Of a DNA stretch of 64,000 nt, positions 1 to 64,000 are shown piece after piece. The position numbers and the translations under genes were made by a program. Source of the stretch: Leifsonia sp. Root4 (GTDB lineage: Bacteria; Actinomycetota; Actinomycetes; Actinomycetales; Microbacteriaceae); the NCBI RefSeq assembly GCF_001425085.1, contig NZ_LMDN01000001.1, forward strand, positions 404,206-468,205, read 5' to 3'. Each line of letters starts with the position of its first letter. The first letter of the stretch is position 1. Below the pieces are notes generated by a model. That model was not told the origin of the DNA, ran no database searches, and saw only the letters and a program-made list of their open reading frames with translations.

Positions 1-346
1 GGCCGGCTGCGGCGGTGGAGGTGCTCGCACGACGTGGTCCGCGCTTGGCGCGGGCCGGCTGCACTGCCGGAACCTCGTCAGCGACCGGAGCGGCGGCGGC
101 CGGAGCCTCGGCGACGACCGGGGCAGCGACCGGAGCGGCTGCGACCGGAGCGGCCGGAGCCTCGGCAGGAGCGGACGCCGCTGATGCCTGGGACTCGGTG
201 ATCGCGTCGACAAGCTCGCCCTTGCGGAGCTTGCCTGCTCCGCTGATGCCGAGCTCGTTCGCCAGAGCCTGGAGCTCGGCGACGCGCAGGGCGTTCAGTG
301 CGGTGCGGGTGTGGGCGCCGGTAGCGCCGGGTGTGACATCAGTCAT
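1..346 (-). CDS. rho: Transcription termination factor Rho, N-terminal part (cut by window edge)
   Basis: Only the first ~115 residues lie in the window. Residues about 14-52 form the SAP-like Rho N-terminal domain (TALNALRVAELQALANELG, then KLRKGELVDAI). From ~53 onward the chain becomes Ala/Pro/Val-rich with repeated PAAPVAAAPVAAP stretches and then a basic KRGPRR segment, the kind of insertion known in Rho of high-GC actinobacteria. The ATG at 346 has an AAGGACC ribosome site just upstream. It follows the threonine operon on the same strand, but 480 bp and a terminator hairpin separate them, so it is probably transcribed on its own. The RNA-binding and ATPase domains are outside the window. 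Confidence 0.9.
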   Translation of the reverse strand, partial: MTDVTPGATGAHTRTALNALRVAELQALANELGISGAGKLRKGELVDAITESQASAASAPAEAPAAPVAAAPVAAPVVAEAPAAAAPVADEVPAVQPARAKRGPRRASTSTAAAG

Positions 347-586
347 GGGGTTGTGGTCCTTCCGCCTGTGCACAACATGGGTGTGCCAGGGAGCTGATCG
401 TTCGAGCTTCTGAAAGCGAGTATCAAGAGAGATGACGCGCAGAGCAGTGGGCGCGAGCGGAAGCAATAGTTGCTAGAAATACACCGGGTTCTGGTTCGCT
501 GGTGAGCGTCGTTTACCGGGTGCGTTGTCAGCCTAGCACCCCGAACAGGGCGTTCCCGCACAACGCACCTCGCGCCACTCGCCGGC

Positions 587-631
587 GTGTCGCGAAGCGA
601 CACGAAAGGCGGCAGCCCATTTCCAAGGAAG
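587..631. repeat. Dispersed element A, copy 1
   Basis: Hairpin GTGTCGC-GAA-GCGACAC (587-603) followed by GAAAGGCGGCAGCCC (604-618) and a less conserved tail containing AAGGAA. The same hairpin plus 15-base tag recurs at about 45366-45412, 54021-54069 and 60686-60740. Confidence 0.75.
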
Positions 632-739
632 CCCACGAATCAGATACCGATGCTCGCCGCCATCTGCCAGACGCGCTTGAGCCTGACACCCTTGCGCCTC
701 ACACCAGTAGCTGCGAGAACTGACCGGTGGAGACGAGAC

Positions 740-777
740 GAGCGGATGCCGGCAGCGTGAGGCTGCGGCATCCGCTC
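740..777 (-). terminator. Terminator of the lysA-hom-thrC-thrB operon
   Basis: Arms GAGCGGATGCCG (740-751) and CGGCATCCGCTC (766-777) are perfect 12-bp inverted copies. On the minus strand the stem can be extended with GCAGC/GCTGC past a single bulged C, leaving a CTCAC loop. It lies about 50 bp past the thrB stop. There is no long T run. The arms are an inverted pair of the window-wide GGATGCCG octamer. Confidence 0.65.
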
Positions 778-829
778 GAATCTGCAACACGTGCAGTGTG
801 ACGAAAGGATCGGTGCTGGCTGATGTCAG

Positions 830-1813
830 CTAGCTGACGCTCAGCACCGTTCCCTTGACGTCGACGGCGAGCATGAGCGCCTGCCACGGGGTCTCCGCGT
901 GCTGCGCGACGAGCTCGGCCGCGATCAGGCGCTGGCTGGGGTCGCTCGCCAGCACCAGAATCGATGGACCAGCACCGGAGACGACGGCCGGAAGGCCCGC
1001 CTCACGCAGCAGCGAGATGAGACTGTTCGTCTCGGGCATCGCGGCCGCACGGTAGTTTTGGTGCAGTTTGTCTTCCGTGGCCGCGAGCAGCAGCTCCGGG
1101 CTCTGGATGAGGGCAGCGATCAGCAGCGCCGAGCGCGAGACGTTGAACACGGCGTCCTCGTGCGGCACCGACTCCGGCTGCAGGCTGCGGGCCAGCGCCG
1201 TCGACATCTCGGCCTCCGGCACGAAGACGACGGGAGAGACGCCGCGGTGCACCATCAGCTTCTTGTGCTGCGGGCCATCCGGCGTCACCCATGCGATTGT
1301 CAGCCCACCGAAGAGCGCGGGCGCGACGTTGTCCGGGTGCCCCTCGAGCTCGGTGGCCAGCACCAGTGCGTCGGCGTCGCTCATGTCGGCGATGCCGGAG
1401 AGCAGGCCGCGCGCGGCGATGACGCCGGCCGAGATGGCCGCGCCGGAGGATCCGAGGCCACGGCCGTGCGGAATCGTGTTGTGCGCCTCGAGGTGCAGCC
1501 CCGGCAGGGCGTAGCCGTAGTGCGCCAAGGCGTGCGCGATGGCCCGGACGACGAGGTGCGATTCATCGGTGGGCACCTCGCCGGCGCCGACTCCGCGGAC
1601 ATCGACGGAGACGCCGGGTGCCGCGGTTGCGGTCACGACGAGGTCGTCGTACTGGGCCAGCGCCAGGCCGAGGGTGTCGAAGCCGGGGCCGAGGTTCGCG
1701 GTGGTGGCCGGAACCTTGACCTCGACACGGCGGCCGTCGATGAGTGCGCCGAGTTCGGTCAGCGGAGTGCTCCGCTGCGCGTTCCCGGCGCCAGGCATGT
1801 CGCCGCTGGTCAT
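830..1813 (-). CDS. thrB: Homoserine kinase
   Basis: Phosphorylates L-homoserine with ATP to O-phosphohomoserine, the substrate of threonine synthase; cytosolic. 327 residues, close to the family length (~300-320). GHMP-kinase hallmarks are visible: VPATTANLGPGFD at 34-46, the phosphate loop PHGRGLGSSGAA at 115-126 and SGAGPSILVLA near the C terminus. The ATG at 1813 overlaps the thrC stop as ATGA, which decides the start over the longer open frame; an in-frame ATG five codons later (MPGAGN) is an alternative. Last gene of the lysA-hom-thrC-thrB operon. Confidence 0.95.
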   Translation of the reverse strand: MTSGDMPGAGNAQRSTPLTELGALIDGRRVEVKVPATTANLGPGFDTLGLALAQYDDLVVTATAAPGVSVDVRGVGAGEVPTDESHLVVRAIAHALAHYGYALPGLHLEAHNTIPHGRGLGSSGAAISAGVIAARGLLSGIADMSDADALVLATELEGHPDNVAPALFGGLTIAWVTPDGPQHKKLMVHRGVSPVVFVPEAEMSTALARSLQPESVPHEDAVFNVSRSALLIAALIQSPELLLAATEDKLHQNYRAAAMPETNSLISLLREAGLPAVVSGAGPSILVLASDPSQRLIAAELVAQHAETPWQALMLAVDVKGTVLSVS

Positions 1814-2907
1814 GCCTTGGCCAGGCCGAGCACGCCGGCGATCTCTGCGGTGTCGACCGGCACGATCGTGGGCTGGACGGCAGAGCCGTCTGCGGTCTGC
1901 AGGGCCCACTGCGGGTCCTTCAGGCCGTGGCCGGTGACCGTGAGCACGACGGTGGCGCCGGCGGGGATCTTGCCGGCATCCGCCTGCTCGAGCAGACCGG
2001 CGACGCTGATGGCGGAGGCGGGCTCAACGAAGATGCCCACCTCGCCGGCGAGGATGCGGTATGCCTCGAGGATGCGGGCGTCGTCAATGGCGCCGAAGTA
2101 GCCGTTGCTGACCTCGCGCGCGTTCAGGGCGAGCTCCCACGATGCGGGGTTGCCGATGCGGATGGCGCTGGCGATCGTCTCGGGGTTCTTGACGACGTGG
2201 CCGAGCACGAGCGGCGCGGAGCCGGCGGCCTGGAAGCCGAACATGCGGGGCAGCTTGGTGGTCGCGCCGCGCTCGAGCTCTTCGCTGTAGCCGCGGAAGT
2301 ACGCGGTGTAGTTGCCGGCGTTGCCGACGGGAACGATGTGGAAGTCCGGGGCATCCCCGAGCACCTCAACGACCTCGAATGCCGCCGTCTTCTGGCCCTC
2401 GATGCGGTCGGGGTTGACCGAGTTCACCAGGTGCACCGGGTAGTTGGCCGCGAGGTCGCGGGCGATGTCGAGGCAGTCATCGAAGTTGCCCTGCACCTGC
2501 AACAGCTGCGCGTTGTGCACGACGGCCTGGCTGAGCTTGCCCATGGCGATCTTGCCCTCAGGCACCAGCACCGCTGCGGTGATGCCCGCGTGGGTGGCGT
2601 AGGCGGCGGCGGATGCCGAGGTGTTGCCGGTGGACGCGCAGATGACGGCCTTGGCTCCGGCCTCGACGGCCTTCGAGATGGCCATGGTCATGCCGCGGTC
2701 CTTGAACGAACCGGTCGGGTTCATTCCCTCGAACTTGACCCACACCTTGGCTCCGGTGCGGGCGGAGAGCGCCGCGGCCGGGATGAGCGGGGTTCCACCC
2801 TCACCCAGGGTGATGACGGGGGTGGCGTCCGTCACATTCAGGCGGTCCGCGTATTCACGCAGCACGCCGCGCCATTGCCGTGAAGTGGGGCTGGGCTGGG
2901 CGTTCAT
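1810..2907 (-). CDS. thrC: Threonine synthase
   Basis: PLP enzyme converting O-phosphohomoserine to L-threonine. 365 residues, the short form usual in actinobacteria. The PLP lysine lies in GSFKDRGM (K69), and the phosphate-binding loop in ASTGNTSASAAAYA (~91-104). Substrate-binding segments NSVNPDRIEGQKTAAFEV and VGNAGNYTAYFRGY are intact. The ATG overlaps the hom stop and the TGA overlaps the thrB start (both ATGA), so translation is probably coupled along the operon. Confidence 0.96.
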   Translation of the reverse strand: MNAQPSPTSRQWRGVLREYADRLNVTDATPVITLGEGGTPLIPAAALSARTGAKVWVKFEGMNPTGSFKDRGMTMAISKAVEAGAKAVICASTGNTSASAAAYATHAGITAAVLVPEGKIAMGKLSQAVVHNAQLLQVQGNFDDCLDIARDLAANYPVHLVNSVNPDRIEGQKTAAFEVVEVLGDAPDFHIVPVGNAGNYTAYFRGYSEELERGATTKLPRMFGFQAAGSAPLVLGHVVKNPETIASAIRIGNPASWELALNAREVSNGYFGAIDDARILEAYRILAGEVGIFVEPASAISVAGLLEQADAGKIPAGATVVLTVTGHGLKDPQWALQTADGSAVQPTIVPVDTAEIAGVLGLAKA

Positions 2908-4220
2908 GGGCGCTGGGCTCCTTCAACTCTGATGACGGATGCGACGGATGTCACAACACTGTTTGACGACAGGGCGTCGACCGTTGCGGCGAGGGCCGCT
3001 TCGGGGGCTTTGTGGGTTCCGATCACAAGGGTAGCCGTGCCGGAGTCGCCGCGGACCGACTGCTCGACGAGCTCGACCGAGACACCGTGCTCGGCGAAGA
3101 CGCCGGCGATCGTTGCGAGAACACCGGGCTCATCGGCGACCTCGAGGCTCACGGAGTAGCGGGTGCTCACGCTGCCGATGTCGAGGATCGGCAGTTCGGA
3201 GTGGGTGGACTCACCGAGGCCAGGACCGCCCGCGACGTGGCGGCGGCCGAGCGAGACGAGGTCGCCGAGCACCGCGGATGCCGTCTCGACTCCCCCGGCG
3301 CCCGCTCCGTAGAACATCAGGCTGCCGGCGGACTCCGCCTCGACGAAGACGGCGTTGTTGGCACCGCGCACGGCGGCCAGCGGGTGTTCGCGCGGAACCA
3401 TGGCCGGGTGCACGCGGGCCGAGACGCCCTCCGCGCCGGTGACCGGGTCGGTGACCCGCTCGCAGACGGCGAGGAGCTTGACGACGTAGCCGGCCTTCTG
3501 GGCGGAGGCGATCTGTTCGGCAGAGACCTCTGTGATGCCCTCGCGGTAGACCGATTCGATCGGAACCGTGGTGTGGAAGGCGAGGCCGGCGAGGATCGCG
3601 GCCTTCTGCGCCGCGTCGAAGCCGCCGATGTCTGCGGTCGGGTCGGCCTCGGCGTAGCCCAGCTCCGTCGCCGTGGCGAGGGCATCCTCGAGCGTCGCTC
3701 CGGTCGAGTCCATCTGGTCGAGGATGAAGTTCGTCGTTCCGTTGACGATGCCGAGGATGCGGCGCACGGTGTCGCCGGCGAGGCTGTCGCGCAGCGGTCG
3801 GATGATCGGGATCGCGCCGCCGACGGCCGCCTCGTAGTTGAGCTGGGCGCCGACCTGCTCGGCCAGCGCGAACAGCTCGGGTCCGTGTGTCGCGAGCAAC
3901 GCCTTGTTGGCGGTGACGACGTCGGCTCCCGAGCTGAGCGCCTGCAGGATCAGGGTGCGGGCCGGCTCGATGCCGCCCATCAGCTCGATCACGACGTCGG
4001 CGCCGAGGATCAGGGACTCGGCATCCGTGGTGAAGAGCTCCTTCGGGAGGTCGACGGTGCGCGTCGCGTTGACGTCTCGCACGGCGATGCCGACGAGTTC
4101 GAGCTTGGCGCCGACGCGCAGGGCGAGCTCCTCCTGCTCCTCGAGCAGCAGGCGGGCGACCTGGGCGCCGACGGAGCCGCCGCCCAGCAGGGCGACGCGC
4201 AGGGAACGGTAGGCGATCAT
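2904..4220 (-). CDS. hom: Homoserine dehydrogenase
   Basis: NAD(P)H-dependent reduction of aspartate semialdehyde to homoserine, the branch point to threonine and methionine (metX and metY lie at 47.5-50.5 kb). 438 residues. Dinucleotide fold VALLGGGSVGAQ at 9-20, catalytic-domain segment TNKALLATHGPELFALA, and NGTTNFIL. A C-terminal ACT domain begins near residue 350 (YSVSLEVADEPGVLATIAGVF) and is the usual site of feedback control by threonine. Linked by ATGA overlaps to lysA upstream and thrC downstream. Confidence 0.96.
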   Translation of the reverse strand: MIAYRSLRVALLGGGSVGAQVARLLLEEQEELALRVGAKLELVGIAVRDVNATRTVDLPKELFTTDAESLILGADVVIELMGGIEPARTLILQALSSGADVVTANKALLATHGPELFALAEQVGAQLNYEAAVGGAIPIIRPLRDSLAGDTVRRILGIVNGTTNFILDQMDSTGATLEDALATATELGYAEADPTADIGGFDAAQKAAILAGLAFHTTVPIESVYREGITEVSAEQIASAQKAGYVVKLLAVCERVTDPVTGAEGVSARVHPAMVPREHPLAAVRGANNAVFVEAESAGSLMFYGAGAGGVETASAVLGDLVSLGRRHVAGGPGLGESTHSELPILDIGSVSTRYSVSLEVADEPGVLATIAGVFAEHGVSVELVEQSVRGDSGTATLVIGTHKAPEAALAATVDALSSNSVVTSVASVIRVEGAQRP

Positions 4221-5656
4221 CGGATGCGCTCCTCGGTGGTTGTTGAAGTGGGCGCGACACCGGTGTCGCGGGCCAGAAGGTCGGTCTCGGTCTCGCCTCG
4301 GACGATCACGCGGGCGACGCCGCCCCGCACGGCAACGACGGGCGGGCGACCGAGATAGTTGTAGTTGCTCGCGAGCGAGAAGCAGTAGGCGCCGGTCGCG
4401 GCGACGGCGAGCAGATCGCCTGGGGTCACGTCGCCGGGCAGGTAGTCGGCGTCGACGACGATGTCGCCGGACTCGCAGTGCTTGCCGGCCACCCGCACGA
4501 GGCGCGGCTGTGCCGCAGGCGCCCGATTGGCCACCCGCACCGTGTAGTCGGCATCGTAGAGCGCAGGGCGGGCGTTGTCGCTCATGCCGCCGTCGACACT
4601 CACGTAGAGCCGGGTGACGTCGTCATCGGCGTTCGACGCGGCGTCCGGAACCGTCACCTGCTTGGTCGTGCCGACCTCGTACAGCGTGATGCCGCCAGGG
4701 CCGACGATGGAGCGGCCGGGCTCGATCGCGATGTGCGGCAGCGGGATCTGCAGCCGCGCACACTCGGCGGCGACGGCCGCGGCCATGCCGGCGGCGAGCT
4801 CCTCGAGCGGGGTCGGGGTGTCTGCAGCGGTGTAGGCGATGCCGAAGCCGCCGCCGAGGTTGAGCTCGGGAACGGGGCCGTCGGCCAGCAGCTCGGCGTG
4901 CAGGGAGAGCAGTCGGGCCGCCGACTCGGCGAAACCGGCCGCGTCGAAGATCTGCGAGCCGATGTGGCAATGGAGACCGCGGAAGTCGAGGCTGTCGTGC
5001 GCGCGGATGGCGGCGACGAGCTCCGCTGCATCGGAGAGCGTGATGCCGAACTTCTGGTCCTCGTGGGAGGTCGCCAGGAACTCGTGGGTGTGCGCGTGCA
5101 CGCCGCTGTTGACGCGCAGGCGCACGGCCTGGGTACGGCCGAGTCGCGTGGCGGCCGCCGCGACGCGCTCGATCTCGATCGCGCTGTCGATCACGATGGT
5201 GCCGAGCCCGAGGCCGACGGCGCGTTCGATTTCGGCGAGCGACTTGTTGTTGCCGTGGAAACCGAGCTGGGCGGCATCCGCGCCACCGGCCAGGGCGACG
5301 GCGAGTTCGCCGCCGCTGCAGACGTCGATGCGGAGGCCGGCGCCCAGAACCCAGCCGACGACGGCGGTGCTGAGGAACGCCTTGCCTGCGTAGTAGACGG
5401 AGACGGTGGTTCCGACGGCGGCGAACGCGGCCTCGAATGTTACGCGCAGGTGCTCCGCGCGGGCTCGGACGTCGTCTTCGTCGAAGACGTAGAGCGGGGT
5501 GCCGAACTGGGCGGCCAGCTCGGTTGCGCTGACGCCGGCGACGCTGATCTCACCGCTCGCGGTGCGCTCGGAGTTCTGCGGCCAGATGGCTGGATCGAGT
5601 GCGTTGGCGTCGACCGGAACGGTCAGCCAATCGGGGGCAAGGGCGAATATGGCCAC
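4217..5656 (-). CDS. lysA: Diaminopimelate decarboxylase
   Basis: PLP-dependent decarboxylation of meso-diaminopimelate to L-lysine. 479 residues from a GTG at 5656, which has GTGAGG about 7 bases upstream; the open frame runs further up, but without a ribosome site. Fold-type III alanine-racemase-like barrel: PLP lysine in VYYAGKAF (K92), HCHIGSQIFD, the glycine-rich LNLGGGFGIAYT phosphate loop, and CESGDIVVDADYLP in the C-terminal domain. First gene of the four-gene aspartate-family operon; its stop overlaps the hom start. Confidence 0.95.
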   Translation of the reverse strand: MAIFALAPDWLTVPVDANALDPAIWPQNSERTASGEISVAGVSATELAAQFGTPLYVFDEDDVRARAEHLRVTFEAAFAAVGTTVSVYYAGKAFLSTAVVGWVLGAGLRIDVCSGGELAVALAGGADAAQLGFHGNNKSLAEIERAVGLGLGTIVIDSAIEIERVAAAATRLGRTQAVRLRVNSGVHAHTHEFLATSHEDQKFGITLSDAAELVAAIRAHDSLDFRGLHCHIGSQIFDAAGFAESAARLLSLHAELLADGPVPELNLGGGFGIAYTAADTPTPLEELAAGMAAAVAAECARLQIPLPHIAIEPGRSIVGPGGITLYEVGTTKQVTVPDAASNADDDVTRLYVSVDGGMSDNARPALYDADYTVRVANRAPAAQPRLVRVAGKHCESGDIVVDADYLPGDVTPGDLLAVAATGAYCFSLASNYNYLGRPPVVAVRGGVARVIVRGETETDLLARDTGVAPTSTTTEERIR

Positions 5657-5808
5657 GGTGAAGACCTCACGAAGAGAACGAGTGGGAGTCACACTGCGCG
5701 GCGAGCGAACCCGGATTGGTCCCTGAAGCCAGCAAACAGACAACGCCGCCGACGGTGGGGCGAGGTACCGCAAATACTAGCGAGAACAGCGTGGCCCCAG
5801 CGAATCGG

Positions 5809-6621
5809 TTACGGCGTGCAACTCCCGAGGGTCCTCAGCGTGTTCTCGTCGATCACGAGATCGGCCGCGGCGAGGCGCACCGTTGCGCTGTCGGGGGCGA
5901 CGTCGATATCGGCGACCTCGACGCCCTCCGGCAGGTACTGCGCCGTGCAGATGCTCACCGGCTCAGAGCCGACGATCATCTCGACGAGATTGCTGAGGTC
6001 GAGGTTGCCCCCGCCCGCCGTGACATCGGCGCCCGTCGGGGTGACGAGCACGTGGTCGCCGGCCGCCTCGAGCTCGCCGGTGACCCGGTAGCCGACGGTG
6101 AAGCCGAAGAAGGTCGCGGATGCCGCGTAACTCAGTTCGCCATCGCCGAGCTGCACGGCCGAATTCGGCGCCGTGCGCTCGATCAGCTGGTTGAGCGCGT
6201 CCTCGCTGAGGGTCGCCGTGCCGCTCAGCGCGGTGACGGGCTGAGTGCCGTCGACGGGGAAGCCGGTGGCGTGCAGGGTGACATCGGCCGGGATGCCGTC
6301 GAGGACGGAATCGGGGGCCTCGATCGTGATGTCATCGAAGCTGCCGCCGAGATACTGCGCGATCACGCTGGTGCCGCCGATCGTGACGGTCGGGGTGGCC
6401 GTGACGTTCTCGGGGAGCTGGCCGACGATCTCCTCTGCGACGCGCTGTTCTGCGATGCCGCGGACGATCGCGTCGACGACGAAGAAGAGCCCGACGAGCG
6501 CGGCGATGCCGACGACGACGCTCAACACGATCACGAGCGGTCGGCGGCTGCGCGTCGCGCCACCGGTGCCCGCCTCGGCCGGCGTCAGCATGTCGTGACC
6601 CGCATTGTTTCCCCCAGACAT
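5809..6621 (-). CDS. DUF2993 (LmeA-like) membrane-anchored protein
   Basis: 270 residues: a short polar N terminus, one membrane segment (~28-50, PLVIVLSVVVGIAALVGLFFVVD), then an external beta-rich DUF2993 domain. The mycobacterial relative LmeA binds phospholipid in the periplasm and is tied to lipomannan assembly; that role here is inference. Start choice: the ATG at 6621 has GGGGGAGG at good spacing; an ATG at 6639 (MSGGGTMSGG) has none. The duplicated MSGG coding comes from a repeat of ATGTCTGGGGGA. Lies 22 bp past the argS stop, so probably co-transcribed with it. Confidence 0.8.
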   Translation of the reverse strand: MSGGNNAGHDMLTPAEAGTGGATRSRRPLVIVLSVVVGIAALVGLFFVVDAIVRGIAEQRVAEEIVGQLPENVTATPTVTIGGTSVIAQYLGGSFDDITIEAPDSVLDGIPADVTLHATGFPVDGTQPVTALSGTATLSEDALNQLIERTAPNSAVQLGDGELSYAASATFFGFTVGYRVTGELEAAGDHVLVTPTGADVTAGGGNLDLSNLVEMIVGSEPVSICTAQYLPEGVEVADIDVAPDSATVRLAAADLVIDENTLRTLGSCTP

Positions 6622-6643
6622 CGTGCCTCCCCCAGACATCGTG

Positions 6644-8341
6644 TTACATCCGTTCCGGTGCGCTGACCCCGAGCAGGCCCAGGCCGTTCTTGATGACCTG
6701 GCCGGTGGCATCGTTCAGCCAGAGCCGGGTGCGGTGCACATCGCCGACCGGCTCCTCGCCGAGCGGGATGACGCGGCAGTTGTCGTACCAGCGGTGGTAG
6801 AGGCCGGCCAGCTCTTCGATGTAGCGGGCGACCCGGTGCGGCTCGCGCAGATCGGCGGCCTGCCGCACGATCCGGGGGAACTCCTGCAGCCCGCCGAGCA
6901 GCGCCGATTCGGTCTCGTGGTCGAGCAGTTCGGGGACGAAGGCGCTGCGGTCGACGCCGGAGCCCTTCGCGTTGCGGGCGACGGAGCAGGTGCGGGCGTG
7001 GGCGTACTGCACGTAGAAGACCGGGTTGTCGTTGGTGCGGCGCTGCAGGATCTCCGGGTCGATCGTGAGCGGGGAGTCTGCCGGGTAGCGCCCGAGCGTG
7101 TACCGCAGCGCGTCGGTGCCGAGCCAGGCCTGCAGGTCGTCGAGCTCGATGATGTTGCCCGCACGCTTGGAGAGCTTGGCTCCGTTGATGCTGACGAGCT
7201 GCCCGATCAGCACCTCAACGTCCTTCTCGGGGTCGTCTCCCGCGGCACCGGCGAGGGCCTTCAAGCGGTGCACGTAGCCGTGGTGGTCGGCGCCGAGCAG
7301 GTAGATCTTGTGTTGGAAGCCGCGGTCGCCCTTGTTGAGGTAGTAGGCGGCATCCGCGGCGAAGTAGGTGTAGATGCCGTTGCCACGACGGATGACGCGG
7401 TCCTTGTCATCGCCGAAGTCGGTCGTGCGCACCCACACGGCGTCGTCCTCGTCGTAGACGTGGCCCTGGGCGCGCAGCCGCTCGACGGCGGTGTCGATGT
7501 CGGAGACGCCGTCGGCGTCGGCCGTGTGCAGGGTGCGCTCGCTGGTCCAGACATCGAACTGCACGTTGAAGCGGTCGAGCGAGGCCTTGATCTCGGCCAG
7601 CTGCAGCTCGTAGGCGATCTCGGTGGCCGTATGCAGCGCGATGGCATCATCGAGTTCGAGCAGCTTGGGCTCGCGGGCGAGCACCTGCTCGGCCAGCGTG
7701 GCGATATACGCGCCGGGGTAGCCGCCCTCAGGTGTCGGCTCGCCCTTGGCCGCGGCGAGAACGGATGCGCCGAAGTTCTGCATCTGGTTGCCGGCGTCGT
7801 TGATGTAGTACTCGTTGGCGACCGTGGCGCCCGCAGCGCGCAGCACGCGGCCGATCGAGTCGCCGAGCGCCGCCCAGCGGGTGTGACCGATGTGCAGCGG
7901 ACCGGTCGGGTTCGCCGAGACGAACTCGAGGTTGATGGTGCTGCCGACGAGGGCATCGCTCCGGCCGTAGTCCGCTCCGGCCTCGACGATGCGCTGGGCG
8001 AGCACTCCGGCGGCGGCCGCGTCGATGCGGAAGTTGATGAAGCCGGGGCCGGCGACATCGGCGCTGGCGATGCCGTCGATTCCGGCGGCGGCCGCGGCGA
8101 TCTCTGTGGCGAGCTCGCGCGGGTTCACGCCGAGCGGCTTGGCGAGCTTCATGGCGATGTTGGACGCCCAGTCGCCGTGCTCGCGGTTCTTCGGGCGCTC
8201 GAGCACGACATCGGCCGCGCTGAGCGCCGGGGCGGCATCCGCTGTATTCTCGCCGCTGTTCTCGCTGCCGCGCTCGCGTCGGGCGTCGACGATGGTCTGA
8301 ACGATGCCGACGAGGGACTGGGAGAGTTCTGCGGGAGTCAC
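6644..8341 (-). CDS. argS: Arginyl-tRNA synthetase
   Basis: Class I synthetase charging tRNA-Arg; a tRNA-Arg(CCG) gene lies 0.75 kb away. 565 residues from a GTG at 8341 ([12 protein letters not shown]); the upstream open frame is Arg-rich noise. HIGH signature in [11 protein letters not shown], and a KMSKS-equivalent [10 protein letters not shown]-terminal DALR anticodon-binding domain begins near residue 455 and ends in [11 protein letters not shown], with the conserved terminal RM. The ribosome site is weak. Divergent from the lipoprotein gene at 8387, only 45 bp away, so both promoters share this gap. Confidence 0.95.
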
Positions 8342-8386
8342 GAGGCTCAATCTTAGTCGCGCCCTCTGATTGCTAAAGTCGCCTAC

Positions 8387-9025
8387 ATGCCTCTTGTCTC
8401 CACTGCCGCTGGCCGCGCCCGCTCGCGCTCTGTTCTCACCGTCGGATCCCTCGCGCTCCTGGCCGTCATCGGCTTCTCCGGCTGCGCTGCCGAGGCGAGC
8501 CCGAGCCCGGATCCGAGCGCATCGGCCACCGCAGAGCCGACGGATGCCCCGAGCACGGAGCCGACGGCCCAGCCGACCGAGACGGCCGTGCCCGGCACAC
8601 CGATCACGCTCAGCTGCGACGAGCTGCTCACGCCGCAGGACATCTACGACTTCAACCCGAATGTCAGCACCGACCCCGGCTTCGTGCCCGCGGAGGGGTC
8701 GCTCGCCGCCGCAGCGGTTGCCGACAGCGGCATCGCCTGCGGCTACCTGCACCAGACCAGCGGCGAGCTGATGAACTTCGCCCTCTCGCAGCCGAGCCCG
8801 GAGCAGCTCACGCTGGCGCTGAACGCCGCGGCCACGGCGAGCCAGCCCGTTCCGACCTACGGCGCTCCCCCCGCCGTGACCGGATTCTTCCGAGTCGTCG
8901 GTGGCGCGGGCGAGGTGCAGGTGTTCACTCCGACGTACTGGCTGACCGCGAGTTCCACCATGTTCTTCGAGCCGGGCGACGCTGACACGCTGGTGCGCGC
9001 GGCGCTCTCCCACCTGCCGCAGTAG
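8387..9025 (+). CDS. Secreted lipoprotein of unknown function
   Basis: 212 residues. Signal peptide with positive N region, hydrophobic core [10 protein letters not shown] and lipobox ending at C33 (GFSGC), so likely lipid-anchored outside. A Pro/Ser/Thr/Ala linker (~38-73) leads to a globular domain beginning [18 protein letters not shown] with three cysteines or so (CDELL, IACGY). I do not recognise the domain. The leader before the ATG is very short, so promoter and start overlap the argS start region. Confidence 0.75.
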
Positions 9026-9091
9026 CCCGTCGGGCCGGGCGGCCGGCCGTGGTCTCGCCGGCCCGCCCGAATGGGGTAATCTCGTTCAAGC

Positions 9092-9164
9092 GCCTCCGTA
9101 GCTCAGGGGATAGAGCGCCGGTTTCCGGTACCGAAGGTCGGGGGTTCGAATCCCTCCGGGGGCA
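9092..9164 (+). tRNA. tRNA-Arg, anticodon CCG
   Basis: Full cloverleaf without encoded CCA: acceptor GCCTCCG pairs with CGGGGGC (9157-9163); D arm GCTC...GAGC (9101-9116); anticodon stem CCGGT/ACCGA with one mismatched outer pair, anticodon CCG at 9125-9127; T arm GGGGG-TTCGAAT-CCCTC (9140-9156); discriminator A at 9164. Reads the CGG codon. Confidence 0.95.
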
Positions 9165-9290
9165 CAAGCACGAAGCGGTTCACGACAGTGGGCCGCTTTC
9201 GTCGTTAACGCACCCACTCGCCAGCGAGTGTGCAGGATCCGGCGGATCTGAACATTCTCTGGCGAGCGGATGAGGCGTTGCGGGCTTCGT

Positions 9291-9725
9291 CTAGAAGACG
9301 AACATCTGGCCGAGCACGAGAATCAGGATGATGAACACCGCGATGATGGCGCCCGCGATCGCAAGGCCCCTGGAGCTGAGCTTGGCGATGCCGAAGCCGA
9401 CGAGGAACGGCAGCGAGACGATGAGCAACACCATCAGCCACCAGAACAGCGAGTAGCCGAACTGCGAGGCCTCCTCGAGCCGCCCGCCGAAGAGCTTCTG
9501 CGAGGTCGGGTGCGTTGCGAAGGCCCACGCCGCCGACAGCGGGAACGCAATCAGGACCGCGACGATCAGGCCCGCGAACGCACCCCAGAGTCCCTGCTTG
9601 CTCCGCATGCTCTCGGTGTCGGCGAGGGTCTCCTCGTGGTGACTGGCGTTGCTACGGCTGGCGGTGCTGCGGCCGCTGTTGTTGTGGCTGGTGTTGTGGT
9701 TTCGGTTGGATTTGCTGCTGGACAT
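9291..9725 (-). CDS. Small membrane protein of unknown function
   Basis: 144 residues. The first ~45 are hydrophilic and low-complexity (Ser, Asn, His, Arg; NRNHNTSHNNSG), followed by three predicted membrane segments: WGAFAGLIVAVLIAFPLSAAW, FWWLMVLLIVSLPFLVGFGIA and LAIAGAIIAVFIILILVLGQM. No family recognised. It stands alone between the tRNA and the GH1 gene on the opposite strand. ATG start with a usable upstream purine stretch (GCAAGGAATCC). Confidence 0.65.
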   Translation of the reverse strand: MSSSKSNRNHNTSHNNSGRSTASRSNASHHEETLADTESMRSKQGLWGAFAGLIVAVLIAFPLSAAWAFATHPTSQKLFGGRLEEASQFGYSLFWWLMVLLIVSLPFLVGFGIAKLSSRGLAIAGAIIAVFIILILVLGQMFVF

Positions 9726-9879
9726 CGGATTCCTTGCAGTAGAGGCCCCGTGGAGCTGTGCTCTCCGCGGACGCGAACGGGCGAAACGGTGATGAGCGGC
9801 GGGCCGCCATAATTCGAAACTCTAGCGGCGCATGGCGCCCGAGGGCCACGGACAGCGCGAGGTCGCACAAAAACAAATG

Positions 9880-9895
9880 TGGGTCAATTGACCCA
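9880..9895. promoter_or_regulatory. 16-bp palindrome, candidate operator of the GH1 gene
   Basis: TGGGTCAATTGACCCA is a perfect palindrome 74 bp before the chosen bglA-type start; a TTGACT hexamer follows at 9902. Its position fits a repressor site. No regulator gene adjoins, and the centre (AATT) is unlike the CG centre of most LacI sites. Confidence 0.45.
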
Positions 9896-9968
9896 GACGC
9901 TTGACTTAGTTCCCCCTTTCGACCAGCCTCGGAGCATCACCCCAGACAGCGCCGTCGAGAGGCCATCA

Positions 9969-11381
9969 ATGAACCAGCCGCCCACCCTGCCCGTGCTGCC
10001 GACCGGCTTCCTCTGGGGCGTGTCGACCGCCGCGTATCAGATTGAGGGCGCCGCGGCCGAGGACGGCCGTGGGCCGAGCTCCTGGGACGCATTCTGCGCC
10101 GAGCCCGGTCGTGTGTTGAACGGCGACAGCGGCGAGGTGGCCTGCGACCACTACCACCGCTACCCGGAGGACATCGCTCTGATGGCCGGGCTGGGCGTCG
10201 ACGCCTACCGCTTCTCCTTCTCGTGGAGCCGCATCCAGCCAGCCGGATCGGGCGCCATCAACCCGCTCGGGCTCGACTTCTACGACCGCCTCGTCGACGG
10301 GCTGCTCGACGCCGGCATCACGCCGTCGCCGACGCTGTTCCACTGGGACACCCCGTTGCCGCTGGAGCAGGCGGGGGGCTGGCTGAACCGCGAGACGGCG
10401 CTGCGCTTCGGCGAGTACGCCGGCATCGTCGGTGAGCACTTCGCCGACCGGATTCCGCGCTGGATCACGATCAACGAACCGGTCGTGCTCACCATGCTCG
10501 GCTACGGCGCCGGCATCCAGGCCCCCGGCCTCCAGCTCGGTTTCGAGGCCCTGCCCGCGGCGCACAACCTGCTGCTCGGCCACGGCCTGGCCGTGCGGGC
10601 GCTCCGCGCCGCCGGCGCGTCCAACATCGGCGTCGCCAACAACCACGCCCCGAGCTGGCCCGCCAGCGAGTCCGCAGCCGACCAGGAGGCGGCCGGGCTT
10701 TACGACAACATCGCCAACTGGATCTTCGCCGACCCGATCCTCACCGGCCGCTACCCCGAGGCACTGGCTGGCCTGCTCCCGGATGCGCCGGCCGAGGTTC
10801 TGGAGCACGACCTCGCCATCATCTCCAGCCCGATCGACTGGTACGGCATCAACTACTACAACCCGACGATGGTCGCAGCGCCCGGCTACAGCGCACGCCA
10901 GGGCGAGAGCGACGGTCCGGCACTCATCGACGGCCACGAGCTGGACGCGAGCCTGCCGTTCGAACTCGTCGACATCGACGGCTACCCGCGCACCGACTTC
11001 GACTGGCCCGTCGTGCCCGATGCATTCACCGAACTGCTCCTCTCGTTCCGGGAGCGCTACGGTGACGCCCTGCCGCCGGTCTACATCACCGAGAATGGCG
11101 CGGCCATCAACGATGGGCCCGATGGCGAAGGCCGCGTGGACGACCAGCGCCGCATCGATTACACCGACGCGCACCTGCGTGCCATCGCCGATGCGATCGA
11201 GGAAGGCGTCGATGTGCGCGGCTACTTCCACTGGTCGCTCATGGACAACTTCGAGTGGGCAGTGGGCAACTCGCAGCGTTTCGGCCTCGTGCACACCGAC
11301 TTCGACACGCAGAAGCGCACACCCAAGGACTCCTACCACTGGTACCGCCGGGTGATCGAGGCCAACCGCGAGCGGGCGTAG
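9969..11381 (+). CDS. Beta-glucosidase, glycoside hydrolase family 1
   Basis: Retaining hydrolysis of beta-glucosides, cytosolic (no signal peptide). 470 residues, the family length. Acid/base glutamate in TINEP (E170) and nucleophile in YITENGA (E375); N-terminal FLWGVSTAAYQIEGA and C-terminal GYFHWSLMDNFEWAVG are both typical. The ATG at 9969 has GAGAGG 9 bases upstream; a further upstream in-frame ATG (9879) sits inside the palindrome region and is rejected. Functionally it fits the sugar-import cassette at 12-19 kb, although it is separated from it by the methyltransferase. Confidence 0.93.
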   Translation: MNQPPTLPVLPTGFLWGVSTAAYQIEGAAAEDGRGPSSWDAFCAEPGRVLNGDSGEVACDHYHRYPEDIALMAGLGVDAYRFSFSWSRIQPAGSGAINPLGLDFYDRLVDGLLDAGITPSPTLFHWDTPLPLEQAGGWLNRETALRFGEYAGIVGEHFADRIPRWITINEPVVLTMLGYGAGIQAPGLQLGFEALPAAHNLLLGHGLAVRALRAAGASNIGVANNHAPSWPASESAADQEAAGLYDNIANWIFADPILTGRYPEALAGLLPDAPAEVLEHDLAIISSPIDWYGINYYNPTMVAAPGYSARQGESDGPALIDGHELDASLPFELVDIDGYPRTDFDWPVVPDAFTELLLSFRERYGDALPPVYITENGAAINDGPDGEGRVDDQRRIDYTDAHLRAIADAIEEGVDVRGYFHWSLMDNFEWAVGNSQRFGLVHTDFDTQKRTPKDSYHWYRRVIEANRERA

Positions 11382-11413
11382 CGCCCCCGCCCGAGCGGTG
11401 CTGTACTGGAAGG

Positions 11414-12079
11414 GTGACCGAGTTCGCGTCACGACGGGCGGAGATGCTCGAGTGGCAGCTGGCCCGCCGCGGCATCCGTGACAGATCGGTGCTCGAGGCC
11501 ATGGCCTCCGTGCCCCGGGAGGAATTCGTGCGGCCGCGCGACATCGACGACGCCTACGGCGACCATCCGCTGCCGATCGGCGACGGGCAGACGATCTCGC
11601 AGCCGTACATCGTCGCTCTGATGGCCGCGGCCGCTCACATTCGGCCGCGCAGCCGGGTGCTCGAGGTGGGAACGGGTTCCGGCTATGCCGCCGCCGTGCT
11701 GTCCGTGATGGCGGCGGAGGTGTGGAGCGTCGAACGGATGCCGGAACTGGCCGCGACGGCAGCCGAGCGTCTCGCGCGCCTCGGCTACGCGAACGCCCAC
11801 GTGCTCTGCAGCGACGGGAGCATCGGACTGGCGGCCGAGGCCCCGTTCGACGCGATCATCGTCTCGGCCGCCGGGCCGACGTTGCCGGCCGCGCTCCGCG
11901 AACAGCTCGCCGACGGCGGTCGCCTCGTGATGCCCATCGAGGAGCGTCGCGGCTGGCAGGAACTCGTCTCGGCGACCAGGCACGGCGACGACTGGCACCG
12001 CGAGAGCTTCGGCGCTGTGCGCTTCGTGCCGCTGATCGGCGAGCAGGGCTGGGCGCCGCGACCCGCTCCGAAGCGCTGA
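11414..12079 (+). CDS. pcm: Protein-L-isoaspartate O-methyltransferase family protein
   Basis: SAM-dependent repair enzyme methylating isoaspartyl residues. 221 residues. The PIMT N-terminal signature is present (RRAEMLEWQLARRGIRD, then SVPREEFV, PLPIGDGQTISQPYIVA), and the SAM loop reads VLEVGTGSGYAAAVLS. The GTG at 11414 is immediately preceded by GGAAGG, which is very close; an internal ATG at 11444 is possible but would cut the conserved helix. It lies 32 bp after the GH1 stop. Confidence 0.88.
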   Translation: MTEFASRRAEMLEWQLARRGIRDRSVLEAMASVPREEFVRPRDIDDAYGDHPLPIGDGQTISQPYIVALMAAAAHIRPRSRVLEVGTGSGYAAAVLSVMAAEVWSVERMPELAATAAERLARLGYANAHVLCSDGSIGLAAEAPFDAIIVSAAGPTLPAALREQLADGGRLVMPIEERRGWQELVSATRHGDDWHRESFGAVRFVPLIGEQGWAPRPAPKR

Positions 12080-12177
12080 CGCCGGCATGAACTGATCCCC
12101 TGACGTGCCCCCTGACGTGCCGCGTAGCCCACGCGCGCGCCGGCCACACAAAAATATTTCGCCACACTCTTTCTATT

Positions 12178-12190
12178 AAGAAACTTTCTT
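12178..12190. promoter_or_regulatory. AAGAAA-C-TTTCTT inverted repeat, candidate ROK operator
   Basis: A hyphenated palindrome in an AT-rich island (about 12150-12205) that contrasts with the GC-rich surroundings, ~95 bp upstream of a ROK repressor. ROK repressors commonly bind AT-rich TTTC/GAAA-type inverted repeats, so autoregulation is plausible. The remaining leader (12205-12283) has no gene. Confidence 0.45.
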
Positions 12191-12283
12191 GTTACATTTT
12201 TCCTACGGCATGGGAAACAGCGCCCGCGTGCAAGACTCGCAAGCGGAATCACCAATCCGGCAGACCAGCTCAGAGGAGAGATC

Positions 12284-13471
12284 GTGGCAAGCAAGAACGC
12301 CCAGGGCACCCCCGGCTGGCTCGGCGCAATCAACGACCGCACCGCGCTGACCCTGCTTCTCGACCATGGTGCACTCACCCGCAACCGTATCGGCGAGCTC
12401 TCCGGCCTCTCCAAGCCCACCGCCGCGCAAATCGTCTCCCGCCTCGAAGAGGCTGGCCTCATCTACGAGGCCACCCAGGTCTCGGGCGGGCGCGGGCCGA
12501 ACGCCGCGGCCTATGCCGTGTACACCGATCGGGCCATCGGCGTCGCGGTCGACATCACACCGACGGCCATCAATGCGACCGTCGCCGACGTCAGTGGCGC
12601 CGAACATCCCATCATCTCCATGCCCGTGCCACGCGGCGGCGAGCGCAGCGCGCTCGGCGACATCCGCTCAGCTATCGATGCCGCCTGTGGCGCGGCCGGC
12701 AGGAATCCGGACACCGTGCGCCGTGTGCTCATCGGTGTGCAGGGCTCGATCGATCCTCGCACCGACGAACTGAGCTTCGCCGAACACCTTCCTGGATGGC
12801 CGCGGCGTGGGCTGCGTGCGCACCTTGAAGACGGCCTCCAGCGAGCAGTCACCATTGACAATGACGCCAACCTCGCCGCCATCGCGGAGCGCACTCGCGG
12901 CGCAGGCGTCGATGCCGCCGGATTCGCCCTGGTCTGGATCGGAGCCGGCCTCGCCGTGTCAATCGACCAGAATGGCAGCCTGCTGCGCGGTGCGGCCGGC
13001 GGAGCCGGAGAGATCGGCTACCTGCCCATCCCGCTTACCGCGGCCAGAATGGATCCGGCCGCCCAGAACTTGCAGGACCTGATGGGCGGCCCGGCCGTCT
13101 CTCGTTTCTTGCGAACAAGTGGCGTGCAAGGGCGCACGCTCGACGACCGGCTCCACCGATTCGCGGCGGCGACGCCCGAGGTGCGATCAGCCGTGCTCAC
13201 CGAGCTCGCCCACCGTTTCGCCCACGGCGTGCTTCCGGTGCTCGCCGTACTCGACCCCGGCACCGTCGTGCTCGGGGGGCCGATCGGCGCGGCTGGCGGC
13301 AGCCAGCTCGCCGAACTCGTGCGAACCCACATCCGCAGAACCACCCGTTGGTCTCCGGATGTCGTCGCCACGACCGTCGGGGCACATCCAGTGCTCCGCG
13401 GTGCACACGACGCCCTCGTCGCAGATGTGCGCACATCACTGCTCGACGACATCATCACCCCCTCCGCGTAG
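12284..13471 (+). CDS. ROK-family transcriptional repressor (NagC/XylR type), first of two
   Basis: 395 residues from a GTG with a strong GAGGAGAG site. N-terminal winged helix-turn-helix (~15-65, LTRNRIGELSGLSKPTAAQIVSRLEEAGLI) followed by a sugar-kinase-fold ROK domain (about 85-390). The ATP-binding and zinc-cysteine signatures of true ROK kinases are missing: the GAGEIGYLPIP stretch has no Cys-x-Cys-Gly cluster, so it is a sensor/regulator rather than a kinase. Sits directly upstream of the ABC cassette and probably represses it, with the transported sugar or its phosphate as inducer. Paralogue of the gene at 19283. Confidence 0.9.
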   Translation: MASKNAQGTPGWLGAINDRTALTLLLDHGALTRNRIGELSGLSKPTAAQIVSRLEEAGLIYEATQVSGGRGPNAAAYAVYTDRAIGVAVDITPTAINATVADVSGAEHPIISMPVPRGGERSALGDIRSAIDAACGAAGRNPDTVRRVLIGVQGSIDPRTDELSFAEHLPGWPRRGLRAHLEDGLQRAVTIDNDANLAAIAERTRGAGVDAAGFALVWIGAGLAVSIDQNGSLLRGAAGGAGEIGYLPIPLTAARMDPAAQNLQDLMGGPAVSRFLRTSGVQGRTLDDRLHRFAAATPEVRSAVLTELAHRFAHGVLPVLAVLDPGTVVLGGPIGAAGGSQLAELVRTHIRRTTRWSPDVVATTVGAHPVLRGAHDALVADVRTSLLDDIITPSA

Positions 13472-13523
13472 CTCACACCTTCGCCCGCCCCCGCGGGTGC
13501 ATTCCAGCCGACCGCCGCACCGA

Positions 13524-13552
13524 TTGACGATGAGTGCGGCACAGGTCTACTC
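13524..13552 (+). promoter_or_regulatory. Possible promoter of the sugar ABC operon
   Basis: TTGACG at 13524 with CTACTC/TACTCG about 17-18 bases on. Between them lies GAGTGCGGCACAG (13532-13544), which is almost identical to GAGTGCGGCACCG (19201-19213) before the second ROK gene, so it may be a shared control box. The rest of the gap 13472-13699 shows no gene. Confidence 0.35.
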
Positions 13553-13699
13553 GGCGTGCGCTCGAACGACCCCATTTTCGCGTTGCCTGCGGCGCTCCCC
13601 TCGCCGTCGGTCTTTCACTCCGGCCATCTGGCTCTGGCTCTGCTCTTCACAGCAGCGCGCGCACTGCCGGTTCTCGACATCACAGAAACGAGCTCACTC

Positions 13700-15049
13700 A
13701 TGAATTCTCGCAATATCCCACGACGCGTTGCCGTCCTCGCCGCCATCTCGGCAACAGCAGCCCTCGTGCTCGCCGGCTGCAGTTCGGGCGGCGGCACTGG
13801 CAGTGACTTCGCGGCGACAGAGCCCGAAACGCTCGAGGGGACGGTGTCTTTCTGGCACTTCTTCTCCGACCGCGAAGCCGAGGTCATCCAGTCGGTGGTC
13901 GACGACTTCGAAGCCGCCAACCCCGGCGTCACCGTTGACGTGCACGGCGGCCAGGACGATGAGAAACTGCGCAAGGCCATCGCCACGGGCGACAAGGTCG
14001 ACCTCGGTCTCAGTTACTCCACCGACATCGTCGGGAACTTCTGCTCGACAGGTGCCTTCCGTGATCTTGGCGAGGTGATCGAGCGTGACGACATCGACCT
14101 CGATCAGTTCTCGGACACCGTGCGCAGCTACACGGAATTCGACGGCGTGCGCTGCAGCATGCCGGTGCTCGCGGACGTATACGGCTTCTACTACAACCGG
14201 GATCTGCTCGCGGCCGGCGGCTTCACCGAGCCACCCAAGACCCTGGATGAGCTACAGGAGATGGCGCTGAAGCTCACGACCTTCAACGATGACGGATCGA
14301 TCAAGACGTTGGGCTTCAACCCGATGATGGGTTGGTACGAGAACACGGTGGCGAACTTCAGCCCGCTCGGCGACACGGAGTGGCTCAACGGCGATGGCAC
14401 ATCGGCCATATCCAGCTCGCCGGGCTGGTCAGAGCTGATGGAGTGGCAGAAGGGCTTCATCGATGCGCTCGGCTATGACAAGCTCAGCGCATTCACCGCC
14501 GGTCTCGGCCAGGAGTTCTCTGCCGACAACGCCTTCCAGCGTGGCACCGTTGCGATGAACATCGACGGCGAGTACCGCACGGCGTTCATCGACGATCAGG
14601 CACCGGAGCTCAACTACGGCACGGCACCGATCCCGGTACTCGCCAGCGACCCCTCCCTCTACGGCGGTGGCTACGTGACCGGAAACATCGCCGGCATCGC
14701 GAAGGGCTCCAAGCACCCCGAGCTCGCATGGGCACTTCTCAAATACCTCACGACCGATACGGCTGCCAGCGTCAAACTCTCGAACGGGCTGAAGAACGCC
14801 CCGACAACGACCGACGCACTGGCGTCACCCGATCTCGAGGTCTCCCCGCAGTTCCAGACCTTCCTCGACATCATGCAGAACCCGAATTCGACGACCACCC
14901 CACCGAGCGCGCTCGGAGCCGGCTACCAGCAGGCATTCGAGGACCTCTGGCTCAGCTACCAAAGCGGCGCCGTCGACGACCTTCCAGCGGGCCTCGCCGA
15001 GGTTGACACGCAGATCAACGACCAGCTGAACCTGGTAAGCGGCCCGTAA
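13700..15049 (+). CDS. ABC sugar transporter, solute-binding lipoprotein (CUT1 family)
   Basis: 449 residues. Lipoprotein signal peptide MNSRNIPRRVAVLAAISATAALVLAGC with lipobox cysteine C27, then a Ser/Gly linker and a family-1 extracellular solute-binding domain (VSFWHFFSDREAEVIQSVVDDFEAANPGVTV). Captures an oligosaccharide or glycoside outside the cell and delivers it to the permeases encoded next. The upstream in-frame extension lacks a signal sequence and is rejected. Its TAA overlaps the next ATG (TAATG). The GH4 and GH1 neighbours suggest a beta-linked disaccharide. Confidence 0.92.
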   Translation: MNSRNIPRRVAVLAAISATAALVLAGCSSGGGTGSDFAATEPETLEGTVSFWHFFSDREAEVIQSVVDDFEAANPGVTVDVHGGQDDEKLRKAIATGDKVDLGLSYSTDIVGNFCSTGAFRDLGEVIERDDIDLDQFSDTVRSYTEFDGVRCSMPVLADVYGFYYNRDLLAAGGFTEPPKTLDELQEMALKLTTFNDDGSIKTLGFNPMMGWYENTVANFSPLGDTEWLNGDGTSAISSSPGWSELMEWQKGFIDALGYDKLSAFTAGLGQEFSADNAFQRGTVAMNIDGEYRTAFIDDQAPELNYGTAPIPVLASDPSLYGGGYVTGNIAGIAKGSKHPELAWALLKYLTTDTAASVKLSNGLKNAPTTTDALASPDLEVSPQFQTFLDIMQNPNSTTTPPSALGAGYQQAFEDLWLSYQSGAVDDLPAGLAEVDTQINDQLNLVSGP

Positions 15050-16077
15050 TGAGCTCCACGACGACCACTGCGGGGCAGCCGGCTTCGGCCGGCCGCCCCG
15101 CGGTGCCCCACCCTCCCCGCACTGTGGCCAACGGCCGCGGCCGGTCGAGCCGGGCGCACCGCAACCGCGCTCTCACCGTGATCGTGCTGCTCACACCGGC
15201 TCTTCTCGGCATGGCGATCTTCTTCGTCTACCCGCTCGTTGCTTCCATCTACTACTCGTTCACGCGATACGACATGGTCTCTCCACCGGAGTGGATCGGC
15301 TGGCGCAACTACGAATACCTGTTCACTCAGGACCCCAAGGTGTGGATTGCGACGCTCAACACCCTGTGGTTCGTGGTGTTCCTGGTTCCCATCAAGATCT
15401 TCTTCGCGCTCTGCATCGCCGGGCTGCTCGTGCGGGCCAAGCACGGCAGCGGGGCATGGCGCACGATCTTCTACCTTCCGGCACTCGTGCCGCCCGTGGC
15501 CTCTGTTGTCGCCTTCGTGTTCCTGTTCAATCCGGGAACCGGCCCCGTCAACCAGATCCTCGGCTTCTTCGGCATCCAAGGACCACTCTGGTTCAATGAC
15601 CCATCGTGGTCGAAGCCCTCGCTCGTCATTCTGGGCGTGTGGGTGATGGGCGACATCATGGTCATCTTCCTGGCCGCGTTGCTCGATGTGCCGCGCGACC
15701 AGTACGAGGCCGCATCGCTCGATGGCGCAAACGGCCTGCAACAGCTCCGCTACGTCACCTTCCCGAGCATCACACCGGTGCTGATGTTCGCCGTGATCAC
15801 GGGTGTGATCGCCGCGCTGCAGTACTTCACCGAAGCAGCCGTGGCCTCGGGGGTGGCCAGCGGAAAGGCCGTTGTCGGCGGAGGAACCGGTAGTTCACTT
15901 GGCTATCCGGGCAACTCTCTGCTCACGTACACCCAATGGCTCTACGTACGCGGTTTCAGCAACTATCAGCTGGGCTATGCATCGGCGCTGGCCGTGCTGT
16001 TGTTCATCGTCGCCAGCATTCTCTTGATTCTGCTGTTGCGCCGATTCAAGGCTTTCACCCCGGAGGGCACCTCATAA
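15049..16077 (+). CDS. ABC sugar transporter permease, MalF type
   Basis: 342 residues. A Ser/Thr/Pro-rich cytosolic N terminus (~1-40), then six predicted membrane segments starting LTVIVLLTPALLGMAIFFVYPL. EAA loop visible as YEAASLDGANGLQQLRYVTFPSI, the coupling site to the ATPase. No ATP-binding subunit is encoded in the cassette, so a shared MsiK-like ATPase elsewhere in the genome is likely, as in other actinobacterial CUT1 systems. Start and stop overlap neighbours by one base (TAATG at both ends). Confidence 0.92.
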   Translation: MSSTTTTAGQPASAGRPAVPHPPRTVANGRGRSSRAHRNRALTVIVLLTPALLGMAIFFVYPLVASIYYSFTRYDMVSPPEWIGWRNYEYLFTQDPKVWIATLNTLWFVVFLVPIKIFFALCIAGLLVRAKHGSGAWRTIFYLPALVPPVASVVAFVFLFNPGTGPVNQILGFFGIQGPLWFNDPSWSKPSLVILGVWVMGDIMVIFLAALLDVPRDQYEAASLDGANGLQQLRYVTFPSITPVLMFAVITGVIAALQYFTEAAVASGVASGKAVVGGGTGSSLGYPGNSLLTYTQWLYVRGFSNYQLGYASALAVLLFIVASILLILLLRRFKAFTPEGTS

Positions 16078-16898
16078 TGCGCCGCACGCTCTACTGGATC
16101 GGCGAGAATGCCATCCTGCTCGCACTGGCGATCATGTTCGTCTCGCCCATCATCTTCGTGTTTCTCACCTCGCTGATGTCAAGCGATCAAACGCTCACCG
16201 CGGCCCTCTGGCCACAACCGTTCGAATGGTCGAACTACACCACCGTGTTCACCGAGGCACCCCTCGTGCGATGGTTCACCAACTCGGCGATCTACGCGAT
16301 CCTCGCGACCGTGTTCATGCTCGTGTCGAGCGTTCCCGCCGCCTATGTGCTGGCCAAGATCAAATTTCGCCTGTCGAACGTGGTCTTCACCGCCATCATC
16401 ATCGCGATGCTCCTACCACCACAGGTGACGGCCATCCCGATCTATGTGATGTGGTCAGACCTGGGTCTCACCGGCTCACTCTGGCCGCTGATCTTGCCGA
16501 ACCTGCTCGGAGATGCATTCTCCATCTTCTTGCTGCGGCAGTTCTTCCTCACCATCCCAAGCGAGTACGCCGACGCTGCGCGCATCGACGGCAACGGCGA
16601 GTTCGGTGTACTCACGCGCATCATGGTGCCCATGGCCAAACCCGGCATCGCCGCGACCGGAATCTTCATGTTCTTCCATTCCTGGAACGACTACTTCGGC
16701 CCGCTGCTGTACACCTCCGAGAACCAGGATGCATGGCCCGTCGCCTACGGTCTGGCCTCATTCCGCGGAATTCACGGCACCGATTGGGGCCTCACCATGG
16801 CGATGACCATGCTCGTCACCGTGCCCGTCGTTCTCATCTTCTTCTTCGCCCAACGCGTGTTCGTTGAGGGCATCACCCTGACTGGAGTCAAAGGATAA
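16077..16898 (+). CDS. ABC sugar transporter permease, MalG type
   Basis: 273 residues, six membrane segments beginning at ILLALAIMFVSPIIFVFLTSL. The EAA loop reads YADAARIDGNGEFGVLTRIMVPMAKPG. Second half of the heterodimeric channel for the 13700 binding protein. The ATG at 16077 overlaps the preceding TAA, which decides against the longer open frame beginning at 15936. Confidence 0.92.
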   Translation: MRRTLYWIGENAILLALAIMFVSPIIFVFLTSLMSSDQTLTAALWPQPFEWSNYTTVFTEAPLVRWFTNSAIYAILATVFMLVSSVPAAYVLAKIKFRLSNVVFTAIIIAMLLPPQVTAIPIYVMWSDLGLTGSLWPLILPNLLGDAFSIFLLRQFFLTIPSEYADAARIDGNGEFGVLTRIMVPMAKPGIAATGIFMFFHSWNDYFGPLLYTSENQDAWPVAYGLASFRGIHGTDWGLTMAMTMLVTVPVVLIFFFAQRVFVEGITLTGVKG

Positions 16899-16900
16899 TC

Positions 16901-18172
16901 ATGAAACTCACTGTTGTTGGTGGAGGGTCGACCTACACCCCTGAACTCATCGATGGATTCGCGCGCTTGCGTGACGGGCTCCCGATCGACGAGCTCTGGC
17001 TCGTCGACACAGACCCCGAACGGCTCGCCCTGGTCGCGGGAATCTCACAACGCATGTTCGCCGCAGCCGGGCACCCGGGAAAGGTGATCCCGACGACCGA
17101 CCTCGTTGCGGGAGTCTCGGATGCGGACACAGTCCTGCTGCAACTGCGTGTCGGCGGGCAGGCCGCCCGCCACGGCGACGAATCGTTCCCTCACGACTGT
17201 GGCTGCATCGGCCAGGAGACCACCGGTCCTGGCGGGTTTGCGAAAGCGTTGCGCACGGTTCCCGTGGTGCTGCAGGTCGCGGAGACCATCCGTAAGCACG
17301 CGAAGCCAGACGCATGGATCATCGACTTCACGAACCCCGTCGGCATCGTCACCCGCGCTTTGTTGAACGAAGGGCACCGCGCCGTGGGGCTCTGCAACGT
17401 CGCGATCGGCTTCCAACGCCGCTTTGCGAACATTCTCGGAGTTGACCACCGGAACGTCACCCTCGACCATGTCGGATTGAACCACCTCAGCTGGGAGCGC
17501 GGCGTGCGGGTGAAGACCCCGTCAGGAACAATCGATCGGCTCCCCGCACTTCTCAGCTCCCATCTGCCAGCTGTGGCAGAAGAGGTTCGCCTGCCGGCAT
17601 CCCTGATCACCATGTTGGGCGCGGTGCCGAGCTACTACTTGCGCTATTTCTACGCTCACGACGTCGTGCTCGGTGAGCAACTCGGCGAACCCACCCGCGC
17701 CCACGCCGTTCTCGACGTCGAAAAGCAGCTCCTCGAGATCTACGCAGACCCGAGCGTGACGACGAAGCCGGCTCAGTTGGAGAAGCGTGGCGGTGCCTTC
17801 TACTCCGAGGCCGCCGTCGACCTGATCGCCTCGCTTCTGAATGATCGTGGCGACGCCCAGGTCGTCAATCTCGCCAACAACGGCACGCTGCCGTTCCTGC
17901 CGGATGACCATGTGATCGAAGTGCCGGCGACGGTGAACAGCTCCGGCCTCGTCGCCCTGCCCGTCGCACCGCTGCCCGACGACATCGCCGGACTCATCGC
18001 GAACGTCGCAGGCTACGAGCGTCTCGCGCTCGACGCCGCCATCCACGGCGGTCGCGAGCGGGTGGTGCGCGCCATGATGGCGCACCCGCTCGTGCTGCAG
18101 TACGACCGCGCGGAGAAGCTCAGCGAGCTGTTGATCGCCGGCAACCGCGAGCACCTGGCCTGGGCCCGATGA
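16901..18172 (+). CDS. Family 4 glycoside hydrolase, 6-phospho-beta-glucosidase type
   Basis: 423 residues. GH4 enzymes use NAD+ and a divalent metal in an oxidation-elimination mechanism. Seen here: N-terminal nucleotide-binding KLTVVGGGSTYTPELIDGF, FTNPVGIVTRA (143-153), the metal-site cysteine in CNVAIGFQRRF (C165) and histidine in GLNHLSW. The signature is that of the 6-phospho-beta-glucosidase branch (BglT/LicH/CelF). Substrates of that branch normally come from a PTS, but here the neighbours are an ABC importer and a sugar-kinase-like protein. Ends in an ATGA overlap with that kinase. Confidence 0.9.
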   Translation: MKLTVVGGGSTYTPELIDGFARLRDGLPIDELWLVDTDPERLALVAGISQRMFAAAGHPGKVIPTTDLVAGVSDADTVLLQLRVGGQAARHGDESFPHDCGCIGQETTGPGGFAKALRTVPVVLQVAETIRKHAKPDAWIIDFTNPVGIVTRALLNEGHRAVGLCNVAIGFQRRFANILGVDHRNVTLDHVGLNHLSWERGVRVKTPSGTIDRLPALLSSHLPAVAEEVRLPASLITMLGAVPSYYLRYFYAHDVVLGEQLGEPTRAHAVLDVEKQLLEIYADPSVTTKPAQLEKRGGAFYSEAAVDLIASLLNDRGDAQVVNLANNGTLPFLPDDHVIEVPATVNSSGLVALPVAPLPDDIAGLIANVAGYERLALDAAIHGGRERVVRAMMAHPLVLQYDRAEKLSELLIAGNREHLAWAR

Positions 18173-19143
18173 CACGGCGGGTACTCATCGCCGTCGACGG
18201 CGGAGGGTCCAAGACTGATGCCGTCGCGCTCACCCCGGATGGCGAGATCCTCGCGCGCGCATCTGGCCCGAGTTCGAGCCCTCAGAATATCGGCCTCGCC
18301 GCCGCAGTCGACGTGCTCGACGCCGCGGTGCGCGAGACGATCGCCACGGCAGGCTCGGCACCGGAGCATGTCGCCTGCTACATCTCCGGCCTCGACCTGC
18401 CCGCGGAGATCGAGGACTTCACCGCGGCGATCTCTGGCCTCGGCTGGGCGCGGAACACGGCGCGGCCACCCGTCGTCGACAACGACCTCTTCGCATTGCT
18501 GCGAGTCGGAACGGGCGAGCCGAACGCCGTCGCCGTCGTCTGTGGCACCGGCATCAACGCCATCGGCGTGCGGGAAGACGGCGCCAGCGTGCGATTCCCG
18601 GCGCTCGGCTCGATCTCCGGCGATTGGGGCGGCGGCGGCCACCTCGGCCAGGAGGCACTCTGGCACGCCGCACGCGCAGAGGACGGGCGCGGGCAGGAGA
18701 CGCTGCTGCGCACCGCCCTGCCGGCGGCGCTGGGGCTTCCGACGGTGCGCGCCGTGACCGAGGCGCTGCACTTCGGCCGTCTGCCGGGTGCCGCGCTGGC
18801 ATCGCTCCCGCCCGTGCTGTTCGCGGCCGCCGACGCCGGAGACCGGACAGCGCTCGCGCTGCTTGATCGCCAGGTCGAGGAGATTGTGGTGATGGCGGTG
18901 ACCGCGCTGCGGCGGCTCGAGCTGTTGCACCGTGCCGTTCCCGTGGTGCTCGGCGGCGGAGTGATCGCCGCCGGCAATGCCCGGCTGCTCTCCGGCATCC
19001 GGGGCGGGCTGGCCGAGGCGGCCCCCCTGGCCAGGCCGGAGGTGGTCACGGCACGCCCCGTCGTCGGCGCGAGCCTGCTCGTTCTTGACCAGATCGGGGC
19101 GGATGCCGCAGCTCACGAGCGTGTGCTGGCGACGCTCGCCTGA
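18169..19143 (+). CDS. BadF/BadG-type ATPase, putative sugar kinase (GlcNAc-kinase-like)
   Basis: 324 residues of the actin-like ATPase superfamily: phosphate-1 loop AVDGGGSKTDAVAL at 7-20, central VVCGTGINAIGVRE and GSISGDWGGGGHLG, and adenosine loop VVLGGGVIAAGN. In this family eukaryotic-type N-acetylglucosamine kinase is the best-known sugar enzyme. Translationally coupled to the GH4 gene, so the simplest reading is that it phosphorylates the imported disaccharide or the released sugar. Substrate not deducible. Confidence 0.85.
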   Translation: MTRRVLIAVDGGGSKTDAVALTPDGEILARASGPSSSPQNIGLAAAVDVLDAAVRETIATAGSAPEHVACYISGLDLPAEIEDFTAAISGLGWARNTARPPVVDNDLFALLRVGTGEPNAVAVVCGTGINAIGVREDGASVRFPALGSISGDWGGGGHLGQEALWHAARAEDGRGQETLLRTALPAALGLPTVRAVTEALHFGRLPGAALASLPPVLFAAADAGDRTALALLDRQVEEIVVMAVTALRRLELLHRAVPVVLGGGVIAAGNARLLSGIRGGLAEAAPLARPEVVTARPVVGASLLVLDQIGADAAAHERVLATLA

Positions 19144-19282
19144 GCGGGGCGCCGGAGCCCGGCGGTATTCGGGCGGCTCCGAGTGGCGCGTCAGGGGAAC
19201 GAGTGCGGCACCGAGCGACGCTATGCTCGTCAGGACTCCTTACAAGGCGGCCACGGCCGCATGACTGCACGAAGGCGGCGCC

Positions 19283-20467
19283 GTGGCTGTGAACTCCTCA
19301 CAGGGAACTCCCGCGTGGCTCGGAGCGGTGAACGACCGCACGGGACTCGCCATGCTGCTCGAACACGGGCCGCTGACCCGCAACCGGATCTGTGAGCTCG
19401 CGGGCGTCTCCAAGCCGACCGCCTCGCTCATGATGACCCGGCTGGAGCAGTCCGGTTTCATCGTGCAGGCCGGCAGGCAGACCGGCACCCCCGGTCCGTC
19501 GCCGATCATCTACGCCGCGCGCGTTGACGGCGCCATCGGCGTAGCCATCGACCTCGATGCCGATGAGATCCGCTCAAGCGTCGTCGACGCGGCGGGAACC
19601 CAGCATCCGACGGTCTCCGCCGCGCTGTCGGCCGAGCTCTCCGAACGCGACCCCGTACGCGATGTGCGCGGCGCCATCGAGCGTGCCTGCGAGGCCAGCG
19701 GCGCTGACCCGGCAGCCGTGCACAAGCTCTGCATCGGCATCCCCGGCTATGTCGATCCGCGCCATGACGACGAACTGTTCACCGAGGCCTTGCCGAAGTG
19801 GCCGGTGACCGGCGTGCGCGAGCTGCTCGAGGCGGAACTCGGTGTGCAGGTGCGCATCGAGAACGACGTGAACCTCGCCGCGACGGCCGAGCGCGTCGCC
19901 GGCGCGGGCCTCGGTCGCGAGGTGTTCGTGACGATCTGGCTCGGCAACGGCGTCGGCGCCGCCTTCGACATCAACGGATCGCTGCACCGCGGAGCCTTCG
20001 GCGGTGCAGGGGAGATCGGCTTCACGCCCATCCCCCACGCGGCCAGTCACTACGGCGATTCGTTGCGCGAGGTGCAGGATCTGATCGGCGGTCGCGCCGT
20101 TCTCGCCCTGCTCAACGGCCACGGAATCAGCGGCGATGGATTCGCCGCGACGCTCGCGGCGCTGGATTCCGCGCCGAACCGTCGCTCGGTGCTCGAGGAT
20201 CTCGCTCCGCGCATCGCGATCTGCCTGACCCCGCTGCTCTCCGTGCTCGACCCTGAGCTCATCGTGCTCAGCGGGCCGACGGGCAGCGCCGGCGGTGCAG
20301 ACATGGCGGAGCTCGTGGCCGAGCACATCCGCACGATGAGCCGCTGGTACCCGGAGGTCGTCGCGACCACGGTGCGTGACAATGCCGTGCTGCAAGGCGC
20401 GCGCGAATTGCTGGTGACCGAGGTCAGGGCCGAGCTGCTCGATCGCGTCGCCCTCGTCGGCGGCTGA
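19283..20467 (+). CDS. ROK-family transcriptional repressor, second of two
   Basis: 394 residues from a GTG. Clearly paralogous to the protein encoded at 12284: both open with GTPxWLGAxNDRT, then an HTH (LTRNRICELAGVSKPTASLMMTRLEQSGFI) and a kinase-fold domain without the zinc cysteines (GAGEIGFTPIP). It closes the sugar cassette on the 3' side. A likely -10 TATGCT (19222-19227) and the box GAGTGCGGCACCG precede it. It may sense the same or a related ligand as its paralogue; which operator each binds cannot be told from sequence. Confidence 0.9.
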   Translation: MAVNSSQGTPAWLGAVNDRTGLAMLLEHGPLTRNRICELAGVSKPTASLMMTRLEQSGFIVQAGRQTGTPGPSPIIYAARVDGAIGVAIDLDADEIRSSVVDAAGTQHPTVSAALSAELSERDPVRDVRGAIERACEASGADPAAVHKLCIGIPGYVDPRHDDELFTEALPKWPVTGVRELLEAELGVQVRIENDVNLAATAERVAGAGLGREVFVTIWLGNGVGAAFDINGSLHRGAFGGAGEIGFTPIPHAASHYGDSLREVQDLIGGRAVLALLNGHGISGDGFAATLAALDSAPNRRSVLEDLAPRIAICLTPLLSVLDPELIVLSGPTGSAGGADMAELVAEHIRTMSRWYPEVVATTVRDNAVLQGARELLVTEVRAELLDRVALVGG

Positions 20468-20615
20468 GGGAGTCGGAGCGGACTCACAGCTTCCGCCTAG
20501 ACTCGCCCGACGCGCTCGCCCTAGACTGCGAAGACCGCTCCGAAACGGGTGGTTCTCGGTGCTTCTGCGTGGGGGCTTTCACACCGGATGAGACGTCGTA
20601 GAAGAAAGTTGACTG

Positions 20616-22670
20616 ATGCGAACTCGCTGGGGCGTCGGAGCCGCATTGACAGTCATCGCCCTGGTCTTCGGCGCCCCGCTGGCGGCGTCGGCCGCCGAGC
20701 CCGTCTCGTTCGGGGCCAGCCCGATCGTCGACACCGTCGGTGCGCTCGGGAACCGCACCGCCGAGGTGGAGCAGGCGATTGACAGCCTGTACGAGAAGGA
20801 ACGCATCCAGCTCTTCGTCGCATACGTCGACGTCTTCACGAACCCGGACGACGCCGCTGCTTGGACGGAAGACACGGCCAACGCCAACGGCATGGGCAGC
20901 AACGACTATCTGCTCGCCGTCGCCATTGACGGGCGCACCTACTACCTGTCCGCGGCACCGGACGCCCCGCTCAGCGATGAGCAACTCGCCGAGATCGACG
21001 CGAACTACATCGAACCGGCACTGCGCGACGGCGACTGGGCCGGGGCCGCGATCGGCGCGGCCACCGGGCTCGAGCGCGCCGCAGGCGGCGGATCGCTGGA
21101 CGGTTCGACCTCCGGCGGCGGCTCCGGATTCGTGTGGTTCATCCTGATCGCCATCGTCGTCGTCGGTGTCGTGCTGTTCGTCGTGCTGCGCCGACGCACG
21201 AAGTCGCCGGCATCCGGCGGGCAGCCGAGCGAGGGCATCGGGGCGCTCAGCACCGCAGAGCTCAAGCAGCGTGCGGGCAGCGCACTCGTGCGAACGGATG
21301 ACGCCGTCAAGACGAGCGAGGAGGAACTCGGCTTCGCCATCGCCTCATACGGCAGCGAGGCGACCTCCGGTTTTCAGCAGGCGTTGGCGGACGCGAAGGC
21401 GCAACTCTCCAATGGGTTCACGCTGCAGCAGAAGCTCGACGACGCCGAACCGGACACCGAGGAGCAGCAGCGCAGCTGGTACGCCCAGATCATCGAGCAC
21501 TGCGAGAAGGCGAACGCCGTACTCGACGAACAGGCCGAGGCATTCGACGCGCTCCGTGCACTCGAGAAGAACGCCCCGCAGGCCCTCGCGACGACGCGGC
21601 AGGCGGCCGGGACACAGCAAGCCAGGCTCGCCGGTGTCCGCGCAATTCTCGCCACGCTCTCCACTCAATACACGGATGCCGCGCTCGCCACGATCGCCGA
21701 CAACCCGCAGCAGGCAGAGGACCGTCTGGGCTTCGCCGCACAGGCGCTCGGCGAGGCGGAGGCGGCACTGGCCGCTGGCAGAACGAGCGATGCAGCCGTC
21801 GACATCCGCGCCGGTGAGGAGGCCGTCGACCAGGCCAAGCTCCTGCTGGACGCCATCGACCGGCTCGACCACGACCTGACAGAGGCCAGGGCGAGTTTCT
21901 CTGCCGCGATCAGCGATCTGCAGCGCGATGTCGCCGAGGCGAAGGCCCTGCCGCCAGGAGCGGACGCCTCTGGCCGACTGGCCGCCGTCATCGCATCCAC
22001 GGAACAGGTGCTCGCCGACGTCAGCGCCAAGCTCACGGCAGACCGGGTGAACCCGGTCGAGGTCGTGCAGCGCTTGGAGGCGGCGAACACCCAGATCGAC
22101 TCCGTGCTGGGCGGCGTGCGCGATGCGCGGGCCGCGGAGCAGCGGGCGAGCGCGGCACTCTCGCAGACGCTGCTCGCGGCGCGCAGCCAGGTGTCGGCCG
22201 CCGAAGACTTCATCACCGCCAGGCGCGGGGCCGTGGGGGCCGAGGCCCGCACCCGTCTCGCCGAGGCCGGACGGCTCATCGTGCAGGCGGAGTCGATCGC
22301 CGGCGCCGACCCCGTGCAGGCGCTCGCCCAGGCGCAGCGCGCGAATCAGCTCGGCGCCGAGGCCATCCGGCTCGCCCAGAACGACGTCGGGGCGTTCGGT
22401 GGTTCGGCCGGCGGCGGCCTCGGCGATCTCGGTGGCCTCTTCGGCGGCGGCAGCGGCGGTTCCGGCTCCGGCGGCAACGTGATGGGCGCCGTCCTCGGCG
22501 GAATCCTGATCAACTCGGTCCTCGGCGGTGGCGGCGGCGGTGGCTCCCGCGGTTCCGGCGGCGGCAGCATCTTCGGCGGTGGAGGAGGTGGCGGAGGCGG
22601 CCGCCGCAGCCCAGGCAGCTTCGGAGGCAGCGGAACGCGCTCACGCCGGGGCTCAGGAGGCCGCTTCTAG
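20616..22670 (+). CDS. TPM-domain membrane protein with coiled coil and Gly-rich tail
   Basis: 684 residues. Signal peptide with cleavage near ASA-AE (~27), an extracytoplasmic TPM domain (~35-150; TLP18.3/Psb32/MOLO-1 family), one membrane segment (~169-191, FVWFILIAIVVVGVVLFVVL), then a long Ala/Glu/Gln-rich coiled-coil region (~205-575) and a very Gly/Ser-rich tail (about 590-684). TPM domains have been linked to phosphatase activity and to photosystem or membrane repair; here the role is unknown. pspA follows 115 bp later, suggesting a joint envelope-stress unit. Confidence 0.85.
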   Translation: MRTRWGVGAALTVIALVFGAPLAASAAEPVSFGASPIVDTVGALGNRTAEVEQAIDSLYEKERIQLFVAYVDVFTNPDDAAAWTEDTANANGMGSNDYLLAVAIDGRTYYLSAAPDAPLSDEQLAEIDANYIEPALRDGDWAGAAIGAATGLERAAGGGSLDGSTSGGGSGFVWFILIAIVVVGVVLFVVLRRRTKSPASGGQPSEGIGALSTAELKQRAGSALVRTDDAVKTSEEELGFAIASYGSEATSGFQQALADAKAQLSNGFTLQQKLDDAEPDTEEQQRSWYAQIIEHCEKANAVLDEQAEAFDALRALEKNAPQALATTRQAAGTQQARLAGVRAILATLSTQYTDAALATIADNPQQAEDRLGFAAQALGEAEAALAAGRTSDAAVDIRAGEEAVDQAKLLLDAIDRLDHDLTEARASFSAAISDLQRDVAEAKALPPGADASGRLAAVIASTEQVLADVSAKLTADRVNPVEVVQRLEAANTQIDSVLGGVRDARAAEQRASAALSQTLLAARSQVSAAEDFITARRGAVGAEARTRLAEAGRLIVQAESIAGADPVQALAQAQRANQLGAEAIRLAQNDVGAFGGSAGGGLGDLGGLFGGGSGGSGSGGNVMGAVLGGILINSVLGGGGGGGSRGSGGGSIFGGGGGGGGGRRSPGSFGGSGTRSRRGSGGRF

Positions 22671-22785
22671 GCGAGCACGGGCGATCCCCGGCTCGTCGAC
22701 ATGATCCATCGACACGACCCATCAGGAACGACGACCCAGCAGTACCGCAACGAACCAGAAGAAACCTTGGGAAGGGAAACACACA

Positions 22786-23520
22786 ATGGCTAAGCAGTCC
22801 ATCTTCGGTCGCATCGCACAGCTCGCGAAGGCGAACATCAACGCCCTGATCGACTCGGCGGAAGACCCAAAGCTCATGCTCGACCAGATGGTGCGTGACT
22901 ACACCAACAGCATCGCCGACGCCGAGAGCGCAATCGCGGAGACCATCGGCAATCTGCGCCTGCTCGAAGACGACCACCGCGAAGACGTGGAGGCCGCCAG
23001 GGAATGGGGCAACAAGGCTATCGCCGCCAGCCGCAAGGGCGACGAGCTGCGTGCAGCAGGCGATGCGGCCGGCGCTGACAAGTTCGACGCCCTCGCCAAG
23101 GTCGCCCTCGGCCGCCAGATCACCTCGGAGAACGAGGCGAAGGCCGCAGAGCCGCAGATCGCCTCCCAGACCGAGATCGTCGACAAGCTGAAGTCCGGCC
23201 TGAACGCGATGAAGGACAAACTGGGCCAGCTCGCCTCCAAGCGCGATGAGCTGATCGCCCGCTCGAAGACGGCCGCGGCGCAGACGCAGGTGATGGATGC
23301 CGTCAAGAGCATCGACATCCTCGACCCCACCAGCGAGGTGTCGCGCTTCGAGGAGAAGATCCGCCGCGAGGAGGCCAGGGTTCGCGGCGCAAGCGAACTC
23401 GCGGCCTCGAGCCTCGACGCCCAGTTCAACGAACTCGAAGACATCGGCGAGCTCACCGAGGTCGACGCCCGCCTGGCCGCGCTGAAGGCCGGCGGCTCGG
23501 CCAGCGCGATCGGTCAGTAA
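22786..23520 (+). CDS. pspA: PspA/IM30 family membrane-maintenance protein
   Basis: 244 residues, almost wholly alpha-helical. Begins SIFGRIAQLAKANINALIDSAEDP, the family signature, with helical hairpin through ~190 (MLDQMVRDYTNSIADAE, VEAAREWGNKA). Peripheral membrane protein that oligomerises on stressed membranes. ATG with GGGAAGGGAAA about 8 bases upstream. Encoded behind the TPM-domain membrane protein, a pairing seen in several bacteria. Confidence 0.92.
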   Translation: MAKQSIFGRIAQLAKANINALIDSAEDPKLMLDQMVRDYTNSIADAESAIAETIGNLRLLEDDHREDVEAAREWGNKAIAASRKGDELRAAGDAAGADKFDALAKVALGRQITSENEAKAAEPQIASQTEIVDKLKSGLNAMKDKLGQLASKRDELIARSKTAAAQTQVMDAVKSIDILDPTSEVSRFEEKIRREEARVRGASELAASSLDAQFNELEDIGELTEVDARLAALKAGGSASAIGQ

Positions 23521-23632
23521 CCGGCGGCGCCGCCTTCATCGTGAGCGGCCGAGCCCTCGTCTCGCCACCGGCTGGGCGAGTGCCCGGTCGCTCTCGTCAC
23601 CGTTCTGCGCCCGTCGGGAGGATACTGAGACC

Positions 23633-24460
23633 GTGGCCGTGACTTTTGTTGTAGTTCCCCAGTGGCAGGGCTCCGTCTCTCCGCGCGCGATGCGCCTGGC
23701 CGACGGGGCAGAGGCCATCCGTGGCGATCTGCCGGCGTCGTCGACGGTGCTCGTCGATGTGCCCGTCGAGAGCGGTGACGCCCTCGACACCGGCATCCTG
23801 CGCTTCTCCTCACTGCTGCGGGTGCGCGAGCGCCAGCTCCAGGCGCTGAACCACGTGGAGGATTGGGCGCTGACGATCGGCGGAGACTGCGGGGTCTCCC
23901 TCGGCTCAATCGAGCACGCCATTGCGCGCACGTCCGGCGATGTGGCCGTGGTCTGGTTCGACGCGCACCCCGATCTGAACTCGGCGGAGGATTCACCGTC
24001 CGGCGCGTTCACGGGCATGGTGCTGCGCGCGCTCTGCGGAGAGGGGGTGCTGGTTCCGGATGCCGCACACACGCTCGACCCGGCGAAGCTGGTGCTCGCC
24101 GGCATCCGCGACATCGACCCGGGCGAGGAGCGCTTCATCGCCGAGAAGCAGCTCACCCAGATCCCCAGCATGGATCTGGAGACGCCGACGGCGTTCGTCG
24201 ACGCCGTGCGGGCGACGGGTGCCTCCACCGTCTACCTGCACATCGACCTCGACGTGCTCGACCCCGCCGTCATCGCCGGGCTCGCCAACCCTCTTCCGTT
24301 CGGTATGACGCTGGAACAGCTGACCGCCGCGATCACCGCCCTGCGCGCCGAATTCACCCTCGCCGGTGCGACCATCGCCGGATTCTCCCCCGCCTCCCCG
24401 CTCGACGCCGAGGACGATCTGCCGAGCATTCTGCGCGTGATCGGCTCGCTGACACGGTAG
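23633..24460 (+). CDS. Arginase/agmatinase-family protein
   Basis: 275 residues from a GTG. The binuclear metal scaffold of the ureohydrolase fold is recognisable: WFDAHPDLN (D110, H112, D114) and HIDLDVLDP (DxD). The first metal motif reads GGDC (83-86) where classical arginases have GGDH, so one metal-ligand histidine is a cysteine. The true substrate may be a guanidino compound other than arginine, or the protein may have lost the classical activity. Stands alone between pspA and the flavoprotein gene. Confidence 0.85.
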   Translation: MAVTFVVVPQWQGSVSPRAMRLADGAEAIRGDLPASSTVLVDVPVESGDALDTGILRFSSLLRVRERQLQALNHVEDWALTIGGDCGVSLGSIEHAIARTSGDVAVVWFDAHPDLNSAEDSPSGAFTGMVLRALCGEGVLVPDAAHTLDPAKLVLAGIRDIDPGEERFIAEKQLTQIPSMDLETPTAFVDAVRATGASTVYLHIDLDVLDPAVIAGLANPLPFGMTLEQLTAAITALRAEFTLAGATIAGFSPASPLDAEDDLPSILRVIGSLTR

Positions 24461-24512
24461 CCGCTGGGCGCAAGACGTGGCCGCACGCGGGGACAGCGTC
24501 TAGGCTGCCGCC

Positions 24513-26063
24513 ATGACACAGCGCGACTATGACGTGATCGTGATCGGGGCCGGCCCCGTCGGCGAGAATGTGGCCGACCGTGTGAAGGCCGGCGGCCTGA
24601 GCGTGGTCGTCATCGAGTCCGAACTGGTCGGAGGTGAGTGCTCGTACTGGGCCTGCGTGCCCTCCAAGGCCCTCTTGCGGCCGGCGGCAGCGCTGTCTGC
24701 CGCGCGGGCCGTGGCCGGTGCGGATGCCGCTGTCACCGGCGAGCTCGACGTCGAAGCGGTTCTGCGCCGTCGCAACGAGTTCGTCGGCGACTGGGACGAC
24801 TCCTCGCAGGAGAGCTGGCTGGAGAAGACGGGCATCGACCTCGTGCGCGGACACGGCCGCATCAGCGGGGTGCGCACCGTGACGGTGAACCAGGGTTCGA
24901 GCGCGAACGCCGCCAGCCCGGATGCCGCCCCCATCACCGTGCGCGCCCGCCACGCCGTCGTCGTCAGCACCGGGACCGACCCGGCCATTCCCGACATTCC
25001 AGGACTCGCCGAGGCCGCACCGTGGACGAGCCGGGAGGCGACATCCGTGAGCGAGGTGCCGCGCAGGCTGGCCGTGATCGGTGGCGGCAGCGTGGGCTGC
25101 GAGATGGCCACGGTGTTCCGCGCGCTCGGAGCCGAGGTCACCCTCATCGCCCGTGGCGGACTGCTCGGCGGCATGGAACCGTTCGCAGGTGTCGCCGTGC
25201 GGGAAGCGCTCGTCGCGTCCGGCGTCACGGTGCTGACGGGCATCTCGCCGAGCGGCGTGCACCGTGGCCCAGACGGAGTCGTGCGGATCGCATTCGACTC
25301 GGATTCCCAGAAGGACGTCGATGTGGACGAGGTGCTCGTGGCCACCGGCCGCGCGCCGCGCACCGGCGAGCTCGGGCTCGAGACCGTCGGCCTGGCACCG
25401 GGCGACTGGTTGACGGTCGACGATACGATGCGCGTCGCGCCGCCGAGTGACGCGGCCGTTGGCGACGCGGGCGCTGGCGACGCGGCTGCCGGCGACGCGG
25501 ATGCTCAGGACGGACCGCTGGCCGGCGGTTGGCTCTACGCCGTCGGTGACGTGAACCATCGCGCGCTGCTGACGCATCAGGGCAAGTACCAGGCGCGCGC
25601 GGCCGGCGACGTGATCGCGGCGCGCGCGAACGGCGGCCGGGTCGACGACGCGCCGTGGGGCGTTCACGTGGCAACGGCCGATCACGCAGCGGTTCCGCTG
25701 GTGGTGTTCACCGATCCGGAGATCGCATCCGTCGGGCTGACGGCCGCAGCGGCGGCCAAACGGGCGGAGTCGGCCGGCGGCATCCGGGTCATCGACTACA
25801 ACCTCGGCTGGGTCTCCGGTGCGACGCTTCACCGCGATGGCTACCAGGGGCAGGTGCGGGCCATAATCGACGTCGAGCGCGAGGTGATCCTCGGCATCAC
25901 CATGGTCGGGCCGGATGTCGCCGAGCTGCTGCAGGCCGCAACCATCGCGGTGGTCGGGGAGGTGCCGCTTCGCCGGCTCTGGCATGCGGTGCCGGCGTTC
26001 CCGACGATCAGCGAATTCTGGCTGCGGTTGCTCGAGGAGTACGGCCGGCCGAACGTGGCCTGA
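24513..26063 (+). CDS. Flavoprotein disulfide reductase (dihydrolipoamide dehydrogenase/mercuric reductase-like)
   Basis: 516 residues. FAD-binding VIVIGAGPVGENVA (9-22), redox-active pair in GGECSYWACVPSK (CxxxxC), NAD(P)H-binding AVIGGGSVGCEMAT, second FAD loop LYAVGDVN, and a C-terminal dimer-interface His (HAVPAFPTISEFW). Shares the core of pyridine nucleotide-disulfide oxidoreductases; the substrate is open and it is not in a lipoamide-complex operon. Residues ~312-331 (DAAVGDAGAGDAAAGDADA) are an in-frame 15-bp minisatellite and look like a surface insertion. Confidence 0.9.
   Translation: MTQRDYDVIVIGAGPVGENVADRVKAGGLSVVVIESELVGGECSYWACVPSKALLRPAAALSAARAVAGADAAVTGELDVEAVLRRRNEFVGDWDDSSQESWLEKTGIDLVRGHGRISGVRTVTVNQGSSANAASPDAAPITVRARHAVVVSTGTDPAIPDIPGLAEAAPWTSREATSVSEVPRRLAVIGGGSVGCEMATVFRALGAEVTLIARGGLLGGMEPFAGVAVREALVASGVTVLTGISPSGVHRGPDGVVRIAFDSDSQKDVDVDEVLVATGRAPRTGELGLETVGLAPGDWLTVDDTMRVAPPSDAAVGDAGAGDAAAGDADAQDGPLAGGWLYAVGDVNHRALLTHQGKYQARAAGDVIAARANGGRVDDAPWGVHVATADHAAVPLVVFTDPEIASVGLTAAAAAKRAESAGGIRVIDYNLGWVSGATLHRDGYQGQVRAIIDVEREVILGITMVGPDVAELLQAATIAVVGEVPLRRLWHAVPAFPTISEFWLRLLEEYGRPNVA
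25446..25505 (+). repeat. 15-bp in-frame minisatellite inside the flavoprotein gene
   Basis: Four units: a degenerate AGTGACGCGGCCGTT (25446-25460), then GGCGACGCGGGCGCT, GGCGACGCGGCTGCC and GGCGACGCGGATGCT (25461-25505). Each encodes a five-residue [S/G]DAxx block. Confidence 0.85.
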
Positions 26064-26107
26064 GCGGCAGCGCCGATTCGCCCGAGCGCTGCGGCTACGC
26101 TGAGGCT

Positions 26108-26479
26108 GTGCGCACGCTCCTCTTCGACTCCCCCCTCAGCCGGCTCGGCTACCTCTACGCAACCGCCGTCGGCCTGGTCTGGGGCTTCATCTGGAGCACC
26201 GGCCGTGTCGAGCGCGTTGACGGCCTCTTCGTCTTCCGCGGCCTGCCGAAGTGGGCCTTCGGCCGCGGCGGCTCCTGCGTCGGGGCGTGCTACCTGACCG
26301 ACCACAATGTGACGGCTGATGTGCTCGAGCACGAGGTCGTGCACAAACGACAGTGGCAGCGCTACGGCATGCTGTTCCCGCTGCTGTACCTGCTGGCTGG
26401 TCGCAACCCGCTGAAGAACCGCTTCGAGATCGAGGCCGGGCTGGAAAAGGGCGGCTACCTGCGCACGCGCGGCCGTTAG
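26108..26479 (+). CDS. Small putative zinc-protease-like membrane protein (HExxH)
   Basis: 123 residues from a GTG (VRTLLFDSPLSRLG). One weak hydrophobic stretch near the N terminus (GYLYATAVGLVWGFIW), a two-cysteine segment RGGSCVGACYL, then LEHEVVHKRQW, an exact HExxH motif in a helical context, followed 30 residues on by RFEIEAGLEKGGY, whose glutamates could serve as a third zinc ligand. Homologues are usually annotated hypothetical. Protease activity is inference; the protein is short for a peptidase domain. 44 bp downstream of the flavoprotein gene. Confidence 0.7.
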   Translation: MRTLLFDSPLSRLGYLYATAVGLVWGFIWSTGRVERVDGLFVFRGLPKWAFGRGGSCVGACYLTDHNVTADVLEHEVVHKRQWQRYGMLFPLLYLLAGRNPLKNRFEIEAGLEKGGYLRTRGR

Positions 26480-26519
26480 ACGACACGCACCGACAGCCGC
26501 CCAGCCCGCCGCCACGGCG

Positions 26520-26984
26520 TTAGCCGGCCTGGCCGAGCCGTTCCCGCAGTGCCGCGCGATCGACGGGCAGCGCGGCGAGCAGCGTCGCGGCCGGGTCTGG
26601 TTCACTCCGTTCGAGCAGCGCGACCATCATGTGCCGCGATGTGATGGTCTTCGCCTTCTCGGATACTGCGGCGGCGAGGGAACGCTTGAGCACCATCTTC
26701 GCGCCGGACGTCATCGACGCCGTGTGTCGGGTGGAGCGGTTGAGCGGGATGTGCCGGTACTCGCCCAGCGTGAGCCCGACCGCTGCGAGTGCCGTGCGGT
26801 CCAGACGGTCGACGGCCTCGTTGGCGGCCGACGCGTCGACGCCGACGATCGTCGCCAGCTCGTCGTCCGCCAGGAGGGCGAGCAGCAGGTGCTCCGTGCC
26901 GATGCGTCGGTCGCCGCGCCGCCCCGCCTCGTACACCGCGTCCTCGACGGCCGCCCGTGCCGATCGGCTGAATCGCTCAAACAT
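26520..26984 (-). CDS. Clp N-terminal-domain protein
   Basis: 154 residues. Contains one or two Clp-N repeats without any AAA+ ATPase: FERFSRSARAAVEDAVYEAGRRGDRRIGTEHLLLALLADD, then AKMVLKRSLAAAVSEKAKTITSRHMMVALLER. Such free Clp-N proteins probably bind substrates or adaptors. The ATG at 26984 has GCGAGAGAG upstream and lies inside the 3' end of the HTH gene (8-nt overlap), so the two are co-translated. Confidence 0.85.
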   Translation of the reverse strand: MFERFSRSARAAVEDAVYEAGRRGDRRIGTEHLLLALLADDELATIVGVDASAANEAVDRLDRTALAAVGLTLGEYRHIPLNRSTRHTASMTSGAKMVLKRSLAAAVSEKAKTITSRHMMVALLERSEPDPAATLLAALPVDRAALRERLGQAG

Positions 26985-27192
26985 TGCTCTCTCGCTTCCC
27001 GTGCTTCGCGTGCACCGATTGACGGGTGACGCCGAGCGCGTCACCGATCTGTTCCCATGACCATCCGGCTCGTCGCGCCTCGGCGACGTGGGTCGCCTCT
27101 ATGCGTTCTGCGAGTCGATGCAGCGCCGTCACGGCGCGCAGTCCGGTCGCCGGGTCGGCGGTGCGCAACTGGTCTAGATCCATTGGTTCCAT
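26977..27192 (-). CDS. Small helix-turn-helix regulator
   Basis: 71 residues from ATG 27192 (MEPMDLDQLRTADPATG); an ATG three codons further in (27183) is equally possible. The C-terminal half is a helix-turn-helix (RAGWSWEQIGDALGVTRQSVHAKHGKR). Paired with the Clp-N gene, an arrangement I know to be widespread in actinobacteria. A 20-bp palindrome overlaps its promoter region, so autoregulation is likely. Confidence 0.8.
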   Translation of the reverse strand: MEPMDLDQLRTADPATGLRAVTALHRLAERIEATHVAEARRAGWSWEQIGDALGVTRQSVHAKHGKRESNV

Positions 27193-27194
27193 GT

Positions 27195-27242
27195 CTGTCA
27201 GTTTGAACTGACAGTTGCGTCTTGTCAAGTCAAACTGACAGA
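27195..27242. promoter_or_regulatory. Operator array of the HTH/Clp-N pair
   Basis: CTGTCAGTTTGAACTGACAG (27195-27214) has perfect 9-bp arms around TG. A further half-site CAAACTGACAG follows at 27231-27241 with a degenerate partner TTGTCA. The array abuts the HTH start codon, an arrangement typical of a self-repressing regulator. Confidence 0.65.
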
Positions 27243-27272
27243 TTGGGCCGCGGCCGTAGATCTGCCCAGTGG

Positions 27273-27638
27273 TCAGCCCAGCTCGCGCAACTCCGCAGTC
27301 AGCTCGCCGCCGGCGTCCCCGGTGTTGACCGTGCCCTTCGGCTCGAACAAAATCGCGTGCACCTCTGCTGTCGCCTTCGGGCAGTGCTCGACTCCCCGCG
27401 GCACGACAAATACGTCGTTCGGGTTCAGGATGACGTCGCGATCACGAAGCTGGATCGTCAGTTGCCCGCTCACCACCATGAACAGCTCATCGCTCTCCGG
27501 GTGGGTGTGCCAGACGAACTCACCCTGTAATTTGACCACCTTGACGTCGTAGTCATTGACGCTGGTCAGCCGATGCGGCTGCCAATGCTCGACGATTTCC
27601 GATAGAGCTTCGTGCACGTTGCGAACATCGTCAGACAT
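27273..27638 (-). CDS. Cupin-domain protein
   Basis: 121 residues, a single cupin barrel. Motif 1 reads VWHTHPESDELFMVVSGQ with the metal-type histidines and glutamate, motif 2 DVFVVPRGVEHCP. Probably binds a metal and a small ligand; enzyme or sensor role unknown. It is the last gene of the minus-strand run after the siderophore operon, 30 bp past the siderophore-interacting protein gene, so it may be iron-controlled too. Confidence 0.85.
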   Translation of the reverse strand: MSDDVRNVHEALSEIVEHWQPHRLTSVNDYDVKVVKLQGEFVWHTHPESDELFMVVSGQLTIQLRDRDVILNPNDVFVVPRGVEHCPKATAEVHAILFEPKGTVNTGDAGGELTAELRELG

Positions 27639-27668
27639 ACGCCGAGCCTAACCCTGCCGGGCAATTCC

Positions 27669-28529
27669 CTAATTCTCGGAGCGACCGAGCTTCCAGTAGC
27701 CCATGAATGCGACCTGCTTGCGGTCGACGCCGCGCTCGCGCACGAGGTGGCGGCGGAGGCCGGTGATTGCTCCGGCCTCTCCGGCCAGCCAGGCGTAGAG
27801 GTCGGCGGATGCCGCCTGCTCCGGCACCTCCCAGAGGATCTCGTACTCGGTGTTCTCCGCGTCCGCGCCAGACGCCTCGTCGATCGCGGCCGCGGGCAGC
27901 GGGGCGGGAGTCGCCGAGGGAATGGGCTCCACGGGAGCCCATTCGGCGGCCCAGGCATCGATCCAGGCGGTGACGGCCGGCACGAGTGCCTCGCCGTACG
28001 CCAGCTCCTCGCGCGGAAGCCAGTTGATCTTCACGCCGTCCGGGGCGTGCAGCGGCAGCGCGTCGCCGGATGTCGGCACCTCGAGGAACACATGGCCCGT
28101 GGCATCCGCCGGCAGGCCCTCGAGGATCACGGCGACCGCGGGCACGGCCGTCTCGTCCGCTGCGAGCAACAGCGTGCGCGCATCGCCCGGCCGCCAGACG
28201 TATCCGTCCGGTTCGGCGCCGCTGGTGGCATCCGGACCGATCAGCCCGAGCGCATCGCCGACCGCGGCCGCGGCCAGCCAGCGCGTTGCAGGGCCGGTGA
28301 GTCCGTGCGAGACGAAGTCGACGTCAACCTCGCGCAGCTCCGGCCGTGCGGCGCGGATCGTGTACGTGCGCCAGATGTCGCCAGGCAGCACGACCTTGAT
28401 GCGCTGGTCGGCGCCGAACCAGCCCCACTCGTGCAGATCGGGCCCGGTGAAGGTCACCCGCGTGAAGTGTCGGCTGAGCGGGCGGATGCTGGCGACGGTG
28501 ACGTCGAAGTGCCGGTAGCTGGGCTTCAT
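27669..28529 (-). CDS. Siderophore-interacting protein (FAD-dependent ferric-siderophore reductase)
   Basis: 286 residues from ATG 28529, which has AAGGAG and overlaps the permease stop as ATGA. FAD-binding segment RHFTRVTFTGPDL and RTYTIRAARPE, NAD(P)H-domain LLLAADETAVPAVAVILEGLP, and C-terminal VAFMGYWKLGRSEN, all typical of the ViuB/SIP family. Reduces ferric siderophore after import so that iron is released. A ~25-residue Ala/Pro-rich insertion (about 200-230, PIPSATPAPLPAAAIDE) lies between the reductase halves. Confidence 0.93.
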   Translation of the reverse strand: MKPSYRHFDVTVASIRPLSRHFTRVTFTGPDLHEWGWFGADQRIKVVLPGDIWRTYTIRAARPELREVDVDFVSHGLTGPATRWLAAAAVGDALGLIGPDATSGAEPDGYVWRPGDARTLLLAADETAVPAVAVILEGLPADATGHVFLEVPTSGDALPLHAPDGVKINWLPREELAYGEALVPAVTAWIDAWAAEWAPVEPIPSATPAPLPAAAIDEASGADAENTEYEILWEVPEQAASADLYAWLAGEAGAITGLRRHLVRERGVDRKQVAFMGYWKLGRSEN

Positions 28530-30634
28530 GATGTTCTCCTTGAGCGCCAGAGCAGCCACACGAAGTATGGTGCGCCGACGACGGCGGTGAGGAGCCCGGC
28601 CGGCAGTTGGCCGGGGGCGATGACGGTGCGGCCGAGCGTGTCTGCGACGCAGACGAGGAGCGCGCCGAGTAGAGCGGACATGGGCAGGACGAGCGCGTGC
28701 CTGCCGCCGACGAGGGCGCGGGCAGCGTGCGGCGCGACGAGTCCGACGAAGCCGATCATGCCGACGGCGGCGACCGCGGTGGCGGTGAGCACGACCGCGA
28801 CGCTGAGCATGCCCAGCCGGGTGCGACCGAGCGGCACCCCGAGGATGCGCGGGGTGTCGTCATCCTGGGCCAACACGTCGAGGTCACGACGCGCGCGGAT
28901 CAGGAGCGGCGTTGCGACGATGATCGCGATCAGCACCGGGATGAGCTGCGGCAGGGTGCGGCCGTAGGTGGAGCCGGCCATCCAGGTGAGGGCCTTGGCT
29001 CCGTTGTACGGGTCGGTGGAGATGATCAGCATGCTCACGATCGCGCCGGCTGCGGCCGAGACTCCGATACCGATCAGGATGAGCCGGCTCTGCGCGAAGC
29101 CGCCGCGGGCGGCGAGGCCGAAGACGATGACGGCCGCCGCGACCGCTCCGAGCAGGCCACCGGCCGTGACCGCCCAGAAGCTGGCGAGGGGCGCGACGGT
29201 GATGATCAACACGGCGCCAACCCCGGCACCGCCGGTGACGCCGAGCAGCGCAGGCTCCGCCAGGGGGTTCCGGGAGACCGCCTGCACGACGGCACCGGCG
29301 ACGGCGAGTGCCGCACCGGCGAGGATCGCGGCGAGCACACGCGGCATCCGGGTGTTGAGCACGAATTCGGTGACGGGGCCGGCCTGCCCGGTGAGCCAGT
29401 TGAGCAGGTCGCCCGCGAGGAGCTTCGCGTCACCGAGCAACAGCGAGACGAACGCGACGGCGACGAGGAGCACCGCGGCGCCGACGATGAGAACGCGGCG
29501 GGTACGCGGGCTGGCCGTCGAGCTGAGCGCGAAGCCCGCGGCTGCGCCCGTGGACCCGGTGTCGGTGAGCTTCCGCGCGAGGATGACGAGGAACACGGCC
29601 CCGAACAAGGTGGTGACGACGCCGGTCGGAACCTCGACGCCGGCCGCCCCGCCGAAGAGCAGGCGCAGCAGCACGTCGGCGCCGAGCACGACGATCACGC
29701 CCATGATGGCGCTGGCCGGGATGAGCGCACGGTGGCGCTGCAGCCCCGGGATCCGGACGGCGATGAGGCGAACGATCGCGGGCGCGGCGAGGCCGACGAA
29801 GCCGATGGGCCCCGCGACGGTGACGGCGGATGCCGAGAGCAGCACGGCCAGCACGATGGCGATGGTCTGGGTGCGGCGCACGCGCACGCCGAGCACGGCT
29901 GCGGTGTCGTCGCCGAGGGCGAGGATGTCGAGCTTGTGGGCGAACAGCATGAGCACGAGGACGGTCGCGAGCACGAGCGGGCCGAGCTGGGCGACGCCGT
30001 CGAGGCTGGTCTGGCCGAGGGTTCCGGCACCCCAGGCGAAGAGCCCCGTCGTCTCCTCCGAGAAGAGCAGGAGCAGCATCGTGGTGAGCGCGCTGAAGGC
30101 CAGGGCGATGGCGGAGCCGGCGAGCACGAGGCGAACGGTGCCGGCACCGTTGGCGCCGTTGCCACCGCCACCCGCGGCCAAGCCGAGAACGAGTGCGGCG
30201 GCGGCGAGGCCGCCGAGGAAGGCGATGAGGCTGCCGGTGAGCAGCGGGACGGTGATGCCGAACGCGGTGACGGCGACCACGGCGAGGTAGGCGCCGGCGT
30301 TGACGGCGAGGGTGTCCGGTGAGGCGAGGATGTTGCGGGCGACGGTCTGCATCACGATGCCGGCGACGCCGAGGGAGACTCCGACGAGCAGCCCGGCGAG
30401 CAGGCGGGGAACGCGGGAGGCGACGAGCACGGCCGCGGCCTGGTCGTCGCCGTTGCCGGTGAGGACGTTCCACAGGTCGATGACGTTGACGGAGGACGAG
30501 CCCTGCGTCACGTGGATCGCGGCGAGCACGGCGACGAGCACGAGGCCGGCGGCCAGGGCGGCGAACAGTGTCGCCTTCCTGGCCGCCGGTGCTGCGGCAT
30601 CCGTCGCGCTCGGGGCGCTCTGGAGTGTTGTCAC
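28526..30634 (-). CDS. Iron-siderophore ABC permease, fused double FecCD protein
   Basis: 702 residues, twice the length of a FecCD subunit: two homologous halves (about 20-345 and 365-700), each with ~9-10 membrane segments and the signature RVPRLLAGLLVGVSLGVAGIVMQ in the first and RMPRVLAAILAGAALAVAGAVVQ in the second, plus GFVGLAAPAIVR / GFVGLVAPHAAR coupling loops. As in FhuB, one polypeptide probably forms the entire channel. Between the binding-protein gene and the SIP gene in the IdeR-controlled operon. Confidence 0.95.
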   Translation of the reverse strand: MTTLQSAPSATDAAAPAARKATLFAALAAGLVLVAVLAAIHVTQGSSSVNVIDLWNVLTGNGDDQAAAVLVASRVPRLLAGLLVGVSLGVAGIVMQTVARNILASPDTLAVNAGAYLAVVAVTAFGITVPLLTGSLIAFLGGLAAAALVLGLAAGGGGNGANGAGTVRLVLAGSAIALAFSALTTMLLLLFSEETTGLFAWGAGTLGQTSLDGVAQLGPLVLATVLVLMLFAHKLDILALGDDTAAVLGVRVRRTQTIAIVLAVLLSASAVTVAGPIGFVGLAAPAIVRLIAVRIPGLQRHRALIPASAIMGVIVVLGADVLLRLLFGGAAGVEVPTGVVTTLFGAVFLVILARKLTDTGSTGAAAGFALSSTASPRTRRVLIVGAAVLLVAVAFVSLLLGDAKLLAGDLLNWLTGQAGPVTEFVLNTRMPRVLAAILAGAALAVAGAVVQAVSRNPLAEPALLGVTGGAGVGAVLIITVAPLASFWAVTAGGLLGAVAAAVIVFGLAARGGFAQSRLILIGIGVSAAAGAIVSMLIISTDPYNGAKALTWMAGSTYGRTLPQLIPVLIAIIVATPLLIRARRDLDVLAQDDDTPRILGVPLGRTRLGMLSVAVVLTATAVAAVGMIGFVGLVAPHAARALVGGRHALVLPMSALLGALLVCVADTLGRTVIAPGQLPAGLLTAVVGAPYFVWLLWRSRRTS

Positions 30635-30640
30635 AATGTG

Positions 30641-31636
30641 TTAGTTGGCAGCGGGCGCGACGGCTGCGACGACGGCGTCGATGTAGTCGTTCATCGAAGA
30701 GGGGCCGCCGAACATCCAGATGCCGTCGGCGAGGCGGTGGACGTTGCCGCTCTGCACGAAGGGCAGCGAGGTCCAGACGGCGTTCGTCGCGAGCTCGTTC
30801 TGGTACGGGTCCATGCCGTCGGTGGCGATGTAGAAGAAGCTCACGTCACCGAGTGCGGTGAGGCCCTCGACGTCGGTGGAGCCGAGGCCGTAGTCGGCGT
30901 CACCCTCGGCCGTCCAGGCGTTCTTCATGCCGAGTTCCTCGGTGATCTCAGAGAGCAGCGCACCCTGGGCGTAGGGGCGGATGGAGACCTGACCGCTCGA
31001 GGCCCAGGCATCGCTCATGAAGAACTCGGTGCCGGTGAGGCCGGCGGCCTCGACGGCTTCCTTGCCCTCGGCGATCTTCGCGTCGAAGCCTTCGATCAGC
31101 TCGGCGGCCTCGTCTTCTGTGCCGGTCGCCGTGGCGATGTTGTTGAGGTTCTTCTCCATCTGGCCGATGGCGTCGCTGGCGTTGGCTCCACGCACGACGA
31201 GCACGGGGGCGAACTCCTCGATCTGGGCGATGGCGCTCTCGCTGAGATCGCTCGTGGTGACGACGAGCTCGGGGGCGAGGCCCGCGATCGCGTCGATGCT
31301 CGGCTCGCCGCGCTGGCCGACATCCGTGACGCTCTCGTCGAGGCTCTCGGCCTTGACCCAGGTGGTGTAGCCCTCGACATCGGCGACACCAACCGGCATC
31401 ACGCCGAGTGCGACGAGGTTCTCGGCGGTGTTCCACTCGAGCGCGACGACCTTGGTGGCCGGTGCGTCGAGCGAGATCGTCTCGCCGCGGTCGTCGGTGA
31501 TGGTGATGGCCGCATCGCTGCCGGATGCCGCAGGCGTGGTGTCTTCGGTCGTGCCGCAGCCGACGAGGAGTACTGCGGTCGCGGCCGCAGCGATGGACAG
31601 GGCGACGGTGCGCGCGGTTCTGATTGGCATTGTCAT
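30641..31636 (-). CDS. Iron-siderophore ABC transporter, solute-binding lipoprotein
   Basis: 331 residues. Signal peptide with lipobox cysteine C27 (AVLLVGC). Class III (FhuD/FecB-like) fold: TKVVALEWNTAENLVALGVMPVGVADVEGY and SIDAIAGLAPELVVTTSD. Captures the ferric siderophore outside the membrane. Start at ATG 31636, which has AAGGAACCC; ATG 31630 is two codons in. Six bp before the permease gene. Confidence 0.93.
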   Translation of the reverse strand: MTMPIRTARTVALSIAAAATAVLLVGCGTTEDTTPAASGSDAAITITDDRGETISLDAPATKVVALEWNTAENLVALGVMPVGVADVEGYTTWVKAESLDESVTDVGQRGEPSIDAIAGLAPELVVTTSDLSESAIAQIEEFAPVLVVRGANASDAIGQMEKNLNNIATATGTEDEAAELIEGFDAKIAEGKEAVEAAGLTGTEFFMSDAWASSGQVSIRPYAQGALLSEITEELGMKNAWTAEGDADYGLGSTDVEGLTALGDVSFFYIATDGMDPYQNELATNAVWTSLPFVQSGNVHRLADGIWMFGGPSSMNDYIDAVVAAVAPAAN

Positions 31637-31790
31637 GGGTTCCTTGGGGTGGGAGACGGCGACGTGGATCGCCAGGGGTGGTGCGGGGGTCTGGTGGAGT
31701 GGTGCTGGAATGGCTTGGTGCGGGGGTTGATGGGGTGCGGGCACGCTGACGCCCGGCCGATGTCGGCCCGGCTCGCCGCCGGTGCCGGCG

Positions 31791-32645
31791 CTAGGCCAGC
31801 GCGAGTTCGAGGACTGGGCGGGATTCCGTTCGTGCCGCGTTGTGGCGGCCGATCGCCCGGGTGCGCACGTGTCCGCTCGCCTCGTCGTTGTGCACGTCGA
31901 CGCGGATGCCGTACGCCTCGCTCAGCAGCTCGGAGGTGAGCACATGCGCCGGCGAACCGGAGGCCTGAACGCGGCCGTCGGCGAGCAGCACGACGTGGTC
32001 GGCGATCGCGGCGGCCTGGTCGAGGTCGTGCAGCACGACTCCGATCGTGACGCCGTGCACCTCGGCGAGGTCGCGGATGAGGTCGAGAAGCTCGACCTGG
32101 TAGCGGAGGTCGAGGTAGGTGGTCGGCTCGTCGAGCAGCAGCACGGCGGTGTCCTGCGCGAGGCAGCTGGCGAGCCAGACGCGCTGCAGTTGGCCGCCGG
32201 AGAGGCGGTCGACCTGGCGGTCGGCGAGCTCGGCGACGCCGGTGATGCTCATGGCGTGCTCGACAACGGCCGCGCCGTCGGCGTCGCCGCGCGTCCAGCG
32301 GCCGCGGTGCGGGTGACGGCCGAATTCGACGACCTCACGCACCGAGAGGCCGGCGGGGGTCGGCCGGCTCTGCGCGAGCAGGGTGACGCGGCGGGCGAAG
32401 TCGCGGTTGCTGAGGCTCAGCGCGTCGATCGCGTCGGCATCCGCTGCACCGCCCGCGCCCTCAAGGGGGAGCTCAATGCGCCCGGACTCCGGTGCGTGCA
32501 GACGCGCGAGCGTGCGCAGCAGAGTGGACTTGCCGCTGCCGTTCGGACCGACCAGCGCGGTGACCCGGCCGGGTGCGAGCGCGATGTCGGCGCCGTGAAC
32601 AACGGGGGTACCGTTGTAGGCGAGGGTGAGGTCGATTCCGAGCAT
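31791..32645 (-). CDS. Iron-siderophore ABC transporter ATP-binding protein
   Basis: 284 residues, FecE/FepC family. Walker A GPNGSGKST (34-42), Q-loop AQSRP, signature LSGGQLQRV, Walker B VLLLDEP, H-loop VVLHDL. First gene of the operon ATPase - binding protein - fused permease - SIP. Its ATG is only 9 bp from an IdeR-like box. A 154-bp gap with G-rich repetition separates it from the binding-protein gene. Confidence 0.94.
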   Translation of the reverse strand: MLGIDLTLAYNGTPVVHGADIALAPGRVTALVGPNGSGKSTLLRTLARLHAPESGRIELPLEGAGGAADADAIDALSLSNRDFARRVTLLAQSRPTPAGLSVREVVEFGRHPHRGRWTRGDADGAAVVEHAMSITGVAELADRQVDRLSGGQLQRVWLASCLAQDTAVLLLDEPTTYLDLRYQVELLDLIRDLAEVHGVTIGVVLHDLDQAAAIADHVVLLADGRVQASGSPAHVLTSELLSEAYGIRVDVHNDEASGHVRTRAIGRHNAARTESRPVLELALA

Positions 32646-32654
32646 TCACCCATT

Positions 32655-32673
32655 TTAGGTAAGCCTTATCTAA
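32655..32673. promoter_or_regulatory. IdeR/DtxR iron box
   Basis: TTAGGTAAGCCTTATCTAA matches the DtxR/IdeR consensus TTAGGTTAGCCTAACCTAA at 16 of 19 positions. It lies just before the ATPase gene and overlaps the likely -10 region, so iron-loaded IdeR should shut the operon. A weaker match (about 13 of 19) starts at 32690. Confidence 0.85.
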
Positions 32674-32738
32674 CCCTGTCAAGTTGAAGTGAGGATTGCC
32701 TAACTATTCGGGCAAACTGTCCCCCATTGCGCTCGAGC

Positions 32739-34166
32739 TCACCAGCCCTGCGGATGCCTGCGCTCCCAGCGCACGCGCCGCTCCAGCTGTGCGCCGAGGG
32801 CGAGCAGGGTCGCCTCACCGCCCGGTCGCCCGATGAGCTGCACACCCATCGGCAGGCCGGCATCCGTCTCGGCGATCGGCAGCACGATCGCGGGCAGCCC
32901 GCTGACATTGAGCATCGAGGTGAACGGCGTGTACTGCACCTGCTGGGCGAAGTTCCGTTCGCCGTCTGCGGCGTCGTACCAGCCGAGCGGGCGAGGGGTG
33001 AGCGCGAGTGCGGGGGTGAGCACGGCGTCGAAGCGCGAGAGCTGGCGGATGAGGGAGCGCTCGTAGGCGGCGAGCGTCTTGAGTGCCTCGGCGAGGGTGC
33101 GAGCGCTGAGTTCACGGCCGCGGTGCATCAGCCACCGGGTGAGCGGCTCGAGCAGCTGCTCCTGCTCGGCGGACTCGGCCGGGATACTGGCTGCGCCGGC
33201 CTGCCAGATCGTGCGGAACGCGGGTGCGTAGCTGTCGTCGGGCTCGAGCGCGGTCTCCTCGATGCCGTGGCCCATCGTGGACAAGGCGGTGACGGCTGCG
33301 TCGAGGGCGTGCCGCGCCTCGGGTGCGATCGTGATGTCGTATGCGTTGTCCCAGGCGGATGTCGTCATCACACCGAGCTGGAAGCGCCCTTCGCCGCGCA
33401 CCGCCGCCGCCAGGAACGGGCCGTCATCGCCGGGCGCACGCAACGCGTAGTGGTGGTCGGCCGGGTAGCCGCTGGGCGCGATCATGGCGTCGAAAAGCAG
33501 CGCCGCATCGCTGACCGTGCGGGCGAGGGGGCCGGGCACCGCAAGGCCCGCGAGGGAGTCAATGGCGCTGCCGCTCGGAACGCGTCCACGCGAGGGCTTC
33601 AGCCCGACGAGACCACATGCCGCTGCGGGAATACGCACCGATCCCCCGCCGTCGCTGCCCGGTGCGAACGGCAGCATTCCGGATGCCACCGCCACCGCAG
33701 CACCACCGCTCGAGCCTCCGGAGCCGAGGGTCGGATCCCACGGGTTGCGGGCGGGAGGGCCGGCCAGACTCTCGGTGTAGCTCGGCAGCCCGAACTCGGG
33801 GGTCGCGGTCTTGCCGAGGCTCACGCCGCCTGCGGCGTCCATGGCCTCGACGATCTCGTCCGAGATCGGCGGGACGAAGTCGGCGAAGAGGCGGGAGCCG
33901 AAGCGGGTCGGCACGCCGGCGCGCATCTCGAGGTCCTTGTCGCCGAACGGGAGGCCCCAGATCGGTGCCGTGCGCGGCACGTTTGATTCGACCGCGGCGG
34001 CGCGGGCGCGTGCGGCATCCGGCGTCACCGTGACGAAGGCACCCAGCTCGGGGTTCAGGCGCTCGATGCGGGCGAGGTAGTGCTCGGTGAGATCGAGCGG
34101 CGAGAACTCACCCTTCTGCAGCGCCTGCCATTGGTCGAGCGCGGTGAGATCGTGCAGTTCAGCCAT
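32739..34166 (-). CDS. Amidase-signature family hydrolase
   Basis: 475 residues. The Ser-Ser-Lys catalytic core is visible: Lys in LPFGDKDL, and GSGGSSGGAAVAVASGMLPFAPGSDGGGSVRIPA (described here in parts: cis-serine in GGSSGG, nucleophile serine in DGGGSVR). Hydrolyses a C-N amide bond; the substrate cannot be told and no gatABC partners are near. Single gene on the minus strand after the iron operon, with the weak iron box upstream of that operon between them. Confidence 0.9.
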   Translation of the reverse strand: MAELHDLTALDQWQALQKGEFSPLDLTEHYLARIERLNPELGAFVTVTPDAARARAAAVESNVPRTAPIWGLPFGDKDLEMRAGVPTRFGSRLFADFVPPISDEIVEAMDAAGGVSLGKTATPEFGLPSYTESLAGPPARNPWDPTLGSGGSSGGAAVAVASGMLPFAPGSDGGGSVRIPAAACGLVGLKPSRGRVPSGSAIDSLAGLAVPGPLARTVSDAALLFDAMIAPSGYPADHHYALRAPGDDGPFLAAAVRGEGRFQLGVMTTSAWDNAYDITIAPEARHALDAAVTALSTMGHGIEETALEPDDSYAPAFRTIWQAGAASIPAESAEQEQLLEPLTRWLMHRGRELSARTLAEALKTLAAYERSLIRQLSRFDAVLTPALALTPRPLGWYDAADGERNFAQQVQYTPFTSMLNVSGLPAIVLPIAETDAGLPMGVQLIGRPGGEATLLALGAQLERRVRWERRHPQGW

Positions 34167-34209
34167 CCCCCGAGCCTATTGCGATTGCCGCCGAGAGCGG
34201 TGCCGTCCG

Positions 34210-34259
34210 CTCAAGCCAGCGTGCAGAGAGAGGGCCGTGCATATGCACGCCGGCTTGAG
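34210..34259. repeat. Inverted repeat at the edge of the D block
   Basis: CTCAAGCCAGCGTGCA and TGCACGCCGGCTTGAG are inverted copies with a single mismatch, separated by ~18 bp. Confidence 0.7.
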
Positions 34260-34430
34260 GGAGCAGCCGAGGAACGAGTTCGCCCCCGAAGCCCTGAGCG
34301 GGTCACCGGATTGGGTCGCCCTGAAGGTCGCGGCCGCAGTGTCGGCGGATCCGCTCGGGGCTTCGCGTGCGTCGCTGCTCCTTCGTCGCGGCGCCGCTCG
34401 CTCGAGCCATCGTGCAGAGTGCCGCCGCAC
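34252..34430. repeat. Element D, copy 1 (long imperfect palindrome)
   Basis: From GGCTTGAGGGAGC (34252) to GCTCGCTCGAGCC (34408) the sequence is an imperfect palindrome centred on GCGGCCGC (34330-34337): CGAAGCCCTGAGCG is mirrored by CGCTCGGGGCTTCG, and GAGCAGCCGAGGAACGAG by a degenerate CTGCTCCTTCGTCG. A shared tail ATCGTGCAGAGTGCCGCCGCA follows. Confidence 0.8.
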
Positions 34431-34456
34431 AGACTTAGTCGACGCTCACGCACGCT

Positions 34457-34635
34457 GGCTTGAGGGAGCAGCCGAGGAACGAGGCCGCCCCCGAAGCCCT
34501 GAGCGTGTCACCGCATCGGGTCGCCCTGAAGGTCGCGGCCGCAGTGTCGGCGGATCCGCTCGGGGCTTCGCGTGCGTCGCTGCTCCTTCGTCGCGGCGCC
34601 ACTCGCTCGAGCCATCGTGCAGAGTGCCGCCGCAA
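34457..34635. repeat. Element D, copy 2
   Basis: Direct repeat of copy 1 at a 205-bp period, differing at only a handful of bases, including the tail. A third fragment (GGCTTGAGGGAGC...CGAAGCCCTGAGCG) lies at about 34732-34769. Confidence 0.8.
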
Positions 34636-34793
34636 GCACAGTCGACGTACATATGCACGCGCACATGCACGCCGCAGGCTCAGTCTCGTGAGTCCCCGCG
34701 CCGCGGCTTCGGTCGACGTGCATATTCACGCTGGCTTGAGGGAGCGCCAGCGACCGAAGCCCTGAGCGTCTGACCGGATCGGTCAGGTCGTCG

Positions 34794-34832
34794 GGTCTCG
34801 ATACGGCCGCAGGCGGCCTACTGGACCAGCAG
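34794..34832. repeat. Element C, copy 1
   Basis: GGTCTCGATACGGCC then GCAGGCGGCCTACTGGACC. Its CTA (34818-34820) is the stop codon of the DUF222/HNH gene on the minus strand. Other copies at 36327-36365 and 60774-60813. Confidence 0.8.
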
Positions 34833-36224
34833 CTGACTGAGTTGCAGGAGGTCGGCTTGTTGGGTGCGGGACTTGGTCGATCTGCGCCAGGGGGTGTCGG
34901 CGTCGGAGTGGCCGCCGCGGAGCCAGGGCGGCGGTTTCACATGCGGGACACCGTTGATCATCATGATCTGCCACCCGCTGGTGTCGATGGTGTGGTGGTG
35001 GAACCAACACAGGAGCACCCCGTTGCAGGTCTCGGTTTCGCCGCCGGCGTGGTGCTCCTTGACGTGGTGGATCTCACTCCAGGCGGCGGGGATGGAACAG
35101 CCCGGGATGATGCAGCCGCCATCGCGGAGGCTGATCGCCCGCCGCTGGGTGGCGTTGAAGAGGCGGTCGTGGGAGCCGATGGCGTTGATGGTGCCGTCCG
35201 GGCCGATCAGCACATGTTGTTGCCCGCCGGCGCAGATGAACTGCTCCACGGCCTGCATCGAGATCGGCGCCTCGCAGCCCTCAATGAACCCGGACCCGGT
35301 GCCATTGGTGAGGTCGGTTTGTCGGACCGAGACGAGCACGGTCGGTGCGGCCCCGCCGATCGTCGGGCTGTCCGCACTGCGGGCCGCCCCATCGATCAGA
35401 CTGGCGAAGACGTCGTGCCGGGCCTGCGCGGTCGCGCGCGGGTCCTTCGGCGCCTCCGGGTCAGGGTCCGCGAAAGAAGGTTTGCTCCGCGGGTTCAGAT
35501 ACGCGTTCATCAAGGTTTCGAATTTCGCGTCGATCTCTGGCAGCAGAGTCATCTTGCGGTGCACGACCCCGTCCCGGGTGAACCCGGCGCTGATCCCGCG
35601 TGCTTGCATGGCGCGTTCTTCGGCCGGGATGCTGCCGTCCTCATCGAGCACGCTCTCCCACACCCGGGCTTGGCCGCGGACCTCGTCGGCGGCGAACGGC
35701 AACGGGGACTCGACCGTCGGCCCGGTCGCCGCGGCAACGAGCGCCGTCTCGGCGTGTTCGACGTTGAGGTCGCCGACCCGGCCGCGGATCGGTTCAAGGG
35801 TGTCGATGATCGCGGTCGCACTGTCGTAGCCGATCGACCCGGTACTGAGCGCCTCGGCGACGTGGTCGAAGCGGGCCGGCATGCTCTCCCCGCTGAGCGC
35901 CATTCGGGACCGGGTGGCTTCGCCGAGACGCATCCGCTGCGTCAGGGTGCGCTCGGAGGCCAGCGTGATGCGGGCGAGGAGCTCGACACCGTTCCGGCAG
36001 CCTTTCTTCGCCGAGAGGCGGTCCTCACCGAGCTCGGGCCGGGAGTGGAACGCGACCTCGCCGGCGGCCCGGATGCGGAGGGCGTCGGCGAGGCGGCCGA
36101 CGGCTTCGGCGGAGGCAGTGAACTCCAACAGGGCGTCGGGGTGGAACAAACGTGCGTCGGAATCGGCGAGGGCGGAGAGCAGCAGTTGCTGTGCTTCTGC
36201 GAGTGTCTCCGTTGGGGTTCCCAT
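34818..36224 (-). CDS. DUF222 / HNH endonuclease-domain protein
   Basis: 468 residues. N-terminal alpha-helical DUF222 region (~1-330) and a C-terminal HNH nuclease: CIIPGCSIPAAWSEIHHVKEHHAGG ... CNGVLLCWFHHHTID, described here in pieces, with the CxxxC/CxxxxC zinc-knuckle residues, catalytic HH and NxxxLCxxHH all present. Relatives (13E12-type) occur in many copies per actinobacterial genome and are suspected mobile or phage-related; function unproven. ATG at 36224 has no good ribosome site, but TAAAAT lies 9 bp upstream, so the mRNA may be leaderless. The last codons fall in element C. Confidence 0.88.
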   Translation of the reverse strand: MGTPTETLAEAQQLLLSALADSDARLFHPDALLEFTASAEAVGRLADALRIRAAGEVAFHSRPELGEDRLSAKKGCRNGVELLARITLASERTLTQRMRLGEATRSRMALSGESMPARFDHVAEALSTGSIGYDSATAIIDTLEPIRGRVGDLNVEHAETALVAAATGPTVESPLPFAADEVRGQARVWESVLDEDGSIPAEERAMQARGISAGFTRDGVVHRKMTLLPEIDAKFETLMNAYLNPRSKPSFADPDPEAPKDPRATAQARHDVFASLIDGAARSADSPTIGGAAPTVLVSVRQTDLTNGTGSGFIEGCEAPISMQAVEQFICAGGQQHVLIGPDGTINAIGSHDRLFNATQRRAISLRDGGCIIPGCSIPAAWSEIHHVKEHHAGGETETCNGVLLCWFHHHTIDTSGWQIMMINGVPHVKPPPWLRGGHSDADTPWRRSTKSRTQQADLLQLSQLLVQ

Positions 36225-36326
36225 GGGTCCAATTTTACCCCGGCAAGGCAGGTTCACCTAGGAAAAAGGCCTGATGTGGATAAGTTTCCGGGGATTCGCG
36301 CCTGTGGAGGAGAGGTGCCCGCTTGG

Positions 36327-36432
36327 GGTCTCGATACGGCCCTGGCGGGCCTACTCGACCAACGGAAATGGAGCGGTTTCGGCCGGGTATCGACAAGCCC
36401 AACCACCGGGGTTTCGACAGGCTCACCAGCGG
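36327..36432. repeat. Elements C and B in tandem
   Basis: Element C (36327-36365, GGTCTCGATACGGCCCTGG...CTACTCGACCAACGG), a degenerate B (36386-36409, GGTATCGACAAGCCCAACC...) and a B (36410-36432, GGTTTCGACAGGCTCACCAG...). They fill most of the 275-bp gap between the DUF222 gene and the GntR gene. Confidence 0.75.
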
Positions 36433-36454
36433 GGGCACGGCTGGAAGGGAGCAC

Positions 36455-36506
36455 TTGACAAACGGCGGGCGAGGCGGTTGGTTAGTTACATGAGTAATGA
36501 ACCGAC
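36455..36506 (+). promoter_or_regulatory. Promoter/operator region of the GntR-ABC operon
   Basis: A consensus TTGACA (36455-36460) lies upstream. About 22 bp on comes TTAC-ATGA-GTAA (36487-36498), an inverted repeat of the kind used by YtrA-type GntR regulators, ending ~35 bp before the regulator's start. Spacing to a -10 is not ideal. Confidence 0.45.
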
Positions 36507-36533
36507 GAAGCCGAGCGCCATGCGAGGCGTGCG

Positions 36534-37046
36534 GTGATCAGCGACGATCGGCCGATCTTCGTGCAGATCGCCGAGCGCGTCGAGGACGACATCATTGCCG
36601 GCGAGCTGCCCGAGGAGAGCCAGGTGCCGTCGACGAACGAGTTCGCAGCGTTTTATCGGATCAACCCAGCAACCGCCGGCAAGGGCGTGAACCTGCTCGT
36701 GGACGACGGCATCCTCTACAAGAAGCGCGGAATCGGAATGTTCGTTGCGAGCGGCGCCCGCGAGCGCCTGATCGACAAGCGGCGAGCGCGCTTCAGCATC
36801 GAGTACCTGCGCCCCCTCTTGGCCGAGGCGTCCAAGCTCGACATCTCCCCCGCCCGGCTCGGCGAGCTGCTTCTCGAGGAGGCGGCCTTTCTGGCATCCG
36901 GGGCCAGTGTCGACTCCCCGAGCGCGGCGCGGCAGCGCGCCGCACCGCAACGGGTGCACGCATCACTGGCCGCAGACACCCCGACACACGCACAACCCAT
37001 CCACGCAGAGCCGACACACGCACAGCCGAAGGAAACACACTCATGA
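36534..37046 (+). CDS. GntR-family regulator, YtrA subfamily
   Basis: 170 residues from a GTG with GAGG upstream. Winged HTH (~8-75: IAERVEDDIIAGELPEESQVPSTNEFAAFYRINPATAGKGVNLLVDDGIL, described by its parts) with the short C-terminal dimerisation helices of YtrA types instead of a ligand domain. The last ~45 residues are an odd Ala/His/Thr-Pro-rich tail with HAQP/HAEP repeats (DTPTHAQPIHAEPTHAQPKE) that probably arose from slippage. Stop overlaps the ABC ATPase start, as expected for a regulator of its own transporter. Confidence 0.9.
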   Translation: MISDDRPIFVQIAERVEDDIIAGELPEESQVPSTNEFAAFYRINPATAGKGVNLLVDDGILYKKRGIGMFVASGARERLIDKRRARFSIEYLRPLLAEASKLDISPARLGELLLEEAAFLASGASVDSPSAARQRAAPQRVHASLAADTPTHAQPIHAEPTHAQPKETHS

Positions 37047-37951
37047 ACACCATGACAACGAGCAACGTCGTCTCGGTCGCCAACCTCAGCAAGCGCTTCG
37101 GCCAGGTCACCGCTGTCGACGACGCGAGCTTCACGGTGCGCGAGAACACGATCTACGGCCTGCTCGGCCGCAACGGCGCGGGCAAGACCACGCTGATGCA
37201 GCTGCTCACCGGTCAGGACTTCGCCACCTCGGGCACGATCGACGTGTTCGGGGCCAGCCCCGTCGAGAACGCCGCCGTTCTCGAGAACATCTGCTTCATC
37301 AAGGAGAGCCAGAAGTACCCGGACGAGTTCCGCGCCAAGCACGTCTTCCGCAGCGCGCCGTGGTTCTTCAAGAACTGGGATGCCGCCTTCGCGGAGCAGT
37401 TGATCGAGGAGTTCGCCGTCCCCGTGAACCGCGCGATGAAGAAGCTCTCCCGCGGTCAGCTCTCGGCCGTCGGCGTGATCGTCGGTCTCGCCTCGCGTGC
37501 CCCGCTCACCTTCTTCGACGAGCCATACCTCGGCCTCGACGCCGTCGCCAGGCAGATCTTCTACGACCGCCTGCTCAGCGACTACGCGGAGCACCCGCGC
37601 ACCGTCATCCTCTCCACCCACCTCATCGACGAGGTGAGCAACCTGCTTGAGCATGTGCTCGTGATCGACCACGGTCGCATCATCATCGACGAGGAGGCCG
37701 ACACCCTGCGCGGCTCGGCCACCACCGTCGCGGGCACCCGCGCCGCCGTCGACCGCTTCACCGCCGGACGCGAACTGCTGCACAGCGAGAGCATCGGCGG
37801 GCTGGCATCCGTCACCATTCAAGGCCAGTTGAACGCCTTCGAACGCGCGGATGCCGCCGAATCCGGCCTCGAGCTGCTGCCCGTTTCGCTACAGCAGCTC
37901 ATCGTGCGCACCACCAACACCTCCGCCCACGAGTTCCAGGCCTCGGCCTGA
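37043..37951 (+). CDS. ABC transporter ATP-binding protein (YtrB-like)
   Basis: 302 residues. Walker A GRNGAGKTT, Q-loop around IKESQKYP, signature KKLSRGQLSAVGV (a diverged LSGGQ), Walker B PLTFFDEP, H-loop ILSTHLIDEV. ATG at 37043 with GAAGGA. Partner of the membrane protein that follows; such GntR-regulated exporters respond to cell-envelope stress in Bacillus, which is only an analogy here. Confidence 0.9.
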   Translation: MNTMTTSNVVSVANLSKRFGQVTAVDDASFTVRENTIYGLLGRNGAGKTTLMQLLTGQDFATSGTIDVFGASPVENAAVLENICFIKESQKYPDEFRAKHVFRSAPWFFKNWDAAFAEQLIEEFAVPVNRAMKKLSRGQLSAVGVIVGLASRAPLTFFDEPYLGLDAVARQIFYDRLLSDYAEHPRTVILSTHLIDEVSNLLEHVLVIDHGRIIIDEEADTLRGSATTVAGTRAAVDRFTAGRELLHSESIGGLASVTIQGQLNAFERADAAESGLELLPVSLQQLIVRTTNTSAHEFQASA

Positions 37952-37989
37952 GCATGTCAGAAGACGACATCAGAGTAAGGACGCCCACC

Positions 37990-38691
37990 ATGACCCGCAT
38001 CTGGAACGTCGTGCGCTTGCACCTCGTGAACCGCTGGACCTACGTCGTGCTGCCGTGGATCATCCTCGGCACCGCGTTCGCCATGACCCTCGCAATCTGG
38101 ATGATTCTGCGCTCGGTCGGCGTGACCGGCATCGGCGTCGCCAGCGGCGCCGTCGGCTCGATCTTCATCTACCTGATGGTGGCGGCGATCATGTCGATCA
38201 ACCTCACCTTCCCGTTCGCGCTGGGCTTCAGCGTGACCCGCCGCGACTTCTACCTCGGCACCGCGCTCACCTTCGCACTGATCGGAGCGGCCAACGCCGT
38301 CGTGCTCACCGCGTTGGCTGCGATCGAAGTCGCGAGCGGCGGCTGGTGGCTGAACGGCACCATCTTCACCGTGCTCGGGCCGGACGCGAGCCCACTCGCC
38401 TACTGGTTCCTGTTCTTCACGCTGCAGTTGTTCTGCTGCTTCGTCGGCGCGGCCATCGCCACGATCTATATGCGCTGGCGCGTGAACGGCATGGTGCTGT
38501 TCTGGGTGCTCGGCGGTGTCGCCATCGTCGGCGGCTTCGCGCTCATCACCTACACGAACAGCTGGGCCGCGATCGGGGCTTGGATGACGGAGAGCGGAGC
38601 GATCGGCCTCGCGGCCTGGTCGCTGGTGCCGACGATTCTGGCCGGCCTCGCCGGCTTCGCGGTGCTCAGCAAGGCGACGACGAAGAACTAG
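37990..38691 (+). CDS. ABC transporter membrane protein
   Basis: 233 residues, six predicted membrane segments (WTYVVLPWIILGTAFAMTLAIW, IFIYLMVAAIMSINLTFPFAL, FALIGAANAVVLTALAAIEVA, WFLFFTLQLFCCFVGAAIATI, MVLFWVLGGVAIVGGFALITY and a last one). Start at ATG 37990 with AAGGA at 8-base spacing; an ATG at 37954 has no ribosome site. Its stop overlaps the stop of the convergent gene by 4 bp. Confidence 0.85.
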   Translation: MTRIWNVVRLHLVNRWTYVVLPWIILGTAFAMTLAIWMILRSVGVTGIGVASGAVGSIFIYLMVAAIMSINLTFPFALGFSVTRRDFYLGTALTFALIGAANAVVLTALAAIEVASGGWWLNGTIFTVLGPDASPLAYWFLFFTLQLFCCFVGAAIATIYMRWRVNGMVLFWVLGGVAIVGGFALITYTNSWAAIGAWMTESGAIGLAAWSLVPTILAGLAGFAVLSKATTKN

Positions 38692-39182
38692 TCCGTCGGC
38701 TGCTCCGGCGCTTCGCGCTCGGCGTCGGAGCCGGGATCCAGTTCGGCCTCGATGTCGCTCAGCAGCGCATGGAAGCCGTAGGGCGCGTCGGCGAGCACCT
38801 TCCGCCCGGCGATCGGCCCTGCCCAGTGCCAGCTCTGCGCGACGTTGACGATCTCGTATTCGAGCCGGGTTCCGGATGCCGCGGCGCCGGCCGCGGGACC
38901 AGCCGCGGCGTCATGGTCTGCCGGCTCCGCCATCACCCGGTACTCCCCGCGATACCACCAGCCGCCCTGCTGCGCGATCTCGCGCGCGACCGCATCGACC
39001 GCGACGCCCGGTGCGCCCTGCATCCGCTGACGCAGTGCGGCGAAGACGCTGGCCGGATCGGCGTCGAGGTGCCCGGCGAAGGAACGCAACACGGTGTGCC
39101 GCTCGGGGCGGGTCGACGGAGCGGGCTGCGCGGGGTTGGGGTGCGCAGGGTCGGGGCGCGTTGGGGAGGACTCGGAGGGCAT
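38688..39182 (-). CDS. Hypothetical protein, next gene downstream of the retron RT
   Basis: 164 residues. Pro/Ser-rich N terminus (~1-27) and an Ala/Gly linker (about 88-102) around a mixed domain with several tryptophans (GGWWYRGEYRV, AQSWHWAGPIAGR). I do not recognise it; the WYRGEYRV strand pattern faintly recalls SRPBCC lipid-binding folds. Same strand as the reverse transcriptase and 128 bp past it, so it is the only positional candidate for a retron accessory protein, but it also looks like an ordinary housekeeping hypothetical. Convergent overlap (4 bp) with the ABC membrane gene. Confidence 0.65.
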   Translation of the reverse strand: MPSESSPTRPDPAHPNPAQPAPSTRPERHTVLRSFAGHLDADPASVFAALRQRMQGAPGVAVDAVAREIAQQGGWWYRGEYRVMAEPADHDAAAGPAAGAAASGTRLEYEIVNVAQSWHWAGPIAGRKVLADAPYGFHALLSDIEAELDPGSDAEREAPEQPTD

Positions 39183-39310
39183 CCCTCGATCCTAGGTTCT
39201 GCGCGGCCGGTCGGAGAGCGCGGCCGGCGTGGGAGCGCGGCCAAGCAGGTCAGCGGCCTGCGTGGCCAAGAACCGCCGAGCACCGAGCGCGGCGAGCGCC
39301 GGACGCCGCT

Positions 39311-40669
39311 TCACCAGGCGATGCGCTCGAAGTCCCGCCGCAGCCGCGCTGCGCGCGCCGGATTGAGACTCTCGACCCAGTTCAGCCGCCCCTCCAGATG
39401 CGCCCGGAAGTCGGGGTGCCCGGCACGGTTCTGGCTCTCCGGCCCGTGCACGGCGCAATTGTGCAGGATGGCCTTCAGCTGATCCACGTCGCGGCGCGCC
39501 AGGTTGAGCCGGTCGTTCACGACCACCCCGGTGACGCTCTGCCGCTCACCGGCCCGGCGCACCCGGGTCTTGCGTTCATTGAGTTCGTGCCCCTCCGCGG
39601 CCACGATGCGCGCGACGCCGCGCACGAATGCGTCGCTCCGCCGGGAGAGCTCGGCTCCGCCGCTGAAACTCAGGTCGTCGGCGTAGCGCGTGTAGCGGGC
39701 GCCGGCGGCATCCGACCAGCCGCTGAGCCGCGCATCGAGGCGGCGCACCGCGAGATTCGCCAGCATCGGAGAGCTCGGCGCACCCTGCGGCAGGTGCGGC
39801 CGGGCGAGCGCCTGCCGGAGGGCGAAGCGCTCCTCGGGGCTTCCACCCGGCGGCATGCCGGCCAACACCGCGGGCGGCACGGCGTGTGTGCAGAGCGCCG
39901 TCACGCGGTGGGCGACGACTTCGGGCAGCCCCGCCCGGCGCAGCACCGCGTAGATCTGCCTGGCGGAAACCCTGCTGAAGAAGCTGACGAGGTCGAGGGA
40001 GATCACGACGGCGCTGCCCAGGTGCGCCTCCGCACCGCTGATCACCCCACGCCCCGGCATGAAGCCGTGCGCCGCGTCGTGCGCCGGCAGCACACCGATC
40101 ACCGTGTCGAGCAGGGTGCGCTGCGCGCGGCGCATGCGCTGCTCGGGAACCTCGAGCAGCCGCGGTGTGCGCCCCGGCCGAGTGCGCCACTCGTGCCGGT
40201 AGTGCTGCAGCCGCTCCGGCGCGCGGCGATTCCAGCCCCGGGCGTCGGCGAACCACTCGAGTTCGCCGATGTCCAGACCGAGGAGCGCGGAGAGGTCGGC
40301 GAGGGTGTCGAGGCGCGGCACCGGCAGGGTGCCCGGCCGGGCGGATGCCGGCGTCACCGGGTAGTGGCGGATCGGAATCGGCGCACCGCGCTCGACGGCG
40401 CGTTCGACGGCGTCGCCGAATGCGACGGTCCGCGCGACCACGACGGCCAGCTCGCGCGGGGAATCGAGCGGAGCCCGGTGGTAGACGGCAAGCACCTCGT
40501 CGACGAGTCCGGGCACCCAGCGGCGCCGCGCGCCGAGCACGTCGCTCGCGGCCGCGATCAGCGAGCGCCGCTCCCAGTGCTCGGCCGCGAGCAGCCCGTA
40601 GCCGATGGCGCGGGCGAGCGCCTCGACACTCGGATGCGGGCTCCGCCGTTTCGCGGCATCCGCCGTCAC
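39311..40669 (-). CDS. Retron-type reverse transcriptase
   Basis: 452 residues from GTG 40669, 23 nt past the a2 repeat of the ncRNA; the longer open frame (to 40852) would run through the ncRNA and is rejected. Residues 1-~165 form an N-terminal region not seen in short retron RTs. RT motifs follow: HGFMPGR (201-207), GAEAH at the NAxxH position (212-216), first Asp in SLDLVSFF (D226), LPQGAPSSP (293-301), catalytic YADD (329-332) within YTRYADDLSF, and the retron VTG motif in QSVTGVVVN (379-381). C-terminal thumb ends LNPARAARLRRDFERIAW. No intron maturase or CRISPR domains. Closest in my memory to Mx162-type myxobacterial retron RTs. It should extend cDNA from a 2'-OH of the ncRNA to give msDNA. 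Confidence 0.92.
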   Translation of the reverse strand: MTADAAKRRSPHPSVEALARAIGYGLLAAEHWERRSLIAAASDVLGARRRWVPGLVDEVLAVYHRAPLDSPRELAVVVARTVAFGDAVERAVERGAPIPIRHYPVTPASARPGTLPVPRLDTLADLSALLGLDIGELEWFADARGWNRRAPERLQHYRHEWRTRPGRTPRLLEVPEQRMRRAQRTLLDTVIGVLPAHDAAHGFMPGRGVISGAEAHLGSAVVISLDLVSFFSRVSARQIYAVLRRAGLPEVVAHRVTALCTHAVPPAVLAGMPPGGSPEERFALRQALARPHLPQGAPSSPMLANLAVRRLDARLSGWSDAAGARYTRYADDLSFSGGAELSRRSDAFVRGVARIVAAEGHELNERKTRVRRAGERQSVTGVVVNDRLNLARRDVDQLKAILHNCAVHGPESQNRAGHPDFRAHLEGRLNWVESLNPARAARLRRDFERIAW

Positions 40670-40692
40670 AGGCGGCTCGACAGAAGAAGGGC

Positions 40693-40855
40693 GCGACAGC
40701 GTGCGGACGACTCGTCGATCGGTGTCGGCACGGAGCTGCGCGGAGCGCAGCGTGGTGCCGACGGTGTTTGTCTCATCTCGGTCTGCGTGCCCCGGGGTAG
40801 CCCCGGAGAGGGAGGAACAGCTCGTGCACCACCCACCTCGTCCGCACGCCATCGC
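40693..40855 (-). ncRNA. Retron msr-msd non-coding RNA
   Basis: On the minus strand: a1 GCGTGCGGACGA (40849-40838) is perfectly complementary to a2 TCGTCCGCACGC (40710-40699), and the stem can be extended outward by GCGA/TCGC past a 2x2 loop. A G (40837) follows a1 directly, the place of the branching guanosine. msr part: hairpin CCGGGG-CTA-CCCCGG (40806-40792). msd part: GTCGGCAC (40762-40755), 3x3 internal loop, GCTGCGC-TCC-GCGCAGC, closing GTGCCGAC (40731-40724). A possible -10 TAGGGT (40869-40864) sits ~8 nt before the a1 stem. The order a1-msr-msd-a2-RT is that of known retrons. Confidence 0.88.
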
Positions 40856-40959
40856 ATGGCGTCACCCTAGCAATGGCCTGTGACATCGCCGCCGGCGGCT
40901 CGCGAGCGGCCCCACGATTCGGCTGCCCGCGCAGCGGGCATCGGGTCTAGCCTGAAACC

Positions 40960-41784
40960 ATGTCTCGTTTCGTCTTCAACCCCATCGGCACGACCGTTCT
41001 GATCACCGGGGCGAGCAGTGGTCTCGGCGCGGAGTTCGCGCGCGAGTTCGCGGCTCGCGGCGCCGACCTCGTGCTCGTGGCCCGCCGGCAGGACCGGCTG
41101 GAGGCGCTGGCCGTCGACCTGGCCGAACGTTTCGGCACGGTGTCGACCGTGATTCCGCTCGACCTCACGGCGCCCGGCGCGGTGGCCGTGCTCGTCGCGG
41201 AGCTGGAGCAGCGCGGCATCCGCGTGGCGAGCCTCGTGAACAATGCCGGGTTCGGCAGCTACGGCCACTTCGGCGCGCTCGACGCCGAGCGGGTGCGCCA
41301 GGAGGTGACGCTGAACGTGCTCGCACTCACCGAGCTGACACGCGCGTTGTGGCCGGAGCTCATCGCGCACGGCCGCAGCGCGCCGGCCACCGGTGCACTG
41401 ATCAACGTGGCGAGCACCGCCGCGTTCCAGCCGGTGCCATTCATGTCGGTGTACGGGGCGACGAAGTCGTATGTGCTGAGCTTCACGGAGGGCCTCTGGT
41501 ACGAGGCGAAGGGCAACGGGCTCAAGGTGCTCGCGCTCTGCCCCGGCCCCACGGCGACGGAGTTCAAGACGGTCGCAGAGAACGAAGAGGTCTTCTTCGG
41601 CAACCCGCAGAGCGCGACCCAGGTGATCGCGACCACGTTCCGCGCGCTCGATGCGCGCTCAACTCCGCCCCGCGTCGTCAGCGGAGTGGCGAACGCCCTC
41701 GCCGCGCGCGGCGTGCGTCTGGTGCCGCAACGCTCGCTACTCACCGTGCTCGGCCGCAACACGACGCCAGGTCGGCGCCGCTAG
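40960..41784 (+). CDS. Short-chain dehydrogenase/reductase
   Basis: 274 residues. Cofactor loop VLITGASSGLGAEFA (13-27), NNAGFG, and catalytic Ser (INVASTAAF) with YGATK (Tyr and Lys). Typical classical SDR related to YqjQ/DltE-like oxidoreductases; substrate unknown. Divergent from the retron, whose promoter must lie in the 105-bp gap. Confidence 0.88.
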   Translation: MSRFVFNPIGTTVLITGASSGLGAEFAREFAARGADLVLVARRQDRLEALAVDLAERFGTVSTVIPLDLTAPGAVAVLVAELEQRGIRVASLVNNAGFGSYGHFGALDAERVRQEVTLNVLALTELTRALWPELIAHGRSAPATGALINVASTAAFQPVPFMSVYGATKSYVLSFTEGLWYEAKGNGLKVLALCPGPTATEFKTVAENEEVFFGNPQSATQVIATTFRALDARSTPPRVVSGVANALAARGVRLVPQRSLLTVLGRNTTPGRRR

Positions 41785-41803
41785 CCCCGCCCGCACGTTC
41801 CGT

Positions 41804-41860
41804 TGAGAGCGGTCAAATGGCCGTTGTGAGCGCCACAAAGCGGCCATTTGACCGCTCTCA
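41804..41860. terminator. Bidirectional terminator hairpin
   Basis: Perfect 20-bp arms TGAGAGCGGTCAAATGGCCG (41804-41823) and their inverse (41841-41860), with an inner TTGTG-AGCGC-CACAA stem. It lies between the convergent SDR and GNAT genes, 20 bp and 13 bp from their stops. No T run, and unusually long and perfect for a terminator. Confidence 0.65.
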
Positions 41861-41873
41861 GTGGATTGCGCGG

Positions 41874-42452
41874 CTACTTGAGCGAGAGCTGCAGCATCAC
41901 GATGCCGAGCCAGCGCTCGAACTTGAAGCCGACCCGGCCCATGCGGCCGATCTCGTGGAAGCCGAACTGCTGGTGCAGGGCGAGCGACGCGTCGGCGCCC
42001 TGATCGGCGATCACGGCGATCATCTCCTTGAGCCCCGCCTGCTTCGAGCGGGTGATGAGCTCGGCCAGCAGCACGCGCCCGAGCCCCTTGCCCGTTGCCG
42101 CCGGCCCGAGATAGATCGAATTCTCCACGGTGAAGCGGTACGCGCGCTTCTGCTTCCACGGCGTGACGAGGGCGTAGCCGAGGATCTGGCCGCTCGGCGA
42201 GATCGCGACGATGAACGGCATCTCGAGCTTGGCGAGGTACTCGAACTTGTCGCGCCACTCCGCCAGCGTCATGGCGTCCTCGTCGAAGGTCACCGTCGAG
42301 TTGGCGACGTAGTAGTTGTAGATCTCGCGGATGTGCGGCAGATCGGCCGCGGTCGTCTCGCGCAGCGAGTACTCAAACGGCGCCTCCGGCGCCTCCGTCT
42401 TCTGCAGGTGCCTGGGCAGCGTGCGCCGCGGCTGGTATTCCTCTTCGAGCAT
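41874..42452 (-). CDS. GNAT acetyltransferase, phosphinothricin-acetyltransferase-like
   Basis: 192 residues. The MnaT/Pat signature is clear: REIYNYYVANSTVTFDE near 42-58, and the acetyl-CoA loop in LGPAATGKGLGRVLLAEL. Members N-acetylate phosphinothricin, methionine sulfone/sulfoximine or other amines. An N-terminal ~30 residues precede the domain. ATG at 42452. Confidence 0.88.
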   Translation of the reverse strand: MLEEEYQPRRTLPRHLQKTEAPEAPFEYSLRETTAADLPHIREIYNYYVANSTVTFDEDAMTLAEWRDKFEYLAKLEMPFIVAISPSGQILGYALVTPWKQKRAYRFTVENSIYLGPAATGKGLGRVLLAELITRSKQAGLKEMIAVIADQGADASLALHQQFGFHEIGRMGRVGFKFERWLGIVMLQLSLK

Positions 42453-42475
42453 GGTTCCAGATTAACCCGGCGCTG

Positions 42476-43228
42476 TTACCAGAGCATTTCGAGCGTCGGA
42501 TGCGGCTCCTCCACCGCTCCGAGCGACCAGTCGACGGGTGGCGCGCCCTGCTCGACGAGCGCGGCGTTGGCACGGCTGAACGGCCGGGATCCGAAGAAGC
42601 CGCGCCTGGCCGACAGCGGGCTCGGGTGCGCGGAGGAGATCACGCTCGCGCCGTCGAGCAGCGGCAGGAGCGATTGCGCGTCGTTGCCCCAGAGGATCAC
42701 CACGAGCGGCTGCGCCGGATCGCGCGCGACGATGAAGCGGATCAGCTCCTCCGTCACGGCTTCCCAGCCGCGCCTTCGGTGCGAGCCGGCGGCGCCCGGC
42801 CGCACCGTGAGCACGCGGTTCAACAGCAGCACGCCCTGATCCGCCCACGCGCTCAGGTCGCCGTGCGTCGGCGTCGCGATCCCGAGGTCGTCGCGCAGTT
42901 CGGTGTAGATGTTGGCGAGGCTGCGCGGCAACGGTCGCACGTGCGGCGCGACCGAGAACGCGAGCCCCATCGAGTGGCCGGGCGTCGGGTACGGATCCTG
43001 GCCGACGATGAGCACGCGCACGGCTGCCGGGTCGACCCGGAGCGCGCGCAGCACGGCATCCGGGGCCGGTAGAAAGCCAGGCTCGTCCGCGATGAAGCGC
43101 TCGAGCCCGGCCAGCTCGGCCTCCACCGCGGCGAGCGCGCTCGCCCAGCCGGGGTGGACGCCGGAACGATCGAACACGGTGTGCTCGGACACCGCTTCGC
43201 GGCCGGGGTCGGTGCCGGGGTCCGTCAC
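42476..43228 (-). CDS. ung: Uracil-DNA glycosylase, family 1
   Basis: Removes uracil from DNA. 250 residues from a GTG at 43228; a GTG at 43192 with GAAG upstream (236 residues) is as likely. Water-activating motif [18 protein letters not shown] (D78) and leucine-loop motif [23 protein letters not shown], both intact. 16 bp after the phosphoribosyltransferase stop. Confidence 0.95.
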
Positions 43229-43244
43229 GACGCGGCCGTGCAGG

Positions 43245-43754
43245 CTAGACCGCGACGGGCGGCAGCGCCGACCACGGGAAGACGATCCAGCCGGCCGTCT
43301 TGCGGTAGTAGAAGTTGGGCTCGAGCACCGTGTGCGGCTTCGTGTAGAGCGTCGCGGTGCGCACCTCTGCGCCGTTCTCGGCGAGGATTCCGAGCACCTT
43401 CACCAGGGTGTGGCCGGAGTCGGAGACGTCGTCGACGAGCAGCACGCGCTTGCCGGCGAGGGCGGGCGCGTCGAGCATCGGCGCGGCCAGCTGCGGCTCG
43501 GGCAGGCGCTCATTGACGCCCGTGTAGAACTCGACGTTGATCGAACCGCAGTTCTTGGTGCCGAGTGCGTAGGAGATGGCGCCGGCCAGCAGGAGTCCGC
43601 CGCGGGCGACGGCGATGACGACCTCGGGGACGAAGCCGCTCTCCAGCACTTCCCGCGCCAGATCGCGCGAGGCGTCCGCGAATTCCGACCACTCGAGAAT
43701 CTCCTTCTCGATGGTCTCGTTGCCTGCTGCGGAGTCGTCTGCGTCAAATGCCAT
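43245..43754 (-). CDS. Purine phosphoribosyltransferase-like protein
   Basis: 169 residues from ATG 43754. PRPP-binding loop [14 protein letters not shown], and [23 protein letters not shown] as N-terminal fold. Likely a xanthine/hypoxanthine-type salvage enzyme; the hood domain is too short to assign the base. No obvious ribosome site, so it may be leaderless. Upstream of ung on the same strand. Confidence 0.85.
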
Positions 43755-43834
43755 GAAGTAAGGGTAATCGCACTCTGCCCGACTGCCGCACGCAGTGAAC
43801 GAATTGCGGATGCCGCAGGCTGTAGCATCCGAGG

Positions 43835-45325
43835 ATGACTTCAGCACCCACTGCGCAGCGTGGCGCACGGAACGTTGCGGGGGTGACCGCGGCCATCGTC
43901 GGCTGGCTGTTCCTCGTCGAGATCACGAGCGGCATCCTGCAGGGCTACTACGTCCCCCTGATCCCCGATCTCGTCGACCACCTCGGCATCCACGACGCCG
44001 ACTTCAACTGGTTCGAGGCCTCGCAGCTGCTGCTCTCCGCCCTCGTCGTTCCGTTCCTCGCCAAGCTCGGCGACATGTTCGGGCACAAGCGGATCCTGCT
44101 CGCCACCACCGTGCTCACCGCGGGAGCGAGCTGGTGGCTCGCCTTCGCCGGTGACTTCTGGAGCTTCCTCGCCGCCTGGGCGCTGCAGGGCTTCTACGTG
44201 GTCTGGCTGCCGCTCGAGGTGGCGCTGATCTTCGACCGCGGCCGCCGCAGCGGCCACGGTCCGTCGCAGACGAGGCGCGCGGCCGGGCTGCTCGTCGTCG
44301 CGCTCGAGGCCGGCGCGATCATCGGTGCCCTGAGCGCTGGTCGTGTCTTCGCCGCCCTCGGCGAGAACGTCACACTCACCCTGTTCGTGCCGGCGATCGC
44401 CGTCACGCTCGTCTTCTTCGCGATCCTCTTCGGCGTGCCGGAGTCCGAGCCGGGCACAGAGAAGCGCTCGCTCGATGTCGTCGGCTTCAGCCTGCTCACC
44501 ATCGGCCTGCTGCTGATCACCTCCGGACTCACCTTCATGCGCATCAACGGGCCGGAGACGTGGTGGGTGTGGGCGCTCATCGCCATCGGACTGCTGAGCT
44601 TCTGGCCGTTCGGCAAGTGGGAGCTCAGGCAGGCCGACCCCGCGATCGATCTGCGGGTGCTGCGCCAGCCGAACATGTGGCCGGTGCAGCTGACGGCCGG
44701 TCTCATCGGCATCAGCCTGCTCGGCGCCCAGGCACCTCTCGCCACCTACGCCGGAACCGACACGGCCAACGGCTACGGCCTGGGCTTGGATGCCTCCGAC
44801 ATCTCGACGCTCATCGGCACGTACCTGATCTCGATGATCGTCGGTGCCCTGCTGTTCCCGATCGTGTCCAAGCGGCTGAGCCCGCGGGTCGCACTCATCG
44901 CAGCCGCGTTCCTGGTCTCGATCGGCTACCTGCTCTTCATCCCGTTCCACCTCGAGGCGTGGCAGGTCTTCATGAACATGTTCATCGCCGGCCTCGGTTC
45001 CGGCGCGCTCGTCGGAGCGCTGCCCGCCGCTGCGGCCGCCGCCGCCCCGCGCGGGCAGACCGGTGTTGCCTCGGGCCTCACGAACACGACGAAGACGATC
45101 GGTGGCTCGTTCGCGTCCGCCCTCTTCGGTGTCGTGCTGCTGGCCGGAGCCGCCTCCGCGGTCACCTCGACGGCCGCGAGCCTCGCCGGCTACATGGTCG
45201 TCTGGGCGGTATGCGGTCTCGGAGCCCTGGCCGCGGCCGTGCTGCTGTTCTTCGTGCCGAAGCTCGCATTCGCCGACACGACCGTCGCCGATGAGCTGGC
45301 CGCGGTCGCCGCCGTGCCCGAGTAA
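43835..45325 (+). CDS. MFS transporter, 14-helix DHA2-like
   Basis: 496 residues, about 14 membrane segments; starts with a short polar tail, then GVTAAIVGWLFLVEITSGILQGYYVPLIPDL. Motif A loop between helices 2 and 3 reads AKLGDMFGHKRI. Probably an exporter of drugs or metabolites by proton antiport. A pair of inverted octamers (43807-43831) lies just before the start codon. Confidence 0.9.
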   Translation: MTSAPTAQRGARNVAGVTAAIVGWLFLVEITSGILQGYYVPLIPDLVDHLGIHDADFNWFEASQLLLSALVVPFLAKLGDMFGHKRILLATTVLTAGASWWLAFAGDFWSFLAAWALQGFYVVWLPLEVALIFDRGRRSGHGPSQTRRAAGLLVVALEAGAIIGALSAGRVFAALGENVTLTLFVPAIAVTLVFFAILFGVPESEPGTEKRSLDVVGFSLLTIGLLLITSGLTFMRINGPETWWVWALIAIGLLSFWPFGKWELRQADPAIDLRVLRQPNMWPVQLTAGLIGISLLGAQAPLATYAGTDTANGYGLGLDASDISTLIGTYLISMIVGALLFPIVSKRLSPRVALIAAAFLVSIGYLLFIPFHLEAWQVFMNMFIAGLGSGALVGALPAAAAAAAPRGQTGVASGLTNTTKTIGGSFASALFGVVLLAGAASAVTSTAASLAGYMVVWAVCGLGALAAAVLLFFVPKLAFADTTVADELAAVAAVPE

Positions 45326-45365
45326 ACGGGACGAGGAAACCGCCGAGTATCGGCTGGGGTTCCTG

Positions 45366-45412
45366 AGGCTGCCTGCGCGAGGGCTGCCGCCTTTCGCAAC
45401 GCTACGCGTTGC
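45366..45412. repeat. Dispersed element A, copy 2 (reverse)
   Basis: Flank GAGGCTGCCTGCGCGA, tag GGGCTGCCGCCTTTC (45381-45395), hairpin GCAACGC-TAC-GCGTTGC (45396-45412). The TAC loop plus first arm contains the stop codon of the minus-strand SDR. Confidence 0.75.
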
Positions 45413-46244
45413 GCGGTGCGAGTGCGCCCTTCGCGACGAGGTGCGGGGCGGACTGTGCGACCGGCTTGATCACGATCAGGTCGAGGTCCACGTGCGCCGG
45501 CCGGGTGAGCGCGTGCACGATCGCGTCGGCGACGTCGTCGGCCACGAGCGGATCCGGCACCTCGGCGTAGACGGCATCGGCCCTGGCCTGGTCGCCGCCG
45601 AAGCGCACGAGCGAGAACTCCTCGGTGTGCACCATGCCGGGCGCGACCTCGATCACGCGGATCGGCTCGCCGTTCAGCTCGAGCCGCAGCACCGCCGTCA
45701 TCGCGTGCGCGGCGAACTTTGCTGCGTTGTATCCGCCGCCGCCGGCGTAGGCGACGTGCCCGGCGATCGAGGTGACGTTGAGGATGTCGGCACAGCCGCC
45801 GTCGGCCAGCACGCTGGCGCGCAGCTGCGGCAGCAGGGCCGTGATGACGCGCTTGACGGCGACCACGTTGATCTCGAACATCCACTGCCAGTCGTCGGCA
45901 TCCGAACCCTCGACGCTGGCCAGACCCTTGGCTCCACCCGCGTTGTTCACAACGGCATGCAGCGGCCCCGTCGCGGCCAAGTGGGCGGCGAGGGCGTCGA
46001 CGTCGGCCTGCTGGGTGAGATCGGCGACGAAGACACTCGCACCGGTCTCTGCGGCGAGCGCCGCCAGACGCTCCGCGCGGCGGGCGACCCCGACGACGTC
46101 CCAGCCGGCGGCGCGCAGTCGGCGCACCGTCGCCGCGCCGATCCCGGAACTCGCGCCCGTCACAACCGCGCGCTTCACACCCGCACCCGTCGCTACCACG
46201 TCCGTCACTGCCGCATCCGTCACAACCGCACCCGTCTCACTCAT
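45402..46244 (-). CDS. Short-chain dehydrogenase/reductase with repeat-derived N terminus
   Basis: 280 residues. Classical SDR: TGASSGIGAATVRRL, NNAGGAKG, Ser in LNVTSIAGH and YNAAK. Start ATG 46244 with GGAG. Residues 3-32 are six five-residue units (ETGAV VTDAA VTDVV ATGAG VKRAV VTGAS) from a 15-bp tandem repeat whose last unit is the native beta-1 strand of the Rossmann fold. The last three codons lie in element A (PRNA-stop). Resembles YdfG/serine-dehydrogenase-like enzymes; substrate unknown. Confidence 0.88.
   Translation of the reverse strand: MSETGAVVTDAAVTDVVATGAGVKRAVVTGASSGIGAATVRRLRAAGWDVVGVARRAERLAALAAETGASVFVADLTQQADVDALAAHLAATGPLHAVVNNAGGAKGLASVEGSDADDWQWMFEINVVAVKRVITALLPQLRASVLADGGCADILNVTSIAGHVAYAGGGGYNAAKFAAHAMTAVLRLELNGEPIRVIEVAPGMVHTEEFSLVRFGGDQARADAVYAEVPDPLVADDVADAIVHALTRPAHVDLDLIVIKPVAQSAPHLVAKGALAPRNA
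46149..46238 (-). repeat. 15-bp tandem repeat at the 5' end of the SDR gene
   Basis: Minus-strand units close to GACGGRTGCGGNNGT, six in a row, all in frame. Confidence 0.75.
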
Positions 46245-46322
46245 GGCTCCATTGTGCCGGGTGCCGGGGTCGCGCATGCAAACCGAGCGGCCGACGCCGC
46301 CCGCGGGGCAGAATGGTTCACG

Positions 46323-47414
46323 ATGACTTCTCTCGCCGCCAGCAAAGCCAAGCGTCGCGTGCCCCTCTGGGACAACGCGCGGTGGATCGCCATCACCCTC
46401 ATGGTGGTCGGCCACGGCATCCTCAAGCTGATCAGCGAATCGGATGCCGCCTACTCGACGTACCTCTTCATCTACGCCTTCCACGTCGGTGTCTTCGTGA
46501 CGGTGAGCGGCTACTTCGCCAAGTCGGGCACGCCGAACGGGCGGCAGATGAAGCGCGTCTTCACCGACATCCTGTTGCCGTATCTGATCTTCGAGACGAT
46601 CTGGACCGTGGTCCGCTGGGTGAGCGGCGGCGAGTTCTGGCTGGACTACTCCAGCGCGAGCTGGACGCTCTGGTTCCTGCTCGCCCTCGCCGTCTGGCGC
46701 ATCGTGCTGCCGTACATCGTGCTGCTGCGCTGGCCGTTGCTCATCTCGATCGCCCTCTCGATCGGCGCAGGCTACTTCGCCAACATCGACTCCTTGTTCG
46801 CCCTCTCCCGCACCCTCGGTTTCCTCCCGTTCTTCGTGTTCGGCTGGAGCCTGCGACAGTGGCAGGTCACCGGGCGCTGGCTGAGCATGAGTCCATCCGT
46901 CATCTGGCGCTGGCGGGCTGTGGCGATCGCCCTGTTCGCGGCCCTCGCGGTCTCTGTCACGCTCGGCATCGACGCGTGGCGCGACATGAAGCTCCGACGC
47001 TTCCTGCTCTACGACGAGTCGTACACGAGCATCGGCTACCCCGAGTGGTGGGCCGGCGGCATCCGCCTCGCCGTCATGCTGATCGCCTTCGCCCTGGTGA
47101 TCGCGTTCCTCATGTTGATGCCGCGCCGCACGACCTGGTTCACGGGCCTGGGCGCCGCGACGATGTACATCTACCTGCTGCACACCTTCCTGCTGTTTCC
47201 GATCAGGGAGGGCGGCGTCTTGGCCGGCCCGCAGCCGTGGTGGGTGTTGCCGGCCGTCATCGTGTTCTGCATCGCGGTGTCGATCGTGCTGTCGATGCCG
47301 TTCATCCGGCGGGTGTTCCGCCCACTCGTCGAGCCGCGCGCCGAGTGGTTGTTCCGCAGGGAGGACAGCACCGCCACCGGAACGATCGTGCTGCCACGGG
47401 ACACACCGCGCTAG
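46323..47414 (+). CDS. Acyltransferase 3 family membrane protein
   Basis: 363 residues with about ten membrane segments. Begins RVPLWDNARWIAITLMVVGHGI, the family-3 start with the conserved Arg and the catalytic-type His, then YLFIYAFHVGVFVTVSGYFA. O-acylates surface sugars or secondary metabolites in known members. ATG at 46323, divergent from the SDR. Confidence 0.88.
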   Translation: MTSLAASKAKRRVPLWDNARWIAITLMVVGHGILKLISESDAAYSTYLFIYAFHVGVFVTVSGYFAKSGTPNGRQMKRVFTDILLPYLIFETIWTVVRWVSGGEFWLDYSSASWTLWFLLALAVWRIVLPYIVLLRWPLLISIALSIGAGYFANIDSLFALSRTLGFLPFFVFGWSLRQWQVTGRWLSMSPSVIWRWRAVAIALFAALAVSVTLGIDAWRDMKLRRFLLYDESYTSIGYPEWWAGGIRLAVMLIAFALVIAFLMLMPRRTTWFTGLGAATMYIYLLHTFLLFPIREGGVLAGPQPWWVLPAVIVFCIAVSIVLSMPFIRRVFRPLVEPRAEWLFRREDSTATGTIVLPRDTPR

Positions 47415-47490
47415 AAGGCGCGGACCCACCGCATTCCCATCGCAGGAACTACACCCGGATTTGCAGTGTTACGACGCGTTTCGGGGTGTA

Positions 47491-47519
47491 TTGGCACCGC
47501 TCGGCGGAGCCCATAGGCT
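47491..47519 (+). promoter_or_regulatory. Promoter of metY
   Basis: TTGGCA (47491-47496), 17-bp spacer, TAGGCT (47514-47519). A ~40-nt leader with AAGGAG (47552-47557) precedes the ATG. No SAM riboswitch fold is apparent. Confidence 0.6.
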
Positions 47520-47568
47520 CACTCTCGAGCGGTGGACGGTCCAGACGCTCTAAGGAGAACCCACCCTC

Positions 47569-48900
47569 ATGAGCGACAACACCGCACGCTGGAAGTTCGA
47601 AACCAAGCAGGTCCACTCCGGCGCACGCCCCGACCCGGTGACCAACGCCCGCGCGACACCGATCTACCAGACCACCTCCTACGTCTTCAACAACTCCGAC
47701 CACGCCAAGAACCTCTTCGCGCTGGCCGAGTTCGGCAACATCTACACCCGCATCCAGAACCCGACTCAGGATGTCGTCGAGCAGCGCGTCACCGCCCTCG
47801 AAGGCGGAACCGGCGCGCTGCTGCTCTCCTCCGGCCAGTCCGCCGCGACGATCGCGGTGCTGAACGTCGCCCAGGCCGGCGACCACATCGTCTCGTCGAG
47901 CTCGATCTACGGCGGAACGTACAACCTGTTCAAGTACACGCTGGCCAAGCTCGGCATCGAGACGACCTTCGTCGAGAACCAGGACGACGCGGAGGAGTGG
48001 CGCCGCGCGGCACGCCCGAACACCAAGCTGTTCTTCGCCGAGACCATCGGCAACCCGAAGATCAACATCCTCGACATCGCGCTCGTCGCCGACGTCGCGC
48101 ACCAGAGCGGCGTCCCGCTGATCGTGGACAACACGATCGCCACCCCGTACCTGATCCAGCCGTTCCAGCACGGTGCGGACATCATCATTCACTCGGCCAC
48201 GAAGTTCCTCGGCGGCCACGGCACCGTGATCGGCGGCATCATCGTCGACGGCGGTACCTTCGAGTGGTCCAAGAACGTCGAGAAGTTCCCCGGCCTCACG
48301 CTGCCGGACCCCAGCTACCACGGCGCCAGCTACACGGCAGCGGTCGGCGATGGCCTCGCCTACATCATCAAGGCCCGCGTGCAGCTGCTGCGCGACCTCG
48401 GTGCCGCGATCGCCCCGGCGAGCGCCTGGCAGCTCATCCAGGGCATCGAGACCCTCTCGCTGCGCATCGAGCGCCACGTGCAGAACGCCCAGGACGTCGC
48501 CGAGTGGCTCGACAACCACCCGGATGTCGCCTCGGTCAACTACTCGGGCCTGCCCTCCAGCCCGTGGTACGCCGCCGCCAACAAGTACGCCCCCAAGGGT
48601 GTCGGCGCCGTGCTCTCCTTCGAGCTCAAGGGCGGCGTCGAGGCCGGCCGTGCACTCGTGGACAACCTGAGCCTGTTCAGCCACCTCGCCAACATCGGCG
48701 ACGTTCGCTCGCTCGTGATCCACCCGGCATCGACGACGCACTCGCAGCTCTCCCCTGAGCAGCAGCTCACAGCCGGTGTCACCCCCGGCCTCGTGCGCCT
48801 CTCCCTCGGCATCGAGAACGTCGCCGACATCCTGGCCGACCTCGAGACCGGCTTCGCCGCGGCCCGCGCCGTCACCGACGCCGCGAACGCGAACGCGTAA
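47569..48900 (+). CDS. metY: O-acetylhomoserine sulfhydrylase
   Basis: 443 residues. PLP enzyme making homocysteine from O-acetylhomoserine and sulfide. FETKQVHSGARPDP start, substrate-site YTRIQNPT, IVDNT, and the PLP lysine in SATKFLGGHG. Long-form family (MetY rather than MetB) by the region around SHLANIGDVRSLVIHPASTTHSQL. metX, which makes its substrate, follows; hom (2904-4220) supplies homoserine. Confidence 0.94.
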   Translation: MSDNTARWKFETKQVHSGARPDPVTNARATPIYQTTSYVFNNSDHAKNLFALAEFGNIYTRIQNPTQDVVEQRVTALEGGTGALLLSSGQSAATIAVLNVAQAGDHIVSSSSIYGGTYNLFKYTLAKLGIETTFVENQDDAEEWRRAARPNTKLFFAETIGNPKINILDIALVADVAHQSGVPLIVDNTIATPYLIQPFQHGADIIIHSATKFLGGHGTVIGGIIVDGGTFEWSKNVEKFPGLTLPDPSYHGASYTAAVGDGLAYIIKARVQLLRDLGAAIAPASAWQLIQGIETLSLRIERHVQNAQDVAEWLDNHPDVASVNYSGLPSSPWYAAANKYAPKGVGAVLSFELKGGVEAGRALVDNLSLFSHLANIGDVRSLVIHPASTTHSQLSPEQQLTAGVTPGLVRLSLGIENVADILADLETGFAAARAVTDAANANA

Positions 48901-48918
48901 GCAGCACAGCACCCTCAC

Positions 48919-48950
48919 GCTGCCCCGACCGGTACTCCGGTCGGGGCAGC
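48919..48950 (+). terminator. Intrinsic terminator of metY
   Basis: GCTGCCCCGACCGG (48919-48932), TACT loop, CCGGTCGGGGCAGC, then GCTGTTT. A perfect 14-bp stem 19 bp past the stop codon. Confidence 0.85.
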
Positions 48951-48960
48951 GCTGTTTCCA

Positions 48961-49200
48961 TCTCCGTTGGTTGAGCCTGTCGCCAGTCCCGTTGGTTGAG
49001 CTTGTCAGTCCCGTTGGTTGGGCTTGTCGGTCCCGCTGGTTGAGCTTGTCGGTCCCGCTGGTTGAGCTTGCCGGTCCCGCTGGTTGAGCTTGCCGGTCCC
49101 GCTGGTTGAGCTTGCCGGTCCCGCTGGTTGAGCTTGCCGGTCCCGCTGGTTGAGCTTGTCGAAACCCCGCGAACGGATTTCGACAGGCTCAATCAACGGG
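48961..49200. repeat. 22-bp minisatellite ending in a hairpin (element B derived)
   Basis: Nine units of GGTTGAGCTTGTCGGTCCCGCT type start at 48969, 48994, 49016, 49038, 49060, 49082, 49104, 49126 and 49148; the period is 22 from the second unit on. The last unit reads GTTGAGCTTGTCGAAACC and is followed by an inverted B copy (TTTCGACAGGCTCAATCAAC, 49178-49197). It lies between metY and metX. Confidence 0.9.
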
Positions 49201-49270
49201 GCGCCGCGCGGTTTCGCGGCGCGGCTGTAACAAACCCTGTAGTCCCCCATATGCACGGCACAATTGAGGC

Positions 49271-50491
49271 ATGGACTGGCAGACTTCGGCGGATGTCGCG
49301 CCCTCGAGCTTCATCACAGAGGCCCAGGCGCGCACGCTGCTCGGCAAGGCCCCGGCAACGGGCGCATGGCGCGAGGGCGACCCCGTCGGCAACCGCCGCT
49401 TCGTCGGCATCGGCGAGCGGCACTTCGAGGCGGGCGGCCGGCTGCCATACGCCCGCATCGCCTACGAGAGCTGGGGCGAGCTCAACGCCGCGGCCGACAA
49501 CGCCGTTCTCGTCCTGCACGCTCTCACCGGCGACAGCCACGTCATCGGCGACGCCGGCCCGGCACACGCGACGCCCGGCTGGTGGAGCGACATCATCGGC
49601 CCCGGCAGGGCCATCGACACCGATCAGTGGTTCGTCGTCGCCCCCAACATGCTCGGCGGATGCCAGGGCTCCACGGGGCCGGCCTCGCTCGCGCCGGACG
49701 GCACCGAGTGGGGAACCCGCTTCCCCTTCCTCACCATCCGCGACCAGGTCGCCGCCCAGGCCGCCCTGTCCGACGCGCTCGGCGTCGACCGTTGGGCCGC
49801 CGTCATCGGCGGGTCGATGGGCGGCATGCACGCCATCGAATGGGCCGTCGGTCGGCCGGAGCGGGTGCAGCGGCTCGCCGTGCTCGCCGCTCCCCCGGTG
49901 ACGACCGCCGACCAGATCGCACTGAACTCGGTGCAGATCGAGGCGGTGCGCACCGATCCGCTGTTCCAGGGCGGCGACTACTACGACGCCGTCGCCGGCG
50001 AGGGCCCCACCAGGGGTCTGGCCCTGGCCCGCCGGATGGCCATGCTCAACTACCGCAGCCACGCCGAGCTCAACGAACGTTTCGAGCGCAGCTGGCAGAG
50101 CGAGATCAGCCCGCTCGGCGCCGGCGGCCGCTTCGCCGTCGAGTCCTACCTCGACTTCCACGGCAACAAGTTCACCAGGCGCTTCGATGCCAACAGCTAC
50201 ATCACGCTCGTCGAGGCGATGAACTCGCACGACATCGGCCGTGGCCGCGGTGGTGTCGCGGCCGCCCTCGGCCTCGTGACGGCGCGCACCCTCGTGCTCG
50301 GCATCGACAGCGACCGGCTGTTCCCGCTCGACGGGCAGCGCGTGATCGCAGCGGGCATCGCCGGCAACATCGACGGTGATGTCCCGGTCGAGTTGGTCTC
50401 CGAGTATGGCCACGACGGCTTCCTGATCGAAACCGACATCGTGGCGGCCGAGCTGCGGCGACTGCTGCACGGCGAAGAGTCGGCAGGATAG
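49271..50491 (+). CDS. metX: Homoserine O-acetyltransferase
   Basis: 406 residues, alpha/beta-hydrolase fold. Nucleophile serine in GGSMGGMHAIEW, GDSHVIGDAGPAHATPGWW near the oxyanion site, acid Asp in LGIDSDRLFPL and His in EYGHDGFLIE. Acetyl-CoA donor is the usual annotation, though some family members use succinyl-CoA. ATG at 49271; the minisatellite and the metY terminator suggest it has its own promoter in 49200-49270, but none is obvious. Confidence 0.93.
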   Translation: MDWQTSADVAPSSFITEAQARTLLGKAPATGAWREGDPVGNRRFVGIGERHFEAGGRLPYARIAYESWGELNAAADNAVLVLHALTGDSHVIGDAGPAHATPGWWSDIIGPGRAIDTDQWFVVAPNMLGGCQGSTGPASLAPDGTEWGTRFPFLTIRDQVAAQAALSDALGVDRWAAVIGGSMGGMHAIEWAVGRPERVQRLAVLAAPPVTTADQIALNSVQIEAVRTDPLFQGGDYYDAVAGEGPTRGLALARRMAMLNYRSHAELNERFERSWQSEISPLGAGGRFAVESYLDFHGNKFTRRFDANSYITLVEAMNSHDIGRGRGGVAAALGLVTARTLVLGIDSDRLFPLDGQRVIAAGIAGNIDGDVPVELVSEYGHDGFLIETDIVAAELRRLLHGEESAG

Positions 50492-50533
50492 TCTGAGCCT
50501 GTACCCCACTCGTTCATATCACCGGCAGGATCC

Positions 50534-51772
50534 ATGCAGCGCATTCTGAAGGAGCGCGACCGTCTTCTGCGCAGGACCGTTCGATTCTCCGGTCTCGGTT
50601 CCTGTGCTTTCGCGGCGGTCTGTGTGCTGCTGCCCGGCGCCGTCTCGGTGCTGACGCTGGCCGCGACGCTGGCGCTGTTGGCCATCACGGCCATCGCGCA
50701 CTACTTCATCGGTGAGCGCGGAACGCCCCTCTGGAGCGCGATCTGCCTCGTCTCCGGCAACTTCGCGATCCTTCTGCTCGGCATCGATCCGGGCGAATCC
50801 GGAATGGTCGGCGTTGACCGCGACCCCAGCATCGCCGCGGTCGCGACCATCTCTGTGATCGGCGCCGGAACGCTCGGCGCCCTCGCGCTGATGGCCACGG
50901 TGAGCCTGCCGAGGCTGGTGCTGCTCGGCCTCGGCTTCCTCGTCACCTGCGCGAGCGTCGCCGTCTCCACCGCCCCGCGCACCTTCCCCGACTCGACTCC
51001 GCTCCTGCTCACCATCGCGGCCTGGCTCGCGATCGGTGCGGCCGGCTGGTGGATCGCGCAGAGCGTTCCGCGCGTGATGCAGCGCATCGCCAGCATCGGT
51101 CGGGCCCACCACGCTGAGCGCCTCGCCAGCGAGGCGGAGGCCCAGCGCAGGCAGGACGCCCGCCTGCTCCACGACACGGTGCTGGCCACCCTCACCCTGC
51201 TCGCCCACTCCGGCGTCGGCGTCAGTGCAGAGGCCCTCCGCCACCAGGCGGCGGATGACGCCAAGCTGCTGCGTCAGCTGCGTCTCGGCGGTGTTCCGAC
51301 ACCGCAGCGTTCGGGGGCGTACACGCTCGAACCCGTCGCCGAGTCGGCGCTCGGCAACACGCTCGAATCCGTCAAGCAGCGCTTCGGCCGGATGGGGCTC
51401 GACGTCAAGTGGCACGGCAGCGGGCAGGTGCTGCTGCCGAGCGACGTGCTCGACGCCTTCCTCGGTGCCCTCGGCGAGTGCCTGGAGAATGTGCGCAGGC
51501 ACGCCCAGGTGAGCGAGGCCGACGTCACCATCACCGATGACGAGCACACGCTCCGCGCCATGATCACGGACGCCGGTGTCGGCTTCAACCTCGGCGAGGT
51601 CGACCCGGCACGCCTCGGCTTCGCCGAGTCCGTTGTCGGCCGCCTGCGCGAGGTCGGCGGCAATGCGCGCCTGTTCTCCTCTCCGGGCGCCGGTACGACG
51701 GTCGTGCTCGAGGTGCCCAAGAACGACGAGGTCTTCGGCCACGAGCAGTTGCGATCGGACGGTGCACGATGA
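50534..51772 (+). CDS. Sensor histidine kinase (NarL/DesK-like)
   Basis: 412 residues. About five membrane segments (~20-175) with no sizeable external domain, then a linker helix (VMQRIASIGRAHHAERLASEAEAQRRQ), phosphoacceptor H213 in RLLHDTVLATLTLL (HisKA_3 type), and an HATPase domain with N-box ECLENVRRHA and G-box ITDAGVGFNL / SSPGAGTTVVLEVP. Signals to the LuxR-type regulator at 53121. Its stop overlaps the next start (ATGA). Confidence 0.88.
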   Translation: MQRILKERDRLLRRTVRFSGLGSCAFAAVCVLLPGAVSVLTLAATLALLAITAIAHYFIGERGTPLWSAICLVSGNFAILLLGIDPGESGMVGVDRDPSIAAVATISVIGAGTLGALALMATVSLPRLVLLGLGFLVTCASVAVSTAPRTFPDSTPLLLTIAAWLAIGAAGWWIAQSVPRVMQRIASIGRAHHAERLASEAEAQRRQDARLLHDTVLATLTLLAHSGVGVSAEALRHQAADDAKLLRQLRLGGVPTPQRSGAYTLEPVAESALGNTLESVKQRFGRMGLDVKWHGSGQVLLPSDVLDAFLGALGECLENVRRHAQVSEADVTITDDEHTLRAMITDAGVGFNLGEVDPARLGFAESVVGRLREVGGNARLFSSPGAGTTVVLEVPKNDEVFGHEQLRSDGAR

Positions 51773-53076
51773 TCGGCAGGCGGCGCGCGGCATCCGAGCG
51801 GCGACACGGCGGGGCGACTGAGTCGAGCAGCGGCATCGAGGAGAACACCCTCGGCGTGATCGTGGGGCGAGAACGCAAGCAGCGCGACCCGTCGCTCACC
51901 TTCCGTCGCGCGGAACGCACCGTGTCGACGACGCGGGCGAACCAGCGCGGTCTCGGCGGCCGCGACCTCGCGGGCGGCATGATCGCCGGCAGCATCGTGA
52001 TGTCGCTGTTCCTGCTCTGGCGCAGCGGCGAGCAGTGGAGCGAGTATCCGTCGCCGCTGCTCGTGCTCGCGGCCTGGATCGTGCTGCTCATCACGGCGGC
52101 CGGCGCCTTCACCGGCGTTGGAATGCACGGCGGCACGATGCCGCGGTGGCTGTTCGCCGTGACCCTCGGCGGCATGGCCGTTGCCGTGCTCCTCGACCTC
52201 TCCGCGGTGTGGGGGCTGGCCGATCAGAGCATCTACCCCACGGCCGCCGTCGCCGCGGGTGTCATGATGACCCCACTCGTCAGCGTTCGGGAGACCCGCG
52301 AGGTGATGGCCGCTACGGCGACACTCGGCGGTGTGCTGCTGTTCGCGGCGATCGCCGAGGGGCGCAGCGACATCCTGACCCTGGCGCCAGAGCTCGTCGC
52401 CATGGCGATCGCCGTCTGGCTGCCCCTCATCGCGATCTCGGTCGTGCGCGCGTTCCGACGCATGGTGCAGCTGGAACTCGACCTCGTGCTCGTCAAGAGC
52501 GCCGTCGACGCCCCGCGCCTGGCCGTGGGGATGCTGGCCTCCGAAGAGCTCGTGCGCCTCGACTTCGACGCCGAGCGTCTGCTCGACGACGTGGCACAGG
52601 GGCGGACGCCGCTTCCGCTGCATCCGGATGCCGCGAGTGCCGCCTCGCAGCTGGCCACCCAGTTGCGGCTGCACCTCGTCGAGGGTCGCAAGAAGACCTG
52701 GCTGCACAACGCCATCACCGAATCGGAGTTCCTGGCCCCGGCCGTCTCGATCGATGACCCGGCCAGCCTGGCCGGTCTGCTCTCGCCCGCGCAGCGCGAC
52801 GCGATGCTGATCGCCGTCTGGTTGCTGGTCAGCGACACCGAACGACGTGACGTCATGTTGCACATCGAGATCGGCCCGCGGGCCCCGGTGACGCCCGGAT
52901 CGCACCGAAAGATCCGGTTTCCCATTTTTCTTCACGCCACGGGTGTGCCACGGCGCAAAGTAGACCCCGCGACGTGGGAAGCTATCTCTAGTGTTGGCCC
53001 GCATTCGGAGTACACGCGCAAGGGAGACCTGCACGTGGAAATCGAATGCGTGGTCGACAATCCGGTGGATGCGTAG
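51769..53076 (+). CDS. Membrane protein, probable degenerate histidine-kinase-like partner
   Basis: 435 residues. Basic N terminus (~1-62), about five membrane segments (~65-230), then a cytosolic part with a long helix (LATQLRLHLVEGRKKTWLHNAITE) reminiscent of actinobacterial kinase linkers, but with no H-box or clear ATP-binding N/G boxes. I infer a pseudokinase or accessory sensor. It is sandwiched by overlap between the kinase and the response-regulator gene, so all three are one unit. Confidence 0.75.
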   Translation: MIGRRRAASERRHGGATESSSGIEENTLGVIVGRERKQRDPSLTFRRAERTVSTTRANQRGLGGRDLAGGMIAGSIVMSLFLLWRSGEQWSEYPSPLLVLAAWIVLLITAAGAFTGVGMHGGTMPRWLFAVTLGGMAVAVLLDLSAVWGLADQSIYPTAAVAAGVMMTPLVSVRETREVMAATATLGGVLLFAAIAEGRSDILTLAPELVAMAIAVWLPLIAISVVRAFRRMVQLELDLVLVKSAVDAPRLAVGMLASEELVRLDFDAERLLDDVAQGRTPLPLHPDAASAASQLATQLRLHLVEGRKKTWLHNAITESEFLAPAVSIDDPASLAGLLSPAQRDAMLIAVWLLVSDTERRDVMLHIEIGPRAPVTPGSHRKIRFPIFLHATGVPRRKVDPATWEAISSVGPHSEYTRKGDLHVEIECVVDNPVDA

Positions 53077-53120
53077 TGCATCGGGGGCACCGCGACGTGC
53101 GTCTGCACAAGGAGGAATGA

Positions 53121-53777
53121 GTGGGAAACCCGGCCAATAAGATCCGTCTGGCTCTCGTCGACGATCACAAGATGCTGCTCGGCGCACTCACCGAATGGAT
53201 TCGCGGCGCAGCGGATGACATCAACCTCGTCGTGGCGGCCACAACCTGGCCCGAGCTGCTCTCGCACCCCCAGTTCCCCGTGGACGTCGTACTGCTCGAC
53301 CTCGACCTCAAAGACAACATTCCGGTGTCGCTCAAGATTTCAACGTTGAAGACGACGGGCGTGAAGACGGTGCTCATGAGCACGTACTCCGAGCCGGCCG
53401 TCGTGCGTGAGGCCCTCGCGGCCGGTGCGCTCGGCTACCTCGTCAAGACCGAGGAGGCCGACATGATCGTCGAGGCCATCCGCGCTGCGAACAAGGGCGA
53501 GTCGTACATCTCCGAGGAGCTCGACCTCGCGCTCACCTCCGGCAACCGTGGCGACACCCCGCGTCTCAGCGCACAGGAGCGCCGCGTGATGGCACTCTAC
53601 GGCGCCGGCGAGCCGGTGAAGGCCGTCGCCTTCCAGCTCGGCATCTCGGAGGAGACGGCGAAGTCCTACCTCAAGCGCATCCGCGAGAAGTACCGCGTCG
53701 CCGGCTTCGACGTCGGAACCAAGGTGGCGCTGCGCAAGCGCGCCATCCAGGACGGAATCCTGCTGCAGACCGACTAG
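53121..53777 (+). CDS. Response regulator, NarL/LuxR type
   Basis: 218 residues from a GTG with AAGGAGG upstream. Receiver domain with acidic pair DD (14-15), phosphoacceptor D60 (VVLLDLDL), T/S switch (LMSTYS) and Lys in YLVKTEE; LuxR-type HTH at ~150-215 (LSAQERRVMALYGAGEPVKAVAFQLGISEETAKSYLKRI, given as a landmark in parts). Partner of the kinase encoded at 50534. Confidence 0.9.
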   Translation: MGNPANKIRLALVDDHKMLLGALTEWIRGAADDINLVVAATTWPELLSHPQFPVDVVLLDLDLKDNIPVSLKISTLKTTGVKTVLMSTYSEPAVVREALAAGALGYLVKTEEADMIVEAIRAANKGESYISEELDLALTSGNRGDTPRLSAQERRVMALYGAGEPVKAVAFQLGISEETAKSYLKRIREKYRVAGFDVGTKVALRKRAIQDGILLQTD

Positions 53778-53791
53778 TTCGTGCGTGCGAG

Positions 53792-53823
53792 ACGGGCGGG
53801 TGGCTTCGGCCACCCGCCCGTTT
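53792..53823 (+). terminator. Intrinsic terminator of the two-component operon
   Basis: CGGGCGGGTGGC-TTCG-GCCACCCGCCCG (53793-53820) followed by TTT: a 12-bp stem with a UUCG tetraloop, 15 bp past the stop. Confidence 0.9.
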
Positions 53824-54120
53824 CGCGTTCCCGCCGCCACCACCGGCCGCCTCACGCCTCGCTCGATTCCAAGGACGCCGCGAGCGAGAACGTCCTTACA
53901 AGCGAACTATGTCCTTACAACGGGATGCGGGCGCGGCACACACTCCGCTGGTTGAGCCTGTCGAAACCACGAACTCAAACAGGGTGAGGTGCCGAAGCGC
54001 CCCAGCATCGGTGCGGTTTCTGAGATTGCCTGAGCTGGGGCTGCCGCCTTTCGCGACGCTTCGCGTCGCGCACACTCCGCTGGTTGAGCCTGTCGAAACC
54101 ACCCGCGCGAGCTCGGAGTG
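53824..54120. other. Gene-free repeat-bearing region
   Basis: Two direct copies of element B (53944-53970 and 54076-54102; TCCGCTGGTTGAGCCTGTCG then AAACCAC) flank one element A (54021-54069). No gene is supported between the response regulator and the MFS gene. Confidence 0.75.
54021..54069. repeat. Dispersed element A, copy 3 (reverse)
   Basis: TGAGATTGCCTGAGCTG, tag GGGCTGCCGCCTTTC (54038-54052), hairpin GCGACGC-TTC-GCGTCGC (54053-54069). Confidence 0.8.
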
Positions 54121-55413
54121 TCAGCGGGCGTTGACCGTCTGGATGAGCTCGGTGCCGTAGCCGAGTACCTCGCCGCGGCGGCGGCGCAGGCCGTCCCACG
54201 AGAAGCTGAGCACCGCGATCATGAGCCCGAGCACGGTGAGCCCGAGGCCGATCCACACCGGAGCCACGTAGCCGAACCCGGCCGCGATGGCGAGACCGCC
54301 GAGCAGGGCGCCCAGCGCGTTGCCGATGTTCAGCGCGGAGTGGTTCAGCGCCGCCGCGATCGACTGGCTGTCGCGCGCGACATCCATCAGCCTGGTCTGG
54401 ATGGTCGGGGACAGCGCCGCCGCCGCCCCGCCGACGAGGAAGACGAACACGAGCAGCCCCGGCACGGTCTGGGCGGTCAGCGCGAGGCCGAGCAGGGCGA
54501 CCAGCATGACCGCGTAGAAGCCGAACATGCTGCGGCGCACGCTCTTGTCCGCCGCCCAGCCGCCGGCGAAGTTGCCGGCCGTCATGCCGAGTCCGATGAC
54601 GATCAGCACGAGCGGAACGGCCGAGGCGCCGAGCCCGGTCACCTCGGTGACCAGAGGGGCCACGTAGCTGTAGACGGCGAAGAGCCCGCCGAATCCGATC
54701 GCACCGATGCCGAGCGCGAACCAGACCTGGGCGCGGCCGAAGGCCTTGAGCTCCTGGCGCATGGTGGCCGTCTTGTCGCCGGGCTGGAACGGCACGGAGA
54801 GCAGCACGGCCAGGAAGGTGAGCGCGAAGATCGCGGCGACGGCGACGTAGGCGACACGCCACCCGGCGAGCTGACCGAGCCAGGTGATCGCCGGGACGCC
54901 GATCACATTCGAGATGGTGAGGCCGGAGAGCACGAGCGCGACGCCGCGGGCGCGCTTGCCCGGGCCCATCAGGCTGGCCGCGACGAGCGAGGCGATGCCG
55001 AAGTATGCGCCGTGTGGCAGCGCGGCAACGAAGCGGGCCGCGAGCACCCAGCCGAAGGTCGGCAGCAGTGCGGATGCCAGGGTGCCCAGTGTGAACGCGG
55101 TCAGCAGCACCAGCAGCAACTTCTTACGCGGCCAACGGGCGGCGGCGGCCGCGATGGTCGGGGCGCCGACGACGACGCCGAGGGCGTACGCGCTGATCAG
55201 CCAGCCGGCCTGGGCGTTGGCCGCGGCCGGATCGCTCGCGTACAGACCGGGAATCAGATCGGCTGCGAGGTTCGGCAGCAGCCCCATCGCGACGAACTCG
55301 GTCGCTCCGATGCCGAAACCGCCGAGGGCGAGGGCGAGCAGCGCGAAACGCACGCGCGCGGGCGAGAGGGCGGGCGCGTCTGCCGCGGATTCGACTGAGT
55401 TCTGCTGGGTCAC
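54121..55413 (-). CDS. MFS transporter, AraJ/CmlA-like 12-helix exporter
   Basis: 430 residues, 12 membrane segments. Starts ALLALALGGFGIGATEFVAMGLLPNLAADL, the DHA1 AraJ-type signature (GIGATEFVxMG), with motif A variant (ARWPRKKLL) and GLTISNVIGVPAITWLG. Likely exports sugars, drugs or dyes. A palindrome 18 bp upstream of the start is a probable operator. Confidence 0.9.
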   Translation of the reverse strand: MTQQNSVESAADAPALSPARVRFALLALALGGFGIGATEFVAMGLLPNLAADLIPGLYASDPAAANAQAGWLISAYALGVVVGAPTIAAAAARWPRKKLLLVLLTAFTLGTLASALLPTFGWVLAARFVAALPHGAYFGIASLVAASLMGPGKRARGVALVLSGLTISNVIGVPAITWLGQLAGWRVAYVAVAAIFALTFLAVLLSVPFQPGDKTATMRQELKAFGRAQVWFALGIGAIGFGGLFAVYSYVAPLVTEVTGLGASAVPLVLIVIGLGMTAGNFAGGWAADKSVRRSMFGFYAVMLVALLGLALTAQTVPGLLVFVFLVGGAAAALSPTIQTRLMDVARDSQSIAAALNHSALNIGNALGALLGGLAIAAGFGYVAPVWIGLGLTVLGLMIAVLSFSWDGLRRRRGEVLGYGTELIQTVNAR

Positions 55414-55431
55414 TGAGCCAGTGTACGCGGA

Positions 55432-55447
55432 ATCGAATCGATTCGAT
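55432..55447. promoter_or_regulatory. 16-bp palindrome upstream of the MFS gene
   Basis: ATCGAATCGATTCGAT, perfect two-fold symmetry, 19 bp before the start codon. Position suits a repressor; the regulator gene is not adjacent. Confidence 0.5.
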
Positions 55448-55495
55448 AACGCGCGTTCCGTCGCCGCGCCCGCCTGGGGCGCGGCGACTTCTCGA

Positions 55496-55813
55496 CTACT
55501 CGGCGGCCGCGCCGCGCTGCAGCGCAGACTCGAGCCGCTCGACCTTGCCGGTGATCTCGCCGCTGTAGCCGGGCCGAATGTCGGCCTTCAGCACGAGTGA
55601 CACCCGCGAACCGTAGGCGGCGACGGCGTCCGTCGCCTGCTTGATGACGGCGAACACCTCGTCCCACTCCCCCTCGATCTCGGTGAACATCGATCCGGTG
55701 TGATTCGGGAGGCCCGACTCGCGCACGATGCGCACGGCGGCCGCGACGGCATCGTGCACGGAGCCGTCGGCGTGACCGGTTCCCGACGGGGCAACAGAGA
55801 AGGCGACAAGCAT
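55496..55813 (-). CDS. MTH1187/YkoF-type thiamine-binding family protein
   Basis: 105 residues, ferredoxin-like fold of the DUF77 family: MLVAFSVAPSGTG at the N terminus, TGSMFTEIEGEWDEV and LVLKADIRPGYSGEITGKVERLE. Members bind thiamine or its pyrimidine. ATG 55813 with TTGGAG upstream. Follows the GT87-like gene within 3 bp (stop at 55816), so co-transcribed. No TPP riboswitch is visible. Confidence 0.85.
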   Translation of the reverse strand: MLVAFSVAPSGTGHADGSVHDAVAAAVRIVRESGLPNHTGSMFTEIEGEWDEVFAVIKQATDAVAAYGSRVSLVLKADIRPGYSGEITGKVERLESALQRGAAAE

Positions 55814-55815
55814 GA

Positions 55816-57285
55816 TTACTCCAAGGTGGTTGACGGCGCCGTCGTTGACGGCGCGGGGGTGGAAGGCGCGGTAGCGGGATGGCGGGAGGAACGCGGGGCG
55901 CGGGAGGTCACGAGCGCGTACACGGACCAGCCGAGCAGCACGATCTGCAGCAGATTGCGCAGGGTGAGCAGCAGCACCATGGCCGGCGACGCCGCGAGCA
56001 GCTCGCCGTAGAGGTAGGGATAGATGAGCTGGGTGAGCGCGGCCAGCGCGAGGCCGAGCCCGGCCGGCAGCAGCCACTGCCGCCGTCGGTAGATCAGTCC
56101 GAGCACGATCGGTGCGGCCAGCCAGGTCATGAACTGGGGCGAGCCGACCTTGTTGAAGACGATCAGCACCAGCACGAGCGCGAGTGCGAGCGGAGGGAAG
56201 ACACGGGCGAAGTGCGCACCCTCCCGCATCCGCAGCGCGCCGAGCAGCACGACCACGGCCGCGGCGATCGCCATGAGCGGCGTCATCAGCGCGCTCGCCA
56301 GCTCGGTTCCGGAACCGGCGACCTGGAAGGTGAGGATGTCGCGGTCGTAGTAGACGCCGGCACCGGGAACGCCCATCGCCGCCTGCCACATCCAGATGGT
56401 GCTGACCGGGGACTCGATCTGCAGTCCGCGCCCGGTCTGCTCGGTGACGAAGCTCAGCACGTAGCTGGCCCCGCCGAGCACCATGCTCACCGCGATCACG
56501 GTGATGCAGACGCCCGCCGCGCTCTGCAGCACGCGGAGCCTGGCGCGCGACGCCACGATCATTGCGGCGACGAGCGCGGCGGGCCAGACCTTGATCCACG
56601 CCGCGATCGTCAACAGGGCGGCGCCGACCGCCGGGCGACCGGCAACGAGCAGCATCGCGATGATCGCCACCGGCACGGTGATGGCATCGATGCGCGCCAG
56701 CGCGATCGGCCCGAGCAACATCAGGAACGCGAGCCACCACCAGGCGGCGACCACCCGCCAGCGCGGGCGGGCGCGTCGCCGGCGCAGCCCGCCGCTCAGC
56801 ACGGCGAATGCCGCGGCGTTCAGCAGCGTCACGAGCCCGAGCCAGACCTGCGCGTACAGCGTCGGCCCGAGCAGATTCGCCAGCGCCATCGGAATGTAGG
56901 CGAGGATCGGGTACACCCAGGGCTCATCGATGCCCACCTGGCTGCCGCCGTTCGCGGACTGGGCCACCCAGAGTTTGTAGACGGCCTCGACATCGCCGAG
57001 CGGCCAGCCCTGCGCGTGCAGGCAGAGCAGGTTCAGCGCGGTGTGCACGATTGCGAAGGCCACCCAGAGGGTGAGCGGATGCCGGAGCAGCTCCCCACGG
57101 TCGGCCGGCGTCCCGGCGCCATCGTGCGGGTGATGCCCGTCGAACGGCTCCGCCTGCTGCCGCGTTTCTGGCCCGGCCTGCGCCATCGCCTGCTCCCCCA
57201 GCTGAGCGCGCGAATCCGCCCTCGAATCCCGCTCGGAATCCGCAGCTCCGAGGAGTGACGCGGAGGGATCGGACATGCTCGCCAT
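55816..57285 (-). CDS. Polytopic membrane glycosyltransferase-like protein (GT87/DUF2029)
   Basis: 489 residues. Hydrophilic N terminus (~1-70), then about 11-12 membrane segments; first external loop GDVEAVYKLWVAQSANGG carries an acidic residue where GT-C enzymes have their catalytic Asp. Actinobacterial relatives transfer mannose or arabinose from polyprenyl-phosphate donors; the acceptor here is unknown. C terminus ends in a Pro/Ser/Thr repeat (TAPSTPAPSTTAPSTT). Start uncertain between 57285 and 57276. Confidence 0.8.
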   Translation of the reverse strand: MASMSDPSASLLGAADSERDSRADSRAQLGEQAMAQAGPETRQQAEPFDGHHPHDGAGTPADRGELLRHPLTLWVAFAIVHTALNLLCLHAQGWPLGDVEAVYKLWVAQSANGGSQVGIDEPWVYPILAYIPMALANLLGPTLYAQVWLGLVTLLNAAAFAVLSGGLRRRRARPRWRVVAAWWWLAFLMLLGPIALARIDAITVPVAIIAMLLVAGRPAVGAALLTIAAWIKVWPAALVAAMIVASRARLRVLQSAAGVCITVIAVSMVLGGASYVLSFVTEQTGRGLQIESPVSTIWMWQAAMGVPGAGVYYDRDILTFQVAGSGTELASALMTPLMAIAAAVVVLLGALRMREGAHFARVFPPLALALVLVLIVFNKVGSPQFMTWLAAPIVLGLIYRRRQWLLPAGLGLALAALTQLIYPYLYGELLAASPAMVLLLTLRNLLQIVLLGWSVYALVTSRAPRSSRHPATAPSTPAPSTTAPSTTLE

Positions 57286-57376
57286 GCTACCCGTGCATGT
57301 CGAAATGCGTCGCGCCCCTGTGCCTGCCGGCCAGGCCGGCGGCAGAATGGAGATCCCGCACCCGTCTGGAGCCCTC

Positions 57377-58228
57377 ATGTTCTCACGCAGCGCCCGCACC
57401 CTGTCGATCATCGCCGCCTCCGCGACCCTGCTCGCCCTGACCGCGTGCGCCAGTGGCGGCGCCGGCAGCGCCGAGAGCGACGCCCCGGCATCCGACTATG
57501 TGACTGATGGCAAGCTGACCGTTGCGACCGGCGAGCCCGCCTACTTCCCGTGGGTGCTCGACGACGCGCCGGAGTCGGGTGAGGGCTTCGAGGCCGCCGT
57601 TGCCTATGCCGTCGCAGAGGAACTCGGATTCGCCGAGGACGACGTCGTCTGGGTGCGCAGCACATTCGACCAGGCCATCGCGCCCGGCCCGAAGGACTTC
57701 GACATCAACCTGCAGCAGTTCTCGATCACCGAGGAGCGCGCACAGACGGTGGACTTCTCCAGCCCGTACTACGAGACGACGCAGGCCGTGATCACCGTGG
57801 CCGGCTCGCCGGCGGAGGGCGCCGCATCCATCGCCGAGCTCAAGGACCTGCTCATCGGCGCTCAGACCGGCACGACCAGCTTCCAGGCCGTCGAGAGCGA
57901 GATCGCACCGACGCGGGGCGCCCAGGCGTTCAACACCAACGACGATGCCAAGCTCGCCCTGCAGAACCGCACCGTTGACGCGATCGTCGTCGACCTGCCG
58001 ACGGCCTTCTACCTGACCGGTGTCGAGCTGGACGGTGGGTCCATCATCGGGCAGCTGCCGAAGACCGAGGGCAACACGGGAGACCAGTTCGGCCTCGTGC
58101 TGGCAAAGGACAGCGCGCTGACGGCCGACGTCACCGCCGCGGTCGACGCGCTGCGCGAGAACGGCACGCTCGACGCCCTGGCCGACGAGTGGCTGGCCAC
58201 CGGGGCATCAGCACCCGTCCTGCAGTAG
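57377..58228 (+). CDS. Polar amino-acid ABC transporter, binding lipoprotein
   Basis: 283 residues. Signal peptide with lipobox cysteine C24 (LALTAC). Family-3 fold: KLTVATGEPAYFPWV, GFEAAVAYAVAEELG, FDINLQQFSITEERAQTVDFSSPYYETTQAV. Binds an amino acid or similar solute. ATG with TGGAG. First gene of binding protein - permease - ATPase. Confidence 0.92.
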   Translation: MFSRSARTLSIIAASATLLALTACASGGAGSAESDAPASDYVTDGKLTVATGEPAYFPWVLDDAPESGEGFEAAVAYAVAEELGFAEDDVVWVRSTFDQAIAPGPKDFDINLQQFSITEERAQTVDFSSPYYETTQAVITVAGSPAEGAASIAELKDLLIGAQTGTTSFQAVESEIAPTRGAQAFNTNDDAKLALQNRTVDAIVVDLPTAFYLTGVELDGGSIIGQLPKTEGNTGDQFGLVLAKDSALTADVTAAVDALRENGTLDALADEWLATGASAPVLQ

Positions 58229-58304
58229 CACCGCGGATCCGGAATGCATGCCGGCCCGGCCGAGGGGCTGGCATCCGCTAGTTTGATGCGGTGGGTACAG
58301 ATCG

Positions 58305-59174
58305 ATGAGCAGCGCAGTGCGTGAGAGCGAGGCCCACGCCCCGAGCGAGATCGAGCTCGGGCGACGGGCATACAGGCGACGCCAGAACGGCGGATCGGTC
58401 GCGGTCGCCGTCGCCAGCACCCTCGTCTTCGCGATCCTCGTCTGGGTGCTCGTCATCAACACCCCCGGCTGGACCGCCGTGCAGCAGAGCTTCTTCAACC
58501 TGGATGTCGCCATCCAAGCGTTCCCGCGGGTGATCGAGGGTCTCTGGCTCAACATCCGGGTGCTGTTCTTCGCCGCGATCGGCGTGCTCATCTTCAGCGT
58601 CGCGCTCGCCCTGCTGCGCACCCTGCGCGGACCGATCTTCTTCCCGCTGCGGGCCCTCGCGACCGGGTATACCGATCTGTTCCGCGGCATGCCGCTGATC
58701 ATCGTGCTCTACCTCGTCGGGTTCGGCATCCCTGGGCTCGGCATCTTCCCGCGCATGCCCAGCGAATTCTGGGGCACCATCGCGCTGATCCTCACCTATT
58801 CCGCCTACGTCTCCGAGGTGTTCCGGGCCGGCATCGAGGCCGTGCACCCCTCGCAGCGCCTCGCCGCCCGTGCGCTCGGCCTGAGCCACGGCCAGACGAT
58901 GCGCCGGGTCGTCATGCCGCAGGCCGTGCGCAAGGTGACGCCCGCGCTGATGAACGACTTCGTCGCCATGCAGAAGGATGTCGGCCTGATCTCGGTGCTC
59001 GGAGCGGTCGACGCCGTGCGCGCCGCCCAGATCGAGACCGCGGCCACCTATAACTTCACGCCCTACGTGCTGGCCGGGCTGCTCTTCGTGCTGCTGGCCT
59101 GGCCGATGATCCGGCTGACCGACTGGTACACCGCGCGCATGCGCCGCCGGGAGCAGATGGGGAGCATCGTATGA
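58305..59174 (+). CDS. Polar amino-acid ABC transporter permease
   Basis: 289 residues, HisMQ family. ~35 cytosolic residues, then membrane segments; EAA-type loop EVFRAGIEAVHPSQRLAARALGLSHGQTMRRVVMPQAVR (landmark, spread over ~190-228). Single permease gene, so probably a homodimer. Overlaps the ATPase start (ATGA). Confidence 0.92.
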   Translation: MSSAVRESEAHAPSEIELGRRAYRRRQNGGSVAVAVASTLVFAILVWVLVINTPGWTAVQQSFFNLDVAIQAFPRVIEGLWLNIRVLFFAAIGVLIFSVALALLRTLRGPIFFPLRALATGYTDLFRGMPLIIVLYLVGFGIPGLGIFPRMPSEFWGTIALILTYSAYVSEVFRAGIEAVHPSQRLAARALGLSHGQTMRRVVMPQAVRKVTPALMNDFVAMQKDVGLISVLGAVDAVRAAQIETAATYNFTPYVLAGLLFVLLAWPMIRLTDWYTARMRRREQMGSIV

Positions 59175-59959
59175 GCGAGCGCACCGCCGCTGCCGGCACC
59201 GGCCCGGTGCTGAGCCTCCGCGGCATCCGCAAGTCATTCGGCGACACCGCGGTGCTGCGCGGCATCGACCTCGACATCGACAAGCACGAGGTCGTCGCGC
59301 TGATCGGCGCCAGCGGCTCCGGCAAGTCGACCCTGTTGCGCACGGCGAATCTGCTCGAGCCGATCGATGACGGCCAGGTGTTCCTCGGCGGAACGGATGT
59401 CAGCGACCCGCGCGTCAAGCTCGACGCCGTGCGTGCGCGCATCGGTGTCGTGTTCCAGCACTACAACCTGTTCCCGCACCTCTCCGTGCTCGACAACGTG
59501 ACGCTCGCCAGCCGGGCCGTGCAGCGCACGGGCAAGAAGGCCGCCGAGCGGCGCGGCCTCGAGCTGCTGGCTCAGGTCGGCCTGGCCGACAAGGCACGCG
59601 AGTTCCCCGATCGGCTCTCCGGAGGGCAGCAGCAGCGGGTCGCCATCGTGCGCGCCATCGCCACCGATCCGGAGTTGCTGCTGCTCGACGAGATCACGAG
59701 CGCGCTCGATCCAGAGCTCGTCGGCGAGGTGCTCGAGCTCGTGCGCACGCTCGCAGCGGGCGGCTCAACGATTCTGATGGCGACGCACGAGATGGCCTTC
59801 GCGCGGGATGTCGCACACCGCGTCGTCTTCCTCGACGGCGGGCAGATCGTCGAACAGGGTCCTTCTCAGCAGATCCTTAAGCACCCGGTGCAGGATCGAA
59901 CCAGGGAGTTCCTCACGCGGTTCACCGCACCCGGCCTCCTCGGATCCGATCCAGCCTGA
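59171..59959 (+). CDS. Polar amino-acid ABC transporter ATP-binding protein
   Basis: 262 residues, GlnQ/HisP family. Walker A GASGSGKST, Q-loop VVFQHYNLFPHLSVLDN, signature RLSGGQQQRVAI, Walker B LLLLDEI (the family glutamate kept, DEITSALD), H-loop MATHEM. Energises the 58305 permease. Confidence 0.95.
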   Translation: MSERTAAAGTGPVLSLRGIRKSFGDTAVLRGIDLDIDKHEVVALIGASGSGKSTLLRTANLLEPIDDGQVFLGGTDVSDPRVKLDAVRARIGVVFQHYNLFPHLSVLDNVTLASRAVQRTGKKAAERRGLELLAQVGLADKAREFPDRLSGGQQQRVAIVRAIATDPELLLLDEITSALDPELVGEVLELVRTLAAGGSTILMATHEMAFARDVAHRVVFLDGGQIVEQGPSQQILKHPVQDRTREFLTRFTAPGLLGSDPA

Positions 59960-59988
59960 GCCGCACCGACCCCCATCCTGAGGAACCC

Positions 59989-60684
59989 GTGAAGAAGAAG
60001 ACCATCGTCGTGCTGTCCGTCGCGGCCGTCGTCGCCATCGGCGCCGCCGCCATCGCCGGCCCCATCATCTATCGCGACCTCATCGTCGGGCCGGCGGAGG
60101 CCGCGCCGACCGTGCAGGCCCCGACGCCGGGCGACGACGCGGCGAGCACCGAGCCGAGCGATGATCTGAGCGGCACCTGGGGCGTCGCGGCGGACTCCTT
60201 CGCCGGCTACCGGGTCGACGAGGTGCTGAACGGCACCAACGTCACCGTGGTCGGGCGCACGGACGAGGTCTCCGGCAGCTTCGACGTGGAGACCCTGACG
60301 TTGACCTCGGCCGAGGTGAGCGTCGATGTGGCCTCCATCGAGACGGACTCCGCGAACCGCGACGACTACTTCCGCAGCAGTGCGCTGAACGTCGCCGAGT
60401 TCCCCGACGCGACGTTCCGCCTGCTCGAGCCGGTCAGCGCCGCGGCACCGCCCGTCGGCGGCGAGGTGCAGACCGTGTCGGTGCGCGGCGAGCTGACGCT
60501 GAACGGAGAGACCAGGCAGGTGGATGCCGAGGTCCAGGCCGTGCTCTCCGGCGACGGCGGCCAGGTGAGCGGCAGTGTTCCGATCACCTTCGCCGACTTC
60601 GGCGTCGAGGCCCCTGACCTCGGCTTCGTCTCGGTCGAGCCGAGCGGTTCGATCGAGTTCCTGCTGAACATCGAACCCGCCTAG
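59989..60684 (+). CDS. YceI-domain membrane-anchored protein
   Basis: 231 residues from a GTG with TGAGGAA upstream. N-terminal membrane anchor (~5-30) then a Pro/Ala/Asp linker and a YceI lipocalin-like barrel (~58-229: GTWGVAADSFAGYRVDE, VSVDVASIETDSANRDDYFRS). YceI proteins bind polyisoprenoid-type lipids. 29 bp after the ABC operon, so may belong to it. Element A begins right after its stop. Confidence 0.85.
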   Translation: MKKKTIVVLSVAAVVAIGAAAIAGPIIYRDLIVGPAEAAPTVQAPTPGDDAASTEPSDDLSGTWGVAADSFAGYRVDEVLNGTNVTVVGRTDEVSGSFDVETLTLTSAEVSVDVASIETDSANRDDYFRSSALNVAEFPDATFRLLEPVSAAAPPVGGEVQTVSVRGELTLNGETRQVDAEVQAVLSGDGGQVSGSVPITFADFGVEAPDLGFVSVEPSGSIEFLLNIEPA

Positions 60685-60685
60685 C

Positions 60686-60740
60686 GCGACGCGCAGCGTC
60701 GCGAAAGGCGGCAGCCCGAACTCAGCAATCTCAGGAATCG
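60686..60740. repeat. Dispersed element A, copy 4
   Basis: GCGACGC-GCA-GCGTCGC (60686-60702), tag GAAAGGCGGCAGCCC (60703-60717) and flank GAACTCAGCAATCTCAGGAA. Starts 2 bp past the YceI stop and could act as its terminator. Confidence 0.8.
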
Positions 60741-60773
60741 TCACCGATGCTGGTGCAGTTTTCGAGGCCCCTC

Positions 60774-60813
60774 GGTTTCGATACGGCCGTGGACGGCCTA
60801 CTCAACCAGCGGA
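60774..60813. repeat. Element C, copy 3
   Basis: GGTTTCGATACGGCC, GTGGACGGCC, TACTCAACCAGCGGA. Lies in the gap between the YceI gene and the convergent nnrD. Confidence 0.85.
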
Positions 60814-60864
60814 GCTTTCGAAACGCTCGGTCGAAAGAGAGCCACTTCGGCGCGCCGCGGGCGC

Positions 60865-61758
60865 TCAGTCGCCGGCGAGCATCGCGGCGATCGTGGCCGG
60901 AACCGCCTCGGCCACATCGAGCGCGAGGATCGGACCGCCCTGCGACGCCCGCCGTGCTGCGAGGGCGTGCACGAGCACGGCCGTCGCAGCGATCGGCGCG
61001 ATCGCGGCCGCGTCCTGCGCGATGGCGTTGTGGCGCGTCGCGAGCAGCGCGCCGAGGATTCCCCCGAGCACATCGCCGGTTCCGGCCGTCGCCAGCCAGC
61101 TCGGGATGCCGGACACCGTGAAGCGGGCGCCGTCGGGGCCCGCGATGTACGTGACGGAGCCCTTGAGCAGCACCGTCGCGCCCAGCTGTTCGGCGGCACG
61201 CGCCGCCCACAGGGCCGGACGCGCCCCGATCTCGGCGGCCGTCGGCGGGCTGCCGTGGTCGGCGTGTGCCTTGCTGGCAGCGTGCCCGGCTCGGCGGGCG
61301 GTCTCGGCGAGCAGCTCGGCGAGCTCGCGGTAGTGCGGGGTGAGCACGACGGACCCGCGTGCCTCGTGCACGAGGTCGAGCGCTCCGGCATCCAGGATGG
61401 TGGGCACGCCCTGTGCCGTCGCCTGGGCGAGCTCCCCGCCCAGGATCAGCGTGCGGCGCGAGCTCGTCATGCCCGAACCGATGAGCCAGGCCTGCACGCG
61501 TCCGCCGACGCCGACGACCTCCGGCCGGCGGGCGAGCACGAGCTGGCGCACGGAGCTCGGCCCGGTATAGCGCACCATGCCGACGCCCGTGCGCATGGCA
61601 GCCTCGACGCCGAGAACGGCGGCACCGGGGTAGTCGTGCGAACCGGTGAAGACACCGAGGACGCCGCGCGAATACTTGTCGTCACCCGCCCGCGGAACGA
61701 CGAGCCATTCCCGCGCCCGTGCGACGTCCCACTCCAGCCATTCCGCCGAGATGTCCAT
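60865..61758 (-). CDS. nnrD: ADP-dependent (S)-NAD(P)H-hydrate dehydratase
   Basis: 297 residues, ribokinase-like fold of the CARKD family; repairs hydrated NAD(P)H. GSHDYPGAAVLGVEAAMRTGVGMVRY, LTPHYRELAELL (TPHxxE) and ATAGTGDVLGGILGALLA with the catalytic Asp, all present. The epimerase half (NnrE) is absent from this protein, unlike the fused E. coli form. Convergent to the YceI gene. Confidence 0.92.
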   Translation of the reverse strand: MDISAEWLEWDVARAREWLVVPRAGDDKYSRGVLGVFTGSHDYPGAAVLGVEAAMRTGVGMVRYTGPSSVRQLVLARRPEVVGVGGRVQAWLIGSGMTSSRRTLILGGELAQATAQGVPTILDAGALDLVHEARGSVVLTPHYRELAELLAETARRAGHAASKAHADHGSPPTAAEIGARPALWAARAAEQLGATVLLKGSVTYIAGPDGARFTVSGIPSWLATAGTGDVLGGILGALLATRHNAIAQDAAAIAPIAATAVLVHALAARRASQGGPILALDVAEAVPATIAAMLAGD

Positions 61759-61792
61759 GCCTCAACGATAGGCCGCGGAGCGGCAAAATGCG

Positions 61793-62170
61793 CTACGCGG
61801 AGCGCTCGATGACTCCGATGATGTTGCGCTCGCTGTCGACGAACCAGGCCCCGCGCTCGGTGCCCATCGAGGCGACGCCATTCTCGGTCTTGAGGCCGGG
61901 CATGTCGTACTCCTCGAAGACGACTCCCCGATTGCGCAGCTCCGCCATCGTCGCATCGAGGTTGTCGGCCTCCAGCGTCAGCGCGGTGTTCTGCGCGGTG
62001 CCGGCGAAGCTCGTCTCGTAGAGCATGACGCGCGCGCCCGCGATGTTGTAGATCAGGGCGCCGTCCTCGCTCATCTCCGGTTCGAGGTCCAGCTTGTCTT
62101 TGTAGTAGCCACGCGCCCGCTCCAAGTCACTCGCGGGAAGCACGGCCATGACATTCGTGAAGCCCAACAT
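61793..62170 (-). CDS. VOC/glyoxalase-like protein
   Basis: 125 residues, two beta-alpha-beta-beta-beta modules: [23 protein letters not shown] and [29 protein letters not shown], ending [10 protein letters not shown] with a metal-position Glu. No specific function assignable; metal ligands are incomplete. Confidence 0.85.
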
Positions 62171-62209
62171 GAGGATTGCTCTCTTCTCCCCCGATCGAGG
62201 CTACGCCGT

Positions 62210-62241
62210 CGGATGCCGGCGGGGCAAGCCGCCGGCATCCG
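62210..62241 (-). terminator. Terminator of the CNNM operon, built from inverted octamers
   Basis: CGGATGCCGGCGG-GGCAAG-CCGCCGGCATCCG, perfect 13-bp arms, 17 bp past the stop of the gene at 62258. Confidence 0.8.
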
Positions 62242-62257
62242 TTCGTCGAGATCACCC

Positions 62258-63313
62258 TCAGATGCGCCGAGTGGCGTCCTGTACCTCGCCGACGAGCTCC
62301 TCGATGATGTCTTCCAGGAACAGCACGCCGATCGCCTGACCGTCCGCGTCGAAGGCGCGGGCCAGGTGGGCGCCGGTGCGCCGCATGGCGGTGAGCGCGT
62401 CCTCCAGATCGGTGCCCTCGAAGATGGAGGCGAGCTGCCGGATGCGCTTGGCCGGAACCGGCTCGTCCCAGACCGGAGTCGTGGCATCCGGGATCAGGTC
62501 CAGATCGATCACGTCCTTCAGGTGCAGGTAGCCGCTCGGCTCACCGCGCTCGTCGAGCATGACGTAGCGGGAGAAGCCGTGGCGGGCCACCGCCCGTTCC
62601 AGATCGGTCGGGGTCGCGCCGAACGGCAGGCTCACGAGCGCCGAGATCGGCACGGCGACATCGCGCACCTTCTTCGTCGTGAACTCGAACGCAGCGCTCA
62701 GGGCTCCTGTGCTGTCGCGCAGCACACCCTCCCGGGTGGACTGGCTCACGATCGTGGCCACCTCGTCGAGCGTGAAGGTGCTCGTCGTCTCATTCTTCGG
62801 GGTCACGCCGACGAGGCGCAGCACGCCGTTGGCCACCGCGTTCAGGGCGACGATCACGGGCTTGAAGATACGCGCGACGAGCACGAGCGGCGGGGCGAGC
62901 AGCAACACGGCCCGGTCGGGCACAGAGAAGGAGAGGTTCTTCGGAACCATCTCGCCGAACACCACGTGCAGGTACGAGACGAGCACGAGCGTGATCGCGA
63001 ATGCGATGCCGCTGATCACGGCCTCCGACCACCCGGTGAGGCCGAGCGGGATGGCGAGCAGGTGGTGGATCGCCGGCTCCGACACGTTCAGGATCAGCAG
63101 CGAGCAGACGGTGATTCCCAGCTGGCTGGTCGCCAGCATGAGCGTCGCGTGCTCCATCGCCCAGAGCGCCGTCTTGGCGCTCGCCTTGCCCTGTTCGGCC
63201 AACGGCTCGATCTGGGAACGGCGCGCGGAGATCACCGCGAACTCCGCGGCGACAAAGAACGCATTCCCGAGCAGCAATACGACCAGCCATGCCAGTCCGG
63301 CCCAGTCGCTCAT
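62258..63313 (-). CDS. CNNM/CorC-type membrane protein with CBS pair (second of two)
   Basis: 351 residues. N-terminal CNNM domain of three to four membrane segments (~5-160; [37 protein letters not shown]) followed by two CBS domains (~205-340). The C-terminal CorC_HlyC domain is missing, whereas the upstream neighbour has one. Family members affect Mg2+/Co2+ efflux or other ion handling. ATG overlaps the neighbour's stop (ATGA). Confidence 0.9.
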
Positions 63314-64000
63314 CGCTGTCCCTCCGTTCGGGTCGAGGCTTCGCCCGCGGCGAGATCCGTGACGGCCGTGACGGCCGTGACGTCCGCGGCGGCCGAGGCG
63401 GCGGCGGCCTTGCGGGCTGCGGATGCCGCGCGCCGCGCGGTCGGGCCGGTGGCCGTGCCCTGGGCAGCGGCATCCGCCGCAGCGTCGTCGATCGGTTCCG
63501 GATCCGGGGTGAAGCGGATCCTGTCGATGCGGCGCCCGTCCAGGCGCTCGACCCGCAGCTCACCGCCGTGGATCAGCACCGTGTCCCCGACGACGGGAAG
63601 CCGGCCGAGTTCGCTCATCACGAAGCCGGCGACGGTCTCGAACGGGCCGTCTTCCGGAACCTTGATGCCGGTGCGCTCGAGTAGCTCGTCTGGCCGCAAC
63701 AGCCCGGGGAAGGTGAGTGAGTCGGCCTGGCGAACGACGCCGGCACGGGTGCGGTCGTGCTCATCCGCCACCTCGCCGACGAGTTCCTCCACGAGGTCCT
63801 CGAGGGTCGTGACGCCGGCCGTTCCGCCGTATTCATCGACGACGACCGCCATCTGGAAACCACGGCCACGGAGCTCGCCGAGGAGGGTGTCGAGCTTCAT
63901 CGTCTCCGGCACGCGCAGCGCATCGGATTGCAGCGCGGAGACAGGAACCTCGCTCCGCTTGGAGCGGGGAACGGCCATGGCTTGCTTCACGTGCACGACG
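63310..64000 (-). CDS. CNNM/CorC-type protein, C-terminal part (cut by window edge)
   Basis: The last ~230 residues are inside the window: the end of the second CBS domain ([30 protein letters not shown]), a CorC_HlyC transporter-associated domain (~115-185: [53 protein letters not shown] in parts), and an Ala-rich low-complexity tail. Start lies beyond 64000. Translationally coupled with the 62258 gene. Confidence 0.9.

Follow-up and report, generated by a model that had tools for sequence, protein, structure and literature searches.

The window, a stretch of 64,000 nucleotides, harbors a locus that is in all likelihood a retron, that is, one that makes msDNA. Our computations establish a two-part locus composed of a reverse transcriptase (RT) and a structured RNA, a conserved architecture for that RNA, a discrete RT clade, co-inheritance of the two parts, purifying selection in relatives, and presence or absence of the whole at a syntenic position. 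The initial annotation had proposed a retron here, and the RT clade, the conserved RNA pairing and the RNA-RT co-inheritance strongly support that proposal. It had further called the retron apparently undescribed. This was an overstatement, given that the RT clade is represented in PADLOC, as RT_other and RT_outgroup (the latter labelled retron), and that a 2019 review (PMC6868368) mentions putative actinobacterial retrons. The locus is thus very probably a genuine retron, and it belongs to a catalogued but little-studied RT clade in which no adjacent partner gene could be recognised. We do not present the RNA as previously unreported; it was compared with Rfam, while PADLOC provides msr-msd covariance models of its own on its web server (PMC9252829). 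The features that make the family worth study are the lack of a detected linked effector, the N-terminal domain of the RT, and an RNA gene that can be flipped.

Anatomy and conservation of the RNA

The putative retron ncRNA (msr-msd; 163 nt, 70% G+C) extends from a1 to a2 at 40693-40855 on the minus strand, upstream of the RT. Its ends hold a perfect 12-bp inverted repeat, with a1 = GCGTGCGGACGA at 40849-40838 and a2 = TCGTCCGCACGC at 40710-40699. On folding, this closing stem grows with G-U pairs to 18 bp, joining the a1 strand (40838-40855, minus) to the a2 strand (40693-40710, minus). The first base past a1, G40837 on the minus strand, is the presumed priming (branch) G, placed as in known retrons (PMC6868368, PMC8989520). 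It is followed on the same strand by msr stem-loop 1 (40811-40833), which is variable in sequence, by the near-invariant msr stem-loop 2 (40790-40808), of the form CUCCGGGG-nna-CCCCGGGG, and by the msd hairpin (40724-40762), the predicted part for reverse transcription, in which both the outer 8 bp and the 7 bp of the tip fold. The 12-bp repeat, the G directly after a1, an msr hairpin and an msd hairpin whose arms measure 8 and 7 bp had all been described in the initial annotation; re-checking the letters and folding the RNA reproduced each of them. It had also considered the chance of complementarity at the expected place to be small, and a perfect repeat of at least 12 bp between the outer 30-mers of 163-nt stretches, taken alone, was found at 5 of 19,873 random places in this window. 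The folding energy of the RNA has a z-score of -4.0, with none of 200 shuffles equally good. The DNA strand complementary to the msd has a z-score of -2.2, and 5 of 200 shuffles did as well, only a moderate excess over chance.

Homologues of the RNA adjoin the RT in several actinobacterial families and on one Burkholderia replicon. Upstream of the homologous RTs, a1 and a2 differ in sequence but keep their pairing, and are usually spaced 127 nt apart. We aligned 47 rows (A1) from 46 of 55 distinct RT loci; L006 was entered twice, leaving 45 distinct rows. Omitted were L063, L065 and L067 (gappy), L025, L059, L017, L056, L069 (truncated RT) and L070; another five loci beyond the 55 had been missed by the RT pattern (L010, L055, L066, L068, L071). 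Among the 40 pairs predicted in A1, 29 show compensatory change on both sides. Paired cells amount to 94.8%, against 75.6% after shuffling, and covariation reaches a score of 0.512, compared with 0.154 in shuffled alignments and 0.076-0.113 when the partners are slid. Because the slide control preserves relatedness, the covariation is not explained by shared ancestry.

The signal is spread over most of the structure. In the a1/a2 stem, 14 of 16 modelled pairs have changed on both sides and 93.9% of cells are paired; in msr stem-loop 1 these values are 5 of 5 and 88.4%. Nine of the 11 modelled pairs in the msd hairpin have changed on both sides (6 of 7 in the outer helix, 3 of 4 in the tip). 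Thus, the a1/a2 complementarity and the msd hairpin first noticed in the window are present in its homologues, with heavy compensatory change. Stem-loop 2 yields almost no covariation evidence because it is near-invariant: 99.7% of cells are paired, and 5 of 8 pairs never vary. Such conservation suggests a binding site for protein. The G after a1 is invariant at its column across the 47 rows (46 loci), as is a G-T-C at the edge of a2. In one row, L032, the alignment begins 5 bases further in than the placement made by the covariance model, and a1 is probably misplaced there by a few bases.

The covariance model, R1, scores the window RNA at 155 bits, the sequence itself being part of the model. 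Strong matches occur in 26 of the 32 sources scanned, some of which overlap and some of which lie within the model. R1 recovers loci omitted from A1 (L063, L065 and L067 at 63-76 bits, L025, and L059 as L107) and four of the five missed by the RT pattern (L010, L055, L066, L068). In wider lineages it also finds the RNA beside RTs outside the model, in Williamsia (62 bits) and on a Burkholderia cenocepacia replicon (51 bits). No strong match was seen in the remaining six sources: L056, L070 and L071 fall outside the RT clade in our tree, L011 and L012 are absent from the tree, and the L017 contig ends at the RT. In Rfam 15, the window RNA has no match at the gathering score, and only chance-level matches at E up to 10.

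The reverse transcriptase and its N-terminal domain

The RT gene lies at 39311-40669 on the minus strand and encodes 452 amino acids from a proposed GTG start. A 513-aa open frame reads through the RNA gene; judging from where the alignment of homologues begins, the start is most likely the GTG at 40669 and not a codon inside the RNA. The YADD and VTG motifs noted previously were located at residues 329-332 (39674-39685, minus strand) and 379-381 (39527-39535, minus strand), the former being the catalytic motif and the latter that of the retron "Y" region as defined in PMC4244168. The NAXXH motif of region X appears as the variant GAEAH at residues 212-216, with N replaced by G; H216 is invariant in alignment A2. 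Variants of these motifs are usual, since, among retron RTs, 59% had an identifiable NAXXH and 47% a VTG (PMC4244168).

The window RT is the only RVT_1 match in the genome. Among PADLOC profiles, it matches RT_other (PDLC02949) at 577 bits, RT_outgroup (PDLC03740) at 548 bits and RT_XIII (PDLC02956) at 279 bits, and the first two matches span nearly the whole protein, N-terminal part included. All 43 of 43 aligned family members match RT_other and RT_outgroup, and other retron RT profiles match more weakly. None of the NCBIfam retron models reaches its own cut-off for the window RT (best retron_St85_RT, 151 of 235 bits). Two non-retron profiles, group II maturase (42.6 bits) and Drt2 (32.4 bits, cut-off 390), are both far below cut-off. 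The nearest solved folds are the retron RTs Ec86, Eco7 and Ec67, with Foldseek E values down to 7e-19. In a maximum-likelihood tree, the family groups into a single clade of 37 rows (support 100/99), separate from the group II RTs and the references for I-C, III-A, XI, II-A and V. This tree holds ten reference RTs, labelled from PADLOC or from record annotation, with neither type XIII nor DRT among them, and several reference branches are long, making the deeper order unsure. By PADLOC, PDB, Foldseek and the tree, then, the RT groups with retron RTs and not with those of group II introns, in agreement with its first reading. Further, dN/dS is 0.10-0.20 in 7 close pairs of relatives, which shows that the RT protein is under selection.

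Ahead of the RT core, AlphaFold2 models show a five-helix domain at residues 15-94 (40388-40627, minus strand); mean pLDDT is 91.2 for the whole RT and 89.1 for residues 1-105 modelled alone. This domain has no fold match in the PDB (best Foldseek E 2.7) and no match in Pfam, where RVT_1 is the only family found in more than one of the 43 members. W32 is its sole invariant residue; L22, L27, L37, P67, R72 and L74 are nearly so. With one invariant and few near-invariant residues, the domain has no catalytic-looking residue set, and it resembles a binding surface more than an enzyme. It may contain an effector of some kind.

Distribution, gene order and chromosomal setting

Protein searches found the RT in 11 of 99 relatives (E up to 0.001) and in 48 of 398 family and 16 of 394 class genomes (E up to 1e-30), the source genome being counted; the weaker matches include RTs that belong to other clades in the tree (L070, L071). 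Relatives in named records come from Microbacterium, Glaciihabitans, Agreia, Frigoribacterium, Rathayibacter, Curtobacterium, Naasia, Arthrobacter and Williamsia and, more distantly, Ideonella. Loci from the family of the window coincide with named loci of Glaciihabitans, Agreia, Rathayibacter and Frigoribacterium, which identifies this family as Microbacteriaceae. The RNA follows the RT closely. R1 detects it in 46 of the 398 family genomes, all of them among the 48 with the RT, and the two exceptions (G116 and G182) have distant RTs, at 29% and 33% identity. No RNA match was obtained in the 350 family genomes lacking the RT, in a scan whose stricter filters may lose weak matches. Many of the 46 RNA-positive genomes fed R1, so that matches in them are expected; G140, G147, G250, G254 and G381 did not. 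In G140 (C1:167969-169290) the RT match lies in two frames with an internal TGA, as would arise from gene decay or a sequencing error, and the RNA is kept. Searching plasmid and phage records by tblastn gave matches in 252 plasmid and 14 phage records; at least 80% of the query was covered in only 3 plasmid and no phage records, and carriage by phages or plasmids was therefore rejected. The best plasmid match, on a 1.1-Mb Burkholderia cenocepacia replicon (L112 5820-7323, 41.7% identity), has its own copy of the RNA. The presence of both RT and RNA on this replicon indicates that the family crosses phyla.

Retrons are usually described as one polycistronic cassette on a single strand (PMC6868368, Figure 1 legend). 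Where RNA and RT share a contig (44 of the 46 genomes), the RNA is always on the 5' side of the RT, on the same strand in 38 genomes, as in the window, and on the opposite strand in 6. Rathayibacter departs from this arrangement. There, the RT is present in 12 of 15 genomes and the RNA in the same 12; in 10 of these 12, with strands compared by eye, the RNA gene is oriented away from the RT, and the polycistronic description does not fit loci in which the RNA lies opposite the RT strand. Flipped RNAs are found at L024 1294-1455, L057 5794-5955, L007 1286-1447, L036 1278-1439 (-) and L041 2852-3013 (+), each opposite to its RT.

A comparison of loci points to a promoter belonging to the RNA itself, with the putative -10 element TAGGGT at 40864-40869 (minus strand) in the window. 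In 41 of 49 loci, the pattern TANNNT lies 29-33 nt ahead of the a1/G boundary, the exceptions being L006, L008, L032, L040, L058, L063, L065 and L067. At the best single offset it occurs in 21 loci, against at most 3 at any offset in 200 letter shuffles. Neither a sigma-70 consensus promoter nor an intrinsic terminator was found at the retron locus. In six flipped Rathayibacter loci, two of which (L057 and L168) look like one genome, the palindrome CAGCCTAGGCTG sits between RNA and RT, 5-7 bases past the aligned end of a1, and supplies a -10 element in either direction. L019 and L167, the loci of the two Rathayibacter genomes with both genes on one strand, lack it. The inversion in 10 of 12 genomes and the two-sided CAGCCTAGGCTG raise the possibility that the RNA is an independent transcription unit.

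The entire retron is a presence/absence cassette of about 1.7 kb (39215-40939) when compared by blastn with four congeners. Both RT and RNA are absent from all four, and the flanking genes are shared; homology ends at 39214 (G003) or 39111-39123 (the remaining three) and picks up again at 40940-40944. About 240 bp of different DNA fill the slot in G003; in G001, G002 and G004 (L154, L155, L156) the same pair of flanking genes encloses an unrelated open frame of 100-101 codons. With shared flanks, no retron and other contents, we view the locus as a cassette in a variable slot, which may be a small hotspot. The retron may have been gained here or lost from the congeners.

To our knowledge, all typed retrons carry an effector gene or a fused effector domain, and all retron mechanisms studied use an effector. 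We searched for one by calling neighbouring proteins with a simple composition score and clustering them. No gene recurs within 7 kb of the RT beyond lineage synteny or common families, among 57 loci examined and 52 counted. Five loci were omitted from these counts as duplicates, including L043, though its twin L020 is not in the set; L056, from outside the clade, was included, some contigs end near the RT, and closely related genera weigh more. Neighbour families seen in 5-8 loci were rejected as effectors on account of changing distance, often changing strand, or synteny confined to one genus. In the window, 10 neighbours were scanned and no defence gene was found except for weak, generic ATPase matches of an ABC transporter; the window is thus not a defence island. 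Retrons without clear proximal effectors have been noted in a review (PMC8867640).

Two other features of the window lie outside the retron. At 41787-41873 is a near-palindromic, dispersed, REP-like element with 38-nt arms; a search with this region gave 28 matches in the source genome and 43 in congener G002, mostly of this element and with many counted on both strands. At 34197-34782, between two genes, is a 185-nt direct duplication (96% identical, spacing 205) accompanied by further related copies of 29-32 nt.

Mechanism, alternatives and relation to known systems

Priming at the G, msDNA synthesis and termination can be sketched by analogy with known retrons. A short RNA would start from the -10 element at 40869, and a1 would pair with a2. 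The RT would recognise the msr part, namely the near-invariant stem-loop 2 and the a1/a2 stem, and would use the 2'-OH of G40837 as primer. Copying would begin at G40711, the base before a2, and run back through the msd hairpin, with host RNase H removing the template as in other retrons (PMC6868368, PMC8989520). The product would be branched, with RNA joined to a DNA hairpin of roughly 50-70 nt, a length that fits the anatomy. The particle of RT, RNA and msDNA would most likely act as a sensor in phage defence. As no linked effector gene was found, its output could go by way of either a protein whose gene lies elsewhere or the RT's own five-helix domain. Defence and the output step are the least certain part of this scheme, and we give them about an even chance.

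Several results weaken the retron reading: the lack of a conserved neighbour among the loci counted, the failure to reach any NCBIfam cut-off, the modest z-score of the msd DNA, and the context of the priming G. In the window this context is GAGG, outside those listed for validated retrons in PMC6868368 (TAGC, CAGA, CAGC, GAGC and ACGC), a difference that counts against a retron. One alternative is that the repeats arose by chance in GC-rich DNA, where inverted repeats are common, upstream of an unrelated or decayed RT. The covariation and the RNA-RT co-occurrence refute it, and dN/dS well under 1 in relatives and the rarity of the repeat at random places also oppose it; we accord it next to no probability. 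Another possibility is a defence system like DRT2 or DRT9, in which the effector is the cDNA itself or some protein or polymer derived from it, and the retron-like RNA is only a scaffold for the template. Two-part systems of this kind exist (PMC12039810, PMC12489045), and an RT and an ncRNA with no linked effector are what we found. However, the RT falls among retron RTs in a tree that includes no DRT sequence, the Drt2 profile is far from its cut-off, and the RNA has the a1/a2 stem, invariant G and msd hairpin of a retron. These observations make a DRT-like system improbable.

If the locus is a retron, its function and its effector can each be read in more than one way. A role in the host other than defence, for example in DNA repair or stress, would suit both the setting of the window outside a defence island and the rather steady occurrence in Rathayibacter. 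Nonetheless, the patchy distribution across the family and the absence from all four other congeners at the syntenic slot are usual for accessory defence genes, and we regard such a role as unlikely, if well above the two alternatives just described. The effector could also be unlinked, either encoded elsewhere or a housekeeping protein of the host that the msDNA particle guards, with the retron otherwise an ordinary tripartite one apart from gene order. The lack of any neighbour recurring beyond lineage synteny or common families, the use of an effector by the mechanisms studied, and an N-terminal domain without a catalytic-looking residue set all favor this reading; no test, though, points to any particular protein. 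We hold an unlinked effector to be a substantial possibility that falls somewhat short of even. A further proposal, which we advance tentatively and rate a little lower, is that this is a retron family complete with two genes. The five-helix domain of the RT would then replace the effector or its docking site, and the RNA, as an independent transcription unit, need not be in the RT operon.

In the retrons studied so far, the msDNA particle holds an effector in check. Here, a clade thinly spread through Actinomycetota has kept RNA and RT together under purifying selection with no effector detected beside them, which raises the question of what its msDNA controls. Whether the two need to share a transcript is put to a natural test by the flipped arrangement in Rathayibacter. 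The aligned RNA family and its covariance model ease the finding of such loci in an under-sampled phylum, and actinobacterial RT-RNA pairs could serve for the production of single-stranded DNA in high-GC hosts.

Among known systems, the window RT is a member of PADLOC's RT_other/RT_outgroup, and nothing that we tested separates it from them; neither an effector nor a mechanism is named in those entries. Type XIII is the next best profile, and it too is long before the RT core, with the match starting at its position 109. At 279 bits, however, its score is about half that of RT_other, and the first 115 residues of the window RT are unmatched. Mx162, Mx65, Sa163 and Ne144 are type XIII retrons, and the partner of this type is a SWIM-domain protein, whereas no conserved neighbour gene was found for the window family. 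An extended N-terminus has been reported for these myxobacterial RTs (PMC6868368). With the tripartite retrons Ec86, Ec67, Ec78/Eco7 and Eco8, the window retron shares the RT core fold, the a1/a2 stem and the layout of the priming G; unlike them, its RT has an additional five-helix N-terminal domain. Those four carry an effector gene or a fused domain, and the window family differs from the tripartite defence retrons (types I-XIII) in that neither was found linked to it. DRT2 and DRT9 likewise consist of two parts, an RT and a structured RNA. The RNA of the window instead follows the retron plan.
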